NCBI RefSeq assembly: GCF_004151485.1 | Contig: NZ_SBFF01000008.1 | Coordinates: 186,001 to 250,000, forward strand | DNA length: 64,000 nt | Source of the DNA: Sphingosinicella sp. CPCC 101087 | Lineage (GTDB): Bacteria > Pseudomonadota > Alphaproteobacteria > Sphingomonadales > Sphingomonadaceae | Direction of reading: 5' to 3' | Shown here: one piece after another, positions 1-64,000 of the stretch | Numbering within the stretch: the first letter of the stretch is position 1 | Layout: each line of letters starts with the position of its first letter | Notes under the pieces: model-generated | The model's input: the letters and a program-made list of their open reading frames with translations, nothing else | Database searches by the model: none | What the model was told of the DNA's origin: nothing | Made by a program: the position numbers and the translations under genes

Positions 1-315
1 ATCGACCATGACGGCGAAGGGCCGCTGCGCGGGCTCGAAAGCCCGCTCACGGTCGGGCGGTATCATTCACTGTGCACGCGCGACCTGCCGCCGCGCTTCC
101 GGGTTCATGCCCAGGTCGGTGGAATGGCGATGGCGATCAGCGATCCCAATGCGATGCAGACCGGTTTGCAGTTCCACCCGGAGTCGATCCTCACTCTCCA
201 CGGCGACGCGATCCTGCGCAACGTGCTCGCCCTGGCAGCGGGATTGAAGCGGGAGGCGGAGCCGGAAGACGCGGCGGGCGCCGGTCATCTCCGGGTCGGA
301 GTGGCCGGGTCGTGA
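1..315 (+). CDS. trpG: Anthranilate synthase glutaminase subunit TrpG, 3' part only
   Basis: The reading frame is open from the first base, so the 5' end lies outside the window. The visible 104 residues are the C-terminal part of a class I glutamine amidotransferase. They include a GRYHSL segment and the FHPES motif (about residues 58-62 of the fragment) that supplies the catalytic His and Glu of the triad. The glutaminase supplies ammonia to TrpE for anthranilate synthesis from chorismate. PabA of folate synthesis is nearly identical, but position upstream of trpD points to TrpG. A TrpE-TrpG fusion cannot be excluded because the upstream part is missing. The stop codon overlaps a GTG (312) that is in frame with the downstream leader peptide. 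Confidence 0.9.
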   Translation: MDHDGEGPLRGLESPLTVGRYHSLCTRDLPPRFRVHAQVGGMAMAISDPNAMQTGLQFHPESILTLHGDAILRNVLALAAGLKREAEPEDAAGAGHLRVGVAGS

Positions 316-386
316 GCAAGAATATTCTCATTTGCGGCGCAAGAAAGCCATTGACCCTCGGCCGCAAAACCGGAACACTTGCGGAC

Positions 387-518
387 ATGTTCGCGCCGAC
401 GATCCGGAATGCTTTCCGCGACGCACGCCCCTTGGGCGATGCGGCAGGCGCCCATGCGCAGGCTTGGCTCTGGTGGCGGGATATCCCCTCCGCGGCGGCA
501 AGCATGCGTCTCTGGTGA
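387..518 (+). CDS. trpL: Tryptophan-rich leader peptide of a trp attenuator
   Basis: This short reading frame of 43 residues has a Trp-Leu-Trp-Trp run (codons at 465-476) and ends in Leu-Trp-stop (513-518). It lies 33 bases upstream of a strong intrinsic terminator and 84 bases before trpD. That is the standard layout of ribosome-mediated attenuation, in which stalling at Trp codons prevents terminator formation. ATG 387 is the most natural start, with only a weak GGA upstream. GTG 312, overlapping the trpG stop, is in frame and would give a longer 68-residue peptide coupled to trpG. A possible promoter is TTGACC (351-356) with a weak AACACT (374-379). If used, it would start transcription almost at the ATG. 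The placement inside the operon, after trpG rather than before trpE, is unusual. Confidence 0.8.
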   Translation: MFAPTIRNAFRDARPLGDAAGAHAQAWLWWRDIPSAAASMRLW

Positions 519-568
519 CCCGGACTCCCTAGTCCAGATTCCCGAAGATGGCCCGCCGCCCGGCGGGC
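465..568 (+). promoter_or_regulatory. trp attenuator: Trp codons, candidate antiterminator and terminator arms
   Basis: Bases 492-498 (GCGGCGG), just after the Trp codons, are complementary to 553-559 (CCGCCGC), which form the 5' arm and loop of the terminator hairpin. Pairing of the two would block termination. A small hairpin GGACT-ccct-AGTCC (522-535) sits between them. A ribosome stalled at 465-476 would leave 492-498 free. How the segment is masked when the ribosome reaches the stop codon is not clear by eye. Confidence 0.6.
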
Positions 569-576
569 TTTTTTTT
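551..576 (+). terminator. Intrinsic terminator of the trp attenuator
   Basis: A perfect seven-base stem GCCCGCC/GGCGGGC (551-557 and 562-568) with loop GCCC is followed by eight T (569-576). It is the only textbook Rho-independent terminator with a T tract noticed in the window. It lies between the Trp-rich leader ORF and trpD. Confidence 0.88.
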
Positions 577-602
577 CGTCTCCATGCCGAAGGACTTCAG
601 AG

Positions 603-1664
603 ATGTACGTCAGCAGCAATCTTGCCGAACGGGTCACCGAAACACCCGTCATCATGGCCGAAGACGCCCTTGCCGAACTGTTCAGCGGGCGCACTCTCGG
701 CCAGGCCGCGGCCGAGCGGCTATTCGGGGACCTGGTCAAGGGCGAGATGCCCGAGCCGGCTATCGCCGCGATGCTCGTCGCGCTCAGGATCAAGGGCGAG
801 ACGGTCGACGAGCTGATCGGCGCCGCCCGGGCGCTTCGCGGCGCCGACATGCCGTTCGAGCGCCCCGATTATCTGTTCGCCGACAGTTGCGGCACGGGCG
901 GCGACGGATCGGGATCGATCAATATCTCGACGGCGGCGGCCTTTGTCTCGGCCGCGGCCGGCCTTCCGGTCGCCAAGCACGGCAACCGCTCCTTCACCTC
1001 GCGCTGCGGGTCGGCGGACGTGCTGGAGCAGCTCGGCGTCAAGCTCGACGTGTCGGCCGAAGTGTCGCGCCGAGCGCTCGACCATGCCGGGGTCTGCTTC
1101 CTGTTCGCGCCGCTCTACCATCCGGGTCTTCGCCATGCCGGCCCGGCGCGCCGCGCGCTCAAGGTGCGAACGATCATGAACGTGCTCGGCCCGTGCGTGA
1201 ATCCGGCCGAGCCGCCGGTCCAGTTGCTCGGCGTCGCCGAGCCTCGGCTGCTCGAGCCCGTGGCGAGCACGCTCGCCGCCCTCGGCATTCAGGCGGCGCT
1301 GGTCGTCCACGGCGCCGGGCTCGACGAGGTGGCGCTGCACGGCGAGACCCAGGCGGTGCGGGTTGCCGACGGCCGCCTGGAGCGGCTGGTGATCACCCCC
1401 GAAGCGGCCGGCCTGACCCGCGGGCGGCTCGACTCCGTGAAGGGCGGCGAGCCGGCCGAAAATGCGCAGCGGCTCGCGGCCCTGCTCAAGGGCGAGGGCG
1501 GAGCGATGGAGAGCGACGCGGTGGCGCTGAATGCTGGCGCGCTGCTGATGACCGCCGGGATCGCGCCGACGCTGCGTGAAGCAGTCGCCCTGGCGCGCGA
1601 CACGATCGCGTCGGGCGAGCCGTTCCGCCGCCTCGAAATGCTGGCGGAGGTGACGCGTGGCTGA
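603..1664 (+). CDS. trpD: Anthranilate phosphoribosyltransferase
   Basis: The enzyme transfers phosphoribosyl from PRPP to anthranilate, the second step of tryptophan synthesis. The 353-residue product shows the glycine-rich PRPP motif SCGTGGDGSGS (about residues 97-107), the KHGNRS segment that follows it, and NVLGPCVNPA, all typical of the family. AGGA at 591-594 gives a good ribosome site for ATG 603. A second ATG at 654 would give 336 residues, closer to the usual length, but lacks a Shine-Dalgarno sequence. The first 17 residues are therefore the uncertain part. It is the first gene behind the attenuator and overlaps the GTG of trpCF by 8 bases. Confidence 0.95.
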   Translation: MYVSSNLAERVTETPVIMAEDALAELFSGRTLGQAAAERLFGDLVKGEMPEPAIAAMLVALRIKGETVDELIGAARALRGADMPFERPDYLFADSCGTGGDGSGSINISTAAAFVSAAAGLPVAKHGNRSFTSRCGSADVLEQLGVKLDVSAEVSRRALDHAGVCFLFAPLYHPGLRHAGPARRALKVRTIMNVLGPCVNPAEPPVQLLGVAEPRLLEPVASTLAALGIQAALVVHGAGLDEVALHGETQAVRVADGRLERLVITPEAAGLTRGRLDSVKGGEPAENAQRLAALLKGEGGAMESDAVALNAGALLMTAGIAPTLREAVALARDTIASGEPFRRLEMLAEVTRG

Positions 1665-3069
1665 CCCCGACGGCGTGCTCGGCGAGATCGTCGCGCGCAA
1701 GCGCAAGGACGTAACGGCGCGGCTCGGCACGACCAGCCTTGCCGACCTTCGCGGCCGGGCACAGCGGACGACGCGCCGGATGGGCGCCGCTCTGGCGCGA
1801 CCGGGCGCCCGCTTCGTCATGGAGGTGAAGCGCGCTTCTCCCTCCGGCGGCGCCCTGCGCGCCGAGGTCGATCCCGCAGCGCAGGCGCGCGCTTATGCCG
1901 GCGCCGCCGACGCGGTGAGCGTGCTGACCGACGCGCCTTTTTTCGACGGCTCTCTGGCGGACCTCGAGACGGTGCGACGCGCATTTGACGGCCCGGTCCT
2001 CGCCAAGGATTTCATCGTCGATCCACGCCAGGTGCCGGAGGCGCGGATCGCCGGCGCAGACGCCGTGCTGGTGATGCTGTCGGTGCTGGACGATGCGGCG
2101 GCGGCGGAAGTGATGCGGGAGGCCGAGATGCTCGGCATGGACGCCCTCGTCGAGGCGCACGATGCCGGCGAGGTCCGGCGCGCGGTCGCGCTCGGGTCGC
2201 GGATCATCGGAATAAACAACCGGAATCTGAGGACTCTCGAAGTCGACCTCGCGACCACCGAGCGCCTTGCCGGATTGGTCCCCGATGACCGCCTGCTCGT
2301 CGCCGAATCGGGCATCGCCGACCGCGGCGACGTCGAGAGGCTGGGGCCGCATGCCGACGCCTTCCTGGTCGGATCGTCGCTGATGCGCGCCGACCGGCCC
2401 GCGCAAGCGGCACGCGCTCTGGCCTTCGGACGCGTGAAGGTGTGCGGCCTGCGCGATCCCGACGACGCCCGCGCCGCTGCCCGTTCCGGCGCTGCGATTG
2501 CGGGTGTGGTGATGGTTCCCGGCACGCCGCGCGCGGTGACGATCGCCGAAGCCGAGCCGACAGCGGAAGCGGCGCGGGAATCCGGCGTGGCGCTGGCGGG
2601 AGTCTTCCGCAACGCGAAGCTGCTCGATGTGGCGGACGCGGCGCGGGCGCTCGGCCTCGACGCGGTCCAGCTCCATGGCGAGGAGGATGCCGCCTATATC
2701 AGGGGGCTTCGTCCCCTGCTGCCCCAGGGCACCGAGATCTGGGCGGCCGGAGCGGTCGGGCGCGACGTGCCGGAGCCGAGGCTCGGCGCCGACCGCACCT
2801 TGTTCGACACCAAGACGGACGGCCGAACGGGCGGGACCGGAATCGCCTTCGACTGGAGCCGTCTCAGCGGCCGGTCCGACCTCGGCCGCGCGCTGCTTGC
2901 CGGCGGCCTCGATCCGGCCAATGCCCGTGCTGCCTCGAAGGTCGGGGCCTGGGCGCTCGACGTCTGTTCGGGCGTCGAGGCCGAACCGGGGCGCAAGGAT
3001 CCGGACCGGATCGCCGCTTTCTTCGAGGCGGTTCGGCCGAGGGTAAGAGGAGAGGTGGCGCCATGTTGA
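1657..3069 (+). CDS. trpCF: Bifunctional indole-3-glycerol-phosphate synthase / phosphoribosylanthranilate isomerase
   Basis: One 470-residue frame carries two TIM-barrel enzymes. Residues about 1-255 are TrpC: EVKRASPS with catalytic Lys58, LAKDFI, NNRNL and the phosphate-binding AESGI. Residues about 259-470 are TrpF: KVCGLRD with catalytic Cys263, QLHGEE, GGTG, LAGGL and DVCSGVE. The protein catalyses isomerisation of phosphoribosylanthranilate and ring closure to indole glycerol phosphate. The C-then-F order is that of the fused enzyme of E. coli. The start is GTG 1657, overlapping the trpD stop by 8 bases, and the stop overlaps trpB by 7 bases, indicating translational coupling. Confidence 0.96.
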
Positions 3070-4238
3070 TGTCCGGACGCTTCGGCGCCTTCGGCGGAAC
3101 TTATGTGCCGGAAATATTGATGCCGGCCCTCACCGAGCTGGAAGCGGCCTTCGTCGAGGCGCAGCAGGACGAGACCTTCCGCACCGAGCTCGACGACCTG
3201 CTCGCCAAATATGCCGGCCGGCCTACGCCGCTCACCCGCTGCCGCAATCTGGGCAGCGACCGCGCCCGGCTCTACCTCAAGCGCGAGGATCTGCTCCACG
3301 GCGGCGCGCACAAGACCAACCAGGTGCTCGCCCAGGCGCTGCTGGCGAAGAGAATGGGCAAGACCCGGCTGATCGCCGAAACCGGGGCGGGCCAGCACGG
3401 CGTCGCCACCGCGCTCGCCGGCGCCCTGTTCGGGCTGGAGACGCGAATCTACATGGGCGCGGTGGATGTCGAGCGGCAGAAGCTCAACGTCTTCCGGATG
3501 CGGCTGATGGGCGCCGAGGTGGTGCCGGTCGAAAGCGGCAGCCGCACCTTGAAGGATGCCGTCAACGAGGCGCTGCGCGACTGGACGGCGAGCTTCGCCG
3601 ATACCCATTATCTGCTCGGCACCGTGGCCGGGCCGCACCCCTTCCCGTTGATGGTCCGCGAGTTTCAGCGGGTGATCGGCAAGGAGGCGCGCGCCCAGAT
3701 CCTGGAGGAAGAAGGCCGGCTCCCCGACGCGGTGATCGCCTGCGTCGGCGGCGGGTCCAACGCGATGGGCGCGTTCGCCGATTTCATCGCCGACGAGAGC
3801 GTACGGCTGATCGGCGTGGAGCCGGCCGGCAAGGGCCTCGACGGGCGCGAGCATGGCGCGACCCTGCTGCGCGGGCGCCCCGGCATACTTCACGGCGCCG
3901 AGACCTATGTGCTCCAGGACGAAGACGGCCAGATATCCGAAAGCTGGTCGGTCTCGGCGGGGCTCGATTATCCGGCGGTCGGCCCGGAACACGCTTACCT
4001 CAAGGATAGCGGCCGGGCGGAATATCTCGGCGTGACCGACCGGGAGGCGCTCGACGCCTTCGCCCTGCTCGCCCGGTCGGAGGGCATCGTGTGCGCCTTC
4101 GAGTCGGCCCATGCGCTCGCTCATGCGCTCAAGATGATCGAGGCCGCGCACGAGGAGACGGTGCTGATCGTCAATCTGTCGGGGCGCGGAGACAAGGATA
4201 TGGAGCAGGCGCAAAGGCTGCTGGGGAGCCTGGAATGA
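3063..4238 (+). CDS. trpB: Tryptophan synthase beta chain
   Basis: TrpB condenses indole with serine using PLP. The 391-residue product has the GGAHKTNQ motif with PLP Lys84, the TGAGQHGVA segment, the glycine loop VGGGSNAMG that grips the PLP phosphate, and a C-terminal SGRGDKD. AGGAGAGG at 3048-3055 lies 7 bases before ATG 3063. A second ATG at 3069 overlaps the trpC stop but is spaced too far from that site. It forms the alpha2-beta2 complex with TrpA, encoded directly downstream with a 4-base ATGA overlap. Confidence 0.97.
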
Positions 4239-5059
4239 GCCGCTACGACGAGATGTTCGCCCGCCTCAGAACCCGCGGCGACGGCGCCTTCGGCGGCTTC
4301 CTGATGCTCGGCGATCCCGATCTGGAGACCAGCCTCGGCCTCCTCGACGCGCTCGTGGCCGGAGGCGCCGACATGATCGAGGTGGGCATTCCCTTCTCCG
4401 ACCCGATCGCAGACGGACCGGTCATCCAGGCGGCGGCCGTGCGCGCCCTCGAGGCCGGCGTCACGCCGGCGGACTGCTTCGAACTGCTCGCCGCCTTTCG
4501 CGCCCGCCATCCGCGAATTCCGGTCGGCCTGCTCACTTATGCCAATCTCGTCCTGGCCCGCGGACGCGAGGCCTTCTACCGGCGCTGCGCTTCGGCCGGG
4601 ATCGACAGCGTGCTGGTCGCCGACGTTCCGGCAGCCGAGGCCGAACCCTTTGCCGGCGCGGCCCGCGACCACGGCATAGCGCCGGTGCTGATCGCCGCCG
4701 CGAACACACCGGACGCCGTGCTGGAGCGGATCGCCAGCCTTTGCGAGGGCTATGTCTATTGCGTCTCGCGCGCCGGGGTGACCGGCGCCGACCGGGCGAT
4801 GGATTCGGGCCATGAGCGGCTGTTCCAAGCGCTCGCCGCGGCCGGCGCGCCGCCGCCGGTGCTCGGCTTCGGAATCTCGCGACCCGAACATGTTCGGACC
4901 GCCCTCGACTCCGGCGCGGCGGGCGTCATTTCCGGCTCCGCCATCGTTCGACTGGTCGAGCAAGCCGGCGACAAAGCGGCCGCGGTCAGGGCCTTCGTGG
5001 CCGGGCTGAAAGCGGCGACGGCGCAGAAAGAGGTTGCGCGGGAGGCGGCTCGCGGCTAG
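4235..5059 (+). CDS. trpA: Tryptophan synthase alpha chain
   Basis: TrpA cleaves indole-3-glycerol phosphate to indole and glyceraldehyde-3-phosphate. The 274-residue TIM barrel contains [15 protein letters not shown] with catalytic Glu49 and Asp60, the [12 protein letters not shown] strand and the phosphate-binding GFGIS. It starts with ATG inside the trpB stop (ATGA, 4235-4238), consistent with coupled translation of the two subunits. It ends the tryptophan part of the cluster; only 40 bases, AT-rich for this genome, separate it from the regulator gene ahead of hisG. Confidence 0.97.
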
Positions 5060-5064
5060 GGCGC

Positions 5065-5086
5065 TTGTTACATCGTGATAACACAA
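5065..5086. promoter_or_regulatory. Candidate operator between trpA and the TrpR-like gene
   Basis: The 40-base gap after trpA is much richer in A and T than its surroundings. It contains an imperfect dyad, GTTA-(8 bases)-TAAC, centred near 5074 and inside TTGTTACATCGTGATAACAC. A TrpR-family regulator is encoded immediately downstream, so autoregulation or control of the his genes from here is plausible. No convincing -35/-10 pair was found. The assignment rests on position and weak symmetry only. Confidence 0.3.
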
Positions 5087-5099
5087 TGAAACAAAAGTC

Positions 5100-5435
5100 A
5101 TGCCCGATAGCCTTGCCGCCGACCAGCTCCAGCCCAGCCGCGACCCGGCCCGGCTTGCCGAGGATCTCTGCCGCGCGCTGATGACACCGCGCGACCAGGA
5201 GGAGATGGCGCGCCTGCTTGCCGACCTGTGCACGCCGGCCGAGATCCGAACGCTCGCGGAGCGCTGGCACGTCGCCCGCCTGCTCGACGAGACGGATCTC
5301 ACCTATCGCGACATTCACGAGGCGACCGGCGTCAGCACGACGACGATCGTGCGCGTCGCCCGCTTCCTCAAGCAGGAGCCGCACCAGGGCTATCCAATGG
5401 CCATCGGCCGAATCCGCGAAGGGAAGCCGGCATGA
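5100..5435 (+). CDS. TrpR-superfamily YerC/YecD-type regulator, probably of the his genes
   Basis: The 111-residue protein matches the YerC/YecD branch of the Trp repressor superfamily: an all-helical body with LLADLCTPAEIRTLAERW (about 39-56) followed by the helix-turn-helix YRDIHEATGVSTTTIVRV (about 68-85). Members of this branch lie next to histidine operons in some bacteria and have been proposed as his regulators, whereas TrpR itself controls trp. Here it sits exactly between trpA and hisG, and its stop overlaps the hisG start (ATGA). It could act on either pathway. The histidine role is favoured from family knowledge and coupling to hisG. The ligand is unknown. Confidence 0.8.
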   Translation: MPDSLAADQLQPSRDPARLAEDLCRALMTPRDQEEMARLLADLCTPAEIRTLAERWHVARLLDETDLTYRDIHEATGVSTTTIVRVARFLKQEPHQGYPMAIGRIREGKPA

Positions 5436-6322
5436 CGATCGACGGCGGACGGCTACACCTCGCCGTGCAGAAATCGGGACGACTGTCCCATAATACGCGC
5501 GAGCTGCTGCGGGGCGCGGGTTTTCGGATCCAGGAAGGCAAGAACGACCTGGCGGCGCGCGTGGAGAACTTCCCGCTCGACCTGATGCTCGTGCGCGACG
5601 ACGACATCCCGACTTTCGTCGCCGACGGCGTGTGCGAGTTCGGCGTCGTCGGCCGCAACGTGCTCGAGGAAGCCGCGGCGGAAGCCGGGACCGCGCCGGT
5701 CGAGGTGGTGGCGCCGCTCGGCTTCGGCCAATGCTCGCTCAGGATCGCCGCGCCCGAGCGGACGGTCTATGAAGGACCGCAATCCCTTGCGGGCGAACGC
5801 ATCGCCACCTCCTACCCGCGACTGTTGCAGCGCTTCCTCGACCGCCACGGCGTCGACGCGACGATCGTCCGGATGAGCGGCGCGGTCGAGCTGGCGCCGA
5901 GGCTACAGATCGCCGGCTTCATCTGCGACCTGGTGTCGACGGGGGCGACCCTGGAAGCGAACGGCCTGAGGCCGGTCGAGACCCTGCTGGAGAGCGAGGC
6001 GGTGCTGATCCGCACCACCCGACCGCTGTCGCCGGACAAGGCCGAACTCGGCGAGCAGATGCTCAGCCGGATCGAGGGCGTGCTGGCGACGCAGGAATCC
6101 AAATATATCATGCTCAATGCGCCCGAGGAGGCGCTCGAGCAGATTGCCGCGATGCTGCCGGGCGCCGAGGCGCCGACCATCCTGCCGCTCGCCGGCCGGC
6201 CCGGCCATTTCGCCGTCCATGCGGTGTGCAAGGAATCGGTCTTCTGGGAGACGCTGCAGAAGCTGAAGAGCGCGGGCGCCTCGGCGATCCTCGTCGTTCC
6301 TATCGAAAAGATGATGATGTGA
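5432..6322 (+). CDS. hisG: ATP phosphoribosyltransferase, long form
   Basis: HisG performs the first committed step of histidine synthesis, joining ATP and PRPP. The product has 296 residues, the length of the long hexameric form, which carries a C-terminal ACT-like regulatory domain (from about residue 220). It should therefore be feedback-inhibited by histidine and not need HisZ. LAVQKSGRL at the N-terminus and the DLVSTGATLEANGL phosphate-binding segment (about 170-183) are typical. The ATG overlaps the stop of the upstream regulator by 4 bases. Many alphaproteobacteria instead use short HisG with HisZ, so the long form fits a transferred, gamma-like operon. Confidence 0.96.
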   Translation: MTIDGGRLHLAVQKSGRLSHNTRELLRGAGFRIQEGKNDLAARVENFPLDLMLVRDDDIPTFVADGVCEFGVVGRNVLEEAAAEAGTAPVEVVAPLGFGQCSLRIAAPERTVYEGPQSLAGERIATSYPRLLQRFLDRHGVDATIVRMSGAVELAPRLQIAGFICDLVSTGATLEANGLRPVETLLESEAVLIRTTRPLSPDKAELGEQMLSRIEGVLATQESKYIMLNAPEEALEQIAAMLPGAEAPTILPLAGRPGHFAVHAVCKESVFWETLQKLKSAGASAILVVPIEKMMM

Positions 6323-7617
6323 AGATCCTGGTCTGGAACGAGCTGGACGAGGCTGGGCGCCGCGCGGCGCTGGCGCGGCCGGAGCAAAGAAGCGACGCGG
6401 CGCTGCAGGCTTCGGTGCGCGCGATCGTCGACGACGTGCGCCTGCGCGGCTGGGATGCGGCTGCAGAGCAGGGCCTGCGCCTCGACGGCGAGGCACCGCA
6501 AAGGGTGGTGGTCGCCGCCTTGGCCGAGGAAGCGCGCCGTACCCTCAGCACCGCGCAGCTGCGGGCGATCGATCTCGCCCGGCGCAACATCATCGCCTTC
6601 CACAAAGGCAGCCTGCCGGCCGAGCATGAGGTCGAGACGATGCCGGGCCTCCGAGTGCGAAAGGTCTGGCGGCCGCTCGACCGAGTCGGCCTCTACGTGC
6701 CTGGCGGCGCGACTCCGCTCTTCTCGACCCTGCTGATGCTCGCTCTGCCGGCCCGGGCGGCCGGCGTGACGGAGATCGTCGTCGCAACGCCGCCGCGCGC
6801 CGGCGGTGGGCTCGATCCGGTCCTCGCGCTGGCGGCCGACCTTTGCGGAATCGCTCATGTCTGGACGATCGGCGGCGCGCAGGCGATCGCCGCTCTCGCC
6901 TGGGGCGCGGGCGCGATTCCCGCCGTCGCCAAGATATGCGGGCCCGGCAACGCCTATGTCGCCGAGGCGAAGACCTATGCCGCCTCGCTTCCCGGCGGGC
7001 CGGCGATCGACATGCCGGCCGGGCCGAGCGAATTGCTTGTCGTGGCGGACGGGGGAGCCGACCCGCGGCTGGTCGCCGCCGACCTTCTCAGCCAGGCCGA
7101 GCATGATGCCTCCGCACAGGTGATCCTCGCGACCGACTCCCGGCCGCTGGCCGAAACGGTGGCGGCGATGCTCCCCGGCCTGGCGCGGGACCTGCCGCGC
7201 GCCTCGCTCGCCGAGGCGGCGCTCGCCAACGGGAGGATCCTGGTCGCCGACACGCTCGACCGGTGCGTGGAGATCGCCAACGCCTACGCACCCGAGCATC
7301 TCTCGCTGGCCGTCGCCGAACCGGAGGTCCTGGTCGGCGCGGTGCGCAATGCCGGCGCGGTCTTCGCCGGCGGGCAGGCCGCCGAGACGTTCGGCGATTA
7401 TCTCGCCGGATCGAGCCACGTCCTTCCCACCGACGGCGCCGCCCGCGCCTGGAGCGGGGTCTCCGTCCACACTTTCCTGAAGGCGATGACCATCCAGTCG
7501 GTGACGCCCGAAGCCGCCCGGAGGATCGCCCGGCCCGCCGCCGAGCTTGCCCGGCTCGAAGGACTGGAGGCCCATGCCCGCGCCGCCGACGCGCGGCTCG
7601 ATGAGGTGACCGCATGA
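6319..7617 (+). CDS. hisD: Histidinol dehydrogenase
   Basis: HisD oxidises histidinol to histidine in two NAD-dependent steps using Zn. The 432-residue product has GLYVPGG, CGPGNAYVAEAK, GPSELLVVAD, the Zn/substrate segment QAEHDASAQ, the EHLSL motif and GAARAWSGVSVHTF near the C-terminus, all conserved in the family. The start is GTG 6319, overlapping the hisG stop (GTGA). An earlier in-frame start would lie inside hisG. It is followed by a 4-base overlap with the hisC-hisB fusion. Confidence 0.97.
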   Translation: MKILVWNELDEAGRRAALARPEQRSDAALQASVRAIVDDVRLRGWDAAAEQGLRLDGEAPQRVVVAALAEEARRTLSTAQLRAIDLARRNIIAFHKGSLPAEHEVETMPGLRVRKVWRPLDRVGLYVPGGATPLFSTLLMLALPARAAGVTEIVVATPPRAGGGLDPVLALAADLCGIAHVWTIGGAQAIAALAWGAGAIPAVAKICGPGNAYVAEAKTYAASLPGGPAIDMPAGPSELLVVADGGADPRLVAADLLSQAEHDASAQVILATDSRPLAETVAAMLPGLARDLPRASLAEAALANGRILVADTLDRCVEIANAYAPEHLSLAVAEPEVLVGAVRNAGAVFAGGQAAETFGDYLAGSSHVLPTDGAARAWSGVSVHTFLKAMTIQSVTPEAARRIARPAAELARLEGLEAHARAADARLDEVTA

Positions 7618-9278
7618 CCACGCTTGCGGAGCGCCTCGCCCGGCCGGAAATCCTTCGGCTTCCGCCGTTCGACATTTCGGCCAACGCCAATGCGGCCTTC
7701 GCGGCCGACGCGGTACGGCTGGACGCCAACGAAAATCCTTACCCGCCGCTCGCCGACGGACCGCTCGCGGCGCGGCTCAACCGCTATCCGGAGCCGCAGC
7801 CGGCTGCGCTCAAGGCAGCGATGGCGGCGCTCTACGGCATCGGAACAGACGAGATCATCGTCACCCGCGGCGCCGACGATGCGATCGACCTGCTGGCGCG
7901 GACCTTCTGCCGTCCGGGCACCGATGCCGTGTCGATCTGCCCGCCTACCTTCGCCGCTTATGCCCATTTCGCCTTGCTGCAAGGGGCGCGAGTCGTCGAG
8001 GCGCCGCTCGGATCGGATTTTGCGTTCGAACCCGATCGGTTCCTTGAATCGATAGCGGGCGAACCAGAATTGAAGCTCGCCTTCCTCTGCTCGCCAAACA
8101 ACCCGACCGGCGGCCCCATCGATCCCGCCGACATACTGCGCATCGCCGACGCCTTGCCCGAGACGATCATCGTGCTCGACGAGGCCTATATCGAGTTTGC
8201 CGAGATCGAGAGCCTCGCCGGCGAGGCGACGCGGCGGCCGAACCTGGTCGTGCTGCGCACCTTGTCCAAGGCCTACGGCCTGGCCGGAGCGCGGGTCGGC
8301 GCCGCACTCGGCCATGCCGACACGATCGCCATGACGGCGCGGGCGCTGCCCCCTTATCCGCTTCCGAGCCTGAGCATCGCGGCGGCGCTGGCGGCGCTTT
8401 CCCCGGCCCGACGGCCGCTCCAGGCCGAGCGCATCGCGCGGATCAAGGCCGATCGGGAACGGCTCGCAGGCCTGATCGCCGGAGCGCCGGAAGTCCTCAA
8501 GGCGAGGAGCGGCGGCGGCAATTTCCTGTTCCTCGAGGTCGCGGACCCGGAAGGCCTCTCCGCCCGAATGCGCGCCGCCGGGGTGCGCGTGCGCTTCCGA
8601 CCCCATGCGGCGCCCGGCGGCGTCAGGATCAGCATCGGGAGCGACGCCGAGAACCGGGCGTTGCTCTCCGTTCTCGGCCTCCAAGCGGGGGCGGTCACGC
8701 CGCGGCGTGCGGAGGTGGTTCGGGAGACCAAGGAGACTTCGATCGCCGTCGCGGTCGACCTCGACAGAGCCGAGCCGCGGCGGATCGCAACGGGCCTCCC
8801 CTTCTTCGACCATATGCTCGACCAGGTCGCGGCACATGGCGGCTTCTCGGTGCTGCTCGAATGCAAGGGCGATCTCGAGGTGGACGCGCATCACAGCGTC
8901 GAGGATTGCGCGATCGCGCTCGGGCAAGCGCTCGGCAAGGCACTGGCCGACCGGCGGGGAATCGGCCGCTTCGGCTTCTCGCTGCCGATGGACGAGGCCG
9001 AAGCGCACGTGCTGATCGATCTCAGCGGCCGGCCCTACAGCCGGTTCGAGGGCGATTTCGCGGCCGACCATATCGGCGCCTATCCGACGCAGATGACGGC
9101 GCACGTCTTCCGATCCTTCGCCGACTCGCTCGGCGCGGCGATCCACGTCCGGGTCGAGGGCGAGAACGACCATCACAAGACCGAAGCCTGCTACAAGGCA
9201 TTCGGACGGGCGCTGCGCCAGGCCGTCGCGCGGGAGGGCGCAGGCGATGCCGTCCCGAGCACCAAGGGCGTGCTGTGA
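7614..9278 (+). CDS. hisCB: Fusion of histidinol-phosphate aminotransferase and imidazoleglycerol-phosphate dehydratase
   Basis: One uninterrupted frame of 554 residues encodes two his enzymes. Residues about 1-355 are a complete HisC: LDANENPYPP, SPNNPTG (160-166), DEAYIEF, and TLSKAYGLAGAR with PLP Lys219. After a linker of about 8 residues, residues about 365-554 are a complete HisB dehydratase: FFDHMLDQ, HG, the metal-binding DAHHSVED (424-431), GENDHHKTEA and a final STKGVL. No histidinol-phosphatase domain is present, which fits the separate hisN at 14.0 kb. An in-frame GTG (8715) precedes the HisB part, but its spacing to any Shine-Dalgarno sequence is poor. Both halves keep their key residues, so a functional fusion is likely. 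It overlaps hisD and hisH by 4 bases each. Confidence 0.93.
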   Translation: MTTLAERLARPEILRLPPFDISANANAAFAADAVRLDANENPYPPLADGPLAARLNRYPEPQPAALKAAMAALYGIGTDEIIVTRGADDAIDLLARTFCRPGTDAVSICPPTFAAYAHFALLQGARVVEAPLGSDFAFEPDRFLESIAGEPELKLAFLCSPNNPTGGPIDPADILRIADALPETIIVLDEAYIEFAEIESLAGEATRRPNLVVLRTLSKAYGLAGARVGAALGHADTIAMTARALPPYPLPSLSIAAALAALSPARRPLQAERIARIKADRERLAGLIAGAPEVLKARSGGGNFLFLEVADPEGLSARMRAAGVRVRFRPHAAPGGVRISIGSDAENRALLSVLGLQAGAVTPRRAEVVRETKETSIAVAVDLDRAEPRRIATGLPFFDHMLDQVAAHGGFSVLLECKGDLEVDAHHSVEDCAIALGQALGKALADRRGIGRFGFSLPMDEAEAHVLIDLSGRPYSRFEGDFAADHIGAYPTQMTAHVFRSFADSLGAAIHVRVEGENDHHKTEACYKAFGRALRQAVAREGAGDAVPSTKGVL

Positions 9279-9856
9279 ACGTCGCGATCGTCGATCTCGG
9301 CTGCGGCAATGTCGGGTCGGTGGCCGTGGGCTTCGAGCGGCTCGGCACCGATATCCGGCTGACGCGCGATCCGGCCGACCTCCTCGCGGCCGAACGGGTC
9401 GTACTGCCCGGCGTCGGCGCCGCCGGTTTTGCGATGGAGCGGATCGACGCGCTGGGTCTTCGTGACATCCTCACCGGCCTCGACAAGCCTTTGCTGGGCA
9501 TCTGCCTCGGCATGCAATTGCTGTTCGAGGCGAGCGAGGAGGACGATATCGCCTGCCTCGGCCTCATCCCGGGCAAGGTGCGGCGGCTCGAGCCGGGGCC
9601 CGGCTTGCCGGTCCCGCATATGGGCTGGAGCCGGCTCGATGTGCGCGAGGACGGCGCCGGCCTGAGGAGCGGCGACTATGTCTATTTCGCCCACGGCTTT
9701 GCCGCCGACGACGGACCGTACAGCCTCGCCACCGCACAGCACGGCCGGACTATCCCCGCCGTCGTCCGCAAGGGCAATCTGACCGGCGCCCAATTTCATC
9801 CCGAGCGCAGCGGCAAAGCCGGCGCGCATTTCCTCAGAGCCTTCCTGTCATGCTGA
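9275..9856 (+). CDS. hisH: Imidazole glycerol phosphate synthase glutaminase subunit
   Basis: HisH hydrolyses glutamine and channels ammonia into HisF. The 193-residue class I amidotransferase has the nucleophile elbow GICLGMQ (Cys about residue 76), the oxyanion segment PGVGA and the AQFHPE triad motif near residue 174. It starts with GTG 9275 in a GTGA overlap with the fusion gene and overlaps hisA by 7 bases. The partner cyclase HisF is encoded two genes downstream. Confidence 0.96.
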   Translation: MNVAIVDLGCGNVGSVAVGFERLGTDIRLTRDPADLLAAERVVLPGVGAAGFAMERIDALGLRDILTGLDKPLLGICLGMQLLFEASEEDDIACLGLIPGKVRRLEPGPGLPVPHMGWSRLDVREDGAGLRSGDYVYFAHGFAADDGPYSLATAQHGRTIPAVVRKGNLTGAQFHPERSGKAGAHFLRAFLSC

Positions 9857-10575
9857 TCTATCCCGCAATAGACCTCATGGACGGGCGTTGCGTGCGCCTG
9901 TCGCAGGGCCGGTTCGATGCGCCGACCGTCTATCCGGCCGACCCGGCCGAAGCGCTGGCCGGCTTCGCCGCGGCCGGCGCCGAATGGACCCATGTCGTCG
10001 ACCTGGACGGCGCGCGCGCCCGCGAGCCGCGCCAGCATCCGCTCCTCGCCGAACTGGCGGCGACGGCGCGCCAGCGGCTTCAGGTCGCCGGCGGATTCCG
10101 AACCCGCGAGCAGGTGACTAGGATGCTCGATGCCGGCGTGGCGCGGGTCGTGATCGGCAGCCTTGCCGTCAGCGAGCCTGAGACGGTCGGCGCCTGGATC
10201 GACGATTTCGGGCCCGAGCGAATCACCTTGGCCTTCGACGTCCGACTTGTCGACGGCGTGCCCGAGGTCGCGACGGCGGGCTGGCTCGAGGCTTCGGGTC
10301 GCAGCCTGTGGGACGTCGCGGGCTTCTACCCTCGAGCTCGGCACATGCTGGTCACCGACATCGGCCGAGACGGAATGATGGCGGGACCCAATGTCGAGCT
10401 GGTCGAGGAGGCGGTCCGGCGGCTGCCGCACCTCAGCGTCCAGGCCTCGGGCGGGGTCGCCTCGGCCGACGACCTTCGCGCGCTCAAGGCCGCGGGCGCC
10501 GACGGCGCCATCGTCGGCAAGGCGTTGTGGGAGGCGCGGCTCGGCCTGGCGGAAGCGGTCGATGCCGGCCGCTAG
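9850..10575 (+). CDS. hisA: ProFAR isomerase
   Basis: HisA is the Amadori isomerase converting ProFAR to PRFAR. The 241-residue half-repeat TIM barrel begins with YPAIDLMDG (catalytic Asp8 region), has QVAGGFRT in the first phosphate site, TDIGRDGMMAGPN (about 165-177) with the second catalytic Asp, and QASGGVAS in the second phosphate site. It overlaps hisH by 7 and hisF by 14 bases. Confidence 0.96.
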   Translation: MLIYPAIDLMDGRCVRLSQGRFDAPTVYPADPAEALAGFAAAGAEWTHVVDLDGARAREPRQHPLLAELAATARQRLQVAGGFRTREQVTRMLDAGVARVVIGSLAVSEPETVGAWIDDFGPERITLAFDVRLVDGVPEVATAGWLEASGRSLWDVAGFYPRARHMLVTDIGRDGMMAGPNVELVEEAVRRLPHLSVQASGGVASADDLRALKAAGADGAIVGKALWEARLGLAEAVDAGR

Positions 10576-11329
10576 GATCATCCCCTGCCTCGACGTGCGC
10601 GACGGGCGCGTGGTCAAGGGCGTGCAGTTCCGCGACCATCGCGACGTGGGCGACATCGTGGAGCATGCGCTGCGCTATCGCGACGAGGGGGCGGACGAGC
10701 TGGTCTTCTACGACATCAGCGCCAGCGCCGAGGATCGCAGCCTCGATTTCGACTGGATTCGCCGGATCGGGCGCGAGATCGACATACCCTTCGCCGTCGC
10801 CGGCGGGCTGCGCAGCCGCGAGCAGGCCGCCGCCTGCCTCGAGGCGGGCGCCGACAAGGTCTCGGTCAACTCGCCGGCGCTCGAGCGGCCCGAGCTGATC
10901 GGCGAGCTGGCGCGCGACTTCGGCAGCCAATGCGTCGTGCTCGGCGTCGACAGTCTCGCCCGCGACGGGGCCTATTTCATCCACCAATATACGGGCCGGG
11001 TCGACCGCAGCCGGGACACCGGGCTGGCCACGCTGGACTGGGTCCGCGAGGCGGTCGACCGCGGGGCGGGCGAGGTGGTGCTCAACTGCATGTCGCGCGA
11101 CGGCGTTCGCAACGGCTACGACCTCGCTCACGTCGCCGCGATCGTCGCCGCGGTGCCGGTGCCGGTGATCGCCTCGGGCGGCGCGGGCGCACCGGAACAT
11201 TTCCGCGACGTCCTCCTCGAGTCCGGAGCGAGCGGGGCGCTCGCAGCCACCGTCTTCCACGACCGGATCATCCACATTCCCGAGCTGAAGGAGTATCTCG
11301 CCTCATGCGGGATCGAAATGCGCCGCTGA
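10562..11329 (+). CDS. hisF: Imidazole glycerol phosphate synthase cyclase subunit
   Basis: HisF uses ammonia from HisH to convert PRFAR into imidazole glycerol phosphate and AICAR. The 255-residue barrel shows IIPCLDVRDGRVVKGV at the N-terminus (catalytic Asp11), AVAGGLRS, KVSVNSPAL, and VIASGGAGAPEHF at the second phosphate site. The second catalytic Asp lies in NCMSRDGVRNGYD. ATG 10562 lies inside hisA (14-base overlap), and the gene overlaps hisIE by 25 bases. Confidence 0.96.
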   Translation: MPAARIIPCLDVRDGRVVKGVQFRDHRDVGDIVEHALRYRDEGADELVFYDISASAEDRSLDFDWIRRIGREIDIPFAVAGGLRSREQAAACLEAGADKVSVNSPALERPELIGELARDFGSQCVVLGVDSLARDGAYFIHQYTGRVDRSRDTGLATLDWVREAVDRGAGEVVLNCMSRDGVRNGYDLAHVAAIVAAVPVPVIASGGAGAPEHFRDVLLESGASGALAATVFHDRIIHIPELKEYLASCGIEMRR

Positions 11330-11940
11330 CCCCCGGCGACCTCGACAGGCTCGACTGGGCGAAGATGGACGGGCTGCTCCCGGCCCTGGTCCAGGACGCG
11401 TCGACGCTGCAGGCGCTGATGCTCGGCTATATGGACCGCGCCGCGCTGGAGGCGACGTTGCGTGACGGCTTCGCCACATTCTACAGCCGATCGAAACAGA
11501 GGCTGTGGCAGAAGGGCGAGACATCGGGAAACCGCCTGGCGGTCAAGGCGGTGCTGGCCGACTGTGACGCCGACGCCCTCCTGGTCCTGGCCGTGCCGGC
11601 CGGCCCGACCTGCCATCTCGGCACGGCGAGCTGCTTCGGCGAGGAGACCGCTCCGGGACTCGGCTGGCTGGGCCAGCTCGCCCGAATCGTCGACCATCGC
11701 TCCGCCGCCGACCCGCAGGAGAGCTACACGGCGCGCCTGCTGGACGAAGGGCCGGTCAGGATCGCCCAGAAGATCGGCGAGGAAGGCGTCGAGCTGGCTT
11801 TGGCCGGCGCCGCCGGCGATCGGGACGCCTGCATCGCCGAGGCGGCCGATCTCGTCTTCCACATGACCGTGCTTATGCAGTCTCGCGGGTTCGGCTGGGA
11901 AGATCTGACGGAGGAATTGCGAAGGCGGCACGGCCAATAG
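11305..11940 (+). CDS. hisIE: Bifunctional phosphoribosyl-AMP cyclohydrolase / phosphoribosyl-ATP pyrophosphatase
   Basis: The 211-residue protein joins HisI (about 1-115) and HisE (about 120-211), the second and third steps of histidine synthesis. The HisI part has FYSRSKQRLWQKGETSGN, DCDADALL and the metal-binding Cys residues of PTCHLGTASCF. The HisE part has the nucleoside-triphosphate pyrophosphohydrolase helix KIGEEGVELALA and an EAADLVFH segment. It closes the his run; 49 bases without an obvious terminator separate it from the convergent serine hydrolase gene. Confidence 0.95.
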   Translation: MRDRNAPLTPGDLDRLDWAKMDGLLPALVQDASTLQALMLGYMDRAALEATLRDGFATFYSRSKQRLWQKGETSGNRLAVKAVLADCDADALLVLAVPAGPTCHLGTASCFGEETAPGLGWLGQLARIVDHRSAADPQESYTARLLDEGPVRIAQKIGEEGVELALAGAAGDRDACIAEAADLVFHMTVLMQSRGFGWEDLTEELRRRHGQ

Positions 11941-11989
11941 CCGCCCCCTTTCTCGGGATGGGAAGCGACACCCCCCGGTCCCCGCTGCC

Positions 11990-13411
11990 TCAATCCAGTC
12001 GCGTCGCCGGCATCCCCTCCCCGCCGCGGCCGTCGCCGTAGAGGACGAGCCCGGTGATTCGCCCCTCGGCGTCGAGCTGGAACGACAATTCGTCATTGCC
12101 GGTATCCAGGAAGAAGTCCCGAGGCCCGGTCGGAAAGAATTCGGATATGCCGTTGCCGGGCCGATGAACGAGCAGGTGCGAATCCTTGCGGGCCAGTTCC
12201 AATATCCGACCGTCGGCGAGCCGATAGCGGCCGGCATAGCCGTCGAGCGTCGCCCGATCGACGGCGACGATGCTGTTCCGCGGGGCATCCGGCGCTGCCG
12301 GCAACGGCCGTCCCGCCAGCAGATGAAGGGCGATCCCGATCGGCTGGTCGTCGGTCCTGGCATTGGCGAGGACCACAATGCCGCGTCCGGTCGCCGGATC
12401 GAACGCGACGCCCGAGCGATAGCCCTGCTTGCCCCCGGCGTGACTGACCATATTCTCGCGGGTGATGGCCCAGCCGAGCGCCTGCCAGCCGGGAGGCAGA
12501 GGGACACGCTCGCGCAGCTGCAGGGCAATGGCCGCCGCGAGCGGCGTGCGCTCGGGCTCGAGATAGGCGACGACGAACTTCATGAGATCGTTGGCGGTCG
12601 AGCGGAGCGACCCCGAGGCCGGCATGTTCAACATCTCCCAGGTGCGCACGGGTCGCAGATAGCGGTCGTGGCCCGGTGCCAGCCGCCGCTCCTGGTCCGG
12701 CCGCAGCCGGATCGACGTGTCGTTCATGCCCAGCGGGTCGAGAATGCGCTGCCTGAGCAGGGCTTCATACTCCATGCCCGCCCGCCGCGCGAGCAATCGG
12801 CCGAGCAGGGTCACGCCGAGATTCGAATATCCCCAACGCGCGCCGGGCTCGCGCGGCAGATCGTAGGTCGACAGGAAATGATGGAGCTGCTCGACCGAAT
12901 AGGCCTCGTACGGATCGGGCTCGCCGTCCAGCGACAGATTGGTCGGCATGGAAGGCAGCCCGGACATGTGCGTCGCCAGATCGCGCAAGGTGATCGGCCG
13001 TCCGCGCTCGGCCAGGGTGACTCCGGGCGGCAGATAAAGCGAGGCCGGATCGTCGAGCCCTACCTCGCCGCGCACGACCATCTCCGCGAGCAGCAGGGTC
13101 GTGAAGCCCTTGGTGACCGATCCGATCTGGAACACGGTATCGCCGTCGAGCGGCCGATCGTCCGCTGCGCCGCTCCGGCCATGAGCGATGATGCTGCGCC
13201 GGCCCGGCCCGATCACGCCGGCGACGATGCCGACGCCGTTGCCCTCCATCCGTTCGGCCAGCAGTCGGCGGATTTCGTCGTCGGAAGGAATGGCTTGCGC
13301 TTGCTGCGAGACGACCGGCTGCGCAGCGACGGCGGCCGGCGCGCACGAGCCTGCCAAGAGCATGACCAGCGCGAGGGCCGATACGCCCCGGTCCAAGGTT
13401 CCGAATTGCAT
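11990..13411 (-). CDS. Secreted serine hydrolase of the class C beta-lactamase family
   Basis: The 473-residue protein has a signal peptide (hydrophobic stretch to about residue 30, Ala-rich cleavage region), then a penicillin-binding-type domain with the nucleophile motif SVTK, the YSN motif and an HAGG box in place of the KTG triad. The last about 100 residues look like the extra beta-barrel domain often found in esterase-type members. The substrate cannot be named; esterase, D-aminopeptidase or beta-lactamase activity are all possible. AAGGGGAG ends directly before ATG 13417, so the second ATG (13411, spacing 6) is the better start. It is divergent from the MarR gene, with a candidate operator between them. 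Confidence 0.85.
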   Translation of the reverse strand: MQFGTLDRGVSALALVMLLAGSCAPAAVAAQPVVSQQAQAIPSDDEIRRLLAERMEGNGVGIVAGVIGPGRRSIIAHGRSGAADDRPLDGDTVFQIGSVTKGFTTLLLAEMVVRGEVGLDDPASLYLPPGVTLAERGRPITLRDLATHMSGLPSMPTNLSLDGEPDPYEAYSVEQLHHFLSTYDLPREPGARWGYSNLGVTLLGRLLARRAGMEYEALLRQRILDPLGMNDTSIRLRPDQERRLAPGHDRYLRPVRTWEMLNMPASGSLRSTANDLMKFVVAYLEPERTPLAAAIALQLRERVPLPPGWQALGWAITRENMVSHAGGKQGYRSGVAFDPATGRGIVVLANARTDDQPIGIALHLLAGRPLPAAPDAPRNSIVAVDRATLDGYAGRYRLADGRILELARKDSHLLVHRPGNGISEFFPTGPRDFFLDTGNDELSFQLDAEGRITGLVLYGDGRGGEGMPATRLD

Positions 13412-13462
13412 GGCCATCTCCCCTTTCTAATTGGACGCGGAAGGCCGCCAATTCGCCAAATG

Positions 13463-13476
13463 CGTAACTCATTACG
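13463..13476. promoter_or_regulatory. Candidate MarR operator
   Basis: A perfect dyad CGTAA-ctca-TTACG lies in the divergent gap between the serine hydrolase and the marR gene. The right arm is part of a second palindrome TTACGTAA (13472-13479). A TTGACA hexamer follows at 13483-13488 and could be the -35 of the marR promoter, placing the dyad just upstream. No good -10 is visible. Confidence 0.45.
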
Positions 13477-13536
13477 TAAATGTTGACAAGGCTATGACGC
13501 ACTGCTCAGTGGTCCCGGATTGGTCGGTAGGGTTCC

Positions 13537-14076
13537 ATGGCAAGCGAGCAGGAAGAGGATTTCGTTCGGCGGCAGGGGCCGGCCTTCCTGGCGCATCTGC
13601 TGCGCCGGCTGTCCGACACGCTCGTGGACGGATGCGCGGAATGGCATCCGGAGCAGGGCGTAAGCAGCGCACCGCGCACTTCCTCGACCTTGCTCGCGCT
13701 CGACGAAAAGGGCAGCCTCTCCGTGACCGAGCTGTCGGCCCTGCTGCGCCAGTCGCACCCGCTGGCCATTCGCTGGATCAAGCAGCTGCGAGAGCTGGGC
13801 CTCGTGACTTCCGAGAAGGACTCTACTGACGGTCGGCGTTCCTTGATTTCGCTGACCGCGGAAGGGAAGGCGACGGTTGCGCGGCTGCGCCGGGTGCTGG
13901 CGGTGGTCGACCGGGCGATGCTGGAGCTTTCCGAGGAGGCGATGCCAGGCCTGGTGGAGGGCTTGTGGAGGATGGAGGCAGGACTCCGCGCCAAGCCCTT
14001 CATCGAGCGCCTCAGGGCACTCGATCACGCCACTTCGTCGACGAACGCCGACGAGCCGGGAGTCTATCGCCGCTGA
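13537..14076 (+). CDS. MarR-family transcriptional regulator
   Basis: This 179-residue winged-helix protein shows the MarR layout: an N-terminal dimerisation helix, LSVTELSALLRQSHPLAIRW as the helix-turn-helix (about 61-80), the wing segment EKDSTDGRRSLISLT (about 94-108) with the conserved DGR, and a long C-terminal helix. TAGGG lies 4 bases before ATG 13537. It is divergent from the secreted serine hydrolase and probably controls it and itself through the dyad at 13463-13476. The last 65 bases overlap the 3' end of hisN on the opposite strand. Confidence 0.88.
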   Translation: MASEQEEDFVRRQGPAFLAHLLRRLSDTLVDGCAEWHPEQGVSSAPRTSSTLLALDEKGSLSVTELSALLRQSHPLAIRWIKQLRELGLVTSEKDSTDGRRSLISLTAEGKATVARLRRVLAVVDRAMLELSEEAMPGLVEGLWRMEAGLRAKPFIERLRALDHATSSTNADEPGVYRR

Positions 14077-14857
14077 GCAGCCGCACGGCCTGCTCGAACA
14101 GGGCCGGGCTCGCGGCCGCCAGCAGCTGACCGTCGCTCAGATCGTCGCCGCCGGCCCAGTTGCCGACCACCCCACCGGCGCCGCGGATCACCGGCACCAG
14201 GGCGTTGAGGTCGTGCGGACTCAATCCCGATTCGGCCACCAGGTCGATCGAGCCCGCCGCCAGCCGGGCGTAAGCATAAGCATCGTAGCCGTAGCGGGTC
14301 ACCCGGATCGACCGGCGCAGCCGCTCGAACGCCTCCGCCTCGGTGCCGGCGAACAGATAGGGATCCGTCGTCGACAGCCGCGCCTCGCCCAGGCCAGTGC
14401 AGCCGGAGGTCCGGAGCGTTTGCCGGTCCCCGCCGCTCTCGACCCAGGCGGCTTCCCCGGTCCCGACATAGCGTTCGTCAAGACGCGGCACGTCGATCAC
14501 GCCGACCGCCGGCTGGCGCTCGTGCAGCAGGGCGATCAGGGTCGTCCAGCCCGGCATTCCGCAGATGAACGCCCGCGTTCCGTCGATCGGGTCGAGGCTC
14601 CAGACGAAGGAGCCCCGCGCCGGCCGCGGCTCCAGTTCCTCCCCTTCGATGCCATGATCGGGATGATGCGCCTCGATCAGCACGCGCATCACCCGCTCCG
14701 CCTCGCGATCGGCCTCCGTGACGGGATCGAACCGTCCGCCGCCGCTCTTGTCCTCGCAGGCGATCCCCGCCGCGGCCGCCGGCAGCGTCACGTCGCGTGC
14801 CGCGTCGGCGAGCCGACAGGCGAAGGAGGTCAGGGCTTTCCAGTCCGCGCTCGCCAT
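14012..14857 (-). CDS. hisN: Histidinol-phosphatase, inositol-monophosphatase family
   Basis: The 281-residue protein has the metal-binding motifs of the inositol monophosphatase fold: GEELE, WSLDPIDGTRAF (about 97-108) and a C-terminal PHDLNALVPVIRGAGG. HisN-type members dephosphorylate histidinol phosphate. The cluster at 5.4-11.9 kb lacks any other histidinol phosphatase, so this gene probably completes the pathway. Inositol-phosphatase or CysQ-like activity on PAP is an alternative. ATG 14857 is preceded by GGAAGG and, further out, GAAGGAG. An upstream in-frame extension exists but is low-complexity. Its end overlaps the convergent MarR gene by 65 bases. Confidence 0.85.
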   Translation of the reverse strand: MASADWKALTSFACRLADAARDVTLPAAAAGIACEDKSGGGRFDPVTEADREAERVMRVLIEAHHPDHGIEGEELEPRPARGSFVWSLDPIDGTRAFICGMPGWTTLIALLHERQPAVGVIDVPRLDERYVGTGEAAWVESGGDRQTLRTSGCTGLGEARLSTTDPYLFAGTEAEAFERLRRSIRVTRYGYDAYAYARLAAGSIDLVAESGLSPHDLNALVPVIRGAGGVVGNWAGGDDLSDGQLLAAASPALFEQAVRLLSGDRLPARRRSSTKWRDRVP

Positions 14858-14981
14858 CCTTCCGCTCTCTCCTTCGCTACCGCCCTCGACCGCGGAACGC
14901 CATCGCGCCCCAAAAACCATTTGCCAACCATTCATTCCTTACATACGAGGCCAGGAGGCGACGCATTCGTGCGCCGCCGAA

Positions 14982-15120
14982 GCATTCAGAGTGGGCCCTG
15001 GCGGCCCACGCCAACCTGCCCACCCGGGCAAGGTGGCGGTCCTGGACAAGGGACGATGCGGCCGATCCGGCAACCAAGCGGGTCTCGAGCAGCACAGTCC
15101 CTTCGAGTGTGGAGAAGGAA
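14982..15120 (+). promoter_or_regulatory. Candidate SAM-clan riboswitch with Shine-Dalgarno-sequestering platform before metX
   Basis: The metX leader folds as a three-way-type core. P1 is GCAT 14982-14985 with ATGC 15056-15059. P2 is GTGGGCC/GGCCCAC (14991-14997, 15003-15009). P3 is 15010-15021 with 15026-15037, and P4 is GTCC/GGAC (15039-15042, 15051-15054). P3 contains CCAACC opposite GGTGG, giving C-G and A-U pairs beside an unpaired A (15012-15014 against 15034-15035), the arrangement of the SAM-I ligand site. The P4 3' strand AAGGGAC (15048-15054) can alternatively pair with GTCCCTT (15097-15103). When it does not, CCTTC (15100-15104) can pair with GAAGG (15114-15118) and hide the ribosome site. 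This gives SAM-dependent repression. It does not look like SAM-II. Confidence 0.55.
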
Positions 15121-16119
15121 TTGAAGCTGCTGGATCTCAAGGCCCCGAAAACGACGGTGGAGCCGCGGCCTGCGCGGCAGGCGCCCCCCCTTGCCGAGTT
15201 CGAACTGCCCTTGCCCGCCCCTCTCGCCGGCTATGGCAGCTCGGCGCTTTTCTCGCTGCACGGCCGCCAGGACGGGCCGCTCATTGCCGTGCTCGGCGGC
15301 ATCTCCGCCGACAGGTTTCCAGCCTTCTGTCCCGACGGGCGTCCGGGCTGGTGGCGCGGCCTTGCCGGCCCCGGCTGCGCCGTCGACCCTGCCCGCCACC
15401 GGATTCTCGGCATGGACTTCATTGCCGATCCCACCGGCGCGCGCGCCCCGGCGACGCACGAGCAGGCGGCGATCCTCTGCGCCGCGCTCGATTTTCTCGG
15501 CGTCGAGCGGGCGCATGCCGTCGTTGGCGCCTCTTATGGCGGCATGATCGCGCTCGCGCTCGGCCAGCATTTTCCCGAGAGGGTGGAGCGGCTGACCGTC
15601 GTCTCGGCCGACGCCCAGCCGCACCCAGCCTCGACCGCGGCGCGCGAACTGCAGCGGCGGATCGTCGCGCTGGGCCTCGAGACGGGGGACCCGGACGAAG
15701 CGTTGTCGATCGCTCGCGGTCTCGCCATGATGACCTATCGCACCCGCGAGGAGTTCGCCGAGCGGTTCGAGGGCGGGATCCCGAGCGAGCAGTGTCTCGA
15801 CCGCTCCGAACCCGGCGCCTATCTGCGGGCCCGCGGCGCCGCCTTCGTCGCCCGGATGACTCCCCAGCGCTTCCTCAGCCTCTCCGCGTCGATCGACCGC
15901 CACAAGGTGGATCCGGCCCGGATCCGAGTCCCTGCCTTGCTGATCGGCGCCGATAGCGACCAGCTGGTTCCCGCCGCGCAGATGGAGAAGCTGGCCGCAG
16001 CCTTCGGAGGCCCTGCCGAACTTCGACTGCTGGCCTCCCTCTATGGGCACGACATGTTTCTCAAGGACAGCGACCGCGTCTCCGCCCTGGTCGATCCGTT
16101 CCTGAGGAAGGCGGCGTGA
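15121..16119 (+). CDS. metX: Homoserine O-acyltransferase, probably succinyl-specific
   Basis: This alpha/beta-hydrolase of 332 residues acylates homoserine, the entry step to methionine. It has the nucleophile elbow GASYGG (Ser about residue 141), an HGRQDGPLIAVLGGIS segment after the first strand, and the YGHDMFL acid/His region at the C-terminus. The frame has no ATG near the conserved region. TTG 15121 is chosen because GGAGAAGGAA lies directly upstream with ideal spacing; GTG 15109 is the alternative. The neighbour is a MetB-type cystathionine gamma-synthase, which uses O-succinylhomoserine, so a succinyltransferase (MetXS) is likelier than an acetyltransferase. Expression is probably controlled by the leader RNA at 14982-15120. 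Confidence 0.85.
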   Translation: MKLLDLKAPKTTVEPRPARQAPPLAEFELPLPAPLAGYGSSALFSLHGRQDGPLIAVLGGISADRFPAFCPDGRPGWWRGLAGPGCAVDPARHRILGMDFIADPTGARAPATHEQAAILCAALDFLGVERAHAVVGASYGGMIALALGQHFPERVERLTVVSADAQPHPASTAARELQRRIVALGLETGDPDEALSIARGLAMMTYRTREEFAERFEGGIPSEQCLDRSEPGAYLRARGAAFVARMTPQRFLSLSASIDRHKVDPARIRVPALLIGADSDQLVPAAQMEKLAAAFGGPAELRLLASLYGHDMFLKDSDRVSALVDPFLRKAA

Positions 16120-17282
16120 CCGAAAAGCGCAGCCCCGCCACGATCGTCGCCACCGCCGGGACCCGCGCCGACTCCGGCCGCGCCAGCGTCACGCCGCCGA
16201 TCTGGACCTCCGACACCTATCGATGGCCCGATTCCGACACCAAGCCGCCTTACGATTATTCGCGCACCGTCAATCCCAATCGCGACCTGCTCGCAGACGC
16301 CTTGGCGGAGCTCGAAGGGGCGAGCGGCGGCGCGGTCACCGGTTCCGGCCAGTCGGCGGCCCTGCTGGCACTGCTGCTCCTGCCGGCGGGCGCGCTCGTG
16401 GTCGGGCCGCACGATTGCTATGGCGGGACCTACCGGCTGATCAAGGGGCTGGAGGAGCAGGGAAAGCTCCGCGCGCTTTTCGTCGACCAGGCCGACGACG
16501 AAGCCGTCGGGGCGGCGCTGGCGAGGCAGCCGGCCTTGTTCTGGATCGAGACGCCCAGCAATCCGCTGCTCCGGATCGTCGACATCGAGAAGCGGGCCCG
16601 GGAGGCCAAGGCCGCCGGCGCGCTGGTGATCGCCGACAATACCTTGCCGACGCCGTGCCGCCAGCGGCCGATCGCGCTCGGCTGCGACCTGGTCATGCAT
16701 TCGACCACCAAGGCGCTGAACGGCCATGCCGACCTGTTCGGCGGCGCGATCCTCGCCGCCGACCCGGCGCTGGTCGAGAAGATCCATTGGTGGGCCAATG
16801 CCGCCGGCCTCAGCGCCTCGGCGCAGGATGCCTGGCAGACGCTGCGCGGCCTGAGGACGCTGCCGCTGCGGGTCGACCGGCAGGAGGCGACCGCCCGCAA
16901 GCTGGCCGAGTGGCTGTCAGGCCATGAGCGCGTGCTGGAGATCCATTATCCGGGCCTCGACAGCTTCCCCCAGAAGGCGCTGGCCGACCGGCAGCAATCG
17001 GGTCCCGGCTTCATGATCAGCTTCCGAGTCAAGGGCGGCAACGCCGCGACCGGCGGCTTCCTCGCCGCGTTGGAGACCGTCACGCTCGCTTCGTCGCTGG
17101 GCGGCTTCGCGACCCTGATCTGCAAGCCCGCGACGATGACGCATCGCGGCATGCCGCCCGAAGCCCAGGCCGAGGCCGGAATCCATGGCGACCTGCTTCG
17201 GCTGTCGGTCGGCCTCGAGGAGCCCGAGGATCTGATCGCGGATCTGGAGCGGGGGTTCCAAACCTCGAAACGCGGAGCCTGA
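16116..17282 (+). CDS. metB: Cystathionine gamma-synthase
   Basis: This is a 388-residue PLP enzyme of the Cys/Met metabolism family. It combines O-succinylhomoserine with cysteine to cystathionine. Segments close to E. coli MetB are DYSR near residue 46, PHDCYGGTYRL (about 93-103), ETPSNPLLR, HSTTKALNGHAD with the PLP lysine, KIHWWAN, and ATMTHRGMPPEA. The PHDCYGG and WWAN segments favour MetB over the sulfhydrylase MetZ, though substrate use cannot be fixed by eye. The GTG start overlaps the metX stop (GTGA), so the two form one operon. Confidence 0.88.
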   Translation: MTEKRSPATIVATAGTRADSGRASVTPPIWTSDTYRWPDSDTKPPYDYSRTVNPNRDLLADALAELEGASGGAVTGSGQSAALLALLLLPAGALVVGPHDCYGGTYRLIKGLEEQGKLRALFVDQADDEAVGAALARQPALFWIETPSNPLLRIVDIEKRAREAKAAGALVIADNTLPTPCRQRPIALGCDLVMHSTTKALNGHADLFGGAILAADPALVEKIHWWANAAGLSASAQDAWQTLRGLRTLPLRVDRQEATARKLAEWLSGHERVLEIHYPGLDSFPQKALADRQQSGPGFMISFRVKGGNAATGGFLAALETVTLASSLGGFATLICKPATMTHRGMPPEAQAEAGIHGDLLRLSVGLEEPEDLIADLERGFQTSKRGA

Positions 17283-17288
17283 ACCCGG

Positions 17289-17540
17289 ATGTTCACCGAT
17301 ATCCAAGACCTGTCGACCGGACCCGAAGGCGGTCCGGCTGCGGAGCCGGCCCGCGACGGCCGTCCGTGGTTCGACGTCGCGCATGAGCTGGCGCGAACCG
17401 GACAATATGCCGACGTCGACGAGGTGGAAGCGGCGATCAGCGCGCGTGATCCCTCGCTCGTGCCCTCCCGCAATGCGATCGCACGCGACGCCATCGACAT
17501 CGCCTGCCGGAGAATGCGGGACGAGGCCTGGTGGGCCTGA
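17289..17540 (+). CDS. Small hypothetical protein downstream of metB
   Basis: An 83-residue frame begins 6 bases after metB and stops 5 bases before the convergent MarR gene. The product is acidic in its first third and predicted mostly helical, without signal peptide or membrane segment. No family was recognised. It has no strong Shine-Dalgarno sequence, so translation may depend on coupling with metB. Codon use matches the neighbours. Confidence 0.55.
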   Translation: MFTDIQDLSTGPEGGPAAEPARDGRPWFDVAHELARTGQYADVDEVEAAISARDPSLVPSRNAIARDAIDIACRRMRDEAWWA

Positions 17541-17545
17541 TCCGC

Positions 17546-18073
17546 TCAACGGTGATCCGGGTTCACCGCCACGCATAGCTTCGCCAGCAGATCCGCCAGA
17601 TGCCGCTGCTCCTCGTCGTTCAACCCGGCCAGCAACTCCGCCTCCACCGCCATATCCTCCCGAAACGCGGTCTCCGCCCGTTCCCGCCCCTCTTCCGTCA
17701 GCTGCACCGGCAAGCTGCGTCCGTCCTTCTCGGCCGCGCTGCGGACGACGAGGCCGGCTTGCTCGAGCCGGGCGAGCCGGTCGGTCAATCCTCCCGACGA
17801 GATCATCAGCGAGCGGTACAGCTCGGTGGGGCGCAGCCGGTAGGGAGGGCCGGACCGGAGCAGGGTTGCGAGCACGTCAAACTCGCCGCTGTCGAGGCCA
17901 TGTCTTGCGAACACCGCCTCGATGGGCGGCCGTACCGCCAGCGTCAGCCAGCGCGCCCGGCCCAGGATCGCCATTCCGCGCGTATCGACGTCAGGAAGCT
18001 CGCGCGCCCACTGACGCCGTCGCTCGCCAACGTGATCGCTCGAAGCCTCCTCGTCGACGGCTTGTCTTGACAT
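17546..18073 (-). CDS. MarR-family transcriptional regulator
   Basis: The 175-residue protein has a MarR winged helix: DSGEFDVLATLLRSG, then YRLRPTELYRSLMISSGGLT (about residues 83-102) as the recognition region, and RSAAEKDGRSLPVQLT as the wing. ATG 18073 is the first start that does not run into the divergent promoter region. It is divergent from a VOC-family gene; the gap contains a perfect TATCTCG/CGAGATA palindrome and a second half-like site. A repressor of itself and of the VOC gene is the simplest reading. The inducing ligand is unknown. Confidence 0.88.
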   Translation of the reverse strand: MSRQAVDEEASSDHVGERRRQWARELPDVDTRGMAILGRARWLTLAVRPPIEAVFARHGLDSGEFDVLATLLRSGPPYRLRPTELYRSLMISSGGLTDRLARLEQAGLVVRSAAEKDGRSLPVQLTEEGRERAETAFREDMAVEAELLAGLNDEEQRHLADLLAKLCVAVNPDHR

Positions 18074-18112
18074 CAAGATAACTCCCGAGCTATATATCTC
18101 GGCATCGAGATA
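18072..18112. promoter_or_regulatory. Operator region between MarR regulator and VOC gene
   Basis: A perfect inverted repeat TATCTCG-gcat-CGAGATA occupies 18095-18112. A related copy ATCAAGATA (18072-18080) repeats ATCGAGATA (18104-18112) with one change and runs into the regulator's start codon. ATCTCG...CGAGAT dyads are common MarR targets. Binding here would cover both divergent starts. Confidence 0.6.
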
Positions 18113-18170
18113 AACTGCTGGCGCGGCGCGCACAAGCGTCCGGCCGGCATCGAGACTCAAAGGCGAGGCC

Positions 18171-18548
18171 ATGACCCTGAGAATCGAGCATGTGAATGTC
18201 ACCGTCAGCGATCCCGAGCGCACCGCCAACTTGCTGAAGCAACTGTTCGGATGGAAGATCCGCTGGCAGGGGCCGGCGCGCGACAACGGACGGAGCATCC
18301 ATGTCGGCACCGACGACCACTATGTCGCGCTCTATACAGGCGACAAGGAAGCCTATGGCCCCGACGATTTCGCCAAGGGCAAGCCGCTGAACCATATCGG
18401 GATCGAAGTGGACGATCTCGACGCCGCCGAGCGCCGCGTCGTCGCGGCGGGGCTGACACCCTTCAATCACGGGGACTATGAGCCCGGCCGCCGCTTCTAT
18501 TTCCTCGATCCGGACGGGATCGAGTATGAACTCGTGAGCTATCGGTAG
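18171..18548 (+). CDS. VOC-family (glyoxalase/dioxygenase fold) protein
   Basis: The 125-residue protein has the paired beta-alpha-beta-beta-beta modules of the vicinal oxygen chelate fold. It begins LRIEHVNVTVSD, continues with LNHIGIEVDDLDAAERRV in the second module, and ends FYFLDPDGIEYELVSY, where the Glu before LVSY is a usual metal ligand. His7 and the second-module His provide further ligands. The substrate cannot be inferred; small VOC proteins beside MarR regulators often handle reactive electrophiles or aromatic compounds. It is divergent from the MarR gene and likely under its control. Confidence 0.85.
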   Translation: MTLRIEHVNVTVSDPERTANLLKQLFGWKIRWQGPARDNGRSIHVGTDDHYVALYTGDKEAYGPDDFAKGKPLNHIGIEVDDLDAAERRVVAAGLTPFNHGDYEPGRRFYFLDPDGIEYELVSYR

Positions 18549-18595
18549 GCGCGGAATACCCGTTCGGCCTCAGCGGTGCCAGAGGCGGACCCCCT

Positions 18596-20257
18596 TCAGA
18601 TCACCCAGTCGCCTTCATAGCTCGCGCTGGCGACGTCCAGCTCGGTCCCGGGCTTCTCCTCGCCTTCAGGCACGTCGAGCGCGACGAGGACGGTGACTCC
18701 GGCCCGGCTCATCAGCTTGGCAACCTCGCGCACGCGCCGGCGATTCTCGGCCTCGTCGGTGGGGCCCCCGCCAAGATCGCTGCTGAGGCCGTCGCGCAGC
18801 GCGGCGGCGTCGAGGATGAAGGTAGGGCGACCGCGCGCCTGCAGGCGCTGCTGCGCCCGGCGGGCGAAATCGCTCCGGCTCAATGCGGAAGCGCCGGTCA
18901 GCCAGATGATCCGGCCGGGATCGGCGACGTCGGCCCGGTCCGCGCCGTCCAGCAAGGTGCCGATCATTCCGGCAGCGACAGTGGCGTTGCTCGCCCGGTC
19001 GATCAGGATGAACCGGCCCAGCCGACGGCTTTCCGCATAAGGCGCCGCCGTGACGGCGCGGTCGAGCAGGACCTCGCAGCGCCCGATGTCGTTGAGCTCG
19101 AGCGCCCTTCCCTCGCCGGGCTCGAGCGTGACGCGATCGCGCGTGCCGTGAACCGCGGCGACGCTCGCCGACACGGTCTGTGTGCCGATCTTCAGCCAGT
19201 AGGCTCGCCCGGGCACCAGCGGCTCGCTTGCCATCCAGACGAGGGCCGCCTCGAAGCGGTCGGCGGTTGCCGGCGGCGCCTCCACGGCGGCGATGACGTC
19301 GCCGCGCGAGCAGTCGACTTCGTCGGCGAGGGTCAGGGTGACCGACTGCCCGGCCATGGCCGAATCCAGCTCGCCGTCGAAGGTCACGATTCGCTCGACC
19401 GACGTGCGCCGGCCGGACGGCAGAATCACCACCGGATCGCCCGGGCGGATACGACCGCCGGCGATCGTCCCGGCATAGCCGCGGAACGACTGGTTCGGCC
19501 GATTCACCCACTGAACCGGCATGACGAAGCCGTCGCGCTCGCCGGTGGCGGCACCGACAGGCACCTGTTCGAGATACTCGAGCAGGGTTGGGCCGTCATG
19601 CCAAGGCATGGCCGCGCTGCGCCGGGTGACGTTGTCGCCCGCGAGGCCGGAGACGGGGATGAAGGTGAAGCGTTCGATCCCGGCCTCGGCCGCGAAGGCG
19701 CGATAATCGGCGGCGATCTCGTCGAAGCGGGCCCGGTCGTAGCCGACCAGGTCCATCTTGTTCACCGCGACGACCAACTCCCTTATGCCGAGCAGGTCGG
19801 CGAGGACGCTGTGCCGCCGCGTCTGGGGCAGCACGCCCTTGCGCGCATCGACCAGGATGACGGCAAGGTCGGCGCTCGACGCGCCAGTCACCATGTTGCG
19901 CGTATATTGCTCATGGCCCGGGGCGTCGGCGACGATGAACTTGCGCTTGTCGGTCGCGAAGAAGCGGTAGGCGACGTCGATCGTGATGCCCTGCTCCCGC
20001 TCGGCGGCCAGGCCGTCGACGAGGAGGGCGAAATCGAGCCCCTCGGCCTGCGTCCCGACCTTCCGGCTCTCCGCCTCGAGCGCGGCGAGCTGGTCCTCGA
20101 ACAGCATCTTCGAATCGTAGAGCAGCCGCCCGATCAGGGTCGACTTGCCGTCGTCCACCGAGCCGCAGGTCAGGAAGCGAAGCAGAGACTTGGCCTGGTT
20201 CGCGAGGAGATATTCCTCGACCTCGGCGGCGGCCGCGTCGCGTAGGACGGTCGCCAT
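18596..20257 (-). CDS. cysN: Sulfate adenylyltransferase GTPase subunit with decayed APS-kinase domain
   Basis: Residues 1 to about 430 are CysN, the GTPase that drives APS formation with CysD: GSVDDGKST (32-40), QGITIDVAYRFF (89-100), DAPGHEQ (111-117) and NKMD (166-169). Residues about 449-553 align with the start of APS kinase CysC but are degenerate. The P-loop position reads TGASALSRSD, without GKS/T, DGDNVR has become DAAALR, and about 80 C-terminal residues are missing. The conserved DEAENRRRVREVAKLM helix still betrays the origin. The kinase part should be inactive, consistent with CysH being an APS reductase. The ATG overlaps the cysD stop by one base. Confidence 0.93.
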   Translation of the reverse strand: MATVLRDAAAAEVEEYLLANQAKSLLRFLTCGSVDDGKSTLIGRLLYDSKMLFEDQLAALEAESRKVGTQAEGLDFALLVDGLAAEREQGITIDVAYRFFATDKRKFIVADAPGHEQYTRNMVTGASSADLAVILVDARKGVLPQTRRHSVLADLLGIRELVVAVNKMDLVGYDRARFDEIAADYRAFAAEAGIERFTFIPVSGLAGDNVTRRSAAMPWHDGPTLLEYLEQVPVGAATGERDGFVMPVQWVNRPNQSFRGYAGTIAGGRIRPGDPVVILPSGRRTSVERIVTFDGELDSAMAGQSVTLTLADEVDCSRGDVIAAVEAPPATADRFEAALVWMASEPLVPGRAYWLKIGTQTVSASVAAVHGTRDRVTLEPGEGRALELNDIGRCEVLLDRAVTAAPYAESRRLGRFILIDRASNATVAAGMIGTLLDGADRADVADPGRIIWLTGASALSRSDFARRAQQRLQARGRPTFILDAAALRDGLSSDLGGGPTDEAENRRRVREVAKLMSRAGVTVLVALDVPEGEEKPGTELDVASASYEGDWVI

Positions 20258-21186
20258 CAGAAATAGCCCTCCTGCTTCTTCTTTTCCATGCTCGCCGACT
20301 GATCGTGGTCGATCGCCCGCCCCTGCCGTTCGGACGTGACGGCGACGAGCATCTCCTTGATCACCTCCGGCAGGGTCGCGGCCTCGCTCTCGACCGCGCC
20401 GGTCAGCGGATAGCAGCCCAGGGTACGGAAGCGGATCCAACGCTCCACCGGCTTCTCGCCGGGGCGCAGCGGAAAGCGATCGTCGTCGACCATGAGGATC
20501 AGCCCGTCGCGCTCGACCGTCGGCCGCGGCGCGGCGAGGTAGAGCGGCACGATCGGGATGTTCTCGGTGTAGATATATTGCCAGATGTCGAGCTCGGTCC
20601 AGTTGGACAGTGGGAAGACCCGGATCGTCTCGTCTCTGGCCTTGCGGGCATTGTAGAGATCCCAAAGCTCGGGCCGCTGATTCTTCGGATCCCAGCGATG
20701 CTGCGCCGAGCGGAAGCTGAACACACGCTCCTTGGCGCGGCTCTTCTCCTCGTCCCGGCGAGCGCCGCCGAACGCCGCGTCGAAGCGGTGCAGATCGAGC
20801 GCCTGCTTCAGCCCTTCCGTCTTCCACAGGTCGGTATGGCGGCTGCCATGGTCGAACGGATTGATTCCCAGCCGCTCCGCCTCCGGATTGCGGTAGACGA
20901 TCAGCTCCATGCCGCTTTCGCGGGCGACCCGGTCGCGCAGCGCGTACATGTCCCTGAACTTCCAGGTCGTGTCGACGTGGAGCAAAGGGAAAGGCGGCGG
21001 CGCCGGGAAGAAAGCCTTGCGGGCGAGGTGAAGCATCACCGCCGAATCCTTGCCCACCGAGTAGAGCATGACCGGGTTGTCGGTCTCGGCGACGACCTCG
21101 CGCATGATGTGGATGCTCTCCGCCTCCAGCTGCTGGAGGTGGGTGAGACCTGCGTCACGGGCGATCGGGAATTGGGCGGTCATCAT
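20257..21186 (-). CDS. cysD: Sulfate adenylyltransferase small subunit
   Basis: CysD adenylates sulfate to APS using ATP. The 309-residue product belongs to the PP-loop ATPase family: [17 protein letters not shown] (about 44-60) is the PP-loop, followed by [12 protein letters not shown]. The [14 protein letters not shown] and [11 protein letters not shown] segments are strongly conserved in CysD. ATG 21186 overlaps the cysG stop in ATGA; an adjacent second ATG (21183) is the alternative. CysN is coupled directly downstream. Confidence 0.96.
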
Positions 21187-22637
21187 GCGGCGCTCGACTG
21201 AATGGCTGCGGAAAGCTCGGAAGCGGGAAGCCCGCGCACCACCTCGCCGACGATGACGACGACCGGCGCGCCCGGGCGAAGGGTCTCGGCGAGGGCGGGC
21301 AGATCGACGAGCCTTCCCGCGACATGCTGCTGGGCGGGGAGCGTCGCCGAGGCGATGGCGGCGGCGGGGGTGTCGGGGCCGAGGCCGTGCGCCATCGCCG
21401 CGCGAACGAATTCGGCCAGGGTCCGGCGCGGCATGTAGAGCGCGGTAGTAGCCACCGGATCGGCGATCGACGCCCAGTCGAGGTCGCGCGGCAGCTTGCC
21501 GTCGGCGCCATGGCCGGTGACGAACTGGACCCGCCGCGCGCGCATCCGCTCGGTCAGCGAGAATCCCAAAGCGGCGGCGGCACCCTGAGCGGCGGAGATA
21601 CCGGGAACGACCGAGACGTCGATCCCGGCGGCGCGGCATGCCTCGACCTCCTCGGTCGCGCGTCCGAAGATCAGGGGATCACCGCCCTTGAGGCGCACGA
21701 CATTCTCGCCGGCTTGCGCAAGCTCGACGATCCGGCGGCAGATGTCCGACTGCCGCACCGACGGGCCGTGCCCGGCCTTGCCGACCGCGATCCGCACCGC
21801 CTCCCGCCGAGCCAATTCCAGCACCTCCGGGCCGACCAGATCGTCGAACAGGATGACGGTCGCCGACTGAAGCGCGCGAACCGCCTTCAGCGTGAGCAGC
21901 TCGGGATCGCCCGGCCCCGCGCCGACCAAAGTCACCCGCCCGCGCGGAGCCTCGCGCGCCACGTCCTCGAACAGGGCCTCACGATCAAATTCGCTTGGGG
22001 AGCGATCGACCTTTTCCCATGCCAGGCGGGTGAAACGCTCCCAGAAGCGGCGGCGGTCGGCGAAGGTCGCGAAGCGCGACTTGACCCGCGGACGCCAGGC
22101 CTGCGCGGCGCGGGCCCAACCCGAAAGGCCGAGCGGCAGCACGCTTTCGATCCGCGCCCGGATCGACTGGCCGAGCATCGGCGCGGCGCCGTCGGTCGAA
22201 ATGGCCAGCACGACCGGCGACCGGTTGACGATCGTCCCGACCTGGAAATCGCAAAGCTCCGTCTGATCGATGACATTGACCGGCACGCGGCGGGCGCGGG
22301 CGGCTGCGACGAACCGCTCCGCCTCGCCTGGGTCGCCGAGGTCGCCAAAAGCCAGAACGGCGCCATCAAGGTCGGATTCGCGCCAGGCGCGCGGCTCCAC
22401 CACGAGCCGGCCGGCCGGCGGATCGGCGGCCAGCGCGGCGAAATCGGCCGCGCCGTCGCCGGCGAGCACGAGAACGTCGGCGCCGGCCGCGGCGAGCAAT
22501 TCAGCCTTCCACAAAGCGGGCGCGCCGCCGCCGGCGACCACCGTCTTGCGACCCTCCACCTTGTGGAACAAGGGCAGGTTTGGCAGCGCGGCGATGCGCG
22601 GCGGCCGCACTGCCTCCGGATTGCGGGTCTTGCTCAT
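21183..22637 (-). CDS. cysG: Siroheme synthase (multifunctional)
   Basis: The 484-residue product has two parts. Residues about 20-225 are the precorrin-2 dehydrogenase/ferrochelatase (NAD-binding [11 protein letters not shown] near residue 37, and [18 protein letters not shown]). Residues about 230-484 are the uroporphyrinogen-III C-methyltransferase: [40 protein letters not shown] and YMPRRTL. It makes siroheme for the sulfite reductase encoded two genes upstream. ATG 22637 overlaps the cysH stop (ATGA). Confidence 0.95.
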
Positions 22638-23353
22638 GCCGCTCTCACCAGTCGCCCGTTCGAGTCGACGTGGAGGCCGCATTCACGGCTGGCGTCATTC
22701 TCCCACCACCAGCGTCCGGCGCGCTCCGGCTCGCCGGGGCGGATGGCGCGCGTGCAGGGCTCGCAGCCGATCGACGGATAGCCGCGCGCGTGCAGCTTGT
22801 TGATCGGCACGTCCTCGGCCGCGACGTAGGCAGCCACCTGATCGCGGCTCCAGTCGAACAAGGGGGCGGCCTTGACGAGGCCGTAGCCTTCGTCCCAGGC
22901 GGCAGGAGGCACCGCCTCGCGGGTCGCGGACTGGTCGGCACGAAGCCCGGTTACCCAGGCCGCCGCGCCTTGAAGCGCGCGCTTCAGCGGCTCGACCTTG
23001 CGGATCTCGCAGCAGGCGAGCCGCGCGTCCTTCGATGCGTAGAAGCCGTCGAGGCCATTGGCCGCGACATAGGATTCCACCGCGGCGGGATCGGGCCGGA
23101 ACGCGCGGACCGCCAGACCGTAGCGCGCCTCCGTCTGCTTCCACAGTTCGTAGGTCGAAGGGAAGAGCCGTCCGGTGTCGAGCGTGACCAGATCGATGTC
23201 CAGCCCGGCCGCGGCGATCATGTGCGTGATCGCCTGGTCCTCCAACCCGAAGCTGGTCGTGAACACGATGCGGCCCGGCACCTGCGCCCGCAGCGAAGCC
23301 AGGCGCTGTGCCGGATCCGCGCCAGCGATGAGGGGGATGATGTCGCGATTCAT
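22634..23353 (-). CDS. cysH: Adenylylsulfate (APS) reductase, iron-sulfur type
   Basis: This 239-residue PP-loop protein has TSFGLEDQ near the start, then the two Cys pairs that bind a [4Fe-4S] cluster in APS reductases: Cys114-Cys115 in ACCEIRKV and Cys197/Cys200 in GCEPC. The catalytic Cys225 lies in ECGLH. PAPS-specific reductases lack the four cluster cysteines, so the enzyme probably reduces APS directly. This explains how the operon can do without a working APS kinase. ATG 23353 overlaps the stop of the DUF934 gene (ATGA). Confidence 0.94.
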   Translation of the reverse strand: MNRDIIPLIAGADPAQRLASLRAQVPGRIVFTTSFGLEDQAITHMIAAAGLDIDLVTLDTGRLFPSTYELWKQTEARYGLAVRAFRPDPAAVESYVAANGLDGFYASKDARLACCEIRKVEPLKRALQGAAAWVTGLRADQSATREAVPPAAWDEGYGLVKAAPLFDWSRDQVAAYVAAEDVPINKLHARGYPSIGCEPCTRAIRPGEPERAGRWWWENDASRECGLHVDSNGRLVRAA

Positions 23354-23841
23354 GCCGCCTCCGCCGCGGCCCGGCGCCGCTTGAAGATCGAGATCATACC
23401 GTCCTGGGTATCCTGATAGGTTTCGCCGATCAGCGCCGGTGCTTGCAGCCATTGGTCGATCGGCTGGCGCTGCGCCTGCGCCTCGCTGATCTCGACCTCA
23501 TCGAAGCCGCAATGGAGCGCGAAGGCGAACTGGTCGGGGATGATCCAGCCGGATGCGCGCAGCGTGCCGGCGAAGCCCTGCTCGCGCAGCATCTTGCCGA
23601 GGCTGAAGCCGCGCCCGTCGTTGAAGCGCGGGAAAGCGATCGCGACGAAGTCTAGCCCGTCCTGCCAGGGCAGCAGCGCGTTCGGATGCACGTCGTTCGG
23701 CAGGTCGACGCCGATCCGCTGCCCGGGGCGGCGTGCACCCAGCACCGCCTCGACCTGATCGAACGGCACGATCGCCGCGCCGGCGGCGGCGTCGCGGGCC
23801 CAGGATTCCGGCTTCCAGCCGTTCCGGTCAAGCAGCGGCAC
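23350..23841 (-). CDS. DUF934 protein of the sulfite-reduction operon
   Basis: The 163-residue protein belongs to DUF934, a family found beside nitrite/sulfite reductases in proteobacteria. Visible features are VDLPNDVHP, a central AIAFPRFNDGRGFSLGKMLR (about 70-89), SGWIIPDQFAFALHCGFDE, and a basic C-terminus. There is no signal peptide or Cys cluster. GTG 23841 is preceded by AAGGAG at 7 bases. It overlaps cysI by 14 bases and cysH by 4. A role in maturation or electron supply to the sulfite reductase is an inference from context only. Confidence 0.88.
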   Translation of the reverse strand: MPLLDRNGWKPESWARDAAAGAAIVPFDQVEAVLGARRPGQRIGVDLPNDVHPNALLPWQDGLDFVAIAFPRFNDGRGFSLGKMLREQGFAGTLRASGWIIPDQFAFALHCGFDEVEISEAQAQRQPIDQWLQAPALIGETYQDTQDGMISIFKRRRAAAEAA

Positions 23842-25504
23842 GGGCAGGCTCCTTCGGCTGGAGAACAGGTTTGAACGGATCGAGCCCGACGCGGCGCACG
23901 GTGTCGATGAAAGACTCGCCATCGGCGTGACGGAGCTCGAGATAGGTGTCGACGATCCGCTCGATCGCATCGGGCACCTGCTCCGCGTCGATGCCGGGCC
24001 CGAGCCGCTCGCCGAGCGATGCCTCGTTCCCGGGATCGCCGCCGAGGGTGATCTGATAATTTTCGATCCCGGCCTTATCGAGGCCGAGAATGCCGATATG
24101 GCCGACATGATGGTGGCCGCAGGCGTTGATGCAGCCGGAAATCTTGATGCCGAGCGGACCGACAAGCTGCTGGCGGTCCGGGTCCGCGAAGCGCTTCGCG
24201 ATCTCCTGGGCGATTGGAATCGAGCGGGCGGTCGCGAGCGAGCAATAGTCCATGCCCGGGCAGGCGATGATGTCGGTGACCAGGCCAGCATTGGCCGAGG
24301 CGAGGCCGGCTTCGACGAGAGCCGCCCAGACCTGCGGGACCTCGTCCAGCTTCACGTGCGGGAGCACGATGTTCTGGATGTGCGTGACCCGAAGCTCGTC
24401 GAGCGAGAAACGTTCGGCGATGTCGGCCAGGGCCCGCATCTGATCGGAAGTGGCGTCGCCCGGCGGCCCCCCGATCGGCTTCAGCGAGACAGTGACGGCG
24501 GTGTAGCCCGGCATCTTGTGCGGGTACAGGTTCACCCGGACGAAGCGCGCGAGATCGGGATCGCGCGCGGCGGCCTGATCGAGCACCGCCGAACCCTCCG
24601 GCAGCGCCTCGAACGCCGGCGGCGCGAAATAGGCGGCGATGCGCGCGAGCTCGGCAGGATCGACGTTGAGGCTCGGTCCGTCGAGGCGGGCATATTCCTC
24701 CTCCACGCGCGCGATGAACGCCTCGGCGCCGAGCTCGTGGACGAGGATCTTCACCCTCGCCTTGAACTTGTTGTCGCGCCGTCCTTCCAGGTTGTAGACG
24801 CGCATGATCGCTTCAAGATAAGCGAGCAACTCGTCTTTCGGCAGGAATTCGCGAACGGTCTTCCCGATCATCGGAGTCCGGCCGAGACCGCCGCCGACGA
24901 TGATCCTGTAGCCGACCTCGCCCGCCGCGTTGCGGACGATGCGGATGCCGATGTCGTGCACCGCCACCGCCGCGCGATCCTCGGCCGAGCCGGTCACCGC
25001 GATCTTGAACTTGCGAGGCAGGAAGCTGAATTCCGGATGCAGGGTCGACCATTGCCTGATCAGCTCGGCGGTCGGCCGCGGATCCTCGACCTCGTCGGCG
25101 GCGACGCCGGCAAAATGGTCGGCGGTGACGTTGCGGATGCAATTGCCCGAGGTCTGGATGCAGTGCATCTGCACGTCCGCGAGCATCTCGAGGATGTCCG
25201 GCGCGTCGCGCAGCCGCGGCCAGTTATACTGGATGTTCTGGCGCGTCGTGAAATGGCCGTAGCCGCGATCGTAGCGATCGGCGATCAGGGCGAGCTGCCG
25301 CATCTGCCGCGAGTCGAGGGTGCCGTACGGGATCGCGACCCGCAGCATGTAGGCGTGCAGCTGCAGGTACAGGCCGTTCATCAGCCGAAGCGGAAGAAAT
25401 TCCTCCTCGGTGAGCGAGCCGTCGATGCGCCGTCCAACCTGCTCGCGAAACTGCGCGACCCGCTGGCGCACGACCCGCTCGTCAAATTCGTCATACCGAT
25501 ACAT
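23828..25504 (-). CDS. cysI: Sulfite reductase hemoprotein (siroheme/4Fe-4S)
   Basis: The 558-residue protein is a nitrite/sulfite reductase with two internal repeats. TTRQNIQYNW and RNVTADHFAGV lie in the first half, and the siroheme/cluster cysteines are in ACPGMDYCSLA (about 419-429) and SGCINACGHHHVG (about 466-478). It reduces sulfite to sulfide by six electrons. No flavoprotein CysJ is present here, so a ferredoxin or another donor must serve. Its place among cys genes favours sulfite over nitrite. AGGAG lies 7 bases before ATG 25504, and it overlaps DUF2849 by 14 bases. Confidence 0.93.
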   Translation of the reverse strand: MYRYDEFDERVVRQRVAQFREQVGRRIDGSLTEEEFLPLRLMNGLYLQLHAYMLRVAIPYGTLDSRQMRQLALIADRYDRGYGHFTTRQNIQYNWPRLRDAPDILEMLADVQMHCIQTSGNCIRNVTADHFAGVAADEVEDPRPTAELIRQWSTLHPEFSFLPRKFKIAVTGSAEDRAAVAVHDIGIRIVRNAAGEVGYRIIVGGGLGRTPMIGKTVREFLPKDELLAYLEAIMRVYNLEGRRDNKFKARVKILVHELGAEAFIARVEEEYARLDGPSLNVDPAELARIAAYFAPPAFEALPEGSAVLDQAAARDPDLARFVRVNLYPHKMPGYTAVTVSLKPIGGPPGDATSDQMRALADIAERFSLDELRVTHIQNIVLPHVKLDEVPQVWAALVEAGLASANAGLVTDIIACPGMDYCSLATARSIPIAQEIAKRFADPDRQQLVGPLGIKISGCINACGHHHVGHIGILGLDKAGIENYQITLGGDPGNEASLGERLGPGIDAEQVPDAIERIVDTYLELRHADGESFIDTVRRVGLDPFKPVLQPKEPARAAA

Positions 25505-25829
25505 GCTGCCGCTCCTGTCGCGCCTGCGGGCCCAGGTCGGTGCGGATGGTCGGGCCGCGGCTGCGTATCCGTTCGCGAACATGGCCTGGGACGAGGGCGC
25601 CGTCCGCGTCGATCCTGACCGTCATCAGATAAGGCGCGACCGGATCGCCCTTCGCCTCGGTTTCGGCGAGGATCGCCTCGAATTGTGCGGCCTGGGCCTC
25701 GTCGGCGGCGACCGCCGCCTCGTCCAACCCCCGCGCCCAGCCGGCGCCCGCATAGAAGACGACGTCGCCGTCGAGCAGATCGCTGGCGGTCAGCACCAAA
25801 GGCAGAGCAGCACGCTTTCCGGCGGCCAT
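25491..25829 (-). CDS. DUF2849 protein, first gene of the cys operon
   Basis: This 112-residue protein matches DUF2849, a family that precedes cysI in many alphaproteobacteria. It starts with LVLTASDLLDGDVVFY and has a DPVAPYLMTVRID segment. There is no signal peptide, membrane span or metal motif. AAAGGAT precedes ATG 25829 at suitable distance. It heads a seven-gene run in which successive genes overlap by 1-14 bases. Its function is unknown; constant linkage suggests a role in sulfite reductase assembly or regulation. Confidence 0.87.
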   Translation of the reverse strand: MAAGKRAALPLVLTASDLLDGDVVFYAGAGWARGLDEAAVAADEAQAAQFEAILAETEAKGDPVAPYLMTVRIDADGALVPGHVRERIRSRGPTIRTDLGPQARQERQHVSV

Positions 25830-25866
25830 CGGCCGATCCTTTCGTTGCGTTGCGGCGATTTGGAAG

Positions 25867-25896
25867 ATTATTCCGCATCCGCCACTTCGAGAGCAA
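25867..25896 (-). promoter_or_regulatory. Candidate promoter of the cys operon
   Basis: Reading the - strand, TTGCTC (25896-25891) and AATAAT (25872-25867) are separated by 18 bases and lie 37 bases upstream of the first start codon. The -10 overlaps a small dyad GGAA-gatta-TTCC (25862-25874), which could be an operator for a cys regulator. No biochemical evidence is implied. Confidence 0.4.
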
Positions 25897-26310
25897 TCGC
25901 CTGCCGGTCCCTGACAGGCCGGGATTTCTCTCCTCGAAAGAGCTAAATATCCCCGCTTCTCGCGATCACAAGCATCGCGCCAAGAAAGCGCCAATGTTGC
26001 TTGGTGTCGCCAGCACGAGCAAGTTTCTTCCAAATCCTGCTTCGGCGGAAGATGATTGCGGGCGCGGCCCTCGAGCAGGTTCGCGGCGGCGCCTGCCGCA
26101 CCGCAACAAGTATGACAAATACGTGAACATTTCACGTTGTGCAGTGCAGCAATCGGACGAACACTGACCCCGGTTCCGGAGAAAACGGCCTCAGCGGAAT
26201 AGCGGCCTGAAGGGCATGACCTGCCCGCACGAGGGCGCCACCAGCGGGGGTACGGCCGGACCAGCGAAGGGAGAGCTACACAAGCCAATCATTCGGGGGA
26301 GCCTTCAAAA
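25897..26310. other. Divergent intergenic region between the cys operon and the porin gene
   Basis: About 480 bases separate the two start codons. Besides the cys promoter candidate, the notable element is the perfect palindrome at 26121-26137. I could not find a tRNA, a credible small ORF with a ribosome site, or a sigma-54 promoter (GG-N10-GC) facing glnK. The unexplained length leaves room for a small RNA. Confidence 0.5.
26121..26137. promoter_or_regulatory. Perfect palindrome ACGTGAA-cat-TTCACGT
   Basis: A 7-base perfect inverted repeat with a 3-base centre lies 174 bases before the porin start, in AT-richer sequence. The GTGAA/TTCAC core is the kind of dyad bound by GntR-, TetR- or LuxR-like dimers. 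It may control the porin-glnK-amtB unit. The regulator is not encoded nearby. Confidence 0.4.
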
Positions 26311-27401
<1,091 letters not shown>

Positions 27402-27416
27402 CCGGGGGTAAAGACG

Positions 27417-28733
27417 ATGAATTTATCGAGACTGTTGAGGGCGGCCACCCTGCTCGCAGCCCTTCCCGCGGCGACGCAGGCCGCCGCCGCAGCGCCCGCG
27501 CTGACGATCGACAAGGGCGACACCGCATGGATGCTCACCTCCACCGTGCTGGTTCTGGCAATGATCCTGCCGGGCCTCGCGCTGTTCTATGGCGGGCTGG
27601 TCCGCGCCAAGAACATGCTGTCCATCCTGACCCAGGTGCTCGGCATCACCGCGGTGGCGATCCTGGTCTGGGTCTGCTGGGGCTATTCGCTGGCCTTCGA
27701 CGCGGGCGGAGCATTCTTTGGCGGGACCGCAAAGCTGTTTCTCGCCGGGATCACCGGGGACTCGGCGGCCGCGACGTTCAGCGACGGCGTGGGCATTCCG
27801 GAATTCGCCTTCGTCGCCTTCCAGATGACCTTCGCCGCGATCACCGCGGCGCTGATCGTGGGAGCACTTGCCGAGCGGGTGAAATTTTCGGCGATCATGG
27901 TCTTCACGACGATCTGGCTCACCATCGTCTATGCGCCGATCGCGCATATGGTCTGGGCGAGCGACGGGCTGATCTTCGGCTGGGGCGCGCTCGACTTTGC
28001 CGGCGGAACCGTCGTCCACATCAACAGCGGCGTGGCCGGCCTGGTCGGCGTGTTCTTCGCCGGCAAGCGGATCGGTTTCCTCAAGGAAGCCATGCCGCCC
28101 CACTCGATGGTGATGACCCTGATCGGCGCCAGCCTGCTCTGGGTCGGCTGGTTCGGCTTCAACGCCGGATCCAACCTGGAGGCGACCGGGGGCGCGGCGG
28201 TGGCGATGATCAACACCTTCGTCGCTCCGGCCGCGGCTGTGCTGACCTGGATGGTCGCCGAGCGGATCGTCTCGGGCAAACCGTCGCTGCTCGGCGGCGC
28301 CTCGGGCGCGGTCGCGGGCCTGGTGGCGATCACGCCGGCGGCGGGTACTTCGGGGGTGATCGGCGCGATCTTCCTGGGGGCGATCGCCAGCCTCGCCTGC
28401 TACGGCTTCGTCGGCACGCTCAAGCACAAGCTGAAGCTCGACGACAGCCTCGACGTGTTCGGAATCCACGGGATCGGCGGAATCGTCGGATCGATCGGAA
28501 CGGGCATCGTCACCGCGCCGGCGCTCGGCGGGTTCGGGGCGGAGGATTATGCGATGGGCGGGCAGACGCTCATCCAGGTCAAGGCCGTGCTCGTGGCGAT
28601 CGCCTGGTCGGCGATCGGATCGGCGATCGCTTATGCGGTGGTCAAATTCACGATCGGGCTGCGCGTCCGCGAGGAAGCGGAGCGCGAGGGTCTCGACCTC
28701 AACGAGCATGGCGAGCGCGCCTACAATATGTAG
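27417..28733 (+). CDS. amtB: Ammonium transporter
   Basis: The 438-residue protein has an N-terminal signal peptide and then about 11 transmembrane helices of the Amt/Rh family. FYGGLVRAKN near helix 2, PIAHMVW and FGIHGIGGIVG carry the twin pore histidines, and GWFGFNAGS follows the conserved pattern. It imports ammonium across the inner membrane. The extra Ala-rich signal sequence is usual for this family. The cognate PII is encoded directly upstream. Confidence 0.96.
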   Translation: MNLSRLLRAATLLAALPAATQAAAAAPALTIDKGDTAWMLTSTVLVLAMILPGLALFYGGLVRAKNMLSILTQVLGITAVAILVWVCWGYSLAFDAGGAFFGGTAKLFLAGITGDSAAATFSDGVGIPEFAFVAFQMTFAAITAALIVGALAERVKFSAIMVFTTIWLTIVYAPIAHMVWASDGLIFGWGALDFAGGTVVHINSGVAGLVGVFFAGKRIGFLKEAMPPHSMVMTLIGASLLWVGWFGFNAGSNLEATGGAAVAMINTFVAPAAAVLTWMVAERIVSGKPSLLGGASGAVAGLVAITPAAGTSGVIGAIFLGAIASLACYGFVGTLKHKLKLDDSLDVFGIHGIGGIVGSIGTGIVTAPALGGFGAEDYAMGGQTLIQVKAVLVAIAWSAIGSAIAYAVVKFTIGLRVREEAEREGLDLNEHGERAYNM

Positions 28734-28741
28734 GATGAACC

Positions 28742-28777
28742 GGGGCGGGCCCGCCGTTTCCCCTGCCGGCCCGCCCC
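28742..28777 (+). terminator. Hairpin after amtB
   Basis: A 9-base perfect stem GGGGCGGGC/GCCCGCCCC (28742-28750, 28769-28777) with an 18-base loop lies 8 bases after the amtB stop. There is no T tract, so it could be a weak terminator or an mRNA-stabilising hairpin. Confidence 0.45.
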
Positions 28778-28870
28778 TCCCGATCCTTGTCGCGATGCTT
28801 CACGAACGGGCTCCGGCGAACCCCGGGCCCGTTCAAGTCTTCGCCTTGATACCGCGATGCGCTCCATCGC

Positions 28871-28900
28871 TTGGTCGATCCGCGTTCACCCCTGTATAGC
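28871..28900 (+). promoter_or_regulatory. Candidate aroK promoter, possibly giving a leaderless mRNA
   Basis: TTGGTC (28871-28876) and TATAGC (28895-28900) are spaced by 18 bases. A start about 7 bases downstream of the -10 would fall on the aroK ATG at 28907, and no Shine-Dalgarno sequence is visible, which fits leaderless translation. Confidence 0.4.
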
Positions 28901-28906
28901 CTCGCC

Positions 28907-29458
28907 ATGGCCCCTCCCCTCCGCCCCGACCGATCGATCGCGCTGATCGGCCTCATGGGAGCGGGCAAGTCGAGCGTCGGCCGGCGACTTGCCCGGCGGC
29001 TGCGCCTGCCCTTCATCGATTCCGACGCCGAGATCGAGGAGGCGGCGGGCCTTGCCGTCGCCGAAATCTTCGCGCGCTACGGCGAGCCTTATTTCCGCGA
29101 CGGCGAGCGGCGGGTGATCGCGCGGCTTGCGGCCGGCCCGCCCCGCATCATCGCGACCGGAGGCGGCGCGTTCGTGGATCCGGAGACGCGCGCACTGCTG
29201 CTCGAACGCTGCACGGTGATCTGGCTCAACGCCGGGATCGAGACGCTCGCCGAGCGGGTGGGCCGCAACGATTGCCGGCCCCTGCTCAGGGGCAAGGATC
29301 CGCACGCCTTGCTCGCCCAGCTCGCCGACGCGCGCAATCCGCTCTACGCCCAGGCCCATATCAGGGTCGAGAGCGACCGGGGCCCGGCCGAGCGGGTGGT
29401 CGACCGTATCCTCAGGGCTCTCAAGGCGCAGTCCCGCACCTCCCATTCGGAGGCCTAG
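28907..29458 (+). CDS. aroK: Shikimate kinase
   Basis: This 183-residue kinase phosphorylates shikimate in the pathway to chorismate. It shows the Walker A loop GLMGAGKSS (15-23), the DSDAEIE substrate segment, FRDGERRVI, the GGGAF motif and the lid arginine in CRPLLRG. An upstream TTG (28871) would add 12 residues but coincides with the probable -35 box. Unlike in many relatives, aroB does not follow; the next gene is the convergent lysA. Confidence 0.94.
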   Translation: MAPPLRPDRSIALIGLMGAGKSSVGRRLARRLRLPFIDSDAEIEEAAGLAVAEIFARYGEPYFRDGERRVIARLAAGPPRIIATGGGAFVDPETRALLLERCTVIWLNAGIETLAERVGRNDCRPLLRGKDPHALLAQLADARNPLYAQAHIRVESDRGPAERVVDRILRALKAQSRTSHSEA

Positions 29459-29464
29459 CAGCCC

Positions 29465-29484
29465 GCCGGCCCTGCCCGGCCGGC
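29465..29484. terminator. Hairpin between convergent aroK and lysA
   Basis: A perfect 7-base stem GCCGGCC/GGCCGGC with loop CTGCCC lies in the 37-base gap between the two stop codons. It has no T tract on either side. It could act as a bidirectional terminator. Confidence 0.4.
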
Positions 29485-29495
29485 TCGGCGAGACT

Positions 29496-30764
29496 CTAGC
29501 GCACGCCGAGCCAGGGCGGCAGGCGATCCGCCTCGATCAGGGCCTGGATGTCCTGTCGCGGCCGCACCAGCGCCCATTGATCGCCCGACACCATCACCTC
29601 CGGCGTCAGCGGACGGCTGTTATAGGTGCTGGCCATGGTCGCGGCATAAGCGCCCGCGGTGCGGAACACGACGAGATCGCCGGCCTCGACGGCGTCCATC
29701 TCCCGATTGGTGGCGAAGGTGTCGCCGCTTTCGCAGACCGGGCCGACGACATTGGCGCGCATCGCGCGGCCGTGCGGCCGCACCGCATCGATCGCGTGCC
29801 AGGCATCGTACAAAGCCGGGCGCATCAGATCGTTCATCGCCGCATCGACGATGACGAACGGCTCGGAAGCGCCGGGCTTCACCCGAATCACCCTGGAAAG
29901 CAGCACGCCGGCATTGCCGACGATCAGCCGCCCGGGCTCGAAGATCAGCCGCACGTCCCAGCCGCGGGTCAGCCGCGTCACCATCTCGCCGTAGAGCTCC
30001 GGGCTCGGCGGCAGCGGCAGCGACGGGTCGTAGGGCACGCCGAGCCCGCCGCCCAGATCGGCGTGGCTGATCGCGAGGCCGGATCCGCGCAGCTCGGCGA
30101 TCAAGGTGCCGACCTTCTCGAACGCGGCGGCGAGCGGGCTCAGGTCGGTGAGCTGGCTGCCGATATGGACGGCGACGCCCTGGATGCGGAGGTTGGGAAG
30201 CGCGCGCGCCCGCGCATAGGCTTCGCCCGCCTGGCCGATCGGCACGCCGAACTTGTTGTGCGCCGCGCCGGTCGAAATCTTGGCATGGGTGCCGGAGGCG
30301 ACGTCCGGGTTGACCCGGAAGGCGACCGGCGCCTCGAGTCGGATTTCGGCGGCGACGGCCGAGAGCATCTCCGCCTCCTCGACCGACTCCAGATTGAACT
30401 GGCACAGCCCGCCCGTGAGCGCCTGCGCCATCTCGTCGGCGGTTTTACCGACGCCGGAAAAGACGATGTTCCCTGCGGCGATGCCGGCCGCGCGGGCGCG
30501 GTGATATTCGCCGATCGAGACGATGTCGGCGCCGAGCCCCTCCTCCGCAAGCGTGGCCAGGACGGCGGCATTGGGGTTGGCCTTGACCGCATACGCGATC
30601 AGCGGGTCGCCCAGACCGGCCAGCGCCTCGCGGAACACGCGGACGTGGCGGCGGATGGTCGCCGCCGAGTAGACGTAGACGGGGGTGCCGACCGCCTCGG
30701 CGATGTCGGTCAGCGGAACGTCCTCGCAATGGAGGACGCCGTTCTTCAGGTCGAAATGGTCCAT
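29496..30764 (-). CDS. lysA: Diaminopimelate decarboxylase
   Basis: LysA makes lysine from meso-diaminopimelate. The 422-residue fold-type III PLP enzyme has YAVKANPN with the PLP lysine (about residue 60), HIGSQL, GGGLGVPYD and FEPGRLIVGNAG for phosphate binding, and the active-site CESGDTF (about 343-349) contributed to the partner subunit. The start at 30764 gives the usual length, though no strong Shine-Dalgarno sequence is visible. The usual sphingomonad neighbours argH and a small lipoprotein are not found upstream. No lysine riboswitch was seen in the leader. Confidence 0.96.
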   Translation of the reverse strand: MDHFDLKNGVLHCEDVPLTDIAEAVGTPVYVYSAATIRRHVRVFREALAGLGDPLIAYAVKANPNAAVLATLAEEGLGADIVSIGEYHRARAAGIAAGNIVFSGVGKTADEMAQALTGGLCQFNLESVEEAEMLSAVAAEIRLEAPVAFRVNPDVASGTHAKISTGAAHNKFGVPIGQAGEAYARARALPNLRIQGVAVHIGSQLTDLSPLAAAFEKVGTLIAELRGSGLAISHADLGGGLGVPYDPSLPLPPSPELYGEMVTRLTRGWDVRLIFEPGRLIVGNAGVLLSRVIRVKPGASEPFVIVDAAMNDLMRPALYDAWHAIDAVRPHGRAMRANVVGPVCESGDTFATNREMDAVEAGDLVVFRTAGAYAATMASTYNSRPLTPEVMVSGDQWALVRPRQDIQALIEADRLPPWLGVR

Positions 30765-30873
30765 GGCTCGGCGGCCATACAGACTCACCGCACCGGGAGC
30801 CACCGCCTGGGGAGTATTTTTGTTGCGGTTGCGAAAGGATGTACGCTCTGGCCACGCACAGAGAGCGGCGGCG

Positions 30874-31419
30874 TCAGGCGACGGCCAGGTCCACCTTTTC
30901 CACCCATTCCGGAAAGAAGACCGGCTCGCGGTTCGACCAGCCCGGGGCCGTCGCGGCGCTTTCGCTGATCGACTGAAGCAGGCCGCGGCGGCGATCCGGG
31001 TGGATGTGTGGAAGCGCCGCAGCGGCACAGAAGGCTCCGGGCAACCACGGCCGCACCGCGGCGCCAACCAGACGCTCGTAGAGGAAGCGGTAGGCGCCGA
31101 ACCCGTCCAGCCGGCCGGCACCGAGGTCAAAGGCGCTCAAGGTCACCAGCGGGGCCATGAGCGGCTCCATCTCCTCGATCCCGGCATCGTCGGGAATGCA
31201 GCCGCGCAGATCGTCGAGCCGGCGATAGTGGCGTGCCTGCTGGCAGATGTCGCCGGCCTCGCCGGGGTCGCGCGCCCAGCGCCGCACGGCGTCGCGCCGA
31301 GCAAGCCCGACATCGATCGAGCGGCGAATGTAGCGCTGCGCCGCCTTCGAGAAGCTCGCAAATTCGGAGATCTCGGCCAGATAGGCCTCACCCAACAACC
31401 GTTTCGCCGCCTCGGCCAT
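30874..31419 (-). CDS. Uncharacterised protein
   Basis: The 181-residue protein was not recognised. It is predicted largely helical, rich in Arg and Ala, with a central motif QARHYRRLDDLRGCIPDDAG (about 77-96) and a C-terminal stretch of FFPEWVEKVDLAVA. There is no signal peptide and no clear membrane span. ATG 31419 is supported by GGGGAA just upstream; an in-frame extension to 31575 exists but is rich in Cys and Pro and looks non-coding. It is flanked by lysA and a flavin-dependent oxidoreductase in the same direction with gaps of about 110 and 260 bases, so it is probably transcribed alone. Confidence 0.6.
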   Translation of the reverse strand: MAEAAKRLLGEAYLAEISEFASFSKAAQRYIRRSIDVGLARRDAVRRWARDPGEAGDICQQARHYRRLDDLRGCIPDDAGIEEMEPLMAPLVTLSAFDLGAGRLDGFGAYRFLYERLVGAAVRPWLPGAFCAAAALPHIHPDRRRGLLQSISESAATAPGWSNREPVFFPEWVEKVDLAVA

Positions 31420-31678
31420 GTTCCCCGCTCCGTCCGTTCCCCCAGATCCAGTAACGGCACCGCGCGGCGGCGCTTGAGCCAACCTGCCGACGATCCGCAT
31501 TGCTGCGGTGCAACATGCCGGCACGAGGTGGGGTTGCCAAGGGGGCGTGACGGCCTGGCAGCACGAAATGTGCATCTTTGCGGGAGGAGAGTCGGCGGGA
31601 CCGCGGGTCAGGCCGACACGAAGGTCCGGAATGTCGAGATCGGTATCAATCCGGATGCACGAAGCGTTGGGCCGGCCG

Positions 31679-32671
31679 TCAGCCAGCTACCTCCGCCACG
31701 ATCTCATACGATCTCAGCCGCGCCGCATGGTCGTAGATCTGCGAGGTGATCATCAATTCGTCTGCGCCGGTGCGGTGGACGAAATCCTCGATCGCCGCCT
31801 TCACGGTCGCGGGCGCGCCGATCGCCGAGCAGGACAGGGCCTGATCGAGCATCGCCTTCGCCTGGGGCGGAAGCGACTCCTCATAGCCGGGCAAAGGCGG
31901 CTTGAGCTTTCCGGGATTGCCGGTGCGCAACGCGACGAAGGCCTGCTGGACCGAGGTGGCGAGCAGCCGCCCTTCCTCGTCGCTGCCGGCGGCGAAGGCG
32001 TTGAAGCCGAGCATGACATACGGCCGGTCGAGCTGCGCGGAAGGCTGGAAATTCGCACGATAGAGGCCGATCGCCGATTCCATCGCCGCCGGCGCGAAAT
32101 GCGAGGCGAAGGCGTAAGGAAGGCCGAGCATGGCGGCGAGCTGCGCACCGAACAGGCTCGAGCCGAGAATCCAGACCGGCACCATCAGTCCCTCGCCTGG
32201 AACAGCGCGCACCTTCCTGCCGGCATCGTCCTGACCGCCGCTTTTGAAATAGTCCATCAGCTCGACGACGTCGCGCGGGAACTGGTTCTCGTCGGAGGCG
32301 AGGTTGCGCCGCAGCGCACGGGCGGCGGCCTGGTCGGTGCCCGGGGCCCGGCCGAGCCCGAGGTCGACGCGACCGGGGAAAAGCGATTCCAGCGTGCCGA
32401 ACTGCTCGGCGATCACCAGAGGCGCGTGATTGGGCAGCATCACTCCACCTGCGCCGATGCGGATCGTGGAGGTTCCGGCGCCGACAAAGGCAAGCGCCAC
32501 CGAGGTAGCGGCACTGGCGATGCCGGGCATGCTGTGGTGCTCGGCCATCCAGAAGCGGCGATAGCCGAGCCGCTCGCCGTGACGGGCGAGATCGAGGGCG
32601 TTGCGCAAGGCCGCGCCGGCGTCGCCGCCCTCGACGATGGGGGCAAGATCGAGAATCGAGAAAGGGATCAT
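31679..32671 (-). CDS. Luciferase-like (LLM) flavin-dependent oxidoreductase
   Basis: The 330-residue TIM-barrel protein matches the LLM family that resembles single-chain bacterial luciferases. It begins [10 protein letters not shown] and has [14 protein letters not shown] (about 37-50), the flavin-phosphate segment [16 protein letters not shown], and LGLGRAPGT. Such proteins use F420 or reduced FMN; this one is more like the FMN group. The substrate is unknown. ATG 32671 is the first start matching the family N-terminus. It is divergent from a DUF2171 gene. Confidence 0.88.
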
Positions 32672-32773
32672 TTCGCAAAGATGGGGTCGCGGCCTCGAAC
32701 CTTCCAGCCGCCGGGCGTGCATCGAAATTGGGCTCCGGACGTTGGCCCGAAGCAACAGTCAGGAGACAGCGTG

Positions 32774-33034
32774 ATGACCGATCTCAGCGGAGTCCGCGAG
32801 CATATGGAAGTGATCGGCGCCGACGGCGTCCATATCGGGACAGTCGACCGGGTCGAAGGCGGCCGCATCAAGCTGACCAAGGCCGACAGCGGCTCGCATC
32901 CGGAGCACCATCATTATATCTCCGGCGGACTCGTCGCGGCGGTCGAGGGTGATCAGGTTCGCCTTTCGGCCAATGGCGACGCGGCGGTACTGCTCGAGGA
33001 AGAGGAGAGCGGCGCCGGCCTCGGCGAGGATTGA
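32774..33034 (+). CDS. DUF2171 protein
   Basis: The 86-residue protein fits DUF2171, a small beta-rich PRC-barrel-like domain: HMEVIGADGVHIGTVDRVEG, then HPEHHHYISGGLV and a long acidic tail (LLEEEESGAGLGED). AGGAG is 7 bases before ATG 32774. Function is unknown; members are frequent in alpha- and betaproteobacteria, often several per genome, and may be stress related. Confidence 0.85.
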   Translation: MTDLSGVREHMEVIGADGVHIGTVDRVEGGRIKLTKADSGSHPEHHHYISGGLVAAVEGDQVRLSANGDAAVLLEEEESGAGLGED

Positions 33035-33057
33035 GCGGGAGCGCTTCCTTGCCCCCT

Positions 33058-33141
33058 CGTCATCCCCACGCAGGCTGGGATCCAAGCTGACTCTCTGCCG
33101 GCGCGGGTTCCGCTTGGATGCCAGCCTTCGCTGGCATGACG
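33058..33141. repeat. Dispersed palindromic repeat with about 30-base inverted ends
   Basis: This 84-base element begins CGTCATCCC and ends GCATGACG. The ends form an imperfect inverted repeat of about 30 bases, with GATCCAAGC opposite GCTTGGAT and an inner CCAGCCTTCGCTGG hairpin. A relative lies at 53499-53572. It sits in the gap between DUF2171 and the end of macB and may act as a terminator or be a small non-autonomous mobile element. Confidence 0.65.
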
Positions 33142-33183
33142 TACCGGGAGAGAGCGTCTTTCTTCCTTCCGGAGCTGCTGGCC

Positions 33184-34389
33184 TCATTCGTGCCGCAGCG
33201 CGTCGATCGGGTTCAGTGCGGCTGCGCGCCGGGCCGGAAAATAGCCGAAGACGATGCCGATCAGCGCCGAGACGCTGAACGCTATCAGGTTGATCTGCGG
33301 GTCGAACAAGAATGGCACCTGGATGACCGGCGCGAGAAAGAAGGTCACGACCAGTGCCAGGAGCAGCCCGATCAGCCCGCCCAGGCAAGCGAGCACGACC
33401 GCTTCGACCAGGAACTGCATGAGTACCTCGCTCGCCACCGCGCCGATGGCGAGGCGGATGCCGACCTCCCGGGTCCGTTCGGTCACCGACACGAGCATGA
33501 TGTTCATGATGCCGATGCCCCCGACAATCAGGCTCACCGCCGCCACCGCCCCCATAACCGCGGTAAGGATCCGCGTCGTGCCCTGAAGGGTCTCGGAAAT
33601 CTGTCGGGTGTCGAAAATGTTGAAATTGTCCTGTTCGCCGGGACCGATGCTGCGCCGCTCGCGAAGCAGCGTTTCGATCTGCGACTGGACCGAAGCGGTA
33701 TCATAGGCATCGTCGACCGCGACCATGATGAATCGGATGTCGCGATTGCCGGAGAAGCGGCGCTGCACCGCCTTGATCGGCATCAGCACCACGTCGTCCT
33801 GGTCTTGGAAGCCGCCCTGCCCGCGCGCCGAAAGGGTGCCGATCACCTCGCAGGCGACATCCCGGATCCGGAAGCGCTCGCCGATCGGATCGTCGTTACG
33901 GAAGAGGTTTTGCCGGACGGTGTTGCCGATGACGCAGACGGCCTTGCCGGCCTGCTCCTCGGCGTCGTTCCAGACGCGGCCGGATTCGAGCTGCCATTGC
34001 TGGGCTGTGAAGAACTGGGTGGTCGTGCCGTTGATCGTCGTCTGCCAGTTGGCGGCATTGCGCACGGCCAGGGCCGAGGCCTGCGCCTGCGGCGCGACCG
34101 CGCGGACGCCGGCGATCTGTTCCTCGATCGCCTCCACATCCTCCATCGCGAAGTCGGGCGCCTGCGCTCCTCCGCCGCCCCGGCCGAAGCCCTGACCGGG
34201 GCGGATCTGCAGAATGTTGGCGCCGAGGCTGGAGATCTGCTCGGCGACGGCGGCGGTGGCGCCCTGACCGAGCGTCACCATGGTCACCACCGCGGCGACG
34301 CCGATGACGATTCCGAGAACGGTCAGGAAGGAGCGCAGCAGGTGCCGCCGGATTTCGCGGACGGCGAGGATGATGGTGGTGAAGAACAT
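33184..34389 (-). CDS. MacB-type ABC transporter permease
   Basis: The 401-residue product has the MacB/FtsX permease layout: one N-terminal transmembrane helix (RSFLTVLGIVIGVAAVVTMV, about 18-37), a large periplasmic domain (about 50-270), and three C-terminal helices with GGIGIMNIMLVSVTERTREVG. ATP use is by the separate subunit encoded just upstream, unlike E. coli MacB, where both are fused. ATG 34389 is chosen because it gives the family N-terminus; the ribosome site is weak. It ends the NodT-MacA-ATPase-permease run. Confidence 0.92.
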   Translation of the reverse strand: MFFTTIILAVREIRRHLLRSFLTVLGIVIGVAAVVTMVTLGQGATAAVAEQISSLGANILQIRPGQGFGRGGGGAQAPDFAMEDVEAIEEQIAGVRAVAPQAQASALAVRNAANWQTTINGTTTQFFTAQQWQLESGRVWNDAEEQAGKAVCVIGNTVRQNLFRNDDPIGERFRIRDVACEVIGTLSARGQGGFQDQDDVVLMPIKAVQRRFSGNRDIRFIMVAVDDAYDTASVQSQIETLLRERRSIGPGEQDNFNIFDTRQISETLQGTTRILTAVMGAVAAVSLIVGGIGIMNIMLVSVTERTREVGIRLAIGAVASEVLMQFLVEAVVLACLGGLIGLLLALVVTFFLAPVIQVPFLFDPQINLIAFSVSALIGIVFGYFPARRAAALNPIDALRHE

Positions 34390-34429
34390 CAGCGGGCTTT
34401 CCCATTCATCGGCAAAGTCGACCAGGCCA

Positions 34430-35131
34430 TCATGCAGCCGCTCCCTGCTCGACGCGCTCGACCAGGCCGTCGCGGAAGTGGATGATGGTCCGGGCATATT
34501 CGGCCATGTCCGGCTCGTGGGTGACCATGAGCACGGTGATGCCGGCGTCGCGGTTGAGACCGGTCAACAGCTCCATGATCTCATAGGAGGTGGTGGTATC
34601 GAGGTTGCCGGTCGGCTCGTCAGCGAGCAGCACGTCGGGATTGGTGACGATCGCCCGCGCGATCGCGACGCGCTGCTGCTGGCCACCGCTGAGCTCGGCC
34701 GGCGTATGATCCCACCAATCGGCCAGCCCGACTTTGGCGAGCGCGGCCATCGCCGTCTCGCGGCGCCGGGATTTTTCCTCGCCACGATAGAGCAAAGGCA
34801 GCTCGACATTCTCGAGCGCACTGGTGCGGGCGAGCAGGTTGAAGCCCTGGAAGACGAAGCCCAGATAGCGCCTCCGCAGCAGCGCCCTCTGATCGCGATC
34901 GAGCTGCTCGACCGGCACGCCCTTGAACAGGAAGGCGCCGCCGGTCGGGACGTCGAGACAGCCCAAGATGTTCATTGCCGTCGACTTGCCCGAGCCCGAC
35001 GGGCCCATCACAGCGACGAAATCTCCGGTCGCGACTTCAAGGTCGATGCCTTTCAGGGCCTGAAAGGCGGTGGCGCCGCTGCCATAGGTCTTGGTGACTG
35101 CGCGCAGCGCGATGATCGGATCATTGGCCAT
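34430..35131 (-). CDS. MacB-type ABC transporter ATP-binding protein
   Basis: This 233-residue ATPase has Walker [10 protein letters not shown] (about 43-51), the Q-loop VFQGFNLL, signature [14 protein letters not shown] (about 147-160), Walker [13 protein letters not shown] and the H-switch THEPD. It belongs to the LolD/MacB subgroup, serving a permease with a large periplasmic domain. The start overlaps the end of the adaptor gene by 11 bases, and the permease follows after 40 bases. Confidence 0.95.
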
Positions 35132-36737
35132 CGGGCGGCGTCGCCTCCCCGCCGGGCCGGCCTTCGGGGGCGGGCCGGCTCGACGTAGGCGCCGCGGCCT
35201 CGCGACCCTGCGCCGCCGCAGCGGGCGCCGATTTCGACGACTGCGCGGCCGGCATGGCGGCGGGCGATCCGCTCGCCGGCGCTGCGGGGGCCGCCTGGCT
35301 GTCGGCTCGGTCCGCGCGGCCACCGCCCTTGCCGCCCGCCGCCTTCTGCTGGGTCTGACCGGCGGCGAGACGGGCGGTGATCACCTCCATGCCTTCGCGC
35401 AGCTCCCCGCCGACGATCTCGGTGACCGAGCCGTTGGTCTCGCCGACCACGACCTGAACCGGTTCGGGGTTGCCGTCGGCGCCAAGCACGTAGACGGTCT
35501 GGCGGCTGCCACGGCCAATCCCGACCTCGCGTTCGGGGCGGTTGCCTCCGCGGAAGCCGCGGCGAGGAACCAGCACGCTGGTGACTCCGCCGCCTTGACC
35601 GCCCTGTGCCGCAGCGTCGCGTTCCGGCGAATAGCGAAGCGCGGCGTTGGGGACGAGCAGCACGTTGCGCCGCTCGGTGGTGACGATCTCGGCGGTCGCC
35701 GTCATTCCGGGCCGCAGCAGCAGCTCGGGATTCTGCACCGACAGGATGGCAGTGTAGGCGACGACCGTTCCGGTGCCCGTCGATGACGCGGAGCTCGCGC
35801 TGGAGGTCGCGCCCGAAGCGTTGGCGCCGACATCGACGCGGACGACCTGCGCCTCGAAGGTGCGTCCGGGATGGGCGTCGACCGTGAAAGTCGCCCGCTG
35901 GCCCTCATTCACCTGGCCGACATCGGCCTCGTCGACCCGAACCTCGAGCTGCATCGCCGACAAATCCTCGGCGATGGTGAAGAGGACCGGCGCCTGGAAC
36001 GAGGCGGCGACGGTCTGGCCAGGGTCGATCTGACGGGAGAGGACGACGCCGGTGACCGGCGAATAGATGGTCGCCTTGGACAGGTTGGTCTGCGCGGAGG
36101 AGAGCTGAGCGCGAGCCTGGGCAACCTGCGCCTCGGCCGAGCGGACCCCGGCCTGGGCCCGGCGGTTCTCGGCGCGGGCCGCGTCGAGTTCGGTTTCGGA
36201 CGGAACGCGGCCGTTGGAGAGGCGGAACACCTCCTCCTGCCTGGCAAGGTTGGCGCGGGCCTGGGCTGCGGAAGCCTCGGCCGTGGCGACTTGTGCCTGG
36301 GCCGAGGCCAAGCCGGCCCGCGCCTGGACGATCGTGTCCTGCAGCCGGGAAGTGTCGAGCCGGGCCAGCGGCTGGCCGGCGGTGACGCGATCGTTATTGT
36401 CGACGAAGACCTGGGTGACGAGGCCGGACTGCTCCGACCCGACCTCGACCTGATTGGTCGGCTGGAGGTTGCCCGTCGCGGAGACGGTGACGGTGAGATC
36501 GCCGCGGCGCGCCTTCTGTGTCGCATAGCCGCCCTCCGCCTCGCCTGCGAAGCAGCGGGACAGGAGGAGCAGGAGGACGACGAGCCCGACCGCGGCCGCG
36601 ATATAGGTCGGGCGACGATACCAGGGCTTCGCGGCCGGGGCGCCGAGGAAGGCGTCGAGCGTTTCCTTGTCGGGCGCCGCGCCGGCGCCGGACGGGTCGT
36701 TCGTAACGGTCGTGGTCCTGATCGTGTCGTTCATCAT
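35121..36737 (-). CDS. MacA-type periplasmic adaptor with long C-terminal tail
   Basis: The 538-residue membrane-fusion protein has one N-terminal transmembrane anchor (YIAAAVGLVVLLLLLSRCF, about 46-64), a split biotinyl-lipoyl domain, an alpha-hairpin rich in Ala and Gln (about 130-210), and the beta-barrel with LRPGMTATAEI. It links the MacB pump to the outer-membrane channel. It is about 140 residues longer than a usual MacA. The extra part is a Ser/Gly-rich insertion near residue 315 and an Ala/Pro/Gly-rich, probably disordered tail after about residue 455. ATG 36737 overlaps the upstream stop (ATGA). Confidence 0.9.
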   Translation of the reverse strand: MMNDTIRTTTVTNDPSGAGAAPDKETLDAFLGAPAAKPWYRRPTYIAAAVGLVVLLLLLSRCFAGEAEGGYATQKARRGDLTVTVSATGNLQPTNQVEVGSEQSGLVTQVFVDNNDRVTAGQPLARLDTSRLQDTIVQARAGLASAQAQVATAEASAAQARANLARQEEVFRLSNGRVPSETELDAARAENRRAQAGVRSAEAQVAQARAQLSSAQTNLSKATIYSPVTGVVLSRQIDPGQTVAASFQAPVLFTIAEDLSAMQLEVRVDEADVGQVNEGQRATFTVDAHPGRTFEAQVVRVDVGANASGATSSASSASSTGTGTVVAYTAILSVQNPELLLRPGMTATAEIVTTERRNVLLVPNAALRYSPERDAAAQGGQGGGVTSVLVPRRGFRGGNRPEREVGIGRGSRQTVYVLGADGNPEPVQVVVGETNGSVTEIVGGELREGMEVITARLAAGQTQQKAAGGKGGGRADRADSQAAPAAPASGSPAAMPAAQSSKSAPAAAAQGREAAAPTSSRPAPEGRPGGEATPPDGQ

Positions 36738-38215
36738 TGGGTCCCGGTTAGCGGCGCGGCGGTTGCGCTTGCCGAAGAAGGAGCTGCCGGCTGGGCGACG
36801 GAAAGCCCGGCGGGGGCCGAGGTCGGATCCCAGCCTCCGCCAAGCGCTCGATAGAGCTGCACGAGCGCAAGCGCCTCGTCGCCACGGGCGCCGGCCATGC
36901 CGTCGCGGGCGGAGAGGAGCGAACGTTCCGCTTCGAGCAGGGTCTGGAAATCGCTCAGCCCGGCGCGATACTGGGTGCGCGCCAGGATGGCGGTGTTGCT
37001 CGCCGCTTCGAATGCGATCGCGAACTGGGCCTGCCGTTCGCGAGCCGCCTCGAGCTGGACGAGCGCATTCTCGACATCCTCCAGCGCGGTCAGCACCGAG
37101 TGGCGGTAGCTGGCGAGCGCGCCTTCGGTCGCCGCCTGCTGCGAACGCAGCTGGGAACGCAGGCGGCCGCCGTCGAACAGGGTCTGGTCGACGCCGGCGA
37201 AGATCGCTCCGGTGATGGCGTTGAACAGGCCGCCGAGCGAGAAGGCCGAGGTCCCGATGTTCCCGGACAGCCTGAGCCCCGGATAGAGCTGCGCTTCGGC
37301 AACGCCGATCCGCGCAGTGGCTGCGGCGAGGGCTCGCTCGGCCGCGCGAACGTCGGGACGCTGGCGTAGCGTGTCGGCTGGTATGCCGATCGCCACTCCA
37401 CCCAGCGCCAGGGGAATGGGCTGAGGTGCGGACAGGGTCTGCGTGAGCGCGCCGGGCGCACGCCCGGTCAGCACGGCCAGCCGGTAGGTGGCGCCCGCGA
37501 AGGCGGTTTCGATCCCCGGGATCGAGGCGGCGGTCTGGGCGCGGGCTGCCCGCGCCTGCTCGGCGTCGAGCGACGAGACCAGGCCGGCCTGCACCCGCCA
37601 CTGGGCGATCTGGAGATTGTCGTCGGCGATGGCGAGCGTGTCGCGGGCAAGCGCAAGCCGCTCCTGCGCCAGGCGCGCCTGCATGTAGTTGGTCGCGACC
37701 TCCGCAGCGATCGCGACCCGCAGGGCCTCCCGGTCAAACCAGGCGGCCTCGGCGTCCGCGCCAGCCGCCTCGACGCCGCGGGCGATGCGGCCGAACAGAT
37801 CGATTTCCCAAGCAGCGTCGGCGCCGAGATCGAAGCTGCTCCGGTCGTTGCCGTCGCCAAGATTGCGCCCGGCGCCGGTCGAGGCGCCGACGGTCGGCAC
37901 CAGGCCGGCGCGCGCCTGGACCAGGGCCTCGCGCGCCTGGGTCAGCCGCGATGCCGCGACGGCCAAGTCGAGATTGCCGGCGCTGGCCTCGTCGATCAGG
38001 CGCGCCAGCAGAGGATCGTCGAACCGCTCCCACCAGCGTACGAGCTCCACCGGAGCGGCAGGGACGGCGCCGGCCTCGCCGACGCCATGATAGCCTTCCG
38101 GCACCGACAGGTCGGCGGGTGCAGGCGTGCGATAGTCCGGACCGACGGTCGTGCAACCCGCGGTGGCGAGCAGCATGGCGGGTGCCAGGAAACGGAAGCG
38201 GGCAGCGGATTTCAT
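36734..38215 (-). CDS. NodT/TolC-family outer-membrane efflux lipoprotein
   Basis: The 493-residue protein has a lipoprotein signal ending in the lipobox LATAGC, followed by TTVGPDY, the hallmark of the NodT family. Two outer-membrane-factor repeats follow, with long coiled helices (for example SRLTQAREALVQARAGLVP and LAAATARIGVAEAQLYPGL). It forms the exit duct for the MacAB pump encoded downstream. ATG 38215 is preferred over the adjacent GTG 38218. The Ala/Pro/Ser-rich C-terminus is low complexity. Confidence 0.93.
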   Translation of the reverse strand: MKSAARFRFLAPAMLLATAGCTTVGPDYRTPAPADLSVPEGYHGVGEAGAVPAAPVELVRWWERFDDPLLARLIDEASAGNLDLAVAASRLTQAREALVQARAGLVPTVGASTGAGRNLGDGNDRSSFDLGADAAWEIDLFGRIARGVEAAGADAEAAWFDREALRVAIAAEVATNYMQARLAQERLALARDTLAIADDNLQIAQWRVQAGLVSSLDAEQARAARAQTAASIPGIETAFAGATYRLAVLTGRAPGALTQTLSAPQPIPLALGGVAIGIPADTLRQRPDVRAAERALAAATARIGVAEAQLYPGLRLSGNIGTSAFSLGGLFNAITGAIFAGVDQTLFDGGRLRSQLRSQQAATEGALASYRHSVLTALEDVENALVQLEAARERQAQFAIAFEAASNTAILARTQYRAGLSDFQTLLEAERSLLSARDGMAGARGDEALALVQLYRALGGGWDPTSAPAGLSVAQPAAPSSASATAAPLTGTQ

Positions 38216-38328
38216 CACGCTGCCCTACTCCACGACCGGTGTCGCGCAAGTTTGTTCGGCGCGGCACGACTTTGTCTCAAAATGTCCCGGAAAACGGGCC
38301 CTCTCTCCGGGAAAAGTTCAGCTCTGCT

Positions 38329-38913
38329 TCAAGCCCCCATGTGGATCTGCCCGACCATGCAATAGAGCATCGGCAGCGACAGAATCAGATTGGTGCGCGA
38401 AGCCATCATCGCCGTCGTCGCCGACCGTGCCTTCGAGGCGTCGTCGGCCTCGACGAGGCCCAGCGCCCGCTTCTGATTCGGCCAGATGACGAACCAAACG
38501 TTGGCCGCCATGACGATGCCCAGCCACATCCCGACCCCGATCGTGCGATAACCCTCGGCAAGGGTCAGGGCGCGGGCGGAATAGCCGCCTTCCTGAATCT
38601 CGGCGACCAGGAGACCGAGGATCAATGTGGCAAGCGCGGCCCAGCGGAACCAGAACAAGGCCGCTGGAGCGATATATCGGGAGACGCCCGGCTTCAGCTC
38701 GGCGGGTACCTTCGGCATGGTCGGGATCTGGACGAAATTGAAGTAATAGAGGAGCCCGATCCACAGGACACCGGCGAACACGTGCAGGAAGCGCAGGAAA
38801 CCTGCCCAGTAAAAGCCATCCATGACGTCCGAATGGAGCCCGACCATCGCGATCACCAGCAGGGCAAGGCCGATGAGCAGCGCCAGATGGAAGTTGCCAA
38901 GTATCTTCGCCAT
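38329..38913 (-). CDS. PuuD-like integral membrane protein
   Basis: The 194-residue protein has about five transmembrane helices with conserved polar residues: NFHLALLIGLALLVIAMVGL, FLRFLHVFAGVLWIGLLYYF, a RTIGVGMWLGIVMAANVWFV helix and a last LILSLPMLYCMVGQIHMG. This matches the membrane domain of PuuD-type urate hydroxylases, which lack here the usual cytochrome c tail. The histidines in HVFAG and QIHMG may bind heme. Urate oxidation is therefore only a possibility; no other purine genes are nearby. AGGGGAT precedes ATG 38913. Confidence 0.65.
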   Translation of the reverse strand: MAKILGNFHLALLIGLALLVIAMVGLHSDVMDGFYWAGFLRFLHVFAGVLWIGLLYYFNFVQIPTMPKVPAELKPGVSRYIAPAALFWFRWAALATLILGLLVAEIQEGGYSARALTLAEGYRTIGVGMWLGIVMAANVWFVIWPNQKRALGLVEADDASKARSATTAMMASRTNLILSLPMLYCMVGQIHMGA

Positions 38914-39030
38914 ATCCGGATCCCCTATCGTTACGTTCACGTTCCTAGGGCCCGGACGGCTAACCGACAATGGTCGTGATCGCACGGCCGCTGCCGGGAG
39001 GGAATCCGAGCCCTGGCCGAACGCTCGGAA

Positions 39031-39726
39031 TCAATCGAGCCGCCACATGATGCTTTGCGACAGGGGCGTCCACAGCCCGGTCCGAACCCCCGCGGCGCGC
39101 AGCGCCCGGCCGGTCCATTCGTTGCAGGTGAGCACGAAGCTGTACCCGCCCTTCGCCTCGTAGAACATGTCCCATGCACTGTAGCCACGGCCGCGCAGCG
39201 GGATTGTGCGGCCATAAGCGTCGAGACGGAAGCGCGCGCGAACATAGGCCGCGAGTCGCCGATACTGATCCTCCGTCACGGTGATCGGTCGCTGCCAATC
39301 GTCCGGTCGGGGCTGATGGTCATGTTCGACGTGCAGCAGCGTCGATCCGTTGCCGAAGGCGGCGTGGAACGCATTGCCTGGCGTCAAATCGGCCCAGGTC
39401 GGGGTGTTGAGGTAGAATTCGCGATTGCCGTAACCGACGGCGATATGGTCGCTGCGGCCGTAGCGGGGGTCGCGCAGATGCTGGCCGGGAACATAGGGCC
39501 GCCAGTCCATGATCGCGTTCACCTTCGGCATGACCAGCCATGTGTGGACGCCGTTGGTGCGCACGAAGATGGTCACTCCGCGCTCCGGCTCCGTCCAGGC
39601 GACATTGGCGGGAATGGCTCCGAGAAAGAGGGCGGCGAGCAACCAGGCAAGCGGCGCCGCAACCAGCAGGACCAGGCTGCCGAGCAGGACCCGGATCGCC
39701 CTCCGCCATAGGTTCGCCGCTCCCAT
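39031..39726 (-). CDS. DUF2459 (TIGR02117-type) membrane-anchored protein
   Basis: The 231-residue protein has one N-terminal membrane segment (about 10-38) and a periplasmic domain with VRTNGVHTWLVMP, HIAVGYGNREFYLNTPTW, LLHVEHDHQP and FVLTCNEWTGRAL. It belongs to DUF2459, a family of unknown biochemical role with a conserved Cys-Asn-Glu and His pattern suggesting a hydrolase-like fold. The start at 39726 fits the family. It is divergent from the sulfotransferase gene. Confidence 0.8.
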   Translation of the reverse strand: MGAANLWRRAIRVLLGSLVLLVAAPLAWLLAALFLGAIPANVAWTEPERGVTIFVRTNGVHTWLVMPKVNAIMDWRPYVPGQHLRDPRYGRSDHIAVGYGNREFYLNTPTWADLTPGNAFHAAFGNGSTLLHVEHDHQPRPDDWQRPITVTEDQYRRLAAYVRARFRLDAYGRTIPLRGRGYSAWDMFYEAKGGYSFVLTCNEWTGRALRAAGVRTGLWTPLSQSIMWRLD

Positions 39727-39833
39727 AGCGCGAATGTGGCAGCGCCGGACGCGGGCGGCAATCTCCCCTTTCCAAGGATCGTTTCGGGGGAAAATCGGTT
39801 TTTCCGAGTCAGCAGGGGCAGTAAGGATCATGG

Positions 39834-41183
39834 ATGACCGAGCGTTTACAACGCGGCATCGGCATTGCGGGCCGCCCTGCCTTGACCCGCCCACAGCGCC
39901 CGATGCCGTTCCGGGCCGCCAACGGCTTTCTCGATCTCCTCTGGAAGTCGCGTCTCGCCTCCCCGCCCGAGCTGAGCGTGGAATCGCTCGAGCACGAAGC
40001 GAGGCTTCAGGCGGAGCTCGATGATTTCGGCGATCCCTGGTTCCGCGATCCGCTTCGAATATTGCTGGAGTCGCTGGTCGAGGAAGCCGAGCTCAATCCC
40101 ATCGGCCGGATGGTCGCGCGAATCCACTGCCGCAAGCTGCTGCGGGAGCGGCTGTGGACAATGAAGTGGTTGCGCGACCACCCGGAGATCAGGCAACGTC
40201 CGATCGCAGAGCCGATCGTCGTTGTCGGGCCGATGCGGTCGGGCACGACACGCCTGCACCGGCTGCTGGCAGCCGACGATCGCTTCGCGCATCTGAAGCT
40301 GTTCGAAACGATCTGCCCGGTGCCGGAGCCGCCGGTCCTGAACGGGCACGGCCCCGACCCGCGCGCTTTCGTGATGAACGGTCACGATCCGCGTCCGAAA
40401 ACCGCCGCGCGCTTCCTGGCCCTGCTGCACCGCGCCAACCCGGCCACCGCGATCGTCCATCCGACCGGGCCGCGCGAACCGGAAGAGGAACTCGGCCTGC
40501 TCGTCGCCTCCGCCTGGGGCATGAAGCATGAGGCGCAGTGGCGCGTGCCGTCTTATGCGCATTGGTGCGAGCAGGCCGACGCAGCCCCCGCTTACGCTCA
40601 TATGGCCGACCTGTTGCGGCTGACCGGCTGGCTGCGGAAAGACGATCCGGCCCGCCCGTGGCTGCTGAAGACGCCACAGCACATGCTCGACCTGCCGGCC
40701 CTCCTCAAAGTCTTTCCCGACGCGCGGATCATCTTCATCCACCGCGATCCGGCGGCGGTGGTCGGAAGCAGTTGCTCGATGGTGTGGAACCAGATGCGCG
40801 TCCAGAGCGACAAAGCCGACCCAGGCTGGATCGGCCGCGAGTGGATGCGAAAGACGCGGCTCAAAATCGACCGAATGACGGCGGCACGGACGCAGATACC
40901 CAAGGCGCGGATGATCGACGTCCATTATGACGAGATGGAACGCGACTGGCGCTCTGTGATGGAGCGTATCTACCGCTTCCTCGACCGCGACATGGCCCCG
41001 GCCTGGCCGGCGATGGCAGCCTATATCGCGGGGACCGAAGCCAATCGCTCCTTCCGCTCCCATGTCTACCACCTTGCCAGCTTCGGCCTCGAGGCGGGCG
41101 AAGTCCGCGAAGCCTTTGCCGATTATGTCGAGGCGTTCGCGGTGCCGCTCGGGCCCGACCGGTCGAACGGGAAAGGGCATTAG
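39834..41183 (+). CDS. Sulfotransferase family protein
   Basis: The 449-residue protein carries the two PAPS-binding motifs of sulfotransferases: the 5'-phosphosulfate loop VGPMRSGTTRLHR (about 131-143) and the 3'-phosphate motif IIFIHRDPAAVVGSS. Proteins of this subgroup are abundant in sphingomonads and mycobacteria and often of unknown acceptor. It would need PAPS, yet the only APS-kinase-like domain in this window (in CysN) appears inactive, so another CysC or another donor is required. AAGGA precedes ATG 39834. The preceding about 110 residues are helical and family-typical. Confidence 0.85.
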   Translation: MTERLQRGIGIAGRPALTRPQRPMPFRAANGFLDLLWKSRLASPPELSVESLEHEARLQAELDDFGDPWFRDPLRILLESLVEEAELNPIGRMVARIHCRKLLRERLWTMKWLRDHPEIRQRPIAEPIVVVGPMRSGTTRLHRLLAADDRFAHLKLFETICPVPEPPVLNGHGPDPRAFVMNGHDPRPKTAARFLALLHRANPATAIVHPTGPREPEEELGLLVASAWGMKHEAQWRVPSYAHWCEQADAAPAYAHMADLLRLTGWLRKDDPARPWLLKTPQHMLDLPALLKVFPDARIIFIHRDPAAVVGSSCSMVWNQMRVQSDKADPGWIGREWMRKTRLKIDRMTAARTQIPKARMIDVHYDEMERDWRSVMERIYRFLDRDMAPAWPAMAAYIAGTEANRSFRSHVYHLASFGLEAGEVREAFADYVEAFAVPLGPDRSNGKGH

Positions 41184-41255
41184 GCCGCCAGTCCTGATTC
41201 GAGGTTCCGGAGATTTTCCTCTCCCATTCTCTCCAAACCCTTCTAATCAGCCCGG

Positions 41256-42131
41256 ATGGGCGAGTGGGTGATCGGGGTCGTCGGAGGGTCAGGCCTCTAT
41301 GCGCTGGATGCGCTGGAGGATGCGCAGTGGATCCAGGTCGACACGCCCTGGGGGCCGCCGTCCGATGCGCTTCTGGTCGGCCGCATCCGCGGAGTGCGGT
41401 TCGTCTTTCTTCCCCGTCACGGCCGGGGTCATCGGCTGCCGCCGAGCGCGGTGAACGCGCGCGCCAATGTCGACGCGCTCAAGCGGGCCGGCTGCACCGA
41501 CCTGATTGCCATCTCGGCGGTCGGGTCGCTGCGCGACTCTCTCGAGCCGGGCCGCTTCGTCGCGGTCGACCAGTTCGTCGACCGCACCTTCGCACGCGAG
41601 AGCAGCTTCTTCGGGCCGGGAATGGCCGGGCACGTCTCGATGGCCGATCCGGTCTGCCCGCGCCTGACGACGCTCGCAGCCGATGCGGCCGAAGCCGCCG
41701 GAGCGCCTGTCACGAGGGGCGCCGTCTACCTTGCCATGGAAGGCCCCCAATTCTCGACCCGCGCCGAAAGCCGCATGTATCGGCAATGGGGGTGCGACGT
41801 CATCGGGATGACGGCCATGCCCGAGGCGAAGCTCGCCCGCGAGGCGGAGCTGCCCTACGCGCTGATCGGCATGGTCACCGATTATGACTGCTGGCGCGAG
41901 GATTGCGATCCGGTCGAGGTCGGCGAGGTGCTCGCCCGTCTCAATGCCAATGCCGACACCGCGCGGCGTCTAGTGGTCGAGCTGGCGCAAAGCCTGCCGA
42001 CGCGCCGCGAGCCGTCGCCGATCGATACCAACCTGGATACCGCCCTGATCACGGCACCCGACGCGCGCGATCCGGCAATGCTGGCGAAGCTGGATGCGGT
42101 TTGCGGGCGGGTGCTGCGGCGGCCGGGATAA
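41256..42131 (+). CDS. mtnP: S-methyl-5'-thioadenosine phosphorylase-like enzyme
   Basis: This 291-residue member of the purine nucleoside phosphorylase family shows GVVGGSGLYAL at the phosphate loop, FLPRHGRGH, ISAVGSLRD, AMEGPQFSTRAESRMYR (about 166-182) and the purine-binding NATDYD-like MVTDYDCW. Such enzymes cleave the adenine from methylthioadenosine or related 5'-modified adenosines. It could serve SAM recycling, but it also sits next to a glycosyltransferase and a radical SAM enzyme that make 5'-deoxyadenosine-derived compounds in related loci. No methionine-salvage genes are close. Confidence 0.88.
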   Translation: MGEWVIGVVGGSGLYALDALEDAQWIQVDTPWGPPSDALLVGRIRGVRFVFLPRHGRGHRLPPSAVNARANVDALKRAGCTDLIAISAVGSLRDSLEPGRFVAVDQFVDRTFARESSFFGPGMAGHVSMADPVCPRLTTLAADAAEAAGAPVTRGAVYLAMEGPQFSTRAESRMYRQWGCDVIGMTAMPEAKLAREAELPYALIGMVTDYDCWREDCDPVEVGEVLARLNANADTARRLVVELAQSLPTRREPSPIDTNLDTALITAPDARDPAMLAKLDAVCGRVLRRPG

Positions 42132-42165
42132 GCCTCGTCGATATAGGGCGAGAGGGGAGACTGCT

Positions 42166-42822
42166 TCAGCCGTAGATCCTCGCGATCCGCGACGGCGAGA
42201 CTCCGGCGGCGAAGAGGCCGAGGCAGAAGAGATTGCGTGCCGAGCGCCGGATCCAGCCGTCGCGGCGCCAGCGCTCGGCGCTCGTCCAGGCCTCGCATTC
42301 CAACACCGCGAGCCGGCGCCGGCCGATGCGCCGCACGAGGTCGACATCCTCCATCAACGGCATCGGCCGGTATCCGCCGACCGCCCGATAGAGCGCGCGC
42401 GGAACGAGCAACCCCTGGTCGCCATAAGGCAGGCCTAGCAACCCGACCCGGACGGCAACGGCTCGCTCCACGGCCCGCGCCTGCCAGGCGCGGTCCGCGA
42501 GCCGAAGGCGGAAGCAGGCCGCCTTGTCGAGCGCGACCCTATAGTGGGCCGCGACCGCCGCCGGCCAATCGGGCGCCGGGAGGCTGTCGGCGTGAAGGAA
42601 GAGCAGCCAGTCGCCGGACGCCGCCTCTCCACCAGCGGCAAGCTGCCGACCGCGGCCCTTGGGCGCAAGAAGAAGTCGAGCGCCAGCCTGCTCGGCGACG
42701 GCGATCGTCCGGTCCGTCGAGCCGCCGTCGACGACGAGTATCTCGTCGGCCGGCTTCATCCGCTCCAGGAAAGCCGGCAGGTGCGCCTCGGCATTCAGGG
42801 TGGGGACCACGACCGAGAGCAT
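42166..42822 (-). CDS. TIGR04283-type glycosyltransferase
   Basis: The 218-residue GT-A family 2 enzyme begins SVVVPTLNAEAHLP and has DEILVVDGGSTDRT (about 26-39), LLFLHADS for the DxD-like site, LPYGDQGLLVPRALY and PLMEDVDLVRR. This short subgroup (TIGR04283, described as rSAM-associated transferase 2) is found beside radical SAM enzymes, including arsenosugar loci. The gene lies 11 bases after the radical SAM gene. The acceptor and sugar are unknown. Confidence 0.87.
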   Translation of the reverse strand: MLSVVVPTLNAEAHLPAFLERMKPADEILVVDGGSTDRTIAVAEQAGARLLLAPKGRGRQLAAGGEAASGDWLLFLHADSLPAPDWPAAVAAHYRVALDKAACFRLRLADRAWQARAVERAVAVRVGLLGLPYGDQGLLVPRALYRAVGGYRPMPLMEDVDLVRRIGRRRLAVLECEAWTSAERWRRDGWIRRSARNLFCLGLFAAGVSPSRIARIYG

Positions 42823-42833
42823 GGCGCGCGCGA

Positions 42834-43796
42834 TCAGCCGGTGCAGCGCGCCCCGCCAAGGACGCAGAAGCGTGCGCAATGCGGGTGATTGAGCGCGACC
42901 GGCCGCATCGCCTCGCCGAGCGTCTCGCCCATCGCGAAGCCGGGATCGTAGGGCAAAAGGGTGCAGGCGACGACGTGCGGCCGCTCGGCGCCCTTCGCCT
43001 TCACCACCATGCGGCTCGACGCGCACATCATCGCTTCGGGCGACACCCGCAATATGTCCCAGCAGGCGTCGGTGATCTCGGGCACGTCCGCCGAGGCATC
43101 CATGGTCGGAAAGAGGACGAGGTGATCGACTTCGATCCCAAGTCGATCGAACAGCTGCCCGTAGCCTGTGCGGGCCTCCGCCTCGCTGCCTGCACGGCGC
43201 CCCGCGACAGCAACGCGAAAGCCGGCGCGAGCGAGCCAGACGAGGCCGTCCAGCGCCTTCTCCCACGTCTCCGCCCCTCGCTCCGCCTCATGCGGGCTCT
43301 GGCGCCAATCGTCGAGACTCACCCGCATGACGACCCGCTCGCCATGCGCGCGAGCCATTTCGAGGAGCGCGGATTCGAACCGCCGCATCGGGCGCATGGC
43401 ATTGGTGAGAACGAGCAGGTCGAAACCGCGCGCCAGCGCCGCACCCATCATCGGCACCATCTCGCGGTTCATGAAGGGCTCGCCGCCGGTGAAGCCGATC
43501 GTCCGCGTGCCATGGGCGCCCGCCTCGTCGAAATAGGCCTCGGCCTCGGCCAGGCGCAGATAGACCAAGGCGTCGTTCGTGGGCGAGCTTTCGATATAGC
43601 AGGTCCGGCAGGCGAGATTGCACAATGTGCCGGTGTTGATCCAGAGAGTGTCGAGCCGCTCGATCGCGACCGTCGCCCTTTTCTCGCCACCGGCGGTCAG
43701 GGCGGGATTGCGGAACTTGGCCGGGTCGAGCGGCCGCGCGTCCGCCACTTCAAAAGGTGACGGCGGGGCGGCGGGCATGTCCATCGCGCTCAGCAT
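42834..43796 (-). CDS. Radical SAM enzyme with probable auxiliary iron-sulfur site
   Basis: The 320-residue protein has the radical SAM CxxxCxxC motif (Cys59, Cys63, Cys66 in CNLACRTCY), the GGEP motif (TGGEPFMN) and a partial barrel. The C-terminal part has further cysteines: MMCASS, VACTLLP and HPHCARFCVLGGARC. These suggest a SPASM/Twitch-like auxiliary cluster. Such enzymes modify peptides, carbohydrates or nucleosides; the target here is unknown. It is not an obvious ArsS. The start could be 43796, 43784 or 43778. It is co-directional with msrB-msrA and probably shares their promoter. Confidence 0.85.
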   Translation of the reverse strand: MLSAMDMPAAPPSPFEVADARPLDPAKFRNPALTAGGEKRATVAIERLDTLWINTGTLCNLACRTCYIESSPTNDALVYLRLAEAEAYFDEAGAHGTRTIGFTGGEPFMNREMVPMMGAALARGFDLLVLTNAMRPMRRFESALLEMARAHGERVVMRVSLDDWRQSPHEAERGAETWEKALDGLVWLARAGFRVAVAGRRAGSEAEARTGYGQLFDRLGIEVDHLVLFPTMDASADVPEITDACWDILRVSPEAMMCASSRMVVKAKGAERPHVVACTLLPYDPGFAMGETLGEAMRPVALNHPHCARFCVLGGARCTG

Positions 43797-43802
43797 AAGC
43801 GG

Positions 43803-44429
43803 TCAGCGCGCCCCGCTCCACACCTCTTGGAGGCGGGCGTCCCGACCGCAATTCCAGCGGTAGAAGCGGTAGCGGACCGGATTGCGGCGATAATAATCCT
43901 GATGATAGGCCTCGGCGCGATAGAAGATTCCGCGCGGAAGGATCTCGGTCTCGATCGCCTTTCCGAGCTGCCGCGCGACACGCGCCTTCACCGCTTCGGC
44001 GATCCGGCGCTCGGCGGCATTGGCGACGAAAATGGCGGAACGATATTGATCGCCGCGATCGCAGAACTGACCGCCCCCGTCGAGCGGGTCGATCGTCCGG
44101 AAGAATCGTTCGACCAGCGTCGCATAGCTCACCTGCGCCGGATCGTAGACGACCCGCACCGCCTCGATGTGGCCGGTATTGCCGGCCGAGACCTGCTGGT
44201 AGGTGGGGTTGGGGACCCTTCCTCCGATATAGCCGGACAATGTTCCGGTGACGCCGGGAACATGATCGAAATCGCTCTCGGTGCACCAGAAGCAGCCGCC
44301 GGCGAAAACGGCGGTGGCAGTCCGCGCGGACCGCGGCGATCCAGTACGATCCGCACCCTGGGTCGCCACGACGGCGGCGGCCGCAACGCCTGCGACCAGC
44401 AGCAGCAGGAGGGCCAGCAACCGGCGCAT
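43803..44429 (-). CDS. msrA: Exported peptide methionine sulfoxide reductase A
   Basis: MsrA reduces S-methionine sulfoxide. The 208-residue protein starts with an uncleaved or cleaved signal (RRLLALLLLLVAGVAAAAVV), followed by the catalytic GGCFWC (Cys46; Cys49 also present), GYIGG, GHIEAV and the YHQDYY segment (about 174-179). The export signal points to the periplasm. It starts two bases after msrB ends, and both are probably transcribed from the SigF-type promoter. Confidence 0.94.
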   Translation of the reverse strand: MRRLLALLLLLVAGVAAAAVVATQGADRTGSPRSARTATAVFAGGCFWCTESDFDHVPGVTGTLSGYIGGRVPNPTYQQVSAGNTGHIEAVRVVYDPAQVSYATLVERFFRTIDPLDGGGQFCDRGDQYRSAIFVANAAERRIAEAVKARVARQLGKAIETEILPRGIFYRAEAYHQDYYRRNPVRYRFYRWNCGRDARLQEVWSGAR

Positions 44430-44431
44430 CG

Positions 44432-44929
44432 TCAACTGCCTGCCGGCGCGAATTTCAGCGCGACGCCGTTGATGCACCAGCGCTGGCCGGTCGGCGGCGG
44501 GCCATCGTCGAAGACGTGTCCGAGATGACCGCCGCAACGCCGGCAATGTGCCTCTGTACGAAGGAACACCAGGGACCGGTCCGGCCGGGTGCGGACCGCT
44601 CGTGCGATCGGACGCGTGAAGCTGGGCCATCCGGTGCCGCTGTCGAACTTGTCCTGGGAGCGGAAGACCGGCAGGTCACAGCCCGCACACAGGAAGGTAC
44701 CGCGACGACGTTCCGCATCGAGCGGGCTGGTCCCCGCGCGCTCGGTGCCTTTCTCCCGAAGCACCCGATATTGCTGCGGCGTCAGCCGGCGACGCCACTG
44801 GTCGGGAGTCAGATCGACCTCGAACGGCTCGGCGGCCGCTTCCGACCCGCGCCCGAACAGGAATCCCGCCAACCCCGCCACCGCGGCGGCTCCGGCACCG
44901 CCCAACAAACCTCTCTTGCTCATCTTCAT
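44432..44929 (-). CDS. msrB: Exported peptide methionine sulfoxide reductase B
   Basis: The 165-residue MsrB reduces the R-epimer of methionine sulfoxide. It has an N-terminal export segment (SKRGLLGGAGAAAVAGLAGF) that resembles a Tat signal but with Lys-Arg rather than Arg-Arg. The zinc site is CAGC...CRRC, SGTGWPSF is conserved, and the catalytic Cys is in RWCINGVALKF. ATG 44929 or 44923 are both possible. It is the first gene after the GTAACC/CGAA promoter and forms a unit with msrA. Confidence 0.94.
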   Translation of the reverse strand: MKMSKRGLLGGAGAAAVAGLAGFLFGRGSEAAAEPFEVDLTPDQWRRRLTPQQYRVLREKGTERAGTSPLDAERRRGTFLCAGCDLPVFRSQDKFDSGTGWPSFTRPIARAVRTRPDRSLVFLRTEAHCRRCGGHLGHVFDDGPPPTGQRWCINGVALKFAPAGS

Positions 44930-44952
44930 CGCCCGTGCCTCCTGTCCGCTAT

Positions 44953-44978
44953 TTCGGACGTAGCGGCTTTCAGGTTAC
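44953..44978 (-). promoter_or_regulatory. SigF-type ECF promoter facing msrB-msrA
   Basis: On the - strand GTAACC (44978-44973) and CGAA (44956-44953) are separated by exactly 16 bases. This equals the GTAACC-N16-CGAA element that I recall for the Caulobacter SigF (NrsF-controlled) sigma factor. It lies 24 bases before the msrB start codon and next to the sigF-like gene on the other strand. Confidence 0.75.
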
Positions 44979-44988
44979 ACCGGGTCGA

Positions 44989-45573
44989 ATGGGCGGCGAA
45001 CCTGGCAATGGCGGCGAGAGCCAAATCCCCGACAGCTGGGAAGACCTCCTCGCCGCAGCTCAGGGCGGGGACCAGCGCGCCTACCGGACCTTCCTCATGT
45101 CGATTCTGCCGTTCGTCCGCGCCGTGGCCCGTCGCCATAGCTGGTCCGATGACTCGGTCGAGGACATCGTCCAGGACAGCCTGCTGACCCTTCACCGGGT
45201 CCGCCATACCTACAGACCCGGACATCCGGTGAGGCCGTGGCTCGCCGCGATCACGACCCGGCGGGCCATCGATGCGGGCCGGCGGAGCGGACGAATCCAG
45301 GCGCGCGAGACTTCGGATCCTTCTGCCTATGAAACCTTCGCCGATCCCGCGGCGAACAGCGTAGAGGCGGCACAGGCGGCGGAGTCGGTCACGCGAATGA
45401 TGAATGAGCTGACGCCCAAGCAGAGGGAGGCGCTGGAGCTGGTGAAGCTCAAGGAATATTCGATGGCCGAGGCATCGGCCGCTTCGGGCCAATCGGTCGC
45501 CTCCCTGAAGGTGAATGTGCACCGGGCCATGCGGCGCCTGCGCAAAGGGCGCGAAGCGGAGGAAGAATCGTGA
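44989..45573 (+). CDS. sigF: ECF RNA polymerase sigma factor of the SigF/NrsF group
   Basis: The 194-residue sigma factor has region 2 (AYRTFLMSILPFVRAVARRH, then SVEDIVQDSLLTLHRVRHTY, about 56-75, and RPWLAAITTRRAIDAGRR) and region 4 (LTPKQREALELVKLKEYSMA, then SGQSVASLKVNVHRAMRRLR). ATG 44989 fits the family; an upstream start at 44935 would run into the divergent promoter. The anti-sigma NrsF is encoded directly downstream with a GTGA overlap. In Caulobacter this pair responds to metal/oxidative stress in the cell envelope. Confidence 0.92.
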   Translation: MGGEPGNGGESQIPDSWEDLLAAAQGGDQRAYRTFLMSILPFVRAVARRHSWSDDSVEDIVQDSLLTLHRVRHTYRPGHPVRPWLAAITTRRAIDAGRRSGRIQARETSDPSAYETFADPAANSVEAAQAAESVTRMMNELTPKQREALELVKLKEYSMAEASAASGQSVASLKVNVHRAMRRLRKGREAEEES

Positions 45574-46226
45574 CCAGCCGGCCGACCGAGGCGCTGATCG
45601 AATCGCTCGCCGCAGAAGCGGGGCCGGTCCGCCCGCTGGCGGCACCGCTGGCGCGGGCGACCCGGCTATTGCTCGCTCTTTCCCTCCTGTTCGCGGGCCT
45701 GATTGCGACTTTCGGCGATCCCGACGCCCTGGCCGCGCGTTTCGCGGAACGCGAACTGTTGATGGCCGCGGAGACGGCGGCGATGCTTGCCACCGGCGTG
45801 CTCGCGGTGCTCGGCGCCTTCGCCCTTGCGGTTCCGGGGGGCTCGCGCAAATGGCTGGCCGCCGCAGGCGCTGCGGCGCTGACCTGGCTGCTGCTGAGCA
45901 GCACCGGCTGCTTCGCGCTCGTTGCCGACCGCGGCGCGGACGGATGGAAGATGGACGGACATGCCGACTGCCTGCTCTTCATCGTAACGGCGGGCGCGGT
46001 GATCGGTGCGCCCTTGCTGTGGCTGCTGTCGCGAGCGCGGCCGATCGACCCCGCGCCGGTCGCGCTGCTCGGCGGCCTGGGCGCGGCGGCCCTATCCGCC
46101 TTCCTGCTGATCTTCTTCCATCCGTTCGCGGTGACCGTGCCGGATCTCGGCCTGCATCTCGCTGCGGTGCTGATCGTGATCACCGCCGCCGCTTTGCTTC
46201 GGCGCCGCGCGCTGCGTCCGGCCTGA
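45570..46226 (+). CDS. nrsF: NrsF-type (DUF1109) membrane anti-sigma factor
   Basis: The 218-residue protein has a short cytoplasmic N-terminus and six predicted transmembrane helices, the DUF1109 layout. Cys114 (STGCF) and Cys134 (HADC) correspond to the conserved cysteine pair thought to sense oxidation or thiophilic metals in NrsF. It should hold the upstream sigma factor inactive at the membrane until stress. The start is GTG 45570, overlapping the sigma gene by 4 bases. Confidence 0.92.
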   Translation: MTSRPTEALIESLAAEAGPVRPLAAPLARATRLLLALSLLFAGLIATFGDPDALAARFAERELLMAAETAAMLATGVLAVLGAFALAVPGGSRKWLAAAGAAALTWLLLSSTGCFALVADRGADGWKMDGHADCLLFIVTAGAVIGAPLLWLLSRARPIDPAPVALLGGLGAAALSAFLLIFFHPFAVTVPDLGLHLAAVLIVITAAALLRRRALRPA

Positions 46227-46233
46227 TCTGCCG

Positions 46234-48378
46234 ATGCGAGGCGCAACTGCCGGCCGCCTGGTCCTGGCGCTCTTCGTCGCGGCTGTCTTCGTCGCCTTCT
46301 TCCTGCTCGACCTCGGCGACCGGATATCGTTCGACATGCTGAAGGCGCGCCGGAGCGAACTTGCCGGCCTGCTTGCGGAACATCCGCTCGTCGTGCCGGC
46401 CTTGTTCTTCCTCTTCTACGTCGCGGCCACCGCACTCTCGATTCCCGGCGCGGCCTTGCTGACGCTCGCGGCGGGCGCGATCTTCCATTTCTGGCTCGGG
46501 CTGGTCATCGTCTCCTTCGCCGCGACGACCGGCGCCAGTCTCGCCTTCCTGTCGTCGCGCTATCTGTTCCGCGACTGGGTGCAGCGACGTTTCGGGGCAC
46601 GGCTGAAGGCGATCGATCGGGGAATCGCGCGCGACGGCCTGGTCTACCTGCTGGCCCTCAGGCTCAATCCGGCCGTCCCCTTCTTCCTCGTCAATCTCGG
46701 CATGGGGCTGACCCGGATGCCCCTGCCGAAATTCGCGCTGGTGAGCCAGATCGGCATGCTTCCGGCCACCGCCATCTACGTGAACGCGGGAACCGAGCTG
46801 GCGCAAATCCGCTCTCCTGGCGACATCGCATCGCCCGGCCTGATCGGATCGCTGGTGCTGCTCAGCCTGTTTCCGCTGGCCGGGCAATGGGCGGCCCGGT
46901 GGCTCAGGCGCCGCCGCATCTACAAGGGCTGGCGCCGGCCTCGCCGCTTCGACCGCAACCTGATCGTCATCGGCGCCGGCTCCGGCGGGCTCGTCACTGC
47001 CTATATCGCCGCGGCCGTTCGGGCGAAGGTGACGCTGATCGAAGCCCGCAAGATGGGCGGCGACTGCCTGAACACCGGCTGCGTTCCCTCGAAGACGCTG
47101 ATCCGGAGCGCCCGCGCCGCGCACGAAATCCGATCCGCCGCCCGCTTCGGCATCGCGGCGCAAGCGCCGCAGGTCGATTTCCCGGCGGTCATGCGGCGCA
47201 TCGAGAAGGCCATTGCCGACATCGCACCGGCCGACAGCGCCGAGCGCTACACCTCACTCGGCGTGGACGTTCGCCTGGGCCATGGGCGGATTGTGGATCC
47301 CTGGACCGTGGAGGTGAATGGCGCTCGGTTGACCACGGGGTCGATCGTGATCGCGGCGGGAGCCCTGCCGATCGTCCCCAACATCCCCGGAATAGCGGGA
47401 TCGGGCTATTTGACGAGCGATACGCTATGGGAGGCGCTCGCGGCGCGCGAAACCCTGCCGCGGCGCCTCGCGATCCTGGGCGGCGGCCCGATCGGGGTCG
47501 AGCTGGCGCAGGCTTTCGCCCGGCTGGGATCGGACGTGACGATCGTCCAGTCGGGTCCGCGGCTCCTGCACAGGGAGGACGAAGACGTTGCGGAAGCGAT
47601 CGCGAAAATCCTGAACTCGGAAGGCGTGACGATTCTTACCGGCCACGAAGCCATCCGGGTGGAGGGAAAGACGGTCGTCCTGCGTCCGTCCGGGGCGGAA
47701 GGCGAAGTCGCGCTGCCCTATGACGAGCTGGTCGTCGCCATCGGACGCAAGCCGCGCCTCGAAGGCTATGGGCTGGAGACGCTGGGGATCGACACCCAGG
47801 CGCCGCCGGACGTCAATCCCTGGCTGGAGACGGCTTATCCGAACATCGCCATGGTTGGAGACGTCGCCGGATCCTACCAGTTCACGCATGCCGCCTCGCA
47901 CCAGGCCTGGCACGCGGCGGTCAACGCGCTGTTCGGCGGCTTCAAGCGCTTCCGCGTGGATTATTCGGTGCTGCCGCGGGTGACCTTCACCGATCCCGAG
48001 GTGGCGCAGGTCGGCCACAACGTGCAGAGCGCCCGCGCGGCAGGGGTTTCCCACGAGATCGTCCGCTTCCCGCTCGCGCATCTCGACCGCGCCGTCGCCG
48101 AGGGCGCCCGCGACGGCTGGGTGCAGGTTCTCGTCCGGCCGGGAGGCGATCGAATCCTCGGCGCGACCATCGTCGGCCACAATGCCGGCGAGCTCATCGC
48201 CGAGATGGCGCTGGCGATGAAGCACCGGCTCGGCCTCGGGAAGCTGCTCGGCACCGTCCACGCCTATCCGACCATGGCGGAGGCGAACAAATATGCGGCT
48301 GGCACCTGGCGCCGCGCGCACCAGCCCCAACGGCTGCTGCGCTGGGCCGAATTCTATCATCGCTGGCGCCGGCGGTGA
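46234..48378 (+). CDS. VTT-domain membrane protein fused to FAD-dependent disulfide oxidoreductase
   Basis: The 714-residue protein joins two units. Residues about 1-225 form a VTT/TVP38 (SNARE-associated) membrane domain with several helices and the GAALLTLAAGAIFHFWLG re-entrant region. Residues about 240-714 are a mercuric-reductase/lipoamide-dehydrogenase-like flavoenzyme: VIGAGSGG, the redox pair Cys278/Cys283 in GGDCLNTGCVPSK, the NADPH-binding ILGGGPIGVELAQ, AMVGDVAGSYQFTH and a dimerisation domain. It lacks the MerA C-terminal Cys pair, so mercury reduction is unlikely. The gene follows nrsF by 7 bases and overlaps the DUF2064 gene, so it belongs to the stress operon. Confidence 0.92.
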   Translation: MRGATAGRLVLALFVAAVFVAFFLLDLGDRISFDMLKARRSELAGLLAEHPLVVPALFFLFYVAATALSIPGAALLTLAAGAIFHFWLGLVIVSFAATTGASLAFLSSRYLFRDWVQRRFGARLKAIDRGIARDGLVYLLALRLNPAVPFFLVNLGMGLTRMPLPKFALVSQIGMLPATAIYVNAGTELAQIRSPGDIASPGLIGSLVLLSLFPLAGQWAARWLRRRRIYKGWRRPRRFDRNLIVIGAGSGGLVTAYIAAAVRAKVTLIEARKMGGDCLNTGCVPSKTLIRSARAAHEIRSAARFGIAAQAPQVDFPAVMRRIEKAIADIAPADSAERYTSLGVDVRLGHGRIVDPWTVEVNGARLTTGSIVIAAGALPIVPNIPGIAGSGYLTSDTLWEALAARETLPRRLAILGGGPIGVELAQAFARLGSDVTIVQSGPRLLHREDEDVAEAIAKILNSEGVTILTGHEAIRVEGKTVVLRPSGAEGEVALPYDELVVAIGRKPRLEGYGLETLGIDTQAPPDVNPWLETAYPNIAMVGDVAGSYQFTHAASHQAWHAAVNALFGGFKRFRVDYSVLPRVTFTDPEVAQVGHNVQSARAAGVSHEIVRFPLAHLDRAVAEGARDGWVQVLVRPGGDRILGATIVGHNAGELIAEMALAMKHRLGLGKLLGTVHAYPTMAEANKYAAGTWRRAHQPQRLLRWAEFYHRWRRR

Positions 48379-48959
48379 GGCCGACGAGGATCCTGGTCTT
48401 CGCCAAGGCGCCGGTGACGGGACGGGTGAAGACCCGGCTGATCCCCGCGCTCGGCGCCGAGGGCGCGGCGACGCTGGCGGCGGAGATGCTCGTCCGGACG
48501 ATCGGCGAAGCGATCGCAGCCGAGGCGGGCCTCGTCGAACTTTGCGGCGATCCCGATCCCGCAGGTCCCGAATGGGCGGGACGGCTTCCGCCCGGGATCG
48601 CTTCGAGTGCGCAGGGCGAGGGCGATCTCGGTGCGCGGATGGCGCGGGCGGCGCGGCGGACGATCGAGCGCGGCGAGCGCGCCGTGCTGATCGGCACCGA
48701 CTGTCCCGATCTCGACCGGATGCGCCTGCGCCACGCGATCGCCTTCCTGGACGACCATGATGCGATCATTCACCCGACGCGGGACGGCGGCTATGCCCTG
48801 CTCGGCCTGGAGCGGTTCGATCCCTCCCTGTTCGCCGACATCGCCTGGAGCACGCCGGCCGTCGCCGAAGCGACTATGACCCGCATCCGAAGTCTCGGCT
48901 GGTCGCTCAAGGTGGGCGAGACCCTGTGCGACATAGACGAGCCGGCGGACCTTCTCTAA
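48375..48959 (+). CDS. DUF2064 (TIGR04282-type) GT-A fold transferase
   Basis: The 194-residue protein begins RILVFAKAPVTGRVKTRL, a nucleotide-binding segment, and has ERAVLIGTDCPDLD (about 95-108) and DGGYALLGL, matching DUF2064. This family (TIGR04282, described as rSAM-associated transferase 1) resembles CofC/MobA-type nucleotidyltransferases and often occurs with TIGR04283 enzymes and radical SAM proteins; here the latter two are encoded 5 kb away. The GTG start overlaps the upstream stop (GTGA). The substrate is unknown. Confidence 0.9.
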   Translation: MRPTRILVFAKAPVTGRVKTRLIPALGAEGAATLAAEMLVRTIGEAIAAEAGLVELCGDPDPAGPEWAGRLPPGIASSAQGEGDLGARMARAARRTIERGERAVLIGTDCPDLDRMRLRHAIAFLDDHDAIIHPTRDGGYALLGLERFDPSLFADIAWSTPAVAEATMTRIRSLGWSLKVGETLCDIDEPADLL

Positions 48960-48970
48960 GCGCCCGGCCT

Positions 48971-49354
48971 ATGGAGACGTTGCCGCCTTACGCGATATTC
49001 CTCGGCATCAGCAGGCGCCGGTCCGAGGAGGGCGAGACGCTCTTCGTCATGCCGTTCGCGGATGTGGTGCTAGGCCGACCGGGCTATCTCCATGGTGGAG
49101 CGATCGCAGGGCTGCTCGAATTCGCAGCGATCGGCGCGATCTACGACGCGCTCGGCACGACCGAGGAGGTGACCGTCAAGCCGATCAACGTCACCGTCAA
49201 TTTCATGCGCGGCGGCACGCAGCACGACACGTTCGCGACGGCCACCATCACCCGGCTCGGCAACCGCGTCGCCAATGTCGAGGCCCATGCCTGGCAGCAG
49301 GACCGCGCCAAGCCGATCGCCGCGGCGCAGATGAACGTGCTGTTGAAGCGCTGA
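48971..49354 (+). CDS. PaaI-type hotdog-fold thioesterase
   Basis: The 127-residue protein has the hotdog fold of PaaI thioesterases: GYLHGGAIAGLLEFAAIGAIY (about 39-59), with the HGGAI motif around the catalytic region, and VKPINVTVNFMRGG. It would hydrolyse an acyl-CoA of unknown chain. It lies 11 bases after the DUF2064 gene and ends the + strand run, before a very strong hairpin. Confidence 0.87.
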   Translation: METLPPYAIFLGISRRRSEEGETLFVMPFADVVLGRPGYLHGGAIAGLLEFAAIGAIYDALGTTEEVTVKPINVTVNFMRGGTQHDTFATATITRLGNRVANVEAHAWQQDRAKPIAAAQMNVLLKR

Positions 49355-49395
49355 GCCGGGGAAGCCCTTCGGCGCGACGACGCTCCGCAAAAGGG

Positions 49396-49432
49396 AATGC
49401 CGCGCCCCGCCAAATAGGCGAGGCGCGGCATT
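49396..49432. terminator. Strong bidirectional hairpin between convergent genes
   Basis: An 11-base stem AATGCCGCGCC/GGCGCGGCATT (49396-49406, 49422-49432) continues after one mismatch into CGCC/GGCG with loop AAATA. It lies between the stops of the thioesterase and the small secreted protein. AT pairs at the base would give short A and T ends in both directions. Confidence 0.7.
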
Positions 49433-49453
49433 CATGCGGACCTAGTCGAGTAT

Positions 49454-49729
49454 TTATTGAGGGTCCGGCTTGTCCGCGGCGTCGCTTTCGCCCTCCGGCC
49501 CGGTCTGATTGCTCTCCGGCTCCACCGGAGTATCGGCGTTGGAGTCCGTGCTCGTCGTGGTCGTCGTGGTCGTGCCCTGGTCGGCGGGTCCGGAAGCCGG
49601 CTTGTCCGCCTGCTCGGCGGTTCCGCCTTCTGCCTGTCCGCCGGCGGGTGCCGGAGTTGCGGAGTCCTGAGCAAGGGCCGGCGCGGCTGCGAAGGCCGTG
49701 GCGAGCAGAGTGACGATAACGCGTTTCAT
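49454..49729 (-). CDS. Small secreted acidic low-complexity protein
   Basis: This 91-residue protein has a clear signal peptide (MKRVIVTLLATAFAAAPALA, then QDS). The mature part is made of Ala/Gly/Pro/Glu/Asp with a run of seven Thr (about 53-59) and no hydrophobic core, so it is probably disordered. No family was recognised. Codon position bias and the good signal peptide support that it is real. It is transcribed away from the downstream strong hairpin and stands alone. Confidence 0.65.
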   Translation of the reverse strand: MKRVIVTLLATAFAAAPALAQDSATPAPAGGQAEGGTAEQADKPASGPADQGTTTTTTTSTDSNADTPVEPESNQTGPEGESDAADKPDPQ

Positions 49730-49885
49730 GGCTTCTCCTGAGGGTCGTTTCGTGGATTTCCCCTGTTGCCGAAAGCCTAGCGTCCTGCCGGAAGCGCGTT
49801 CAATTGCGGGAGGCCGCACTTTGCGGTGGTTCGTTCCGTTTAAGCCACGCCGTATCGCAGGCGCCAGCGGTCCGGACCGCCGGGC

Positions 49886-51190
49886 TCAGCCTCGCGGCAT
49901 CAATGCCTCGGCCGCGACGACCATCGCCTCGACGCCCGCGGTTACGGCCGGCTCGGGCTGGATCCGGAACAGCGGCGAGTGATGGCCCGGCGCCTCATCG
50001 ACCTCGTCGGGCGGGGTGCCGCCGACGGCGAAGTAGACGCCTTTGACGCCGCTTTCGGGCGTGACGAAATAGGCGAAATCCTCGGCGCCCATTCCGGTGC
50101 GAGGCTGCTCGAACAGTCGGTCCCGACCCATGGCGGCGGCGATCGCCTCGCGCACCCGCGCCGCTGTGGTGGGATCGTTGATCGTCGGCGGAGTTGTCTC
50201 CGTGGCGGAGCGGGTAACTACCGGCAGCCGGTCCTCCGGCACGCCGAGCGCCAGGGCGGTCCCCCGGGCCACCCGGTCTATCCCGTCCAGGAGCTGCGCG
50301 CGCACTTCGGGCGTGTCGGCGCGGACGGTCATCTGGAGCTCGACCTGTTCGGGAATGATGTTGCTCTTCACGCCGCCGTGGATCGAGCCGACGCTGATCA
50401 CCGCGCCTTCGAGCGGGGCGATGTCGCGGCCGACCATCGACTGAAGGGATATGACGATCTGCGCGGCGACGAGCACGGGGTCGACGCCCTGGTGCGGCGA
50501 TGCGCCGTGGGTGCCGATGCCGCGGACGAGCATCGAGACGGAATCGGCGCTCGAATAAGCGATCGTGTCGGGGACCTCGATGCGCCCCGCCGGCATGTCG
50601 GCGGAGACGTGGAAGGCCAAAGCATATTCGGGCTTGGGAAAGCGGGTATAAAGCCCGTCCTCGACCATCGTCCGCGCGCCCGAGATCGTCTCCTCGGCGG
50701 GCTGCGCGATCAGAACGGCGGTGCCGGACCAAAGGCCGCGCCGGGCGATCAGCTGGCGCGCCGCGCCGACCAAGGCGGTGATGTGCACGTCGTGACCGCA
50801 GGCGTGCATGACCGGCTGCTCCACGCCGGCGGCGTCGACCTGGCGGGCGGTCGAGGCATTGGGAAGCCCGGATCGTTCCTCGAGCGGCAGCCCGTCCATG
50901 TCTGCGCGCAACAGCACGGTCGGCCCCTCCCCGTTGCGCAGCACCGCCACGACGCCGGTGCCACCGACGCCCGTCGTCACCTCATAGCCGAGCGCGCGCA
51001 GCTCCTGCGCCATGCGCTCGGCGGTGCGGACCTCACGGCCCGAGAGTTCGGGGTTGCGGTGGAAATGGTCGAACAGCGCGCCGAGATTGTCGCGATAGTC
51101 ACGCGCCACCGAGTCCCGCAGCGATCGATCCTGCGCCGCTGCCGGCATCGCCCAGGTCGCAAAAGCCGCGACCAACATCCACTTCCTCAT
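49886..51190 (-). CDS. Secreted M20-family amidohydrolase
   Basis: The 434-residue zinc peptidase-like protein has a signal peptide (WMLVAAFATWAMPAAAQ) and the M20D pattern: HFHRNPELSGRE, VLLRADMDGLPLEE, MHACGHDVHITALVG with metal-binding Cys and His (about 127-141), AQPAEETISGART, and GAEDFAYF near the C-terminus. Members hydrolyse N-acyl amino acids or hippurate-like amides; this one acts outside the cytoplasm. It follows an acyl-CoA dehydrogenase gene by 22 bases. Confidence 0.9.
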   Translation of the reverse strand: MRKWMLVAAFATWAMPAAAQDRSLRDSVARDYRDNLGALFDHFHRNPELSGREVRTAERMAQELRALGYEVTTGVGGTGVVAVLRNGEGPTVLLRADMDGLPLEERSGLPNASTARQVDAAGVEQPVMHACGHDVHITALVGAARQLIARRGLWSGTAVLIAQPAEETISGARTMVEDGLYTRFPKPEYALAFHVSADMPAGRIEVPDTIAYSSADSVSMLVRGIGTHGASPHQGVDPVLVAAQIVISLQSMVGRDIAPLEGAVISVGSIHGGVKSNIIPEQVELQMTVRADTPEVRAQLLDGIDRVARGTALALGVPEDRLPVVTRSATETTPPTINDPTTAARVREAIAAAMGRDRLFEQPRTGMGAEDFAYFVTPESGVKGVYFAVGGTPPDEVDEAPGHHSPLFRIQPEPAVTAGVEAMVVAAEALMPRG

Positions 51191-51212
51191 ATGCTCCCCC
51201 CTCCTCGCGCCC

Positions 51213-52355
51213 TCAGCCGCCGTTTCGTATGGCCTCCCGGGCGATAACGAGCTGCTGGATCTGGCTGGTGCCTTCGTAGATGCGGAACAGCCGGACGTCA
51301 CGGTAAAGCCGCTCGATGCCGTAATCGGCGACATAGCCGGCGCCGCCGAAGACCTGCACCGCGCGGTCGGCGACCCGGCCGACGCTTTCGCTGGCGAAAT
51401 ATTTGGCAGCGGCCGCATCGAGGGTGATCGGCCTTCCGCCGTCCATTGTGGCCGCCGTTTCCAGCACGAGCGCGCGGCCCGCCATCGTATCGGTCTTCGA
51501 ATCGGCGATCATCGCCTGGACGAGCTGGAAGTCGGCGAGCGGCTTTCCGAACTGCCGGCGTTCGGTCGCATAAGCGACCATGTCGGCGATCAGCCGCTCG
51601 GCGATGCCGACGCAGACCGCGGCGATGTGGAGACGGCCGCGATCGAGCACGCGCATCGCGATCTTGAACCCCTCGCCTTCGTCGCCGAGCCGGTTCTCCG
51701 CAGGAAGCGGCGCGTCGTCGAAGGTCACGTCACAGACATGAGCGCCCTGCTGCCCCATCTTGCGCTCCGGCCTGCCGATCGACACGCCGGGCAGGTCGGC
51801 CGGAACGAGGAAGGCGGAAACCCCGCGCGCGCCCGCGCCGCCGGTGCGCGCCATCACCGTGAACAAGGACGCCCGGTCGGCATTGGTGATGAAGCGCTTG
51901 GTGCCGGACAGGCGGTAGACGTTTCCGTCCCGTGCCGCCTTCGTCTGGACCGAGGCGCTGTCGGAGCCGGCGCCGGGTTCGGTAAGGGCGAAGCTGGTGA
52001 TCACCTCTCCGCTCGCGATCCGCGGCAGCCATTGCCGCTTCTGTTCGTCGCTACCGGCCATGACGAGGCCCTGGCTGCCGATGCCGACATTGGTGCCGAA
52101 CACCGATCGGAAGGCCGGCGACGTGCGGCCGAACTCGAGCGCGACCCGCACTTCTTCCGACATGGTGAGGCCGAGGCCGCCATATTCCTCGGGGATCGAG
52201 AGGCCGAACAGGCCCATGTCGCGCATTTCGCGGACGATCTCCTCGGGCACCTCATCGTCTTCGCCCACCTGTGCCTCGAGCGGCCTCAGCCGCTCGGCGA
52301 CGAAGCGTCGGACCGTTTCGATCAGGGCTTCGAACGTGTCGGGATCGAGGGGCAT
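51213..52355 (-). CDS. Acyl-CoA dehydrogenase
   Basis: The 380-residue flavoprotein shows ALTEPGAGSDSASVQTKA (FAD/substrate site, about 123-140), ERRQFGKPLADFQLVQ, VQVFGGAGYVADYGIERLYRD and the catalytic glutamate in RIYEGTSQIQ. It is the typical homotetrameric ACAD, oxidising an acyl-CoA of unknown chain to the enoyl-CoA. It is transcribed together with the two dehydrogenases upstream (gaps 7 and 130 bases). Confidence 0.93.
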   Translation of the reverse strand: MPLDPDTFEALIETVRRFVAERLRPLEAQVGEDDEVPEEIVREMRDMGLFGLSIPEEYGGLGLTMSEEVRVALEFGRTSPAFRSVFGTNVGIGSQGLVMAGSDEQKRQWLPRIASGEVITSFALTEPGAGSDSASVQTKAARDGNVYRLSGTKRFITNADRASLFTVMARTGGAGARGVSAFLVPADLPGVSIGRPERKMGQQGAHVCDVTFDDAPLPAENRLGDEGEGFKIAMRVLDRGRLHIAAVCVGIAERLIADMVAYATERRQFGKPLADFQLVQAMIADSKTDTMAGRALVLETAATMDGGRPITLDAAAAKYFASESVGRVADRAVQVFGGAGYVADYGIERLYRDVRLFRIYEGTSQIQQLVIAREAIRNGG

Positions 52356-52362
52356 GCGACCG

Positions 52363-53478
52363 TCAATATCCCTTCAGGCGCGCCAGGCGGTCGGCATGGA
52401 AAGCGGGATCGCCGAACAGCTCGTTCAGCACCCGGTCGCGCTTCATGTAGAGGCCGATATCATATTCGTCGGTCATGCCGATGCCGCCATGCATCTGCAC
52501 GCCTTCCTGAACCGCAAGCGTGGCGGAGTGGCCCGCTTTGGCCTTGGCGACCGACACCATCGCTTCGGCGCCGGCGCTCGATTCATCCAGCATCTGCTGC
52601 GCCTTCAAGGTCGCGGCGCGGGCGATCTCAAGCTCCGAATAGAGGTGGGCGGCGCGGTGCTGCAGCGCCTGGAACTCGCCGATCAGGCGGCCGAACTGCT
52701 TGCGCTGCTTCAGATAGCCAACCGTCATGTCCATCGCGGCCGAGCCCACGCCGACCAACTCTGCCGCCGCGCCGGCGCGGCCGGCGCCGAGCAGCCGGGC
52801 GAGGATGTCGGCGCCGCGACCGACCTCGCCCACCACGGCATCGGCGTCGACCCCGACCCGATCGAAAGTCAGGCGTGCGCCGATGCTGCTGTCGGCGAGC
52901 CGCACGCCTTCGACCTCCAGCCCGGGCGCGCCTTTCCCGACTGCGAACAAGGTGGGGCCTTCTTCGGTGCTCGCGGCCACCAGGATAATGTCGGCCGACG
53001 CGCCCTGAACGACGAACTGCTTGCGTCCCGAAAGACTGAAGCCGTTGCCGGAACGTTCGGCGCGCATCGCGATCGTGTCCGGACGATGCCTGGGGCCTTC
53101 GTCGACCGCGATCGCAGCCACCGTGTCGCCGGCGAGGATGCCGGGAAACCAGCGCTCCGCATGCGGCGTGTCCTTCACCGCCTCGACGAAGGCGACCGCC
53201 GTCATCAGGAAAGGCGATGGAGTCAGGTTGCGGCCGATTTCCTCGAGGACGATGCCCGCCTCGACGTGGCCCAGCCCGAGCCCGCCCTGCGCCTCGTCGA
53301 TGAGGATCCCGGTAAAGCCAAGGCCCGCGAACTGCTTCCAAAGGCCATGGCCGAAACCGTCCTTGCAGTTCCGGTCGCGCCAGTGGCGAAGCTGCTTCGC
53401 GATGGCGCCTTCCTCGGCCATGAAACTTCGCGCCGCGTCGCGCAGCATGGTCTGGTCGTCATTGAGGTAGAGCGGCAT
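52363..53478 (-). CDS. Acyl-CoA dehydrogenase-like subunit without the usual catalytic glutamate
   Basis: The 371-residue protein is recognisable as an ACAD from LGHVEAGIVLEEIGR, RKQFGRLIGEFQALQHRAA and QMHGGIGMTDEYDIGLYMKR. The C-terminal region, where ACADs have YEGTxxIQ, instead reads RDRVLNELFGDPAFH, so the catalytic Glu is missing at its usual place. Paired genes of this kind form heteromeric dehydrogenases in sterol and CoA-thioester catabolism, one subunit carrying the base. The partner is probably the gene at 53609-54775. Confidence 0.88.
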   Translation of the reverse strand: MPLYLNDDQTMLRDAARSFMAEEGAIAKQLRHWRDRNCKDGFGHGLWKQFAGLGFTGILIDEAQGGLGLGHVEAGIVLEEIGRNLTPSPFLMTAVAFVEAVKDTPHAERWFPGILAGDTVAAIAVDEGPRHRPDTIAMRAERSGNGFSLSGRKQFVVQGASADIILVAASTEEGPTLFAVGKGAPGLEVEGVRLADSSIGARLTFDRVGVDADAVVGEVGRGADILARLLGAGRAGAAAELVGVGSAAMDMTVGYLKQRKQFGRLIGEFQALQHRAAHLYSELEIARAATLKAQQMLDESSAGAEAMVSVAKAKAGHSATLAVQEGVQMHGGIGMTDEYDIGLYMKRDRVLNELFGDPAFHADRLARLKGY

Positions 53479-53498
53479 TCGATTTCCGTTCCCGTCAT

Positions 53499-53572
53499 CG
53501 TCACCCCGGCAGGGTGCAAGCTGTCTTTCCTTCTCCACTTCCGTCTGGATCCCGGCCTTCGCCGGGATGACG
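53499..53572. repeat. Dispersed palindromic repeat, second copy
   Basis: This 74-base element begins CGTCACCCCGGC and ends in CCCGGCCTTCGCCGGGATG-ACG, with an inner perfect hairpin CCCGGC/GCCGGG. It is related in ends and layout to the element at 33058-33141. It lies between two acyl-CoA dehydrogenase genes of the same direction, so it may modulate transcription through the run. Confidence 0.65.
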
Positions 53573-53608
53573 GTGGTGGCATGCACCGGCGCCCGGGCGG
53601 GTACCCGG

Positions 53609-54775
53609 CTATGTCCCCGGCAGCTCCAGGATCCGCTTGGCGATGATGCCGAGCTGGATCTCGCTGGTGCCGCCTTCGATCGAGTTGGCCTTGGTGCGAA
53701 GCCACTCGCGGGCGGCCTTGCCCCTGCGGGAGCGGTCGCTCTCCCATTCGAGCGCGTCGGACCCGCCCGCCGCCATGACCAACTCGTGGCGGCGCTTGTT
53801 CAACTCGGTTCCGGCATATTTCATCATGGAAGGCTGGGCTGGATGGGCCTGCCCCGCCTTCAGCTCGTCGATGAAGCGTTCGGACATCGCGCGGAAAGCC
53901 ATGGCATCGACGTCGAAGCGGGCAACGTCGGCGCGCAGCACCGGATCGGCAGCGACGGCATCGCGCAGCACTTCACCCAGCGCCGCGCCGGCCTGGCCGG
54001 CAAGGCCCATCCCGCTGATCATCTCGCGCTCGTGGCCGAGCAGATATTTGGCCACGTCCCAGCCCTTGTTCACTTCGCCGACGACCTGGTCCTTGGGTAC
54101 CTTCACGTCGTCGAAGAAGGTCTCGCAGAACGGCGAGGACCCCGAGATGAGCAGGATCGGCTTCGTCGAGACGCCCGGCGTCTTCATGTCGAACAGAATG
54201 AAGCTGATGCCGTGATGCTTCGGTGCCTGCGGATCGGTTCGGACCAGGCAGAAGATCCAGTCGGCCTTGTCCGCATAGCTGGTCCAGACCTTCTGGCCGT
54301 TGACCAGCCAATGGTCTCCCTTGTCCTCGCATTTCGTCTGCAGCGAGGCGAGATCGGAGCCGGCATTGGGCTCCGAATAGCCCTGGCACCAGCGAATTTC
54401 GCCGCGAGCGATTTCGGGCAGATAGCGGCTTTTCTGTCCCTCATCGCCATATTTGAGCAATGCCGGACCCAGCATCGAGATGCCGAAGCTGGTCAGCGGA
54501 TTGCGGGCGCCGATCCGCGCCATCTCCTGCTTCAATATCTTGGCCTCGGCTGGGGACAGCCCGCCGCCTCCATAACGTTCCGGCCAGTCGGGCACCGTCC
54601 AGCCGCGTTCGGCCATCCGCTCGAGCCAGCGTCGCTGGGCCTCGTTCTTGAAGACCAGGTCGCGCCCGCCCCAGCACAGGTCGGTCTCGTCGCGAACAGG
54701 CTCGCGCATCTCGGCCGGGCAGTTCGCCTCCAGCCAGGCGCGCGCCTCGCCGCGGAAGGCTTCGGAATCGCTCAT
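53609..54775 (-). CDS. Acyl-CoA dehydrogenase with catalytic glutamate
   Basis: The 388-residue protein has the N-terminal ERMAERGWTVPDWPERYGGGG of the FadE-like group found with sterols and branched acids, then GYSEPNAGSDLASLQT (about 131-146), HEREMISGM and a C-terminal SIEGGTSEIQLGIIAKRIL with the catalytic Glu. It is likely the active partner of the ACAD-like subunit at 52363-53478. It is the first gene of its - strand run. The start codon is 12 bases from an 18-bp palindromic operator. Confidence 0.93.
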   Translation of the reverse strand: MSDSEAFRGEARAWLEANCPAEMREPVRDETDLCWGGRDLVFKNEAQRRWLERMAERGWTVPDWPERYGGGGLSPAEAKILKQEMARIGARNPLTSFGISMLGPALLKYGDEGQKSRYLPEIARGEIRWCQGYSEPNAGSDLASLQTKCEDKGDHWLVNGQKVWTSYADKADWIFCLVRTDPQAPKHHGISFILFDMKTPGVSTKPILLISGSSPFCETFFDDVKVPKDQVVGEVNKGWDVAKYLLGHEREMISGMGLAGQAGAALGEVLRDAVAADPVLRADVARFDVDAMAFRAMSERFIDELKAGQAHPAQPSMMKYAGTELNKRRHELVMAAGGSDALEWESDRSRRGKAAREWLRTKANSIEGGTSEIQLGIIAKRILELPGT

Positions 54776-54786
54776 CGGCGCTTCTC

Positions 54787-54804
54787 CTTTACGTAAACGT
54801 CAAG
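54787..54804. promoter_or_regulatory. LiuR-like 18-bp palindromic operator, copy 1
   Basis: CTTTACGTAAACGTCAAG is palindromic at 14 of 18 positions and matches the copy at 57278-57295 at 13 of 18. ACGT repeats of this form resemble reported targets of LiuR (MerR family), which controls branched-chain amino acid and fatty acid catabolism in proteobacteria. It lies just before the acyl-CoA dehydrogenase gene at 53609-54775. Confidence 0.6.
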
Positions 54805-54825
54805 TGCCGCGCAGGTTGCGGAGAG

Positions 54826-56301
54826 TCAACATGCGTCGTCGGAAGATCGGCAGTCTGCGAGATCGACCGGCACATAGTCGGCCGGGCGGACGCGCTTGAC
54901 CAGGCGACGATAAGCGAAGCTATGGCCCGGCCATAAGGTGTAATTGCGGCCCTTGCCGATCAGATACCAGCTGTCGCAGCCGCCCTTCATCCACACCGTG
55001 TCGGCCATCTGCGCCTGGACGTCGTCGAAGAAAGCGTCCTGAGCCCGCCGCCGCGGCATGACCGCCGCGTCCGCGTCTCGGGCGAGGGCCATGGCGCTGA
55101 TGATGTGGGCGATCTGCGCCTCGATCATGTAGATGATGCTGTTGTGCCCAAGGCCGGTCGCCGGCCCCATGGTGATGAAGAGGTTCGGATAGCCCGCGAC
55201 GGAAATGCCGAGATAGGCTTTCGGCGCGTCGGCCCACTGGTCGCGCAGCGCGACGCCGCCGAGGCCGACAATGTCCGGCCCCTTCCAGGCCGCCTCGACG
55301 TCGAAGCCGGTGCCGAAGACGATCGCGTCGAAGCCATGGGTCCGCCCGTCGGCGGTGCGCAGCCCATCCGGCGTCGCCGCCTCGATCCTCTCGGCGACCA
55401 GCTCGACATTGTCGCGGGCAAGCGTTGGATACCAGTCGTTGGAGATGAGCACACGCTTGCAGCCGAAGCGATAGCGCGGCGTCAGCCGATCGCGCAGGAT
55501 GGGATCAGCAATCGCGCTTTCCATATGCTCGCGAGCGATGCGCTCGAGCTTGTCCAGGCCGCGCATCCGCCGAAGGCGCGGCTGGAGCAGCAATTCGCTA
55601 CGCGCGAAATGGAAGAGGCGCAGCAGCTTTTGTCGCCAGGGCTGACGGCGCCATCGCTCAGCGACGCGCGGCGTGATCTCGCGGTCGAGCTTCGGCACGA
55701 CCCAGGGCGGCGTGCGCTGGAAGATCGTGAGCCGGCCCACCTTCGGCGCGATCTCGGGCACGAACTGGATCGCGCTGGCGCCGGTGCCGACGACCGCGAC
55801 CCTCTTCCCCTCGAGCGGGAAGTCGTGATTCCAGGCGGCCGAATGCCAGACGGCGCCGTCGAACCCATCGAGGCCGGCTATGCCGGGTAACCGCCAATTG
55901 CTCAGCCCGCCGGTGCCGAGGACGAGGAACCGCGCCTTCGCTACCGTCCCGTCGGCCGCCTCGACCTCCCAATGGTCGACGCGCCAGCGCGCCGCACGCA
56001 TGTCGCGGCCGAAGCGAAGGTGCGGGCCGAGGCCGTGATCGCGGGCGACGCCGCGAAGATAGTCCAAAATCTCAGGCTGCGGCGGATAAAGGCGGGACCA
56101 GTCCGGCTTCGGCGCGAAGGAGAAGGAATAGACCGGCGAGGTGATGTCGCAGGCGCAGCCCGGATAATGATTGTCGCGCCAGGTGCCGCCGAGATCGGAG
56201 GCGCGCTCCCATATCTCGAAATCCTCGCGCGCAGCCCTGCGAAGCGCGACCCCCATGCCGATTCCGGAAAAGCCGCTGCCGATGACCAGCGTGTCGAGCA
56301 T
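54826..56301 (-). CDS. Baeyer-Villiger-type flavin monooxygenase
   Basis: The 491-residue protein has the FAD site VIGSGFSGIGM (6-16), the Baeyer-Villiger fingerprint F-x-G-x3-H-x3-W at 147-157, and the NADPH site VAVVGTGASA (168-177). TWRDNHYPGCACD near residue 40 is typical of the family. It would insert oxygen into a ketone, giving an ester or lactone, in sterol, terpenoid or cyclic-ketone breakdown. Its end is 50 bases from the downstream dehydrogenase start, with the LiuR-like site between, so that run probably has its own promoter. Confidence 0.9.
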   Translation of the reverse strand: MLDTLVIGSGFSGIGMGVALRRAAREDFEIWERASDLGGTWRDNHYPGCACDITSPVYSFSFAPKPDWSRLYPPQPEILDYLRGVARDHGLGPHLRFGRDMRAARWRVDHWEVEAADGTVAKARFLVLGTGGLSNWRLPGIAGLDGFDGAVWHSAAWNHDFPLEGKRVAVVGTGASAIQFVPEIAPKVGRLTIFQRTPPWVVPKLDREITPRVAERWRRQPWRQKLLRLFHFARSELLLQPRLRRMRGLDKLERIAREHMESAIADPILRDRLTPRYRFGCKRVLISNDWYPTLARDNVELVAERIEAATPDGLRTADGRTHGFDAIVFGTGFDVEAAWKGPDIVGLGGVALRDQWADAPKAYLGISVAGYPNLFITMGPATGLGHNSIIYMIEAQIAHIISAMALARDADAAVMPRRRAQDAFFDDVQAQMADTVWMKGGCDSWYLIGKGRNYTLWPGHSFAYRRLVKRVRPADYVPVDLADCRSSDDAC

Positions 56302-56399
56302 GACGGCAGGCTAGGAGGCGAGACCGGCCCCGGCAAGGCGGCGCCGGCGCAGTTGACGGAGGTCTCCAGGGACCGCCGAGCGGGAAAGCCGGTGAGACC

Positions 56400-57167
56400 T
56401 CAGACGGCCACTGACGGCGGCCCCGCCTGCACGGACGGAGCCGGCTCGTCAGCAGCCTTGAGACGGGCGGCATAGCGGTCGGCGAGTTCGCGCAAAGCCT
56501 TCGCGCCGTCGCCCCGGAAGGTGGGGCCGTGCATCAAGGCCAGCATGCGCGGCTCGAGCTCGGCGAGCCGGCGAATCGTCGGCGCGGTCGCCGGGCCGAG
56601 GCTGGTGGCCTGGAACAGGTCCTCCGCAGCCATGGCAGGCGTCACGATGTCCCCCGACGTCGTGGGATCATCCCCGAGCTGAGTGAACAGGTCCCCGCAG
56701 AAGAGCAGGCGCGACCGCTCTTCGAAGACGACGCCCGCCTCCCATCCGTGCGGCACGTGCGGCGTCGCGATGAACCGGATGCGGCGGCACCCTTCACAGA
56801 TCAGCTCGCCGTCGGCCAGCGCGCGCGGCGGCCGGTCGGCGAGATCGTTGAGCGACACGGAGCAGGCCGTCTCGCCATGGGCGACCTGGCTGTTCGGTGC
56901 GGCGGCGAGCCACAGATTCATCGCGCCGCATTCATCCGCCTCGACATGGCCGAAGGAGATCCAGCGCAGTCGATCGAGCGGCATGATCGACCGCACCGCG
57001 TCGGAGAAGAGCGGGAACATGGCGCGCTGGCCGGCGTGGAAGAGCAACGGCTCATCGCCGTCGACCAGGAAGCTGTTGAAGGTGAAGCCTAGCGGCGGGG
57101 CGATGTCGGGCACGAGCACCGACAGGCGGTAGATTCCCTCCTCGACCTCGTCGATTCGTGCGGTCAT
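56400..57167 (-). CDS. Flavodiiron-type metallo-beta-lactamase-fold protein
   Basis: The 255-residue protein has the metal-binding HxExDE motif at 74-79 (GHVEADECGA), then TPHVPHGWEAG, FCGDLF and MHGPTF. This HxExDE signature is that of the oxygen-binding diiron domain of flavodiiron proteins rather than of zinc hydrolases. No flavodoxin domain follows, so it needs a separate electron donor or has another role. It lies 98 bases downstream of the monooxygenase gene's start side, in the same direction. Confidence 0.85.
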   Translation of the reverse strand: MTARIDEVEEGIYRLSVLVPDIAPPLGFTFNSFLVDGDEPLLFHAGQRAMFPLFSDAVRSIMPLDRLRWISFGHVEADECGAMNLWLAAAPNSQVAHGETACSVSLNDLADRPPRALADGELICEGCRRIRFIATPHVPHGWEAGVVFEERSRLLFCGDLFTQLGDDPTTSGDIVTPAMAAEDLFQATSLGPATAPTIRRLAELEPRMLALMHGPTFRGDGAKALRELADRYAARLKAADEPAPSVQAGPPSVAV

Positions 57168-57277
57168 GGTCTCTCTCTCCCTCCAGCCGGGAGACCGACA
57201 ATAGCACAAGTCGGCGCGGCGCCGGATGAAGCCCCGGACTGGACCTCAGGGCGGCTCTGCTCTAGCCAAATCCGATA

Positions 57278-57295
57278 CCTTACGCGAACGTAAAG
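57278..57295. promoter_or_regulatory. LiuR-like operator, copy 2
   Basis: CCTTACGCGAACGTAAAG aligns with the site at 54787-54804 at 13 of 18 positions, keeping the TT-ACG-N-AACGT-AAG pattern. It lies 17 bases before the acyl-CoA dehydrogenase start at 57312 and in front of the + strand catabolic run. Confidence 0.6.
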
Positions 57296-57311
57296 CAGCG
57301 GAAGCGAGACC

Positions 57312-58553
57312 ATGGATTTTTCCCTTACGGAACGCGAAGCTTACTACCGCGACAGGGTTCGCGACTTCATCGAGACTCGGATTCGGCCGCGTAGCGAAGA
57401 CTTCAAGCAGCAGCTTGCCCAAGGGGATCGCTGGCAGCCGATCGCGGTGATCGAGGAGCTGAAGCCGCAAGCGAGAGCCGATGGGCTGTGGAACCTGTTC
57501 ATGCCGCCTGGGCAGGCCCTGAAGCATGTCGACGAGACGTTCGAATTCGAGGGCACGCAGCTCAGCAATGTCGAATATGCCCTGTGCGCCGAGGAGATGG
57601 GCCGCGTCGGCTGGGCTTCGGAGGTGTTCAACTGCTCTGCGCCCGACACAGGCAATATGGAGGTGCTGCACCGCTACGGCACGCGCGAGCAGAAGGAGCG
57701 GTGGCTCCGGCCGCTGATGAACGGCGAGATACGCTCCGCTTTCCTGATGACCGAGCCGGGCGTCGCTTCGTCCGACGCCACGAACATCCAGTGCGAGATC
57801 CGCCGCGACGGCGACGATTATGTGATCAACGGCCGCAAATGGTGGTCTTCGGGCGCGGGCGACCCGCGCTGCAAGGTCGCCATCCTGATGGGCAAGACCA
57901 ATCCGGACAATCCAAGGCATCAGCAGCAGTCGATGGTATTGATGCCGCTGGATGCGCCCGGCGTGAGGGTCGAGCGGGCGCTCACCGTCTTCGGCTATGA
58001 CGACGCCCCGCACGGTCATATGGAAATCGAGCTCAAGGACGTCCGCATCCCGGCATCGAACCTCTTGCTCGGGGAAGGGCGCGGGTTCGAGATCGCACAG
58101 GGGCGGCTAGGCCCGGGGCGTATCCATCACTGCATGCGCACGATCGGCGCCGCCGAGGAAGCGCTGAAGGCGATGGTCATCCGGCTGCAGAACCGGATCG
58201 CCTTCGGCAAGACCCTGTCGGCGCACAGCATCTGGGAGCAGAGGATCGCGACCGCGAGGATCGACATCGAATGTTCTCGGCTGCTTTGCCTCAAAGCCGC
58301 CGACATGATGGACAAGGCCGGCAACAAGGCCGCTCAGGCCGAGATCGCCATGATCAAGGTGCACGCGCCGAACATGGCGCTCAGAATCATCGACGATGCC
58401 ATCCAGGCGCATGGCGGCGCCGGCGTCAGCCAGGACTTCGAGCTCGCCAAAAGCTATGCCGGCATTCGGACCCTGCGCCTCGCGGACGGCCCCGACGAGG
58501 TCCACGCCCGCGCCATAGCGAAGCTGGAATATGCCAAGCATCCAGTGGCTTGA
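57312..58553 (+). CDS. Acyl-CoA dehydrogenase (ACAD10/11-like)
   Basis: The 413-residue protein has [15 protein letters not shown] (about 152-166), [31 protein letters not shown] (about 265-284), [11 protein letters not shown] and a C-terminal [20 protein letters not shown]. The WWSSGA and GRIHHCMR segments are those of the ACAD10/11-like and CaiA-related group, acting on long or 4-hydroxy acyl-CoAs. It leads the + strand run with ADH, two SDRs and the bifunctional protein, under the operator at 57278. Confidence 0.93.
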
Positions 58554-58613
58554 GTTCCGCCAGCGCGGGAAAGCGGGGGTGCAGAAAGCCATCGCGAGGA
58601 AAGGAGCGCAACC

Positions 58614-59696
58614 TTGAAAGCCGCCGTCCTGCATCAGACGCTGTCGGACCTCGTCGTCGAGGAGGTTGCCGTCTCCAAGCCGGGGCCTCGCGAGGTGCTG
58701 ATCCGCACGCGCGCCTGCGGCGTGTGCCATTCGGACCTGCATTTCATCGACGGCCTCTATCCGGCGCCGACCCCGCTCGTTCCCGGCCACGAGGCGGCGG
58801 GCGTGGTGGAGGCGGTCGGCGACGACGTGACCGCGCTCAAACCGGGCGACCATGTCGTCACCTGCTTCTCCACCTTTTGCGGGCGTTGCGAATATTGCGT
58901 CACCGGACGCCTGGCATTGTGCACAGACGCCTCGACCCGGCGAAAGCCGATGGAGGCGCCGCGCATCGCGCTGGACGGAACGCCGCTGCATCAGCTGCTC
59001 AACGTCGCCGGCATTGCCGAGCAGCTGCTGGTGCACGAAAATGGTGCGGTCGCGATCGATCCGGACATGCCGTTCGACCGGGCCGCCCTGATGGGCTGCG
59101 CGGTCGTGACCGGCGCTGGCTCGGTGCTGAACACGGCGCAGGTGAAAGCGGGCGACCATGTCGCGGTCATCGGCTGTGGCGGGATTGGCCTCGCCGCCGT
59201 CAACGCAGCGAAGATCGCGGGGGCTGCGAGGATCATCGCCATCGATCCGGTGCCCGCGAAGCGCGCGCTCGCCGAGAAGATGGGGGCAACCGACAGCTTC
59301 GACCCGGAAACGGACAAGCTTCGCGAGCAGGTGGTCGAGCTCACTCGCGGCGGCGTTCATCACGCGATCGAGGCGGTCGGACGAATTGCGGCCGGGGAGA
59401 TGGCGCTGGCGCTGCTTCGGCGCGGGGGCACCGCCACGATCGTCGGCATGATGCCGATGCATGAAAAGCTGCCGATGCGGGCGCTCGATCTGCTTGCCGA
59501 GAAGAAGCTCCAGGGCTGCCTGATGGGATCGAACCGCTTCCCGGTAGACATTCCGCGACTGGTGGATTTCTACCTGGCGGGGCGGCTTGACCTCGACAGC
59601 CTGATCGCCGAGCGGATCCCGCTCGGCGAGATCAACGGCGCCGTGCAGAAGCTGCGGGGCGGCGAGGCGGTGCGTTCGGTGGTGGTGTTCGAATGA
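58614..59696 (+). CDS. Zinc-dependent alcohol dehydrogenase
   Basis: The 360-residue MDR-family enzyme has the catalytic zinc ligands (CGVCHSD at about 36-42, GHEAAG), the structural zinc site CGRCEYC...C (about 87-103), and the NAD-binding VIGCGGIGLAA. It starts with TTG 58614, supported by AAGGAG 8 bases upstream; there is no ATG in place. Close relatives oxidise primary or secondary alcohols. In this operon it probably feeds an aldehyde or ketone into CoA metabolism. Confidence 0.92.
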   Translation: MKAAVLHQTLSDLVVEEVAVSKPGPREVLIRTRACGVCHSDLHFIDGLYPAPTPLVPGHEAAGVVEAVGDDVTALKPGDHVVTCFSTFCGRCEYCVTGRLALCTDASTRRKPMEAPRIALDGTPLHQLLNVAGIAEQLLVHENGAVAIDPDMPFDRAALMGCAVVTGAGSVLNTAQVKAGDHVAVIGCGGIGLAAVNAAKIAGAARIIAIDPVPAKRALAEKMGATDSFDPETDKLREQVVELTRGGVHHAIEAVGRIAAGEMALALLRRGGTATIVGMMPMHEKLPMRALDLLAEKKLQGCLMGSNRFPVDIPRLVDFYLAGRLDLDSLIAERIPLGEINGAVQKLRGGEAVRSVVVFE

Positions 59697-59801
59697 GCTC
59701 CAGCCTCGTCGGCCCGGCGCAGCCTGGCGCCCAAGCGACGCAAGACAGGTCTCGGGCCGGCATCCCGGCCTTGGCGGGAAAGACGGTTGGGAGAGTATCG
59801 C

Positions 59802-60578
59802 ATGAGCCTGTTTGATCTGACCGGGAAAGTCGCGGTGATCACCGGCTCCTCGCGCGGCATAGGCCGGGCGATCGCCGAGGCGCTGGCCGACCAGGGTGCC
59901 AAGGTAGTGATATCGAGCCGCAAGGCCGAAGCCTGCCGTGAGGCGGCGGACGCGATCAACGCCCGGCACGGCGAGGAACGGGCGATCGTCGTACCTGCGA
60001 ACATCTCTTCCAAGGAGGAGCTTCAGAACCTGGTGGACGAGACCCGCCGCGAATGGGGCCGGATCGACGTTCTGGTCTGCAACGCCGCGTCCAACCCCTA
60101 TTACGGGCCGATGGGCGGGATCAGCGACGAGCAGTTCCGCAAGATCCTGGACAACAACATCCTCTCCAACCACTGGCTGATCCAGATGGTGGCACCCGAG
60201 ATGGTCGAGCGAAAGCAAGGCTCGATCATCATCGTCAGCTCGATCGGCGGGCTGAAGGCCTCGCCGGTGATCGGCGCCTATAACATTTCCAAAGCTGCCG
60301 ATTTCCAGCTCGCCCGCAATCTCGCCGCCGAGTTCGGGCCGCACCAAGTCCGCGTCAACTGCATCGCCCCCGGGCTGATCCGGACCGATTTCGCCCGAGC
60401 GCTCTGGGAGAATCCCCAGACGCTGCAGATGGTGACCGGCGTCACCCCGATGAGGCGGATCGGAGAGCCCGAGGAGATTGCCGGAGCGGCGGTGTTCCTC
60501 GCCTCCTCCGCTTCCACCTACGTGACGGGCCAGACCATCATCGTCGACGGCGGGAGCACGATCGGGGTGGGACTGTGA
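59802..60578 (+). CDS. Short-chain dehydrogenase/reductase
   Basis: The 258-residue SDR has the NAD(P) motif TGSSRGIG (13-20), NAASN in place of NNAG, catalytic Ser (IIIVSSIGG), YNISKAA with Tyr and Lys, and a C-terminal [14 protein letters not shown] precedes ATG 59802; an earlier TTG is unlikely. The 105 bases before it contain only a degenerate palindromic stretch near 59750-59786. The substrate is unknown, probably a hydroxy- or keto-intermediate of the pathway. Confidence 0.93.
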
Positions 60579-61336
60579 CCGCGCGGCTGGCAGGCAAGGT
60601 CGCGATCGTCACCGGCGCGGCTTCAGGGATCGGCAAAGCGAGCGCCGCCCTGTTCCGGGCGGAGGGCGCCACGGTCATCGCCGCCGACATTGCCGAGGCC
60701 GAGGAGGTGGTCGCCGCGGACGCGGGCAACGAGGAGGATGTGAAACGACTGGTCGAACAGGCGGCGCGCGACCATGGAGGCCTCGACATCTTCTTCGCCA
60801 ATGCGGGTATTTCGGGCGGACTCGCCTCGATCTTCGAGCAGACCCCGGAGGATTGGCAGGAGATATTGCGCGTCAACCTGATCGGACCGTTCCTGGCCAT
60901 CAAGCATGCCGCGCCGCTGCTCAAGGAACGGGGCGGCGGATCGATCATCTGCACCGCCTCCGTAGCCGGCATTCGAGCCGGGGCGGGTGGGCCGGCTTAT
61001 TCGGCGTCCAAGGCCGGCGTGATCCGGCTGGTCCAGGTCGCCGCGACGCAGCTGGTCGGGGCGAACATCCGCGTCAACGCCATCTGCCCGGGCCTCATCG
61101 AGACGGGGATGACCAAGGGTATCTACGACACGGCACGCGCCGCGGGGAAGGCCGACATGATCGGGCACCTCAATCCCCTGAAGCGCGGCGGCGAGGCCGA
61201 GGAAATCGCCCGGGCTGCCCTCTTCCTGGCCTCCGACGAGTCCAGCTATGTCAACGGACATGCCCTTGTCGTCGACGGCGGCCTCTCCGCCTCGCACCCT
61301 TTCTATCGGCAGGAATATGGCCGAACGGCCTTTTGA
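60575..61336 (+). CDS. Short-chain dehydrogenase/reductase
   Basis: The 253-residue SDR shows TGAASGIG (14-21), NAGISGG, the catalytic Ser in CTASVAG, YSASKAG, and [13 protein letters not shown] 60575 overlaps the preceding SDR stop (GTGA). The two SDRs differ clearly from each other, so they probably act on successive intermediates rather than being recent duplicates. Confidence 0.93.
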
Positions 61337-61343
61337 ACCAACG

Positions 61344-61390
61344 TCCTTCGATACGCCGTTTCGACAAGCTCAACGGCTACTCAGGACGAG
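61344..61390. repeat. Short dispersed repeat of sphingomonad type
   Basis: The stretch contains TCCTTCGATACGCCG, TTCGACAAGCTCA and CTACTCAGGACGAGCGG. The same word order (cttcgacaagctcaggacga) recurs between genes in sphingomonad genomes, as far as I recall. It fills most of the 82-base gap before the bifunctional gene, upstream of the CAGGAG ribosome site. Confidence 0.5.
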
Positions 61391-61418
61391 CGGATCTGGA
61401 AACACAGGAGACTTTCGC

Positions 61419-63479
61419 ATGACGAGCCCCATTTCGACCAAGCTGCACGGCGACGTTCTGATCGTCACCTCCAACAATCCGCCGGTCAACGCGCTGGGCC
61501 ATGCGGTGCGCGAGGGGCTGGTGAGTGCGATCGAGCAGGCCGATGCCGATGAAAAGGTGAAGGCCGTCGTGATCATCTGCCAAGGGCAGACTTTCTTCGC
61601 CGGCGCCGACATCACCGAATTCGGCAAGCCGATGCAGATGCCGATGCTGCCGATGGTGGTGGACCGGATCGAGCAATGCACGAAGCCGGTTGTCGCGGCG
61701 ATCCACGGGACGGCGTTCGGGGGCGGGCTCGAAGTGGCGCTGGCAAGCCATTATCGCGTGGCGGTGCCGACGGCGAAGCTGGGCGTGCCGGAGGTGAAGC
61801 TCGGCCTGCTTCCCGGAGCGGGCGGGACCCAGAGGCTGCCGCGCGTCGCCGGCGTCCGGCGGGCTCTGGAGATGGCAGCGACCGGCAATCCGGTCGGCGC
61901 CAAAGAGGCCCATGACATCGGCCTGGTCGATCGGTTGATCGAAGGAGACCTGGAGCAGCATGCGGTCGCCTTCGCCGAGGAAGTGCGCGACGTCCGTCCC
62001 ATCCCGAAGACCAGCGAGCGGGACGACAAGCTCGCCGAGGCCCGCGCCAATCCCGCCGTCTTCGACGAGTTCCGCGAGGCCAATGCCCGGAAGTTTCGCG
62101 GATTCGATGCGCCCGAGTACAATATCCGCGCCATCGAGGCGGCGGTCGCCAAGCCCTACGCGCAAGGCGTGCAGGACGAGCGCCGCCTTTTCATGGAGCT
62201 GATGAGCGGCACCCAGGCGCGCGCGCAGCAATATTTCTTCTTCGCCGAGCGCAAGGCCGCAAAGATCGAGGGCCTGCCCGAGGACACCGGGACCCGCGAC
62301 ATCAAGCGGGTCGGCGTGATCGGCGCCGGGACGATGGGCGGCGGAATCTCGATGAACTTCCTGTCGGCGGGGATTCCGGTGACGATCGTCGAGATGGCGC
62401 AGGAGGCGCTCGACCGTGGCACCGGCGTGATGCGCAAGAATTACGAGGCCAGCGCCGCCAAGGGCCGGATGACCGCCGACCAGGTCGCGCAGGCGATGGG
62501 ACTGCTGAGGCCGACGCTCGAGCTCGACGCGCTTGCCGACTGCGACCTGATCATCGAGGCGGTGTTCGAGAATATGGACGTCAAGAAGGATATCTTCGGG
62601 AAGCTGGACCGCATCGCCAAGCCTGGCGCCATCCTCGCTTCTAACACCTCCTATCTCAACATCGACGAGATCGCGGCGACCACGTCGCGGCCACAGGACG
62701 TGGTCGGCCTCCATTTCTTCTCGCCGGCCAACATCATGAAGCTGCTGGAAGTGGTGCGCGGCGCGAAGACGGCCCCGGACGTGCTGGTGACGGCGATGCA
62801 ACTCGCCAAGAAAATCAGGAAGGTCGCCGTGGTCGCCGGCGTCTGCCACGGCTTCATCGGCAATCGGATGCTGATGCCGCGGCAGCTCCAGGCCAACCGC
62901 CTGCTGCTGGAAGGCGCCACGCCCGAACAGATCGACCGCATCCATGTCGAGTTCGGCATGCCGATGGGCCCGTTCCAAATGGCCGATCTCGCCGGCGTCG
63001 ACATAGGCTGGCACCGCGATCCGAACCGGATCGAGAATATCCGCGACAAGCTTTGCGCGCTCGGCCGCTGGGGCCAGAAGAAGGGCGCCGGCTTCTACGA
63101 CTATGACGAAAAGAGGCGGCCGACCCCCTCTCCTGTCGTCGCCGAGGTGATCGAGGCATTCCGCTCCAAGGAGGGCGTGGAGAAGCGGGAGATAGACGAT
63201 CAGGAGATCATCGAACGAACGCTCTATACGATGGTGAACGAAGGCGCGAAGATCCTCGAGGAAGGCATGGCCCAGCGCGCATCCGACATCGATGTCGTCT
63301 GGGTCTACGGCTACGGCTGGCCAGTCTATCGCGGCGGACCGATGTTCTGGGCCGACACCGAGGGCCTGGCGAGAATCGTCGAGGGGCTGAAGCGACAGCA
63401 GCCGCGGCTGGGCGGGGATTTCTCGCTTTCCGACCTGCTGGTACGCAAGGCCGAGGCGGGGGAGAAGTTCACACGCTGA
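61419..63479 (+). CDS. Bifunctional enoyl-CoA hydratase / 3-hydroxyacyl-CoA dehydrogenase (FadB-like)
   Basis: The 686-residue protein joins a crotonase domain (about 1-190, with [10 protein letters not shown] for the oxyanion hole and [16 protein letters not shown]), a linker, and a 3-hydroxyacyl-CoA dehydrogenase (about 295-680: [55 protein letters not shown] and the C-terminal domain with GFIGNRML). It performs two steps of beta-oxidation. The thiolase partner is not in this window. CAGGAG precedes ATG 61419. Confidence 0.94.
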
Positions 63480-63551
63480 CCGGAAGGGTCGCTTACTCCC
63501 TGCTTACCTTCGCCTGTTAGACCCTCCTCATCCAGAAGGGGAGGGTCCAAC

Positions 63552-64000
63552 ATGCAGCTGCCCGCCAGGCACGAGTTCCGGGTTACCGATCGGACGGTCG
63601 ACGTCGAGGTGCGCCCCGGCTTCGATCCGGCGATCGACGAAGCCGCCGCGCGCGCGAGCCCGACCCATGCCTTCCTTCGCCGCGCCTGGTTCGAGCCGGC
63701 GGGAGCGGCCGGATCGACGACCCTCGTCGCTCGTCGGAGCGGCGGATCGATCCTCGCCACGCTTCCGCTGGCGCCGATGGGGCCCACCATGCTCGGCGCA
63801 CGCATGGTACCGGGAAGCTATTGGCCATTTCGAGCGCCACCCGTTGCCGCCGACGCGGACGAAGACGAGATAGGCGCATTCCTGGGCGACGCTGCGGTGG
63901 ACCGGACCCTCGGGCAGGTCTGGCGCATGGGCCCCTATCATGCCGACGAGGCGGGCACCGGGCTCCTTGAACAAGCGGCGCGGAACGGAGGCTGGACGGT
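63552..64000 (+). CDS. Unidentified protein, truncated by window end (possibly CelD/GNAT-type acetyltransferase)
   Basis: An open frame starts at ATG 63552, with GGGGAGGG 6 bases upstream, and runs to the last base without a stop (149 residues visible). The fragment has THAFLRRAWFEP near residue 38 and a VPGSYWPFRAPP segment near residue 95, reminiscent of CelD/BcsL-like acetyltransferase domains, where a similar start precedes the GNAT core. The match is weak and the catalytic part is outside. The 72 bases before it hold no terminator that I can see. Confidence 0.6.
   Translation, partial: MQLPARHEFRVTDRTVDVEVRPGFDPAIDEAAARASPTHAFLRRAWFEPAGAAGSTTLVARRSGGSILATLPLAPMGPTMLGARMVPGSYWPFRAPPVAADADEDEIGAFLGDAAVDRTLGQVWRMGPYHADEAGTGLLEQAARNGGWT

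Follow-up and report, generated by a model that had tools for sequence, protein, structure and literature searches.

A SAM-I/IV riboswitch predicted to repress translation of the metX-metB operon in a sphingomonad

The window, meaning the whole 64-kb stretch of DNA analysed, contains on its forward strand a metX-type gene overlapped by a second gene of the metB/metZ type. The two are preceded by a leader carrying a SAM-I/IV aptamer followed by a predicted hairpin over the Shine-Dalgarno region, and a HisN-like gene lies further upstream on the opposite strand. The features are listed below (coordinates in the window, strand, description, with the basis in brackets).

14012-14935, minus strand: HisN-like gene, upstream of the riboswitch (253.4 bits, under the cut-off of 275.15)
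14977-15087, plus strand: SAM-I/IV aptamer (RF01725 match and alignment)
14982-14986/15055-15059, plus strand: P1 (fold, comparison)
14991-14997/15003-15009, plus strand: P2, a plain hairpin with a 5-nt loop (sequence, fold, comparison)
15010-15037, plus strand: P3 with the predicted SAM pocket, CCAACC at 15011-15016 facing GGUGG at 15032-15036 (sequence, comparison)
15022-15026/15079-15083, plus strand: PK-2, between the P3 loop and the tail (own versus swapped pairing)
15039-15042/15051-15054, plus strand: P4 (fold, comparison)
15061-15064/15068-15071, plus strand: P5, outside the junction (Rfam alignment, comparison)
15048-15054/15097-15103 plus 15057-15059/15092-15094, plus strand: predicted alternative (anti-sequestering) helix (shuffles, genus leaders)
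15088-15131, plus strand: predicted hairpin sequestering the Shine-Dalgarno region together with the start codon (minimum-energy folds)
15100-15104/15114-15118, plus strand: core of this hairpin, CCUUC with GAAGG (minimum-energy folds)
15095-15098/15120-15123 and 15088-15093/15126-15131, plus strand: flanking pairs of this hairpin (minimum-energy folds)
15121-16119, plus strand: metX-type homoserine O-succinyltransferase gene with a TTG start (NF006449, 309.9 bits, cut-off 296)
16116-17282, plus strand: cystathionine gamma-synthase-like gene of the metB/metZ type that overlaps metX (PF01053; best NCBIfam match of the product TIGR02080, 446.5 bits, under the cut-off of 504.55)

When the 64-kb window was searched with Rfam, the SAM-I/IV model (RF01725) matched the forward strand at 14977-15087 with 57.7 bits (cut-off 41.1, E = 6.9e-7), the alignment covering all 99 model positions (1-99). 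This was the sole Rfam match of the window at gathering threshold and the single RF01725 match in the genome. A preliminary description, made from the sequence alone, had proposed a comparison with the covariance models of the clan, among which SAM-I/IV scored above its cut-off and best. The minimum-energy fold of 14977-15150 (-79.8 kcal/mol, z = -2.91, equal or greater stability in 2/200 shuffles) contained P1, P2, P3, P4 and the Shine-Dalgarno hairpin. All four helices lay where the preliminary description had placed them, with CCAACC facing GGTGG in P3 as it had stated. Two elements had been overlooked there: PK-2, and P5, which is missing from the minimum-energy fold and was drawn from the Rfam alignment and comparison. 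The SAM-clan pocket letters CCAACC/GGUGG are present in the metX leader.

P2 was correctly described as plain, with 7 consecutive pairs at 14991-15009 and neither an internal loop nor a kink-turn. Inspection gave no PK-1, the P2 loop having 5 nt and a single base (15038) separating P3 from P4. P4 lies between P3 and P1, and P5 and PK-2 both sit outside the junction, as membership in SAM-I/IV requires. SAM-I (RF00162) was rejected because it needs a kink-turn in P2 and PK-1, whereas the leader has a plain P2 without room for PK-1, and its best match in the clan is SAM-I-IV. SAM-IV (RF00634) needs P2a/P2b and PK-1 and lacks P4, whereas P2 is undivided here and P4 covaries. SAM-II (RF00521) was discarded because its covariance model found no match in the 64-kb window, which agrees with the lack of SAM-II likeness noted earlier; a search of the genome itself gave no match either (0/1), but it says little, since the control genomes gave none. 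According to the available text of PMC6890682, SAM-I/IV is set apart from SAM-IV by an undivided P2, a missing PK-1 and the presence of a P4 helix, and that of PMC2864571 describes variants whose P2 has no internal loop, known from several phyla and from marine DNA. Since a plain P2 and a junctional P4 are hallmarks of SAM-I/IV, the metX leader represents no new type of the SAM clan; the sequence comparisons make it a well-supported, ordinary member of the described class.

Compensating changes, which the preliminary description had suggested seeking in P1-P4, were examined among relatives. Each genome search contributed loci for its best matches only, weaker ones receiving none; 65/72 loci entered the covariation alignment, yielding 63 distinct alphaproteobacterial sequences, while L048, L061, L065, L069, L071, L078 and L080 were omitted beforehand as divergent. 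Standard pairs made up 97.7% of the helix cells in this alignment, which is biased towards the structure because a genus-derived model was used to fit it; sliding the helix partners lowered the paired cells to 30.1-47.6%. Changes on both sides occurred in 17/29 pairs, against a mean of 9.8 after shuffling, and none of 500 shuffles reached this number. Both sides changed in 2/5 pairs of P1 (100% of cells paired), 6/7 of P2, 4/4 of P4 (97.9% of cells paired) and 3/4 of P5, and 6/9 pairs of P3 were invariant. The closing pair of P3, which had been called unusual, is G-C and thus the commonest type at this place (40/63 sequences), so that part of the description fell. For PK-2, which was scored in unfitted sequences, pairing of each loop with its own tail exceeded swapped pairing, the mean score being reached by 0/500 permutations (63 sequences); examples are CCCG/CGGG, TCCG/CGGA, GCTCG/CGAGC and AGACCGG/CCGGTCT. 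Inside the genus the aptamer is nearly invariant, with changes on both sides in 3/34 pairs and with CCAACC and GGUGG unchanged across 16 leaders.

RF01725 was found in 16/26 genomes of the genus. An initial sample of 60 relatives had suggested restriction to the genus (16/26 inside versus 0/34 outside), which was corrected by wider samples: with stricter filters, through which weak matches can escape, the model matched in 36/298 sampled family genomes and 35/385 sampled class genomes. SAM-I/IV is not rare in the class. SAM-I was detected in just 1/199 sampled genomes of the family. Several copies can occur in one genome, as in G301 (two about 3.4 kb apart, at 12298 and 15761 of contig C310) and G624 (four copies on four contigs).

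In all 16 riboswitch-bearing genomes of the genus, metX has the orientation of the riboswitch and lies no more than about 2.2 kb past it, immediately following it in 8/16 and past an intervening 1.0-2.2 kb in the other 8/16. This stretch was typed in three cases, all below model cut-offs: the gene of L003 resembles an aspartate kinase-homoserine dehydrogenase fusion, and those of L005 and L006 resemble homoserine dehydrogenase. No riboswitch was found in the 7 genomes of the genus without a strong metX match (0/7; Fisher p = 0.00018). Three further genomes carry metX without it (G010, G017 and G021, the metX gene of the last being cut by the contig end); scanning them at E values up to 1 gave no SAM-clan match, and the pocket letters are missing from the sequence upstream of metX in G010 and G017. 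Elsewhere, SAM-I/IV precedes a gene for L-threonine 3-dehydrogenase in L043 (typed) and L054 (similar protein start only). SAM-I (RF00162) takes its place before metX-type genes in a Brevundimonas (L025:2631-2748), an alphaproteobacterium (L026:2757-2875) and a Parvularcula (L027:2756-2874); in a tree of 22 metX sequences, rooted for drawing only, these three SAM-I-associated genes split from the rest with support of 100/99.

A block, TTTGCCAACC...CTTACATA, lies upstream of the aptamer at 14918-14947 and recurs by eye in L011. It may belong to the promoter; a scan of 14800-15200 for sigma-70-type promoters reported none, the block included. Intrinsic terminators were sought in the same interval, with no terminator-like site found, which fits translational control.

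The preliminary description had recognised by eye two exclusive pairings before the TTG at 15121, and both are present: AAGGGAC (15048-15054) with GTCCCTT (15097-15103), and CCTTC (15100-15104) with GAAGG (15114-15118). By inspection, the 3' strand of P4/P1 has its best downstream partner at the identical place in 16/16 leaders of the genus. The alternative helix of the window itself was equalled by 2/200 shuffles, and in 13/16 genus leaders at most 15/300 shuffles did so (mean z = -2.4), the shuffles preserving single-base content only; 109/5000 swaps between leaders matched the own pairing. The competing P4 pairing thus held up beyond the window. When the alternative helix was forced, and compared with the aptamer forced, the purines before the start codon became more open (by >0.05) in 10/16 leaders and less open in 1, with a mean change of +0.16 across all 16 (Wilcoxon p = 0.0017), in energies that exclude PK-2 and SAM. 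The leader of the window is outside these ten, its predicted opening being small (0.61 to 0.66); with a cruder choice of the Shine-Dalgarno region, 10 of the 16 went up and 6 down, among them the window (0.66 to 0.60). L009, L010, L012 and L014 form a sub-group whose start region is covered by a different hairpin, CAUCU pairing with AGAUG at the start codon, and which keeps the competing P4/P1 pairing.

Comparison thus supports mutually exclusive downstream pairings and a translational platform in this leader. Binding of SAM would stabilise P1, P4 and PK-2, and the stabilised aptamer would retain AAGGGACGAUGC, the 3' strand of P4/P1. The strand downstream of it, GUCCCUUC, would then be available to the Shine-Dalgarno region as a partner, and translation would be switched off. 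Without SAM, the P4/P1 3' strand would instead pair with the downstream strand, leaving the ribosome-binding site open and translation on. The alternative helix, the opening of the purines before the start and the lack of a terminator suggest that SAM represses translation, and it is highly probable, judging from sequence and predicted folds, that the SAM-I/IV riboswitch (RF01725) acts in this way on the metX-metB operon.

The same aptamer could also exert its control mainly through competition for the PK-2 strand or through Rho-dependent termination rather than through the P4/P1 helix. PK-2 does covary, and a structural study of SAM-I/IV reportedly counts a pseudoknot, stabilised by SAM, among the elements of the switch; downstream pairing of the P4/P1 3' strand beyond shuffles in 13/16 genus leaders, together with a predicted hairpin that covers the ribosome-binding site, makes this mode of control unlikely. 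An altered ligand specificity, for instance for a SAM derivative or a polyamine, is far less probable still. It is suggested by the C at position 14987 of J1/2, which is mostly A in the genus leaders (C in 4/16), and by SAM-I variants that sense spermidine and are altered in J1/2 and in the internal loop of P3, reported in the accessible part of PMC10853860; against it, none of the 16 genus leaders departs from CCAACC and GGUGG, position 14987 varies among class loci, and the downstream genes are metX and metB, not polyamine genes. The preliminary description was right to place a SAM-clan riboswitch ahead of metX-metB, but its proposal of a reduced or new variant, in whose favour stands a P2/P4 layout unlike SAM-I, SAM-II and SAM-IV, is the least probable of all and can be set aside, given the full-length match to RF01725 above cut-off and a layout that is that of SAM-I/IV as described in the available text of PMC6890682.

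Under the preferred reading, translational repression by way of the P4/P1 3' strand, the genus can be compared with other SAM-I/IV loci. Platforms were counted at 67/71 loci, with L058 left out for its register and L048, L063 and L065 because no P1 3' strand was found; the counts ignore kinship and retain near-identical loci such as L077 and L079. Of the class loci, 26 come from other families; in 16/26 of these, downstream pairing by the P2 5' arm with its loop was equalled by no more than 15/300 shuffles, and own pairing surpassed swapped pairing with z = -6.7 (0/5000 swaps). The P4/P1 pairing reached this level in 0/26 of the same loci (own versus swapped, 301/5000). The genus gave no sign of P2-arm switching: none of its leaders (0/16) stayed within 15/300 shuffles, their mean z was +1.1, and comparing own with swapped pairing also gave z = +1.1. 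At 25 other loci of the family, each of the two pairings reached the 15/300 threshold in 6/25, with 3/5000 swaps for the P2 arm and 657/5000 for P4/P1. One example of P2-arm pairing in the class set (L029-L083) is GGGCUGACGC with GCGUCAGCCC. The metX leader of Sphingomonas daechungensis (L024) forms a duplex in a like register, but 115/300 shuffles equal it.

The 5' arm of P2 therefore seems to be the switching strand in many class loci of other families, and not in this genus. That alphaproteobacterial SAM-I/IV riboswitches combine one aptamer with at least two switching helices, the P2 5' arm pairing with the anti-Shine-Dalgarno strand in many loci of other families and the genus having shifted its switch to the P4/P1 3' strand, is put forward tentatively, as a possibility somewhat short of even. 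The difference in platform is possibly new; a description of such a two-platform arrangement was not found in the open-licence literature searched. If true, a single riboswitch class would have changed the wiring of its expression platform and retained its aptamer, and the 16 genus leaders, set against those of other families, would form a natural series on platform change under a fixed aptamer. The sphingomonad metX-metB operon is, in addition, assigned to a known riboswitch class.

Among known systems, SAM-II occurs before met genes in Alphaproteobacteria (available text of PMC4239095), but it has a different fold from the metX leader. SAM-IV shares P5, PK-2 and the common SAM core, and differs in having P2a/P2b and PK-1 and in lacking P4, as far as the accessible part of PMC6890682 describes it. 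A parallel in operon content is the Xanthomonas met operon with its SAM-I riboswitch, for which the available text of PMC7270179 was used. This riboswitch controls genes for homoserine O-succinyltransferase and cystathionine gamma-synthase together with one for homoserine dehydrogenase, and its control is mainly translational, by an anti-Shine-Dalgarno stem and without a Rho-independent terminator, as is proposed for the metX leader; it differs in the kink-turn of its P2 and in having, in that account, no additional pseudoknot, and its platform additionally binds uncharged initiator tRNA (PMC7270179). With SAM-I/IV (RF01725) the leader shares the undivided P2, the lack of room for PK-1, the junctional P4, the outer P5 and PK-2 and the SAM-clan core, so that its aptamer differs by small sequence changes only; in its platform, the genus appears to switch through the P4/P1 strand, whereas the SAM-I/IV loci of other families in the class would do so through pairing of the P2 arm.
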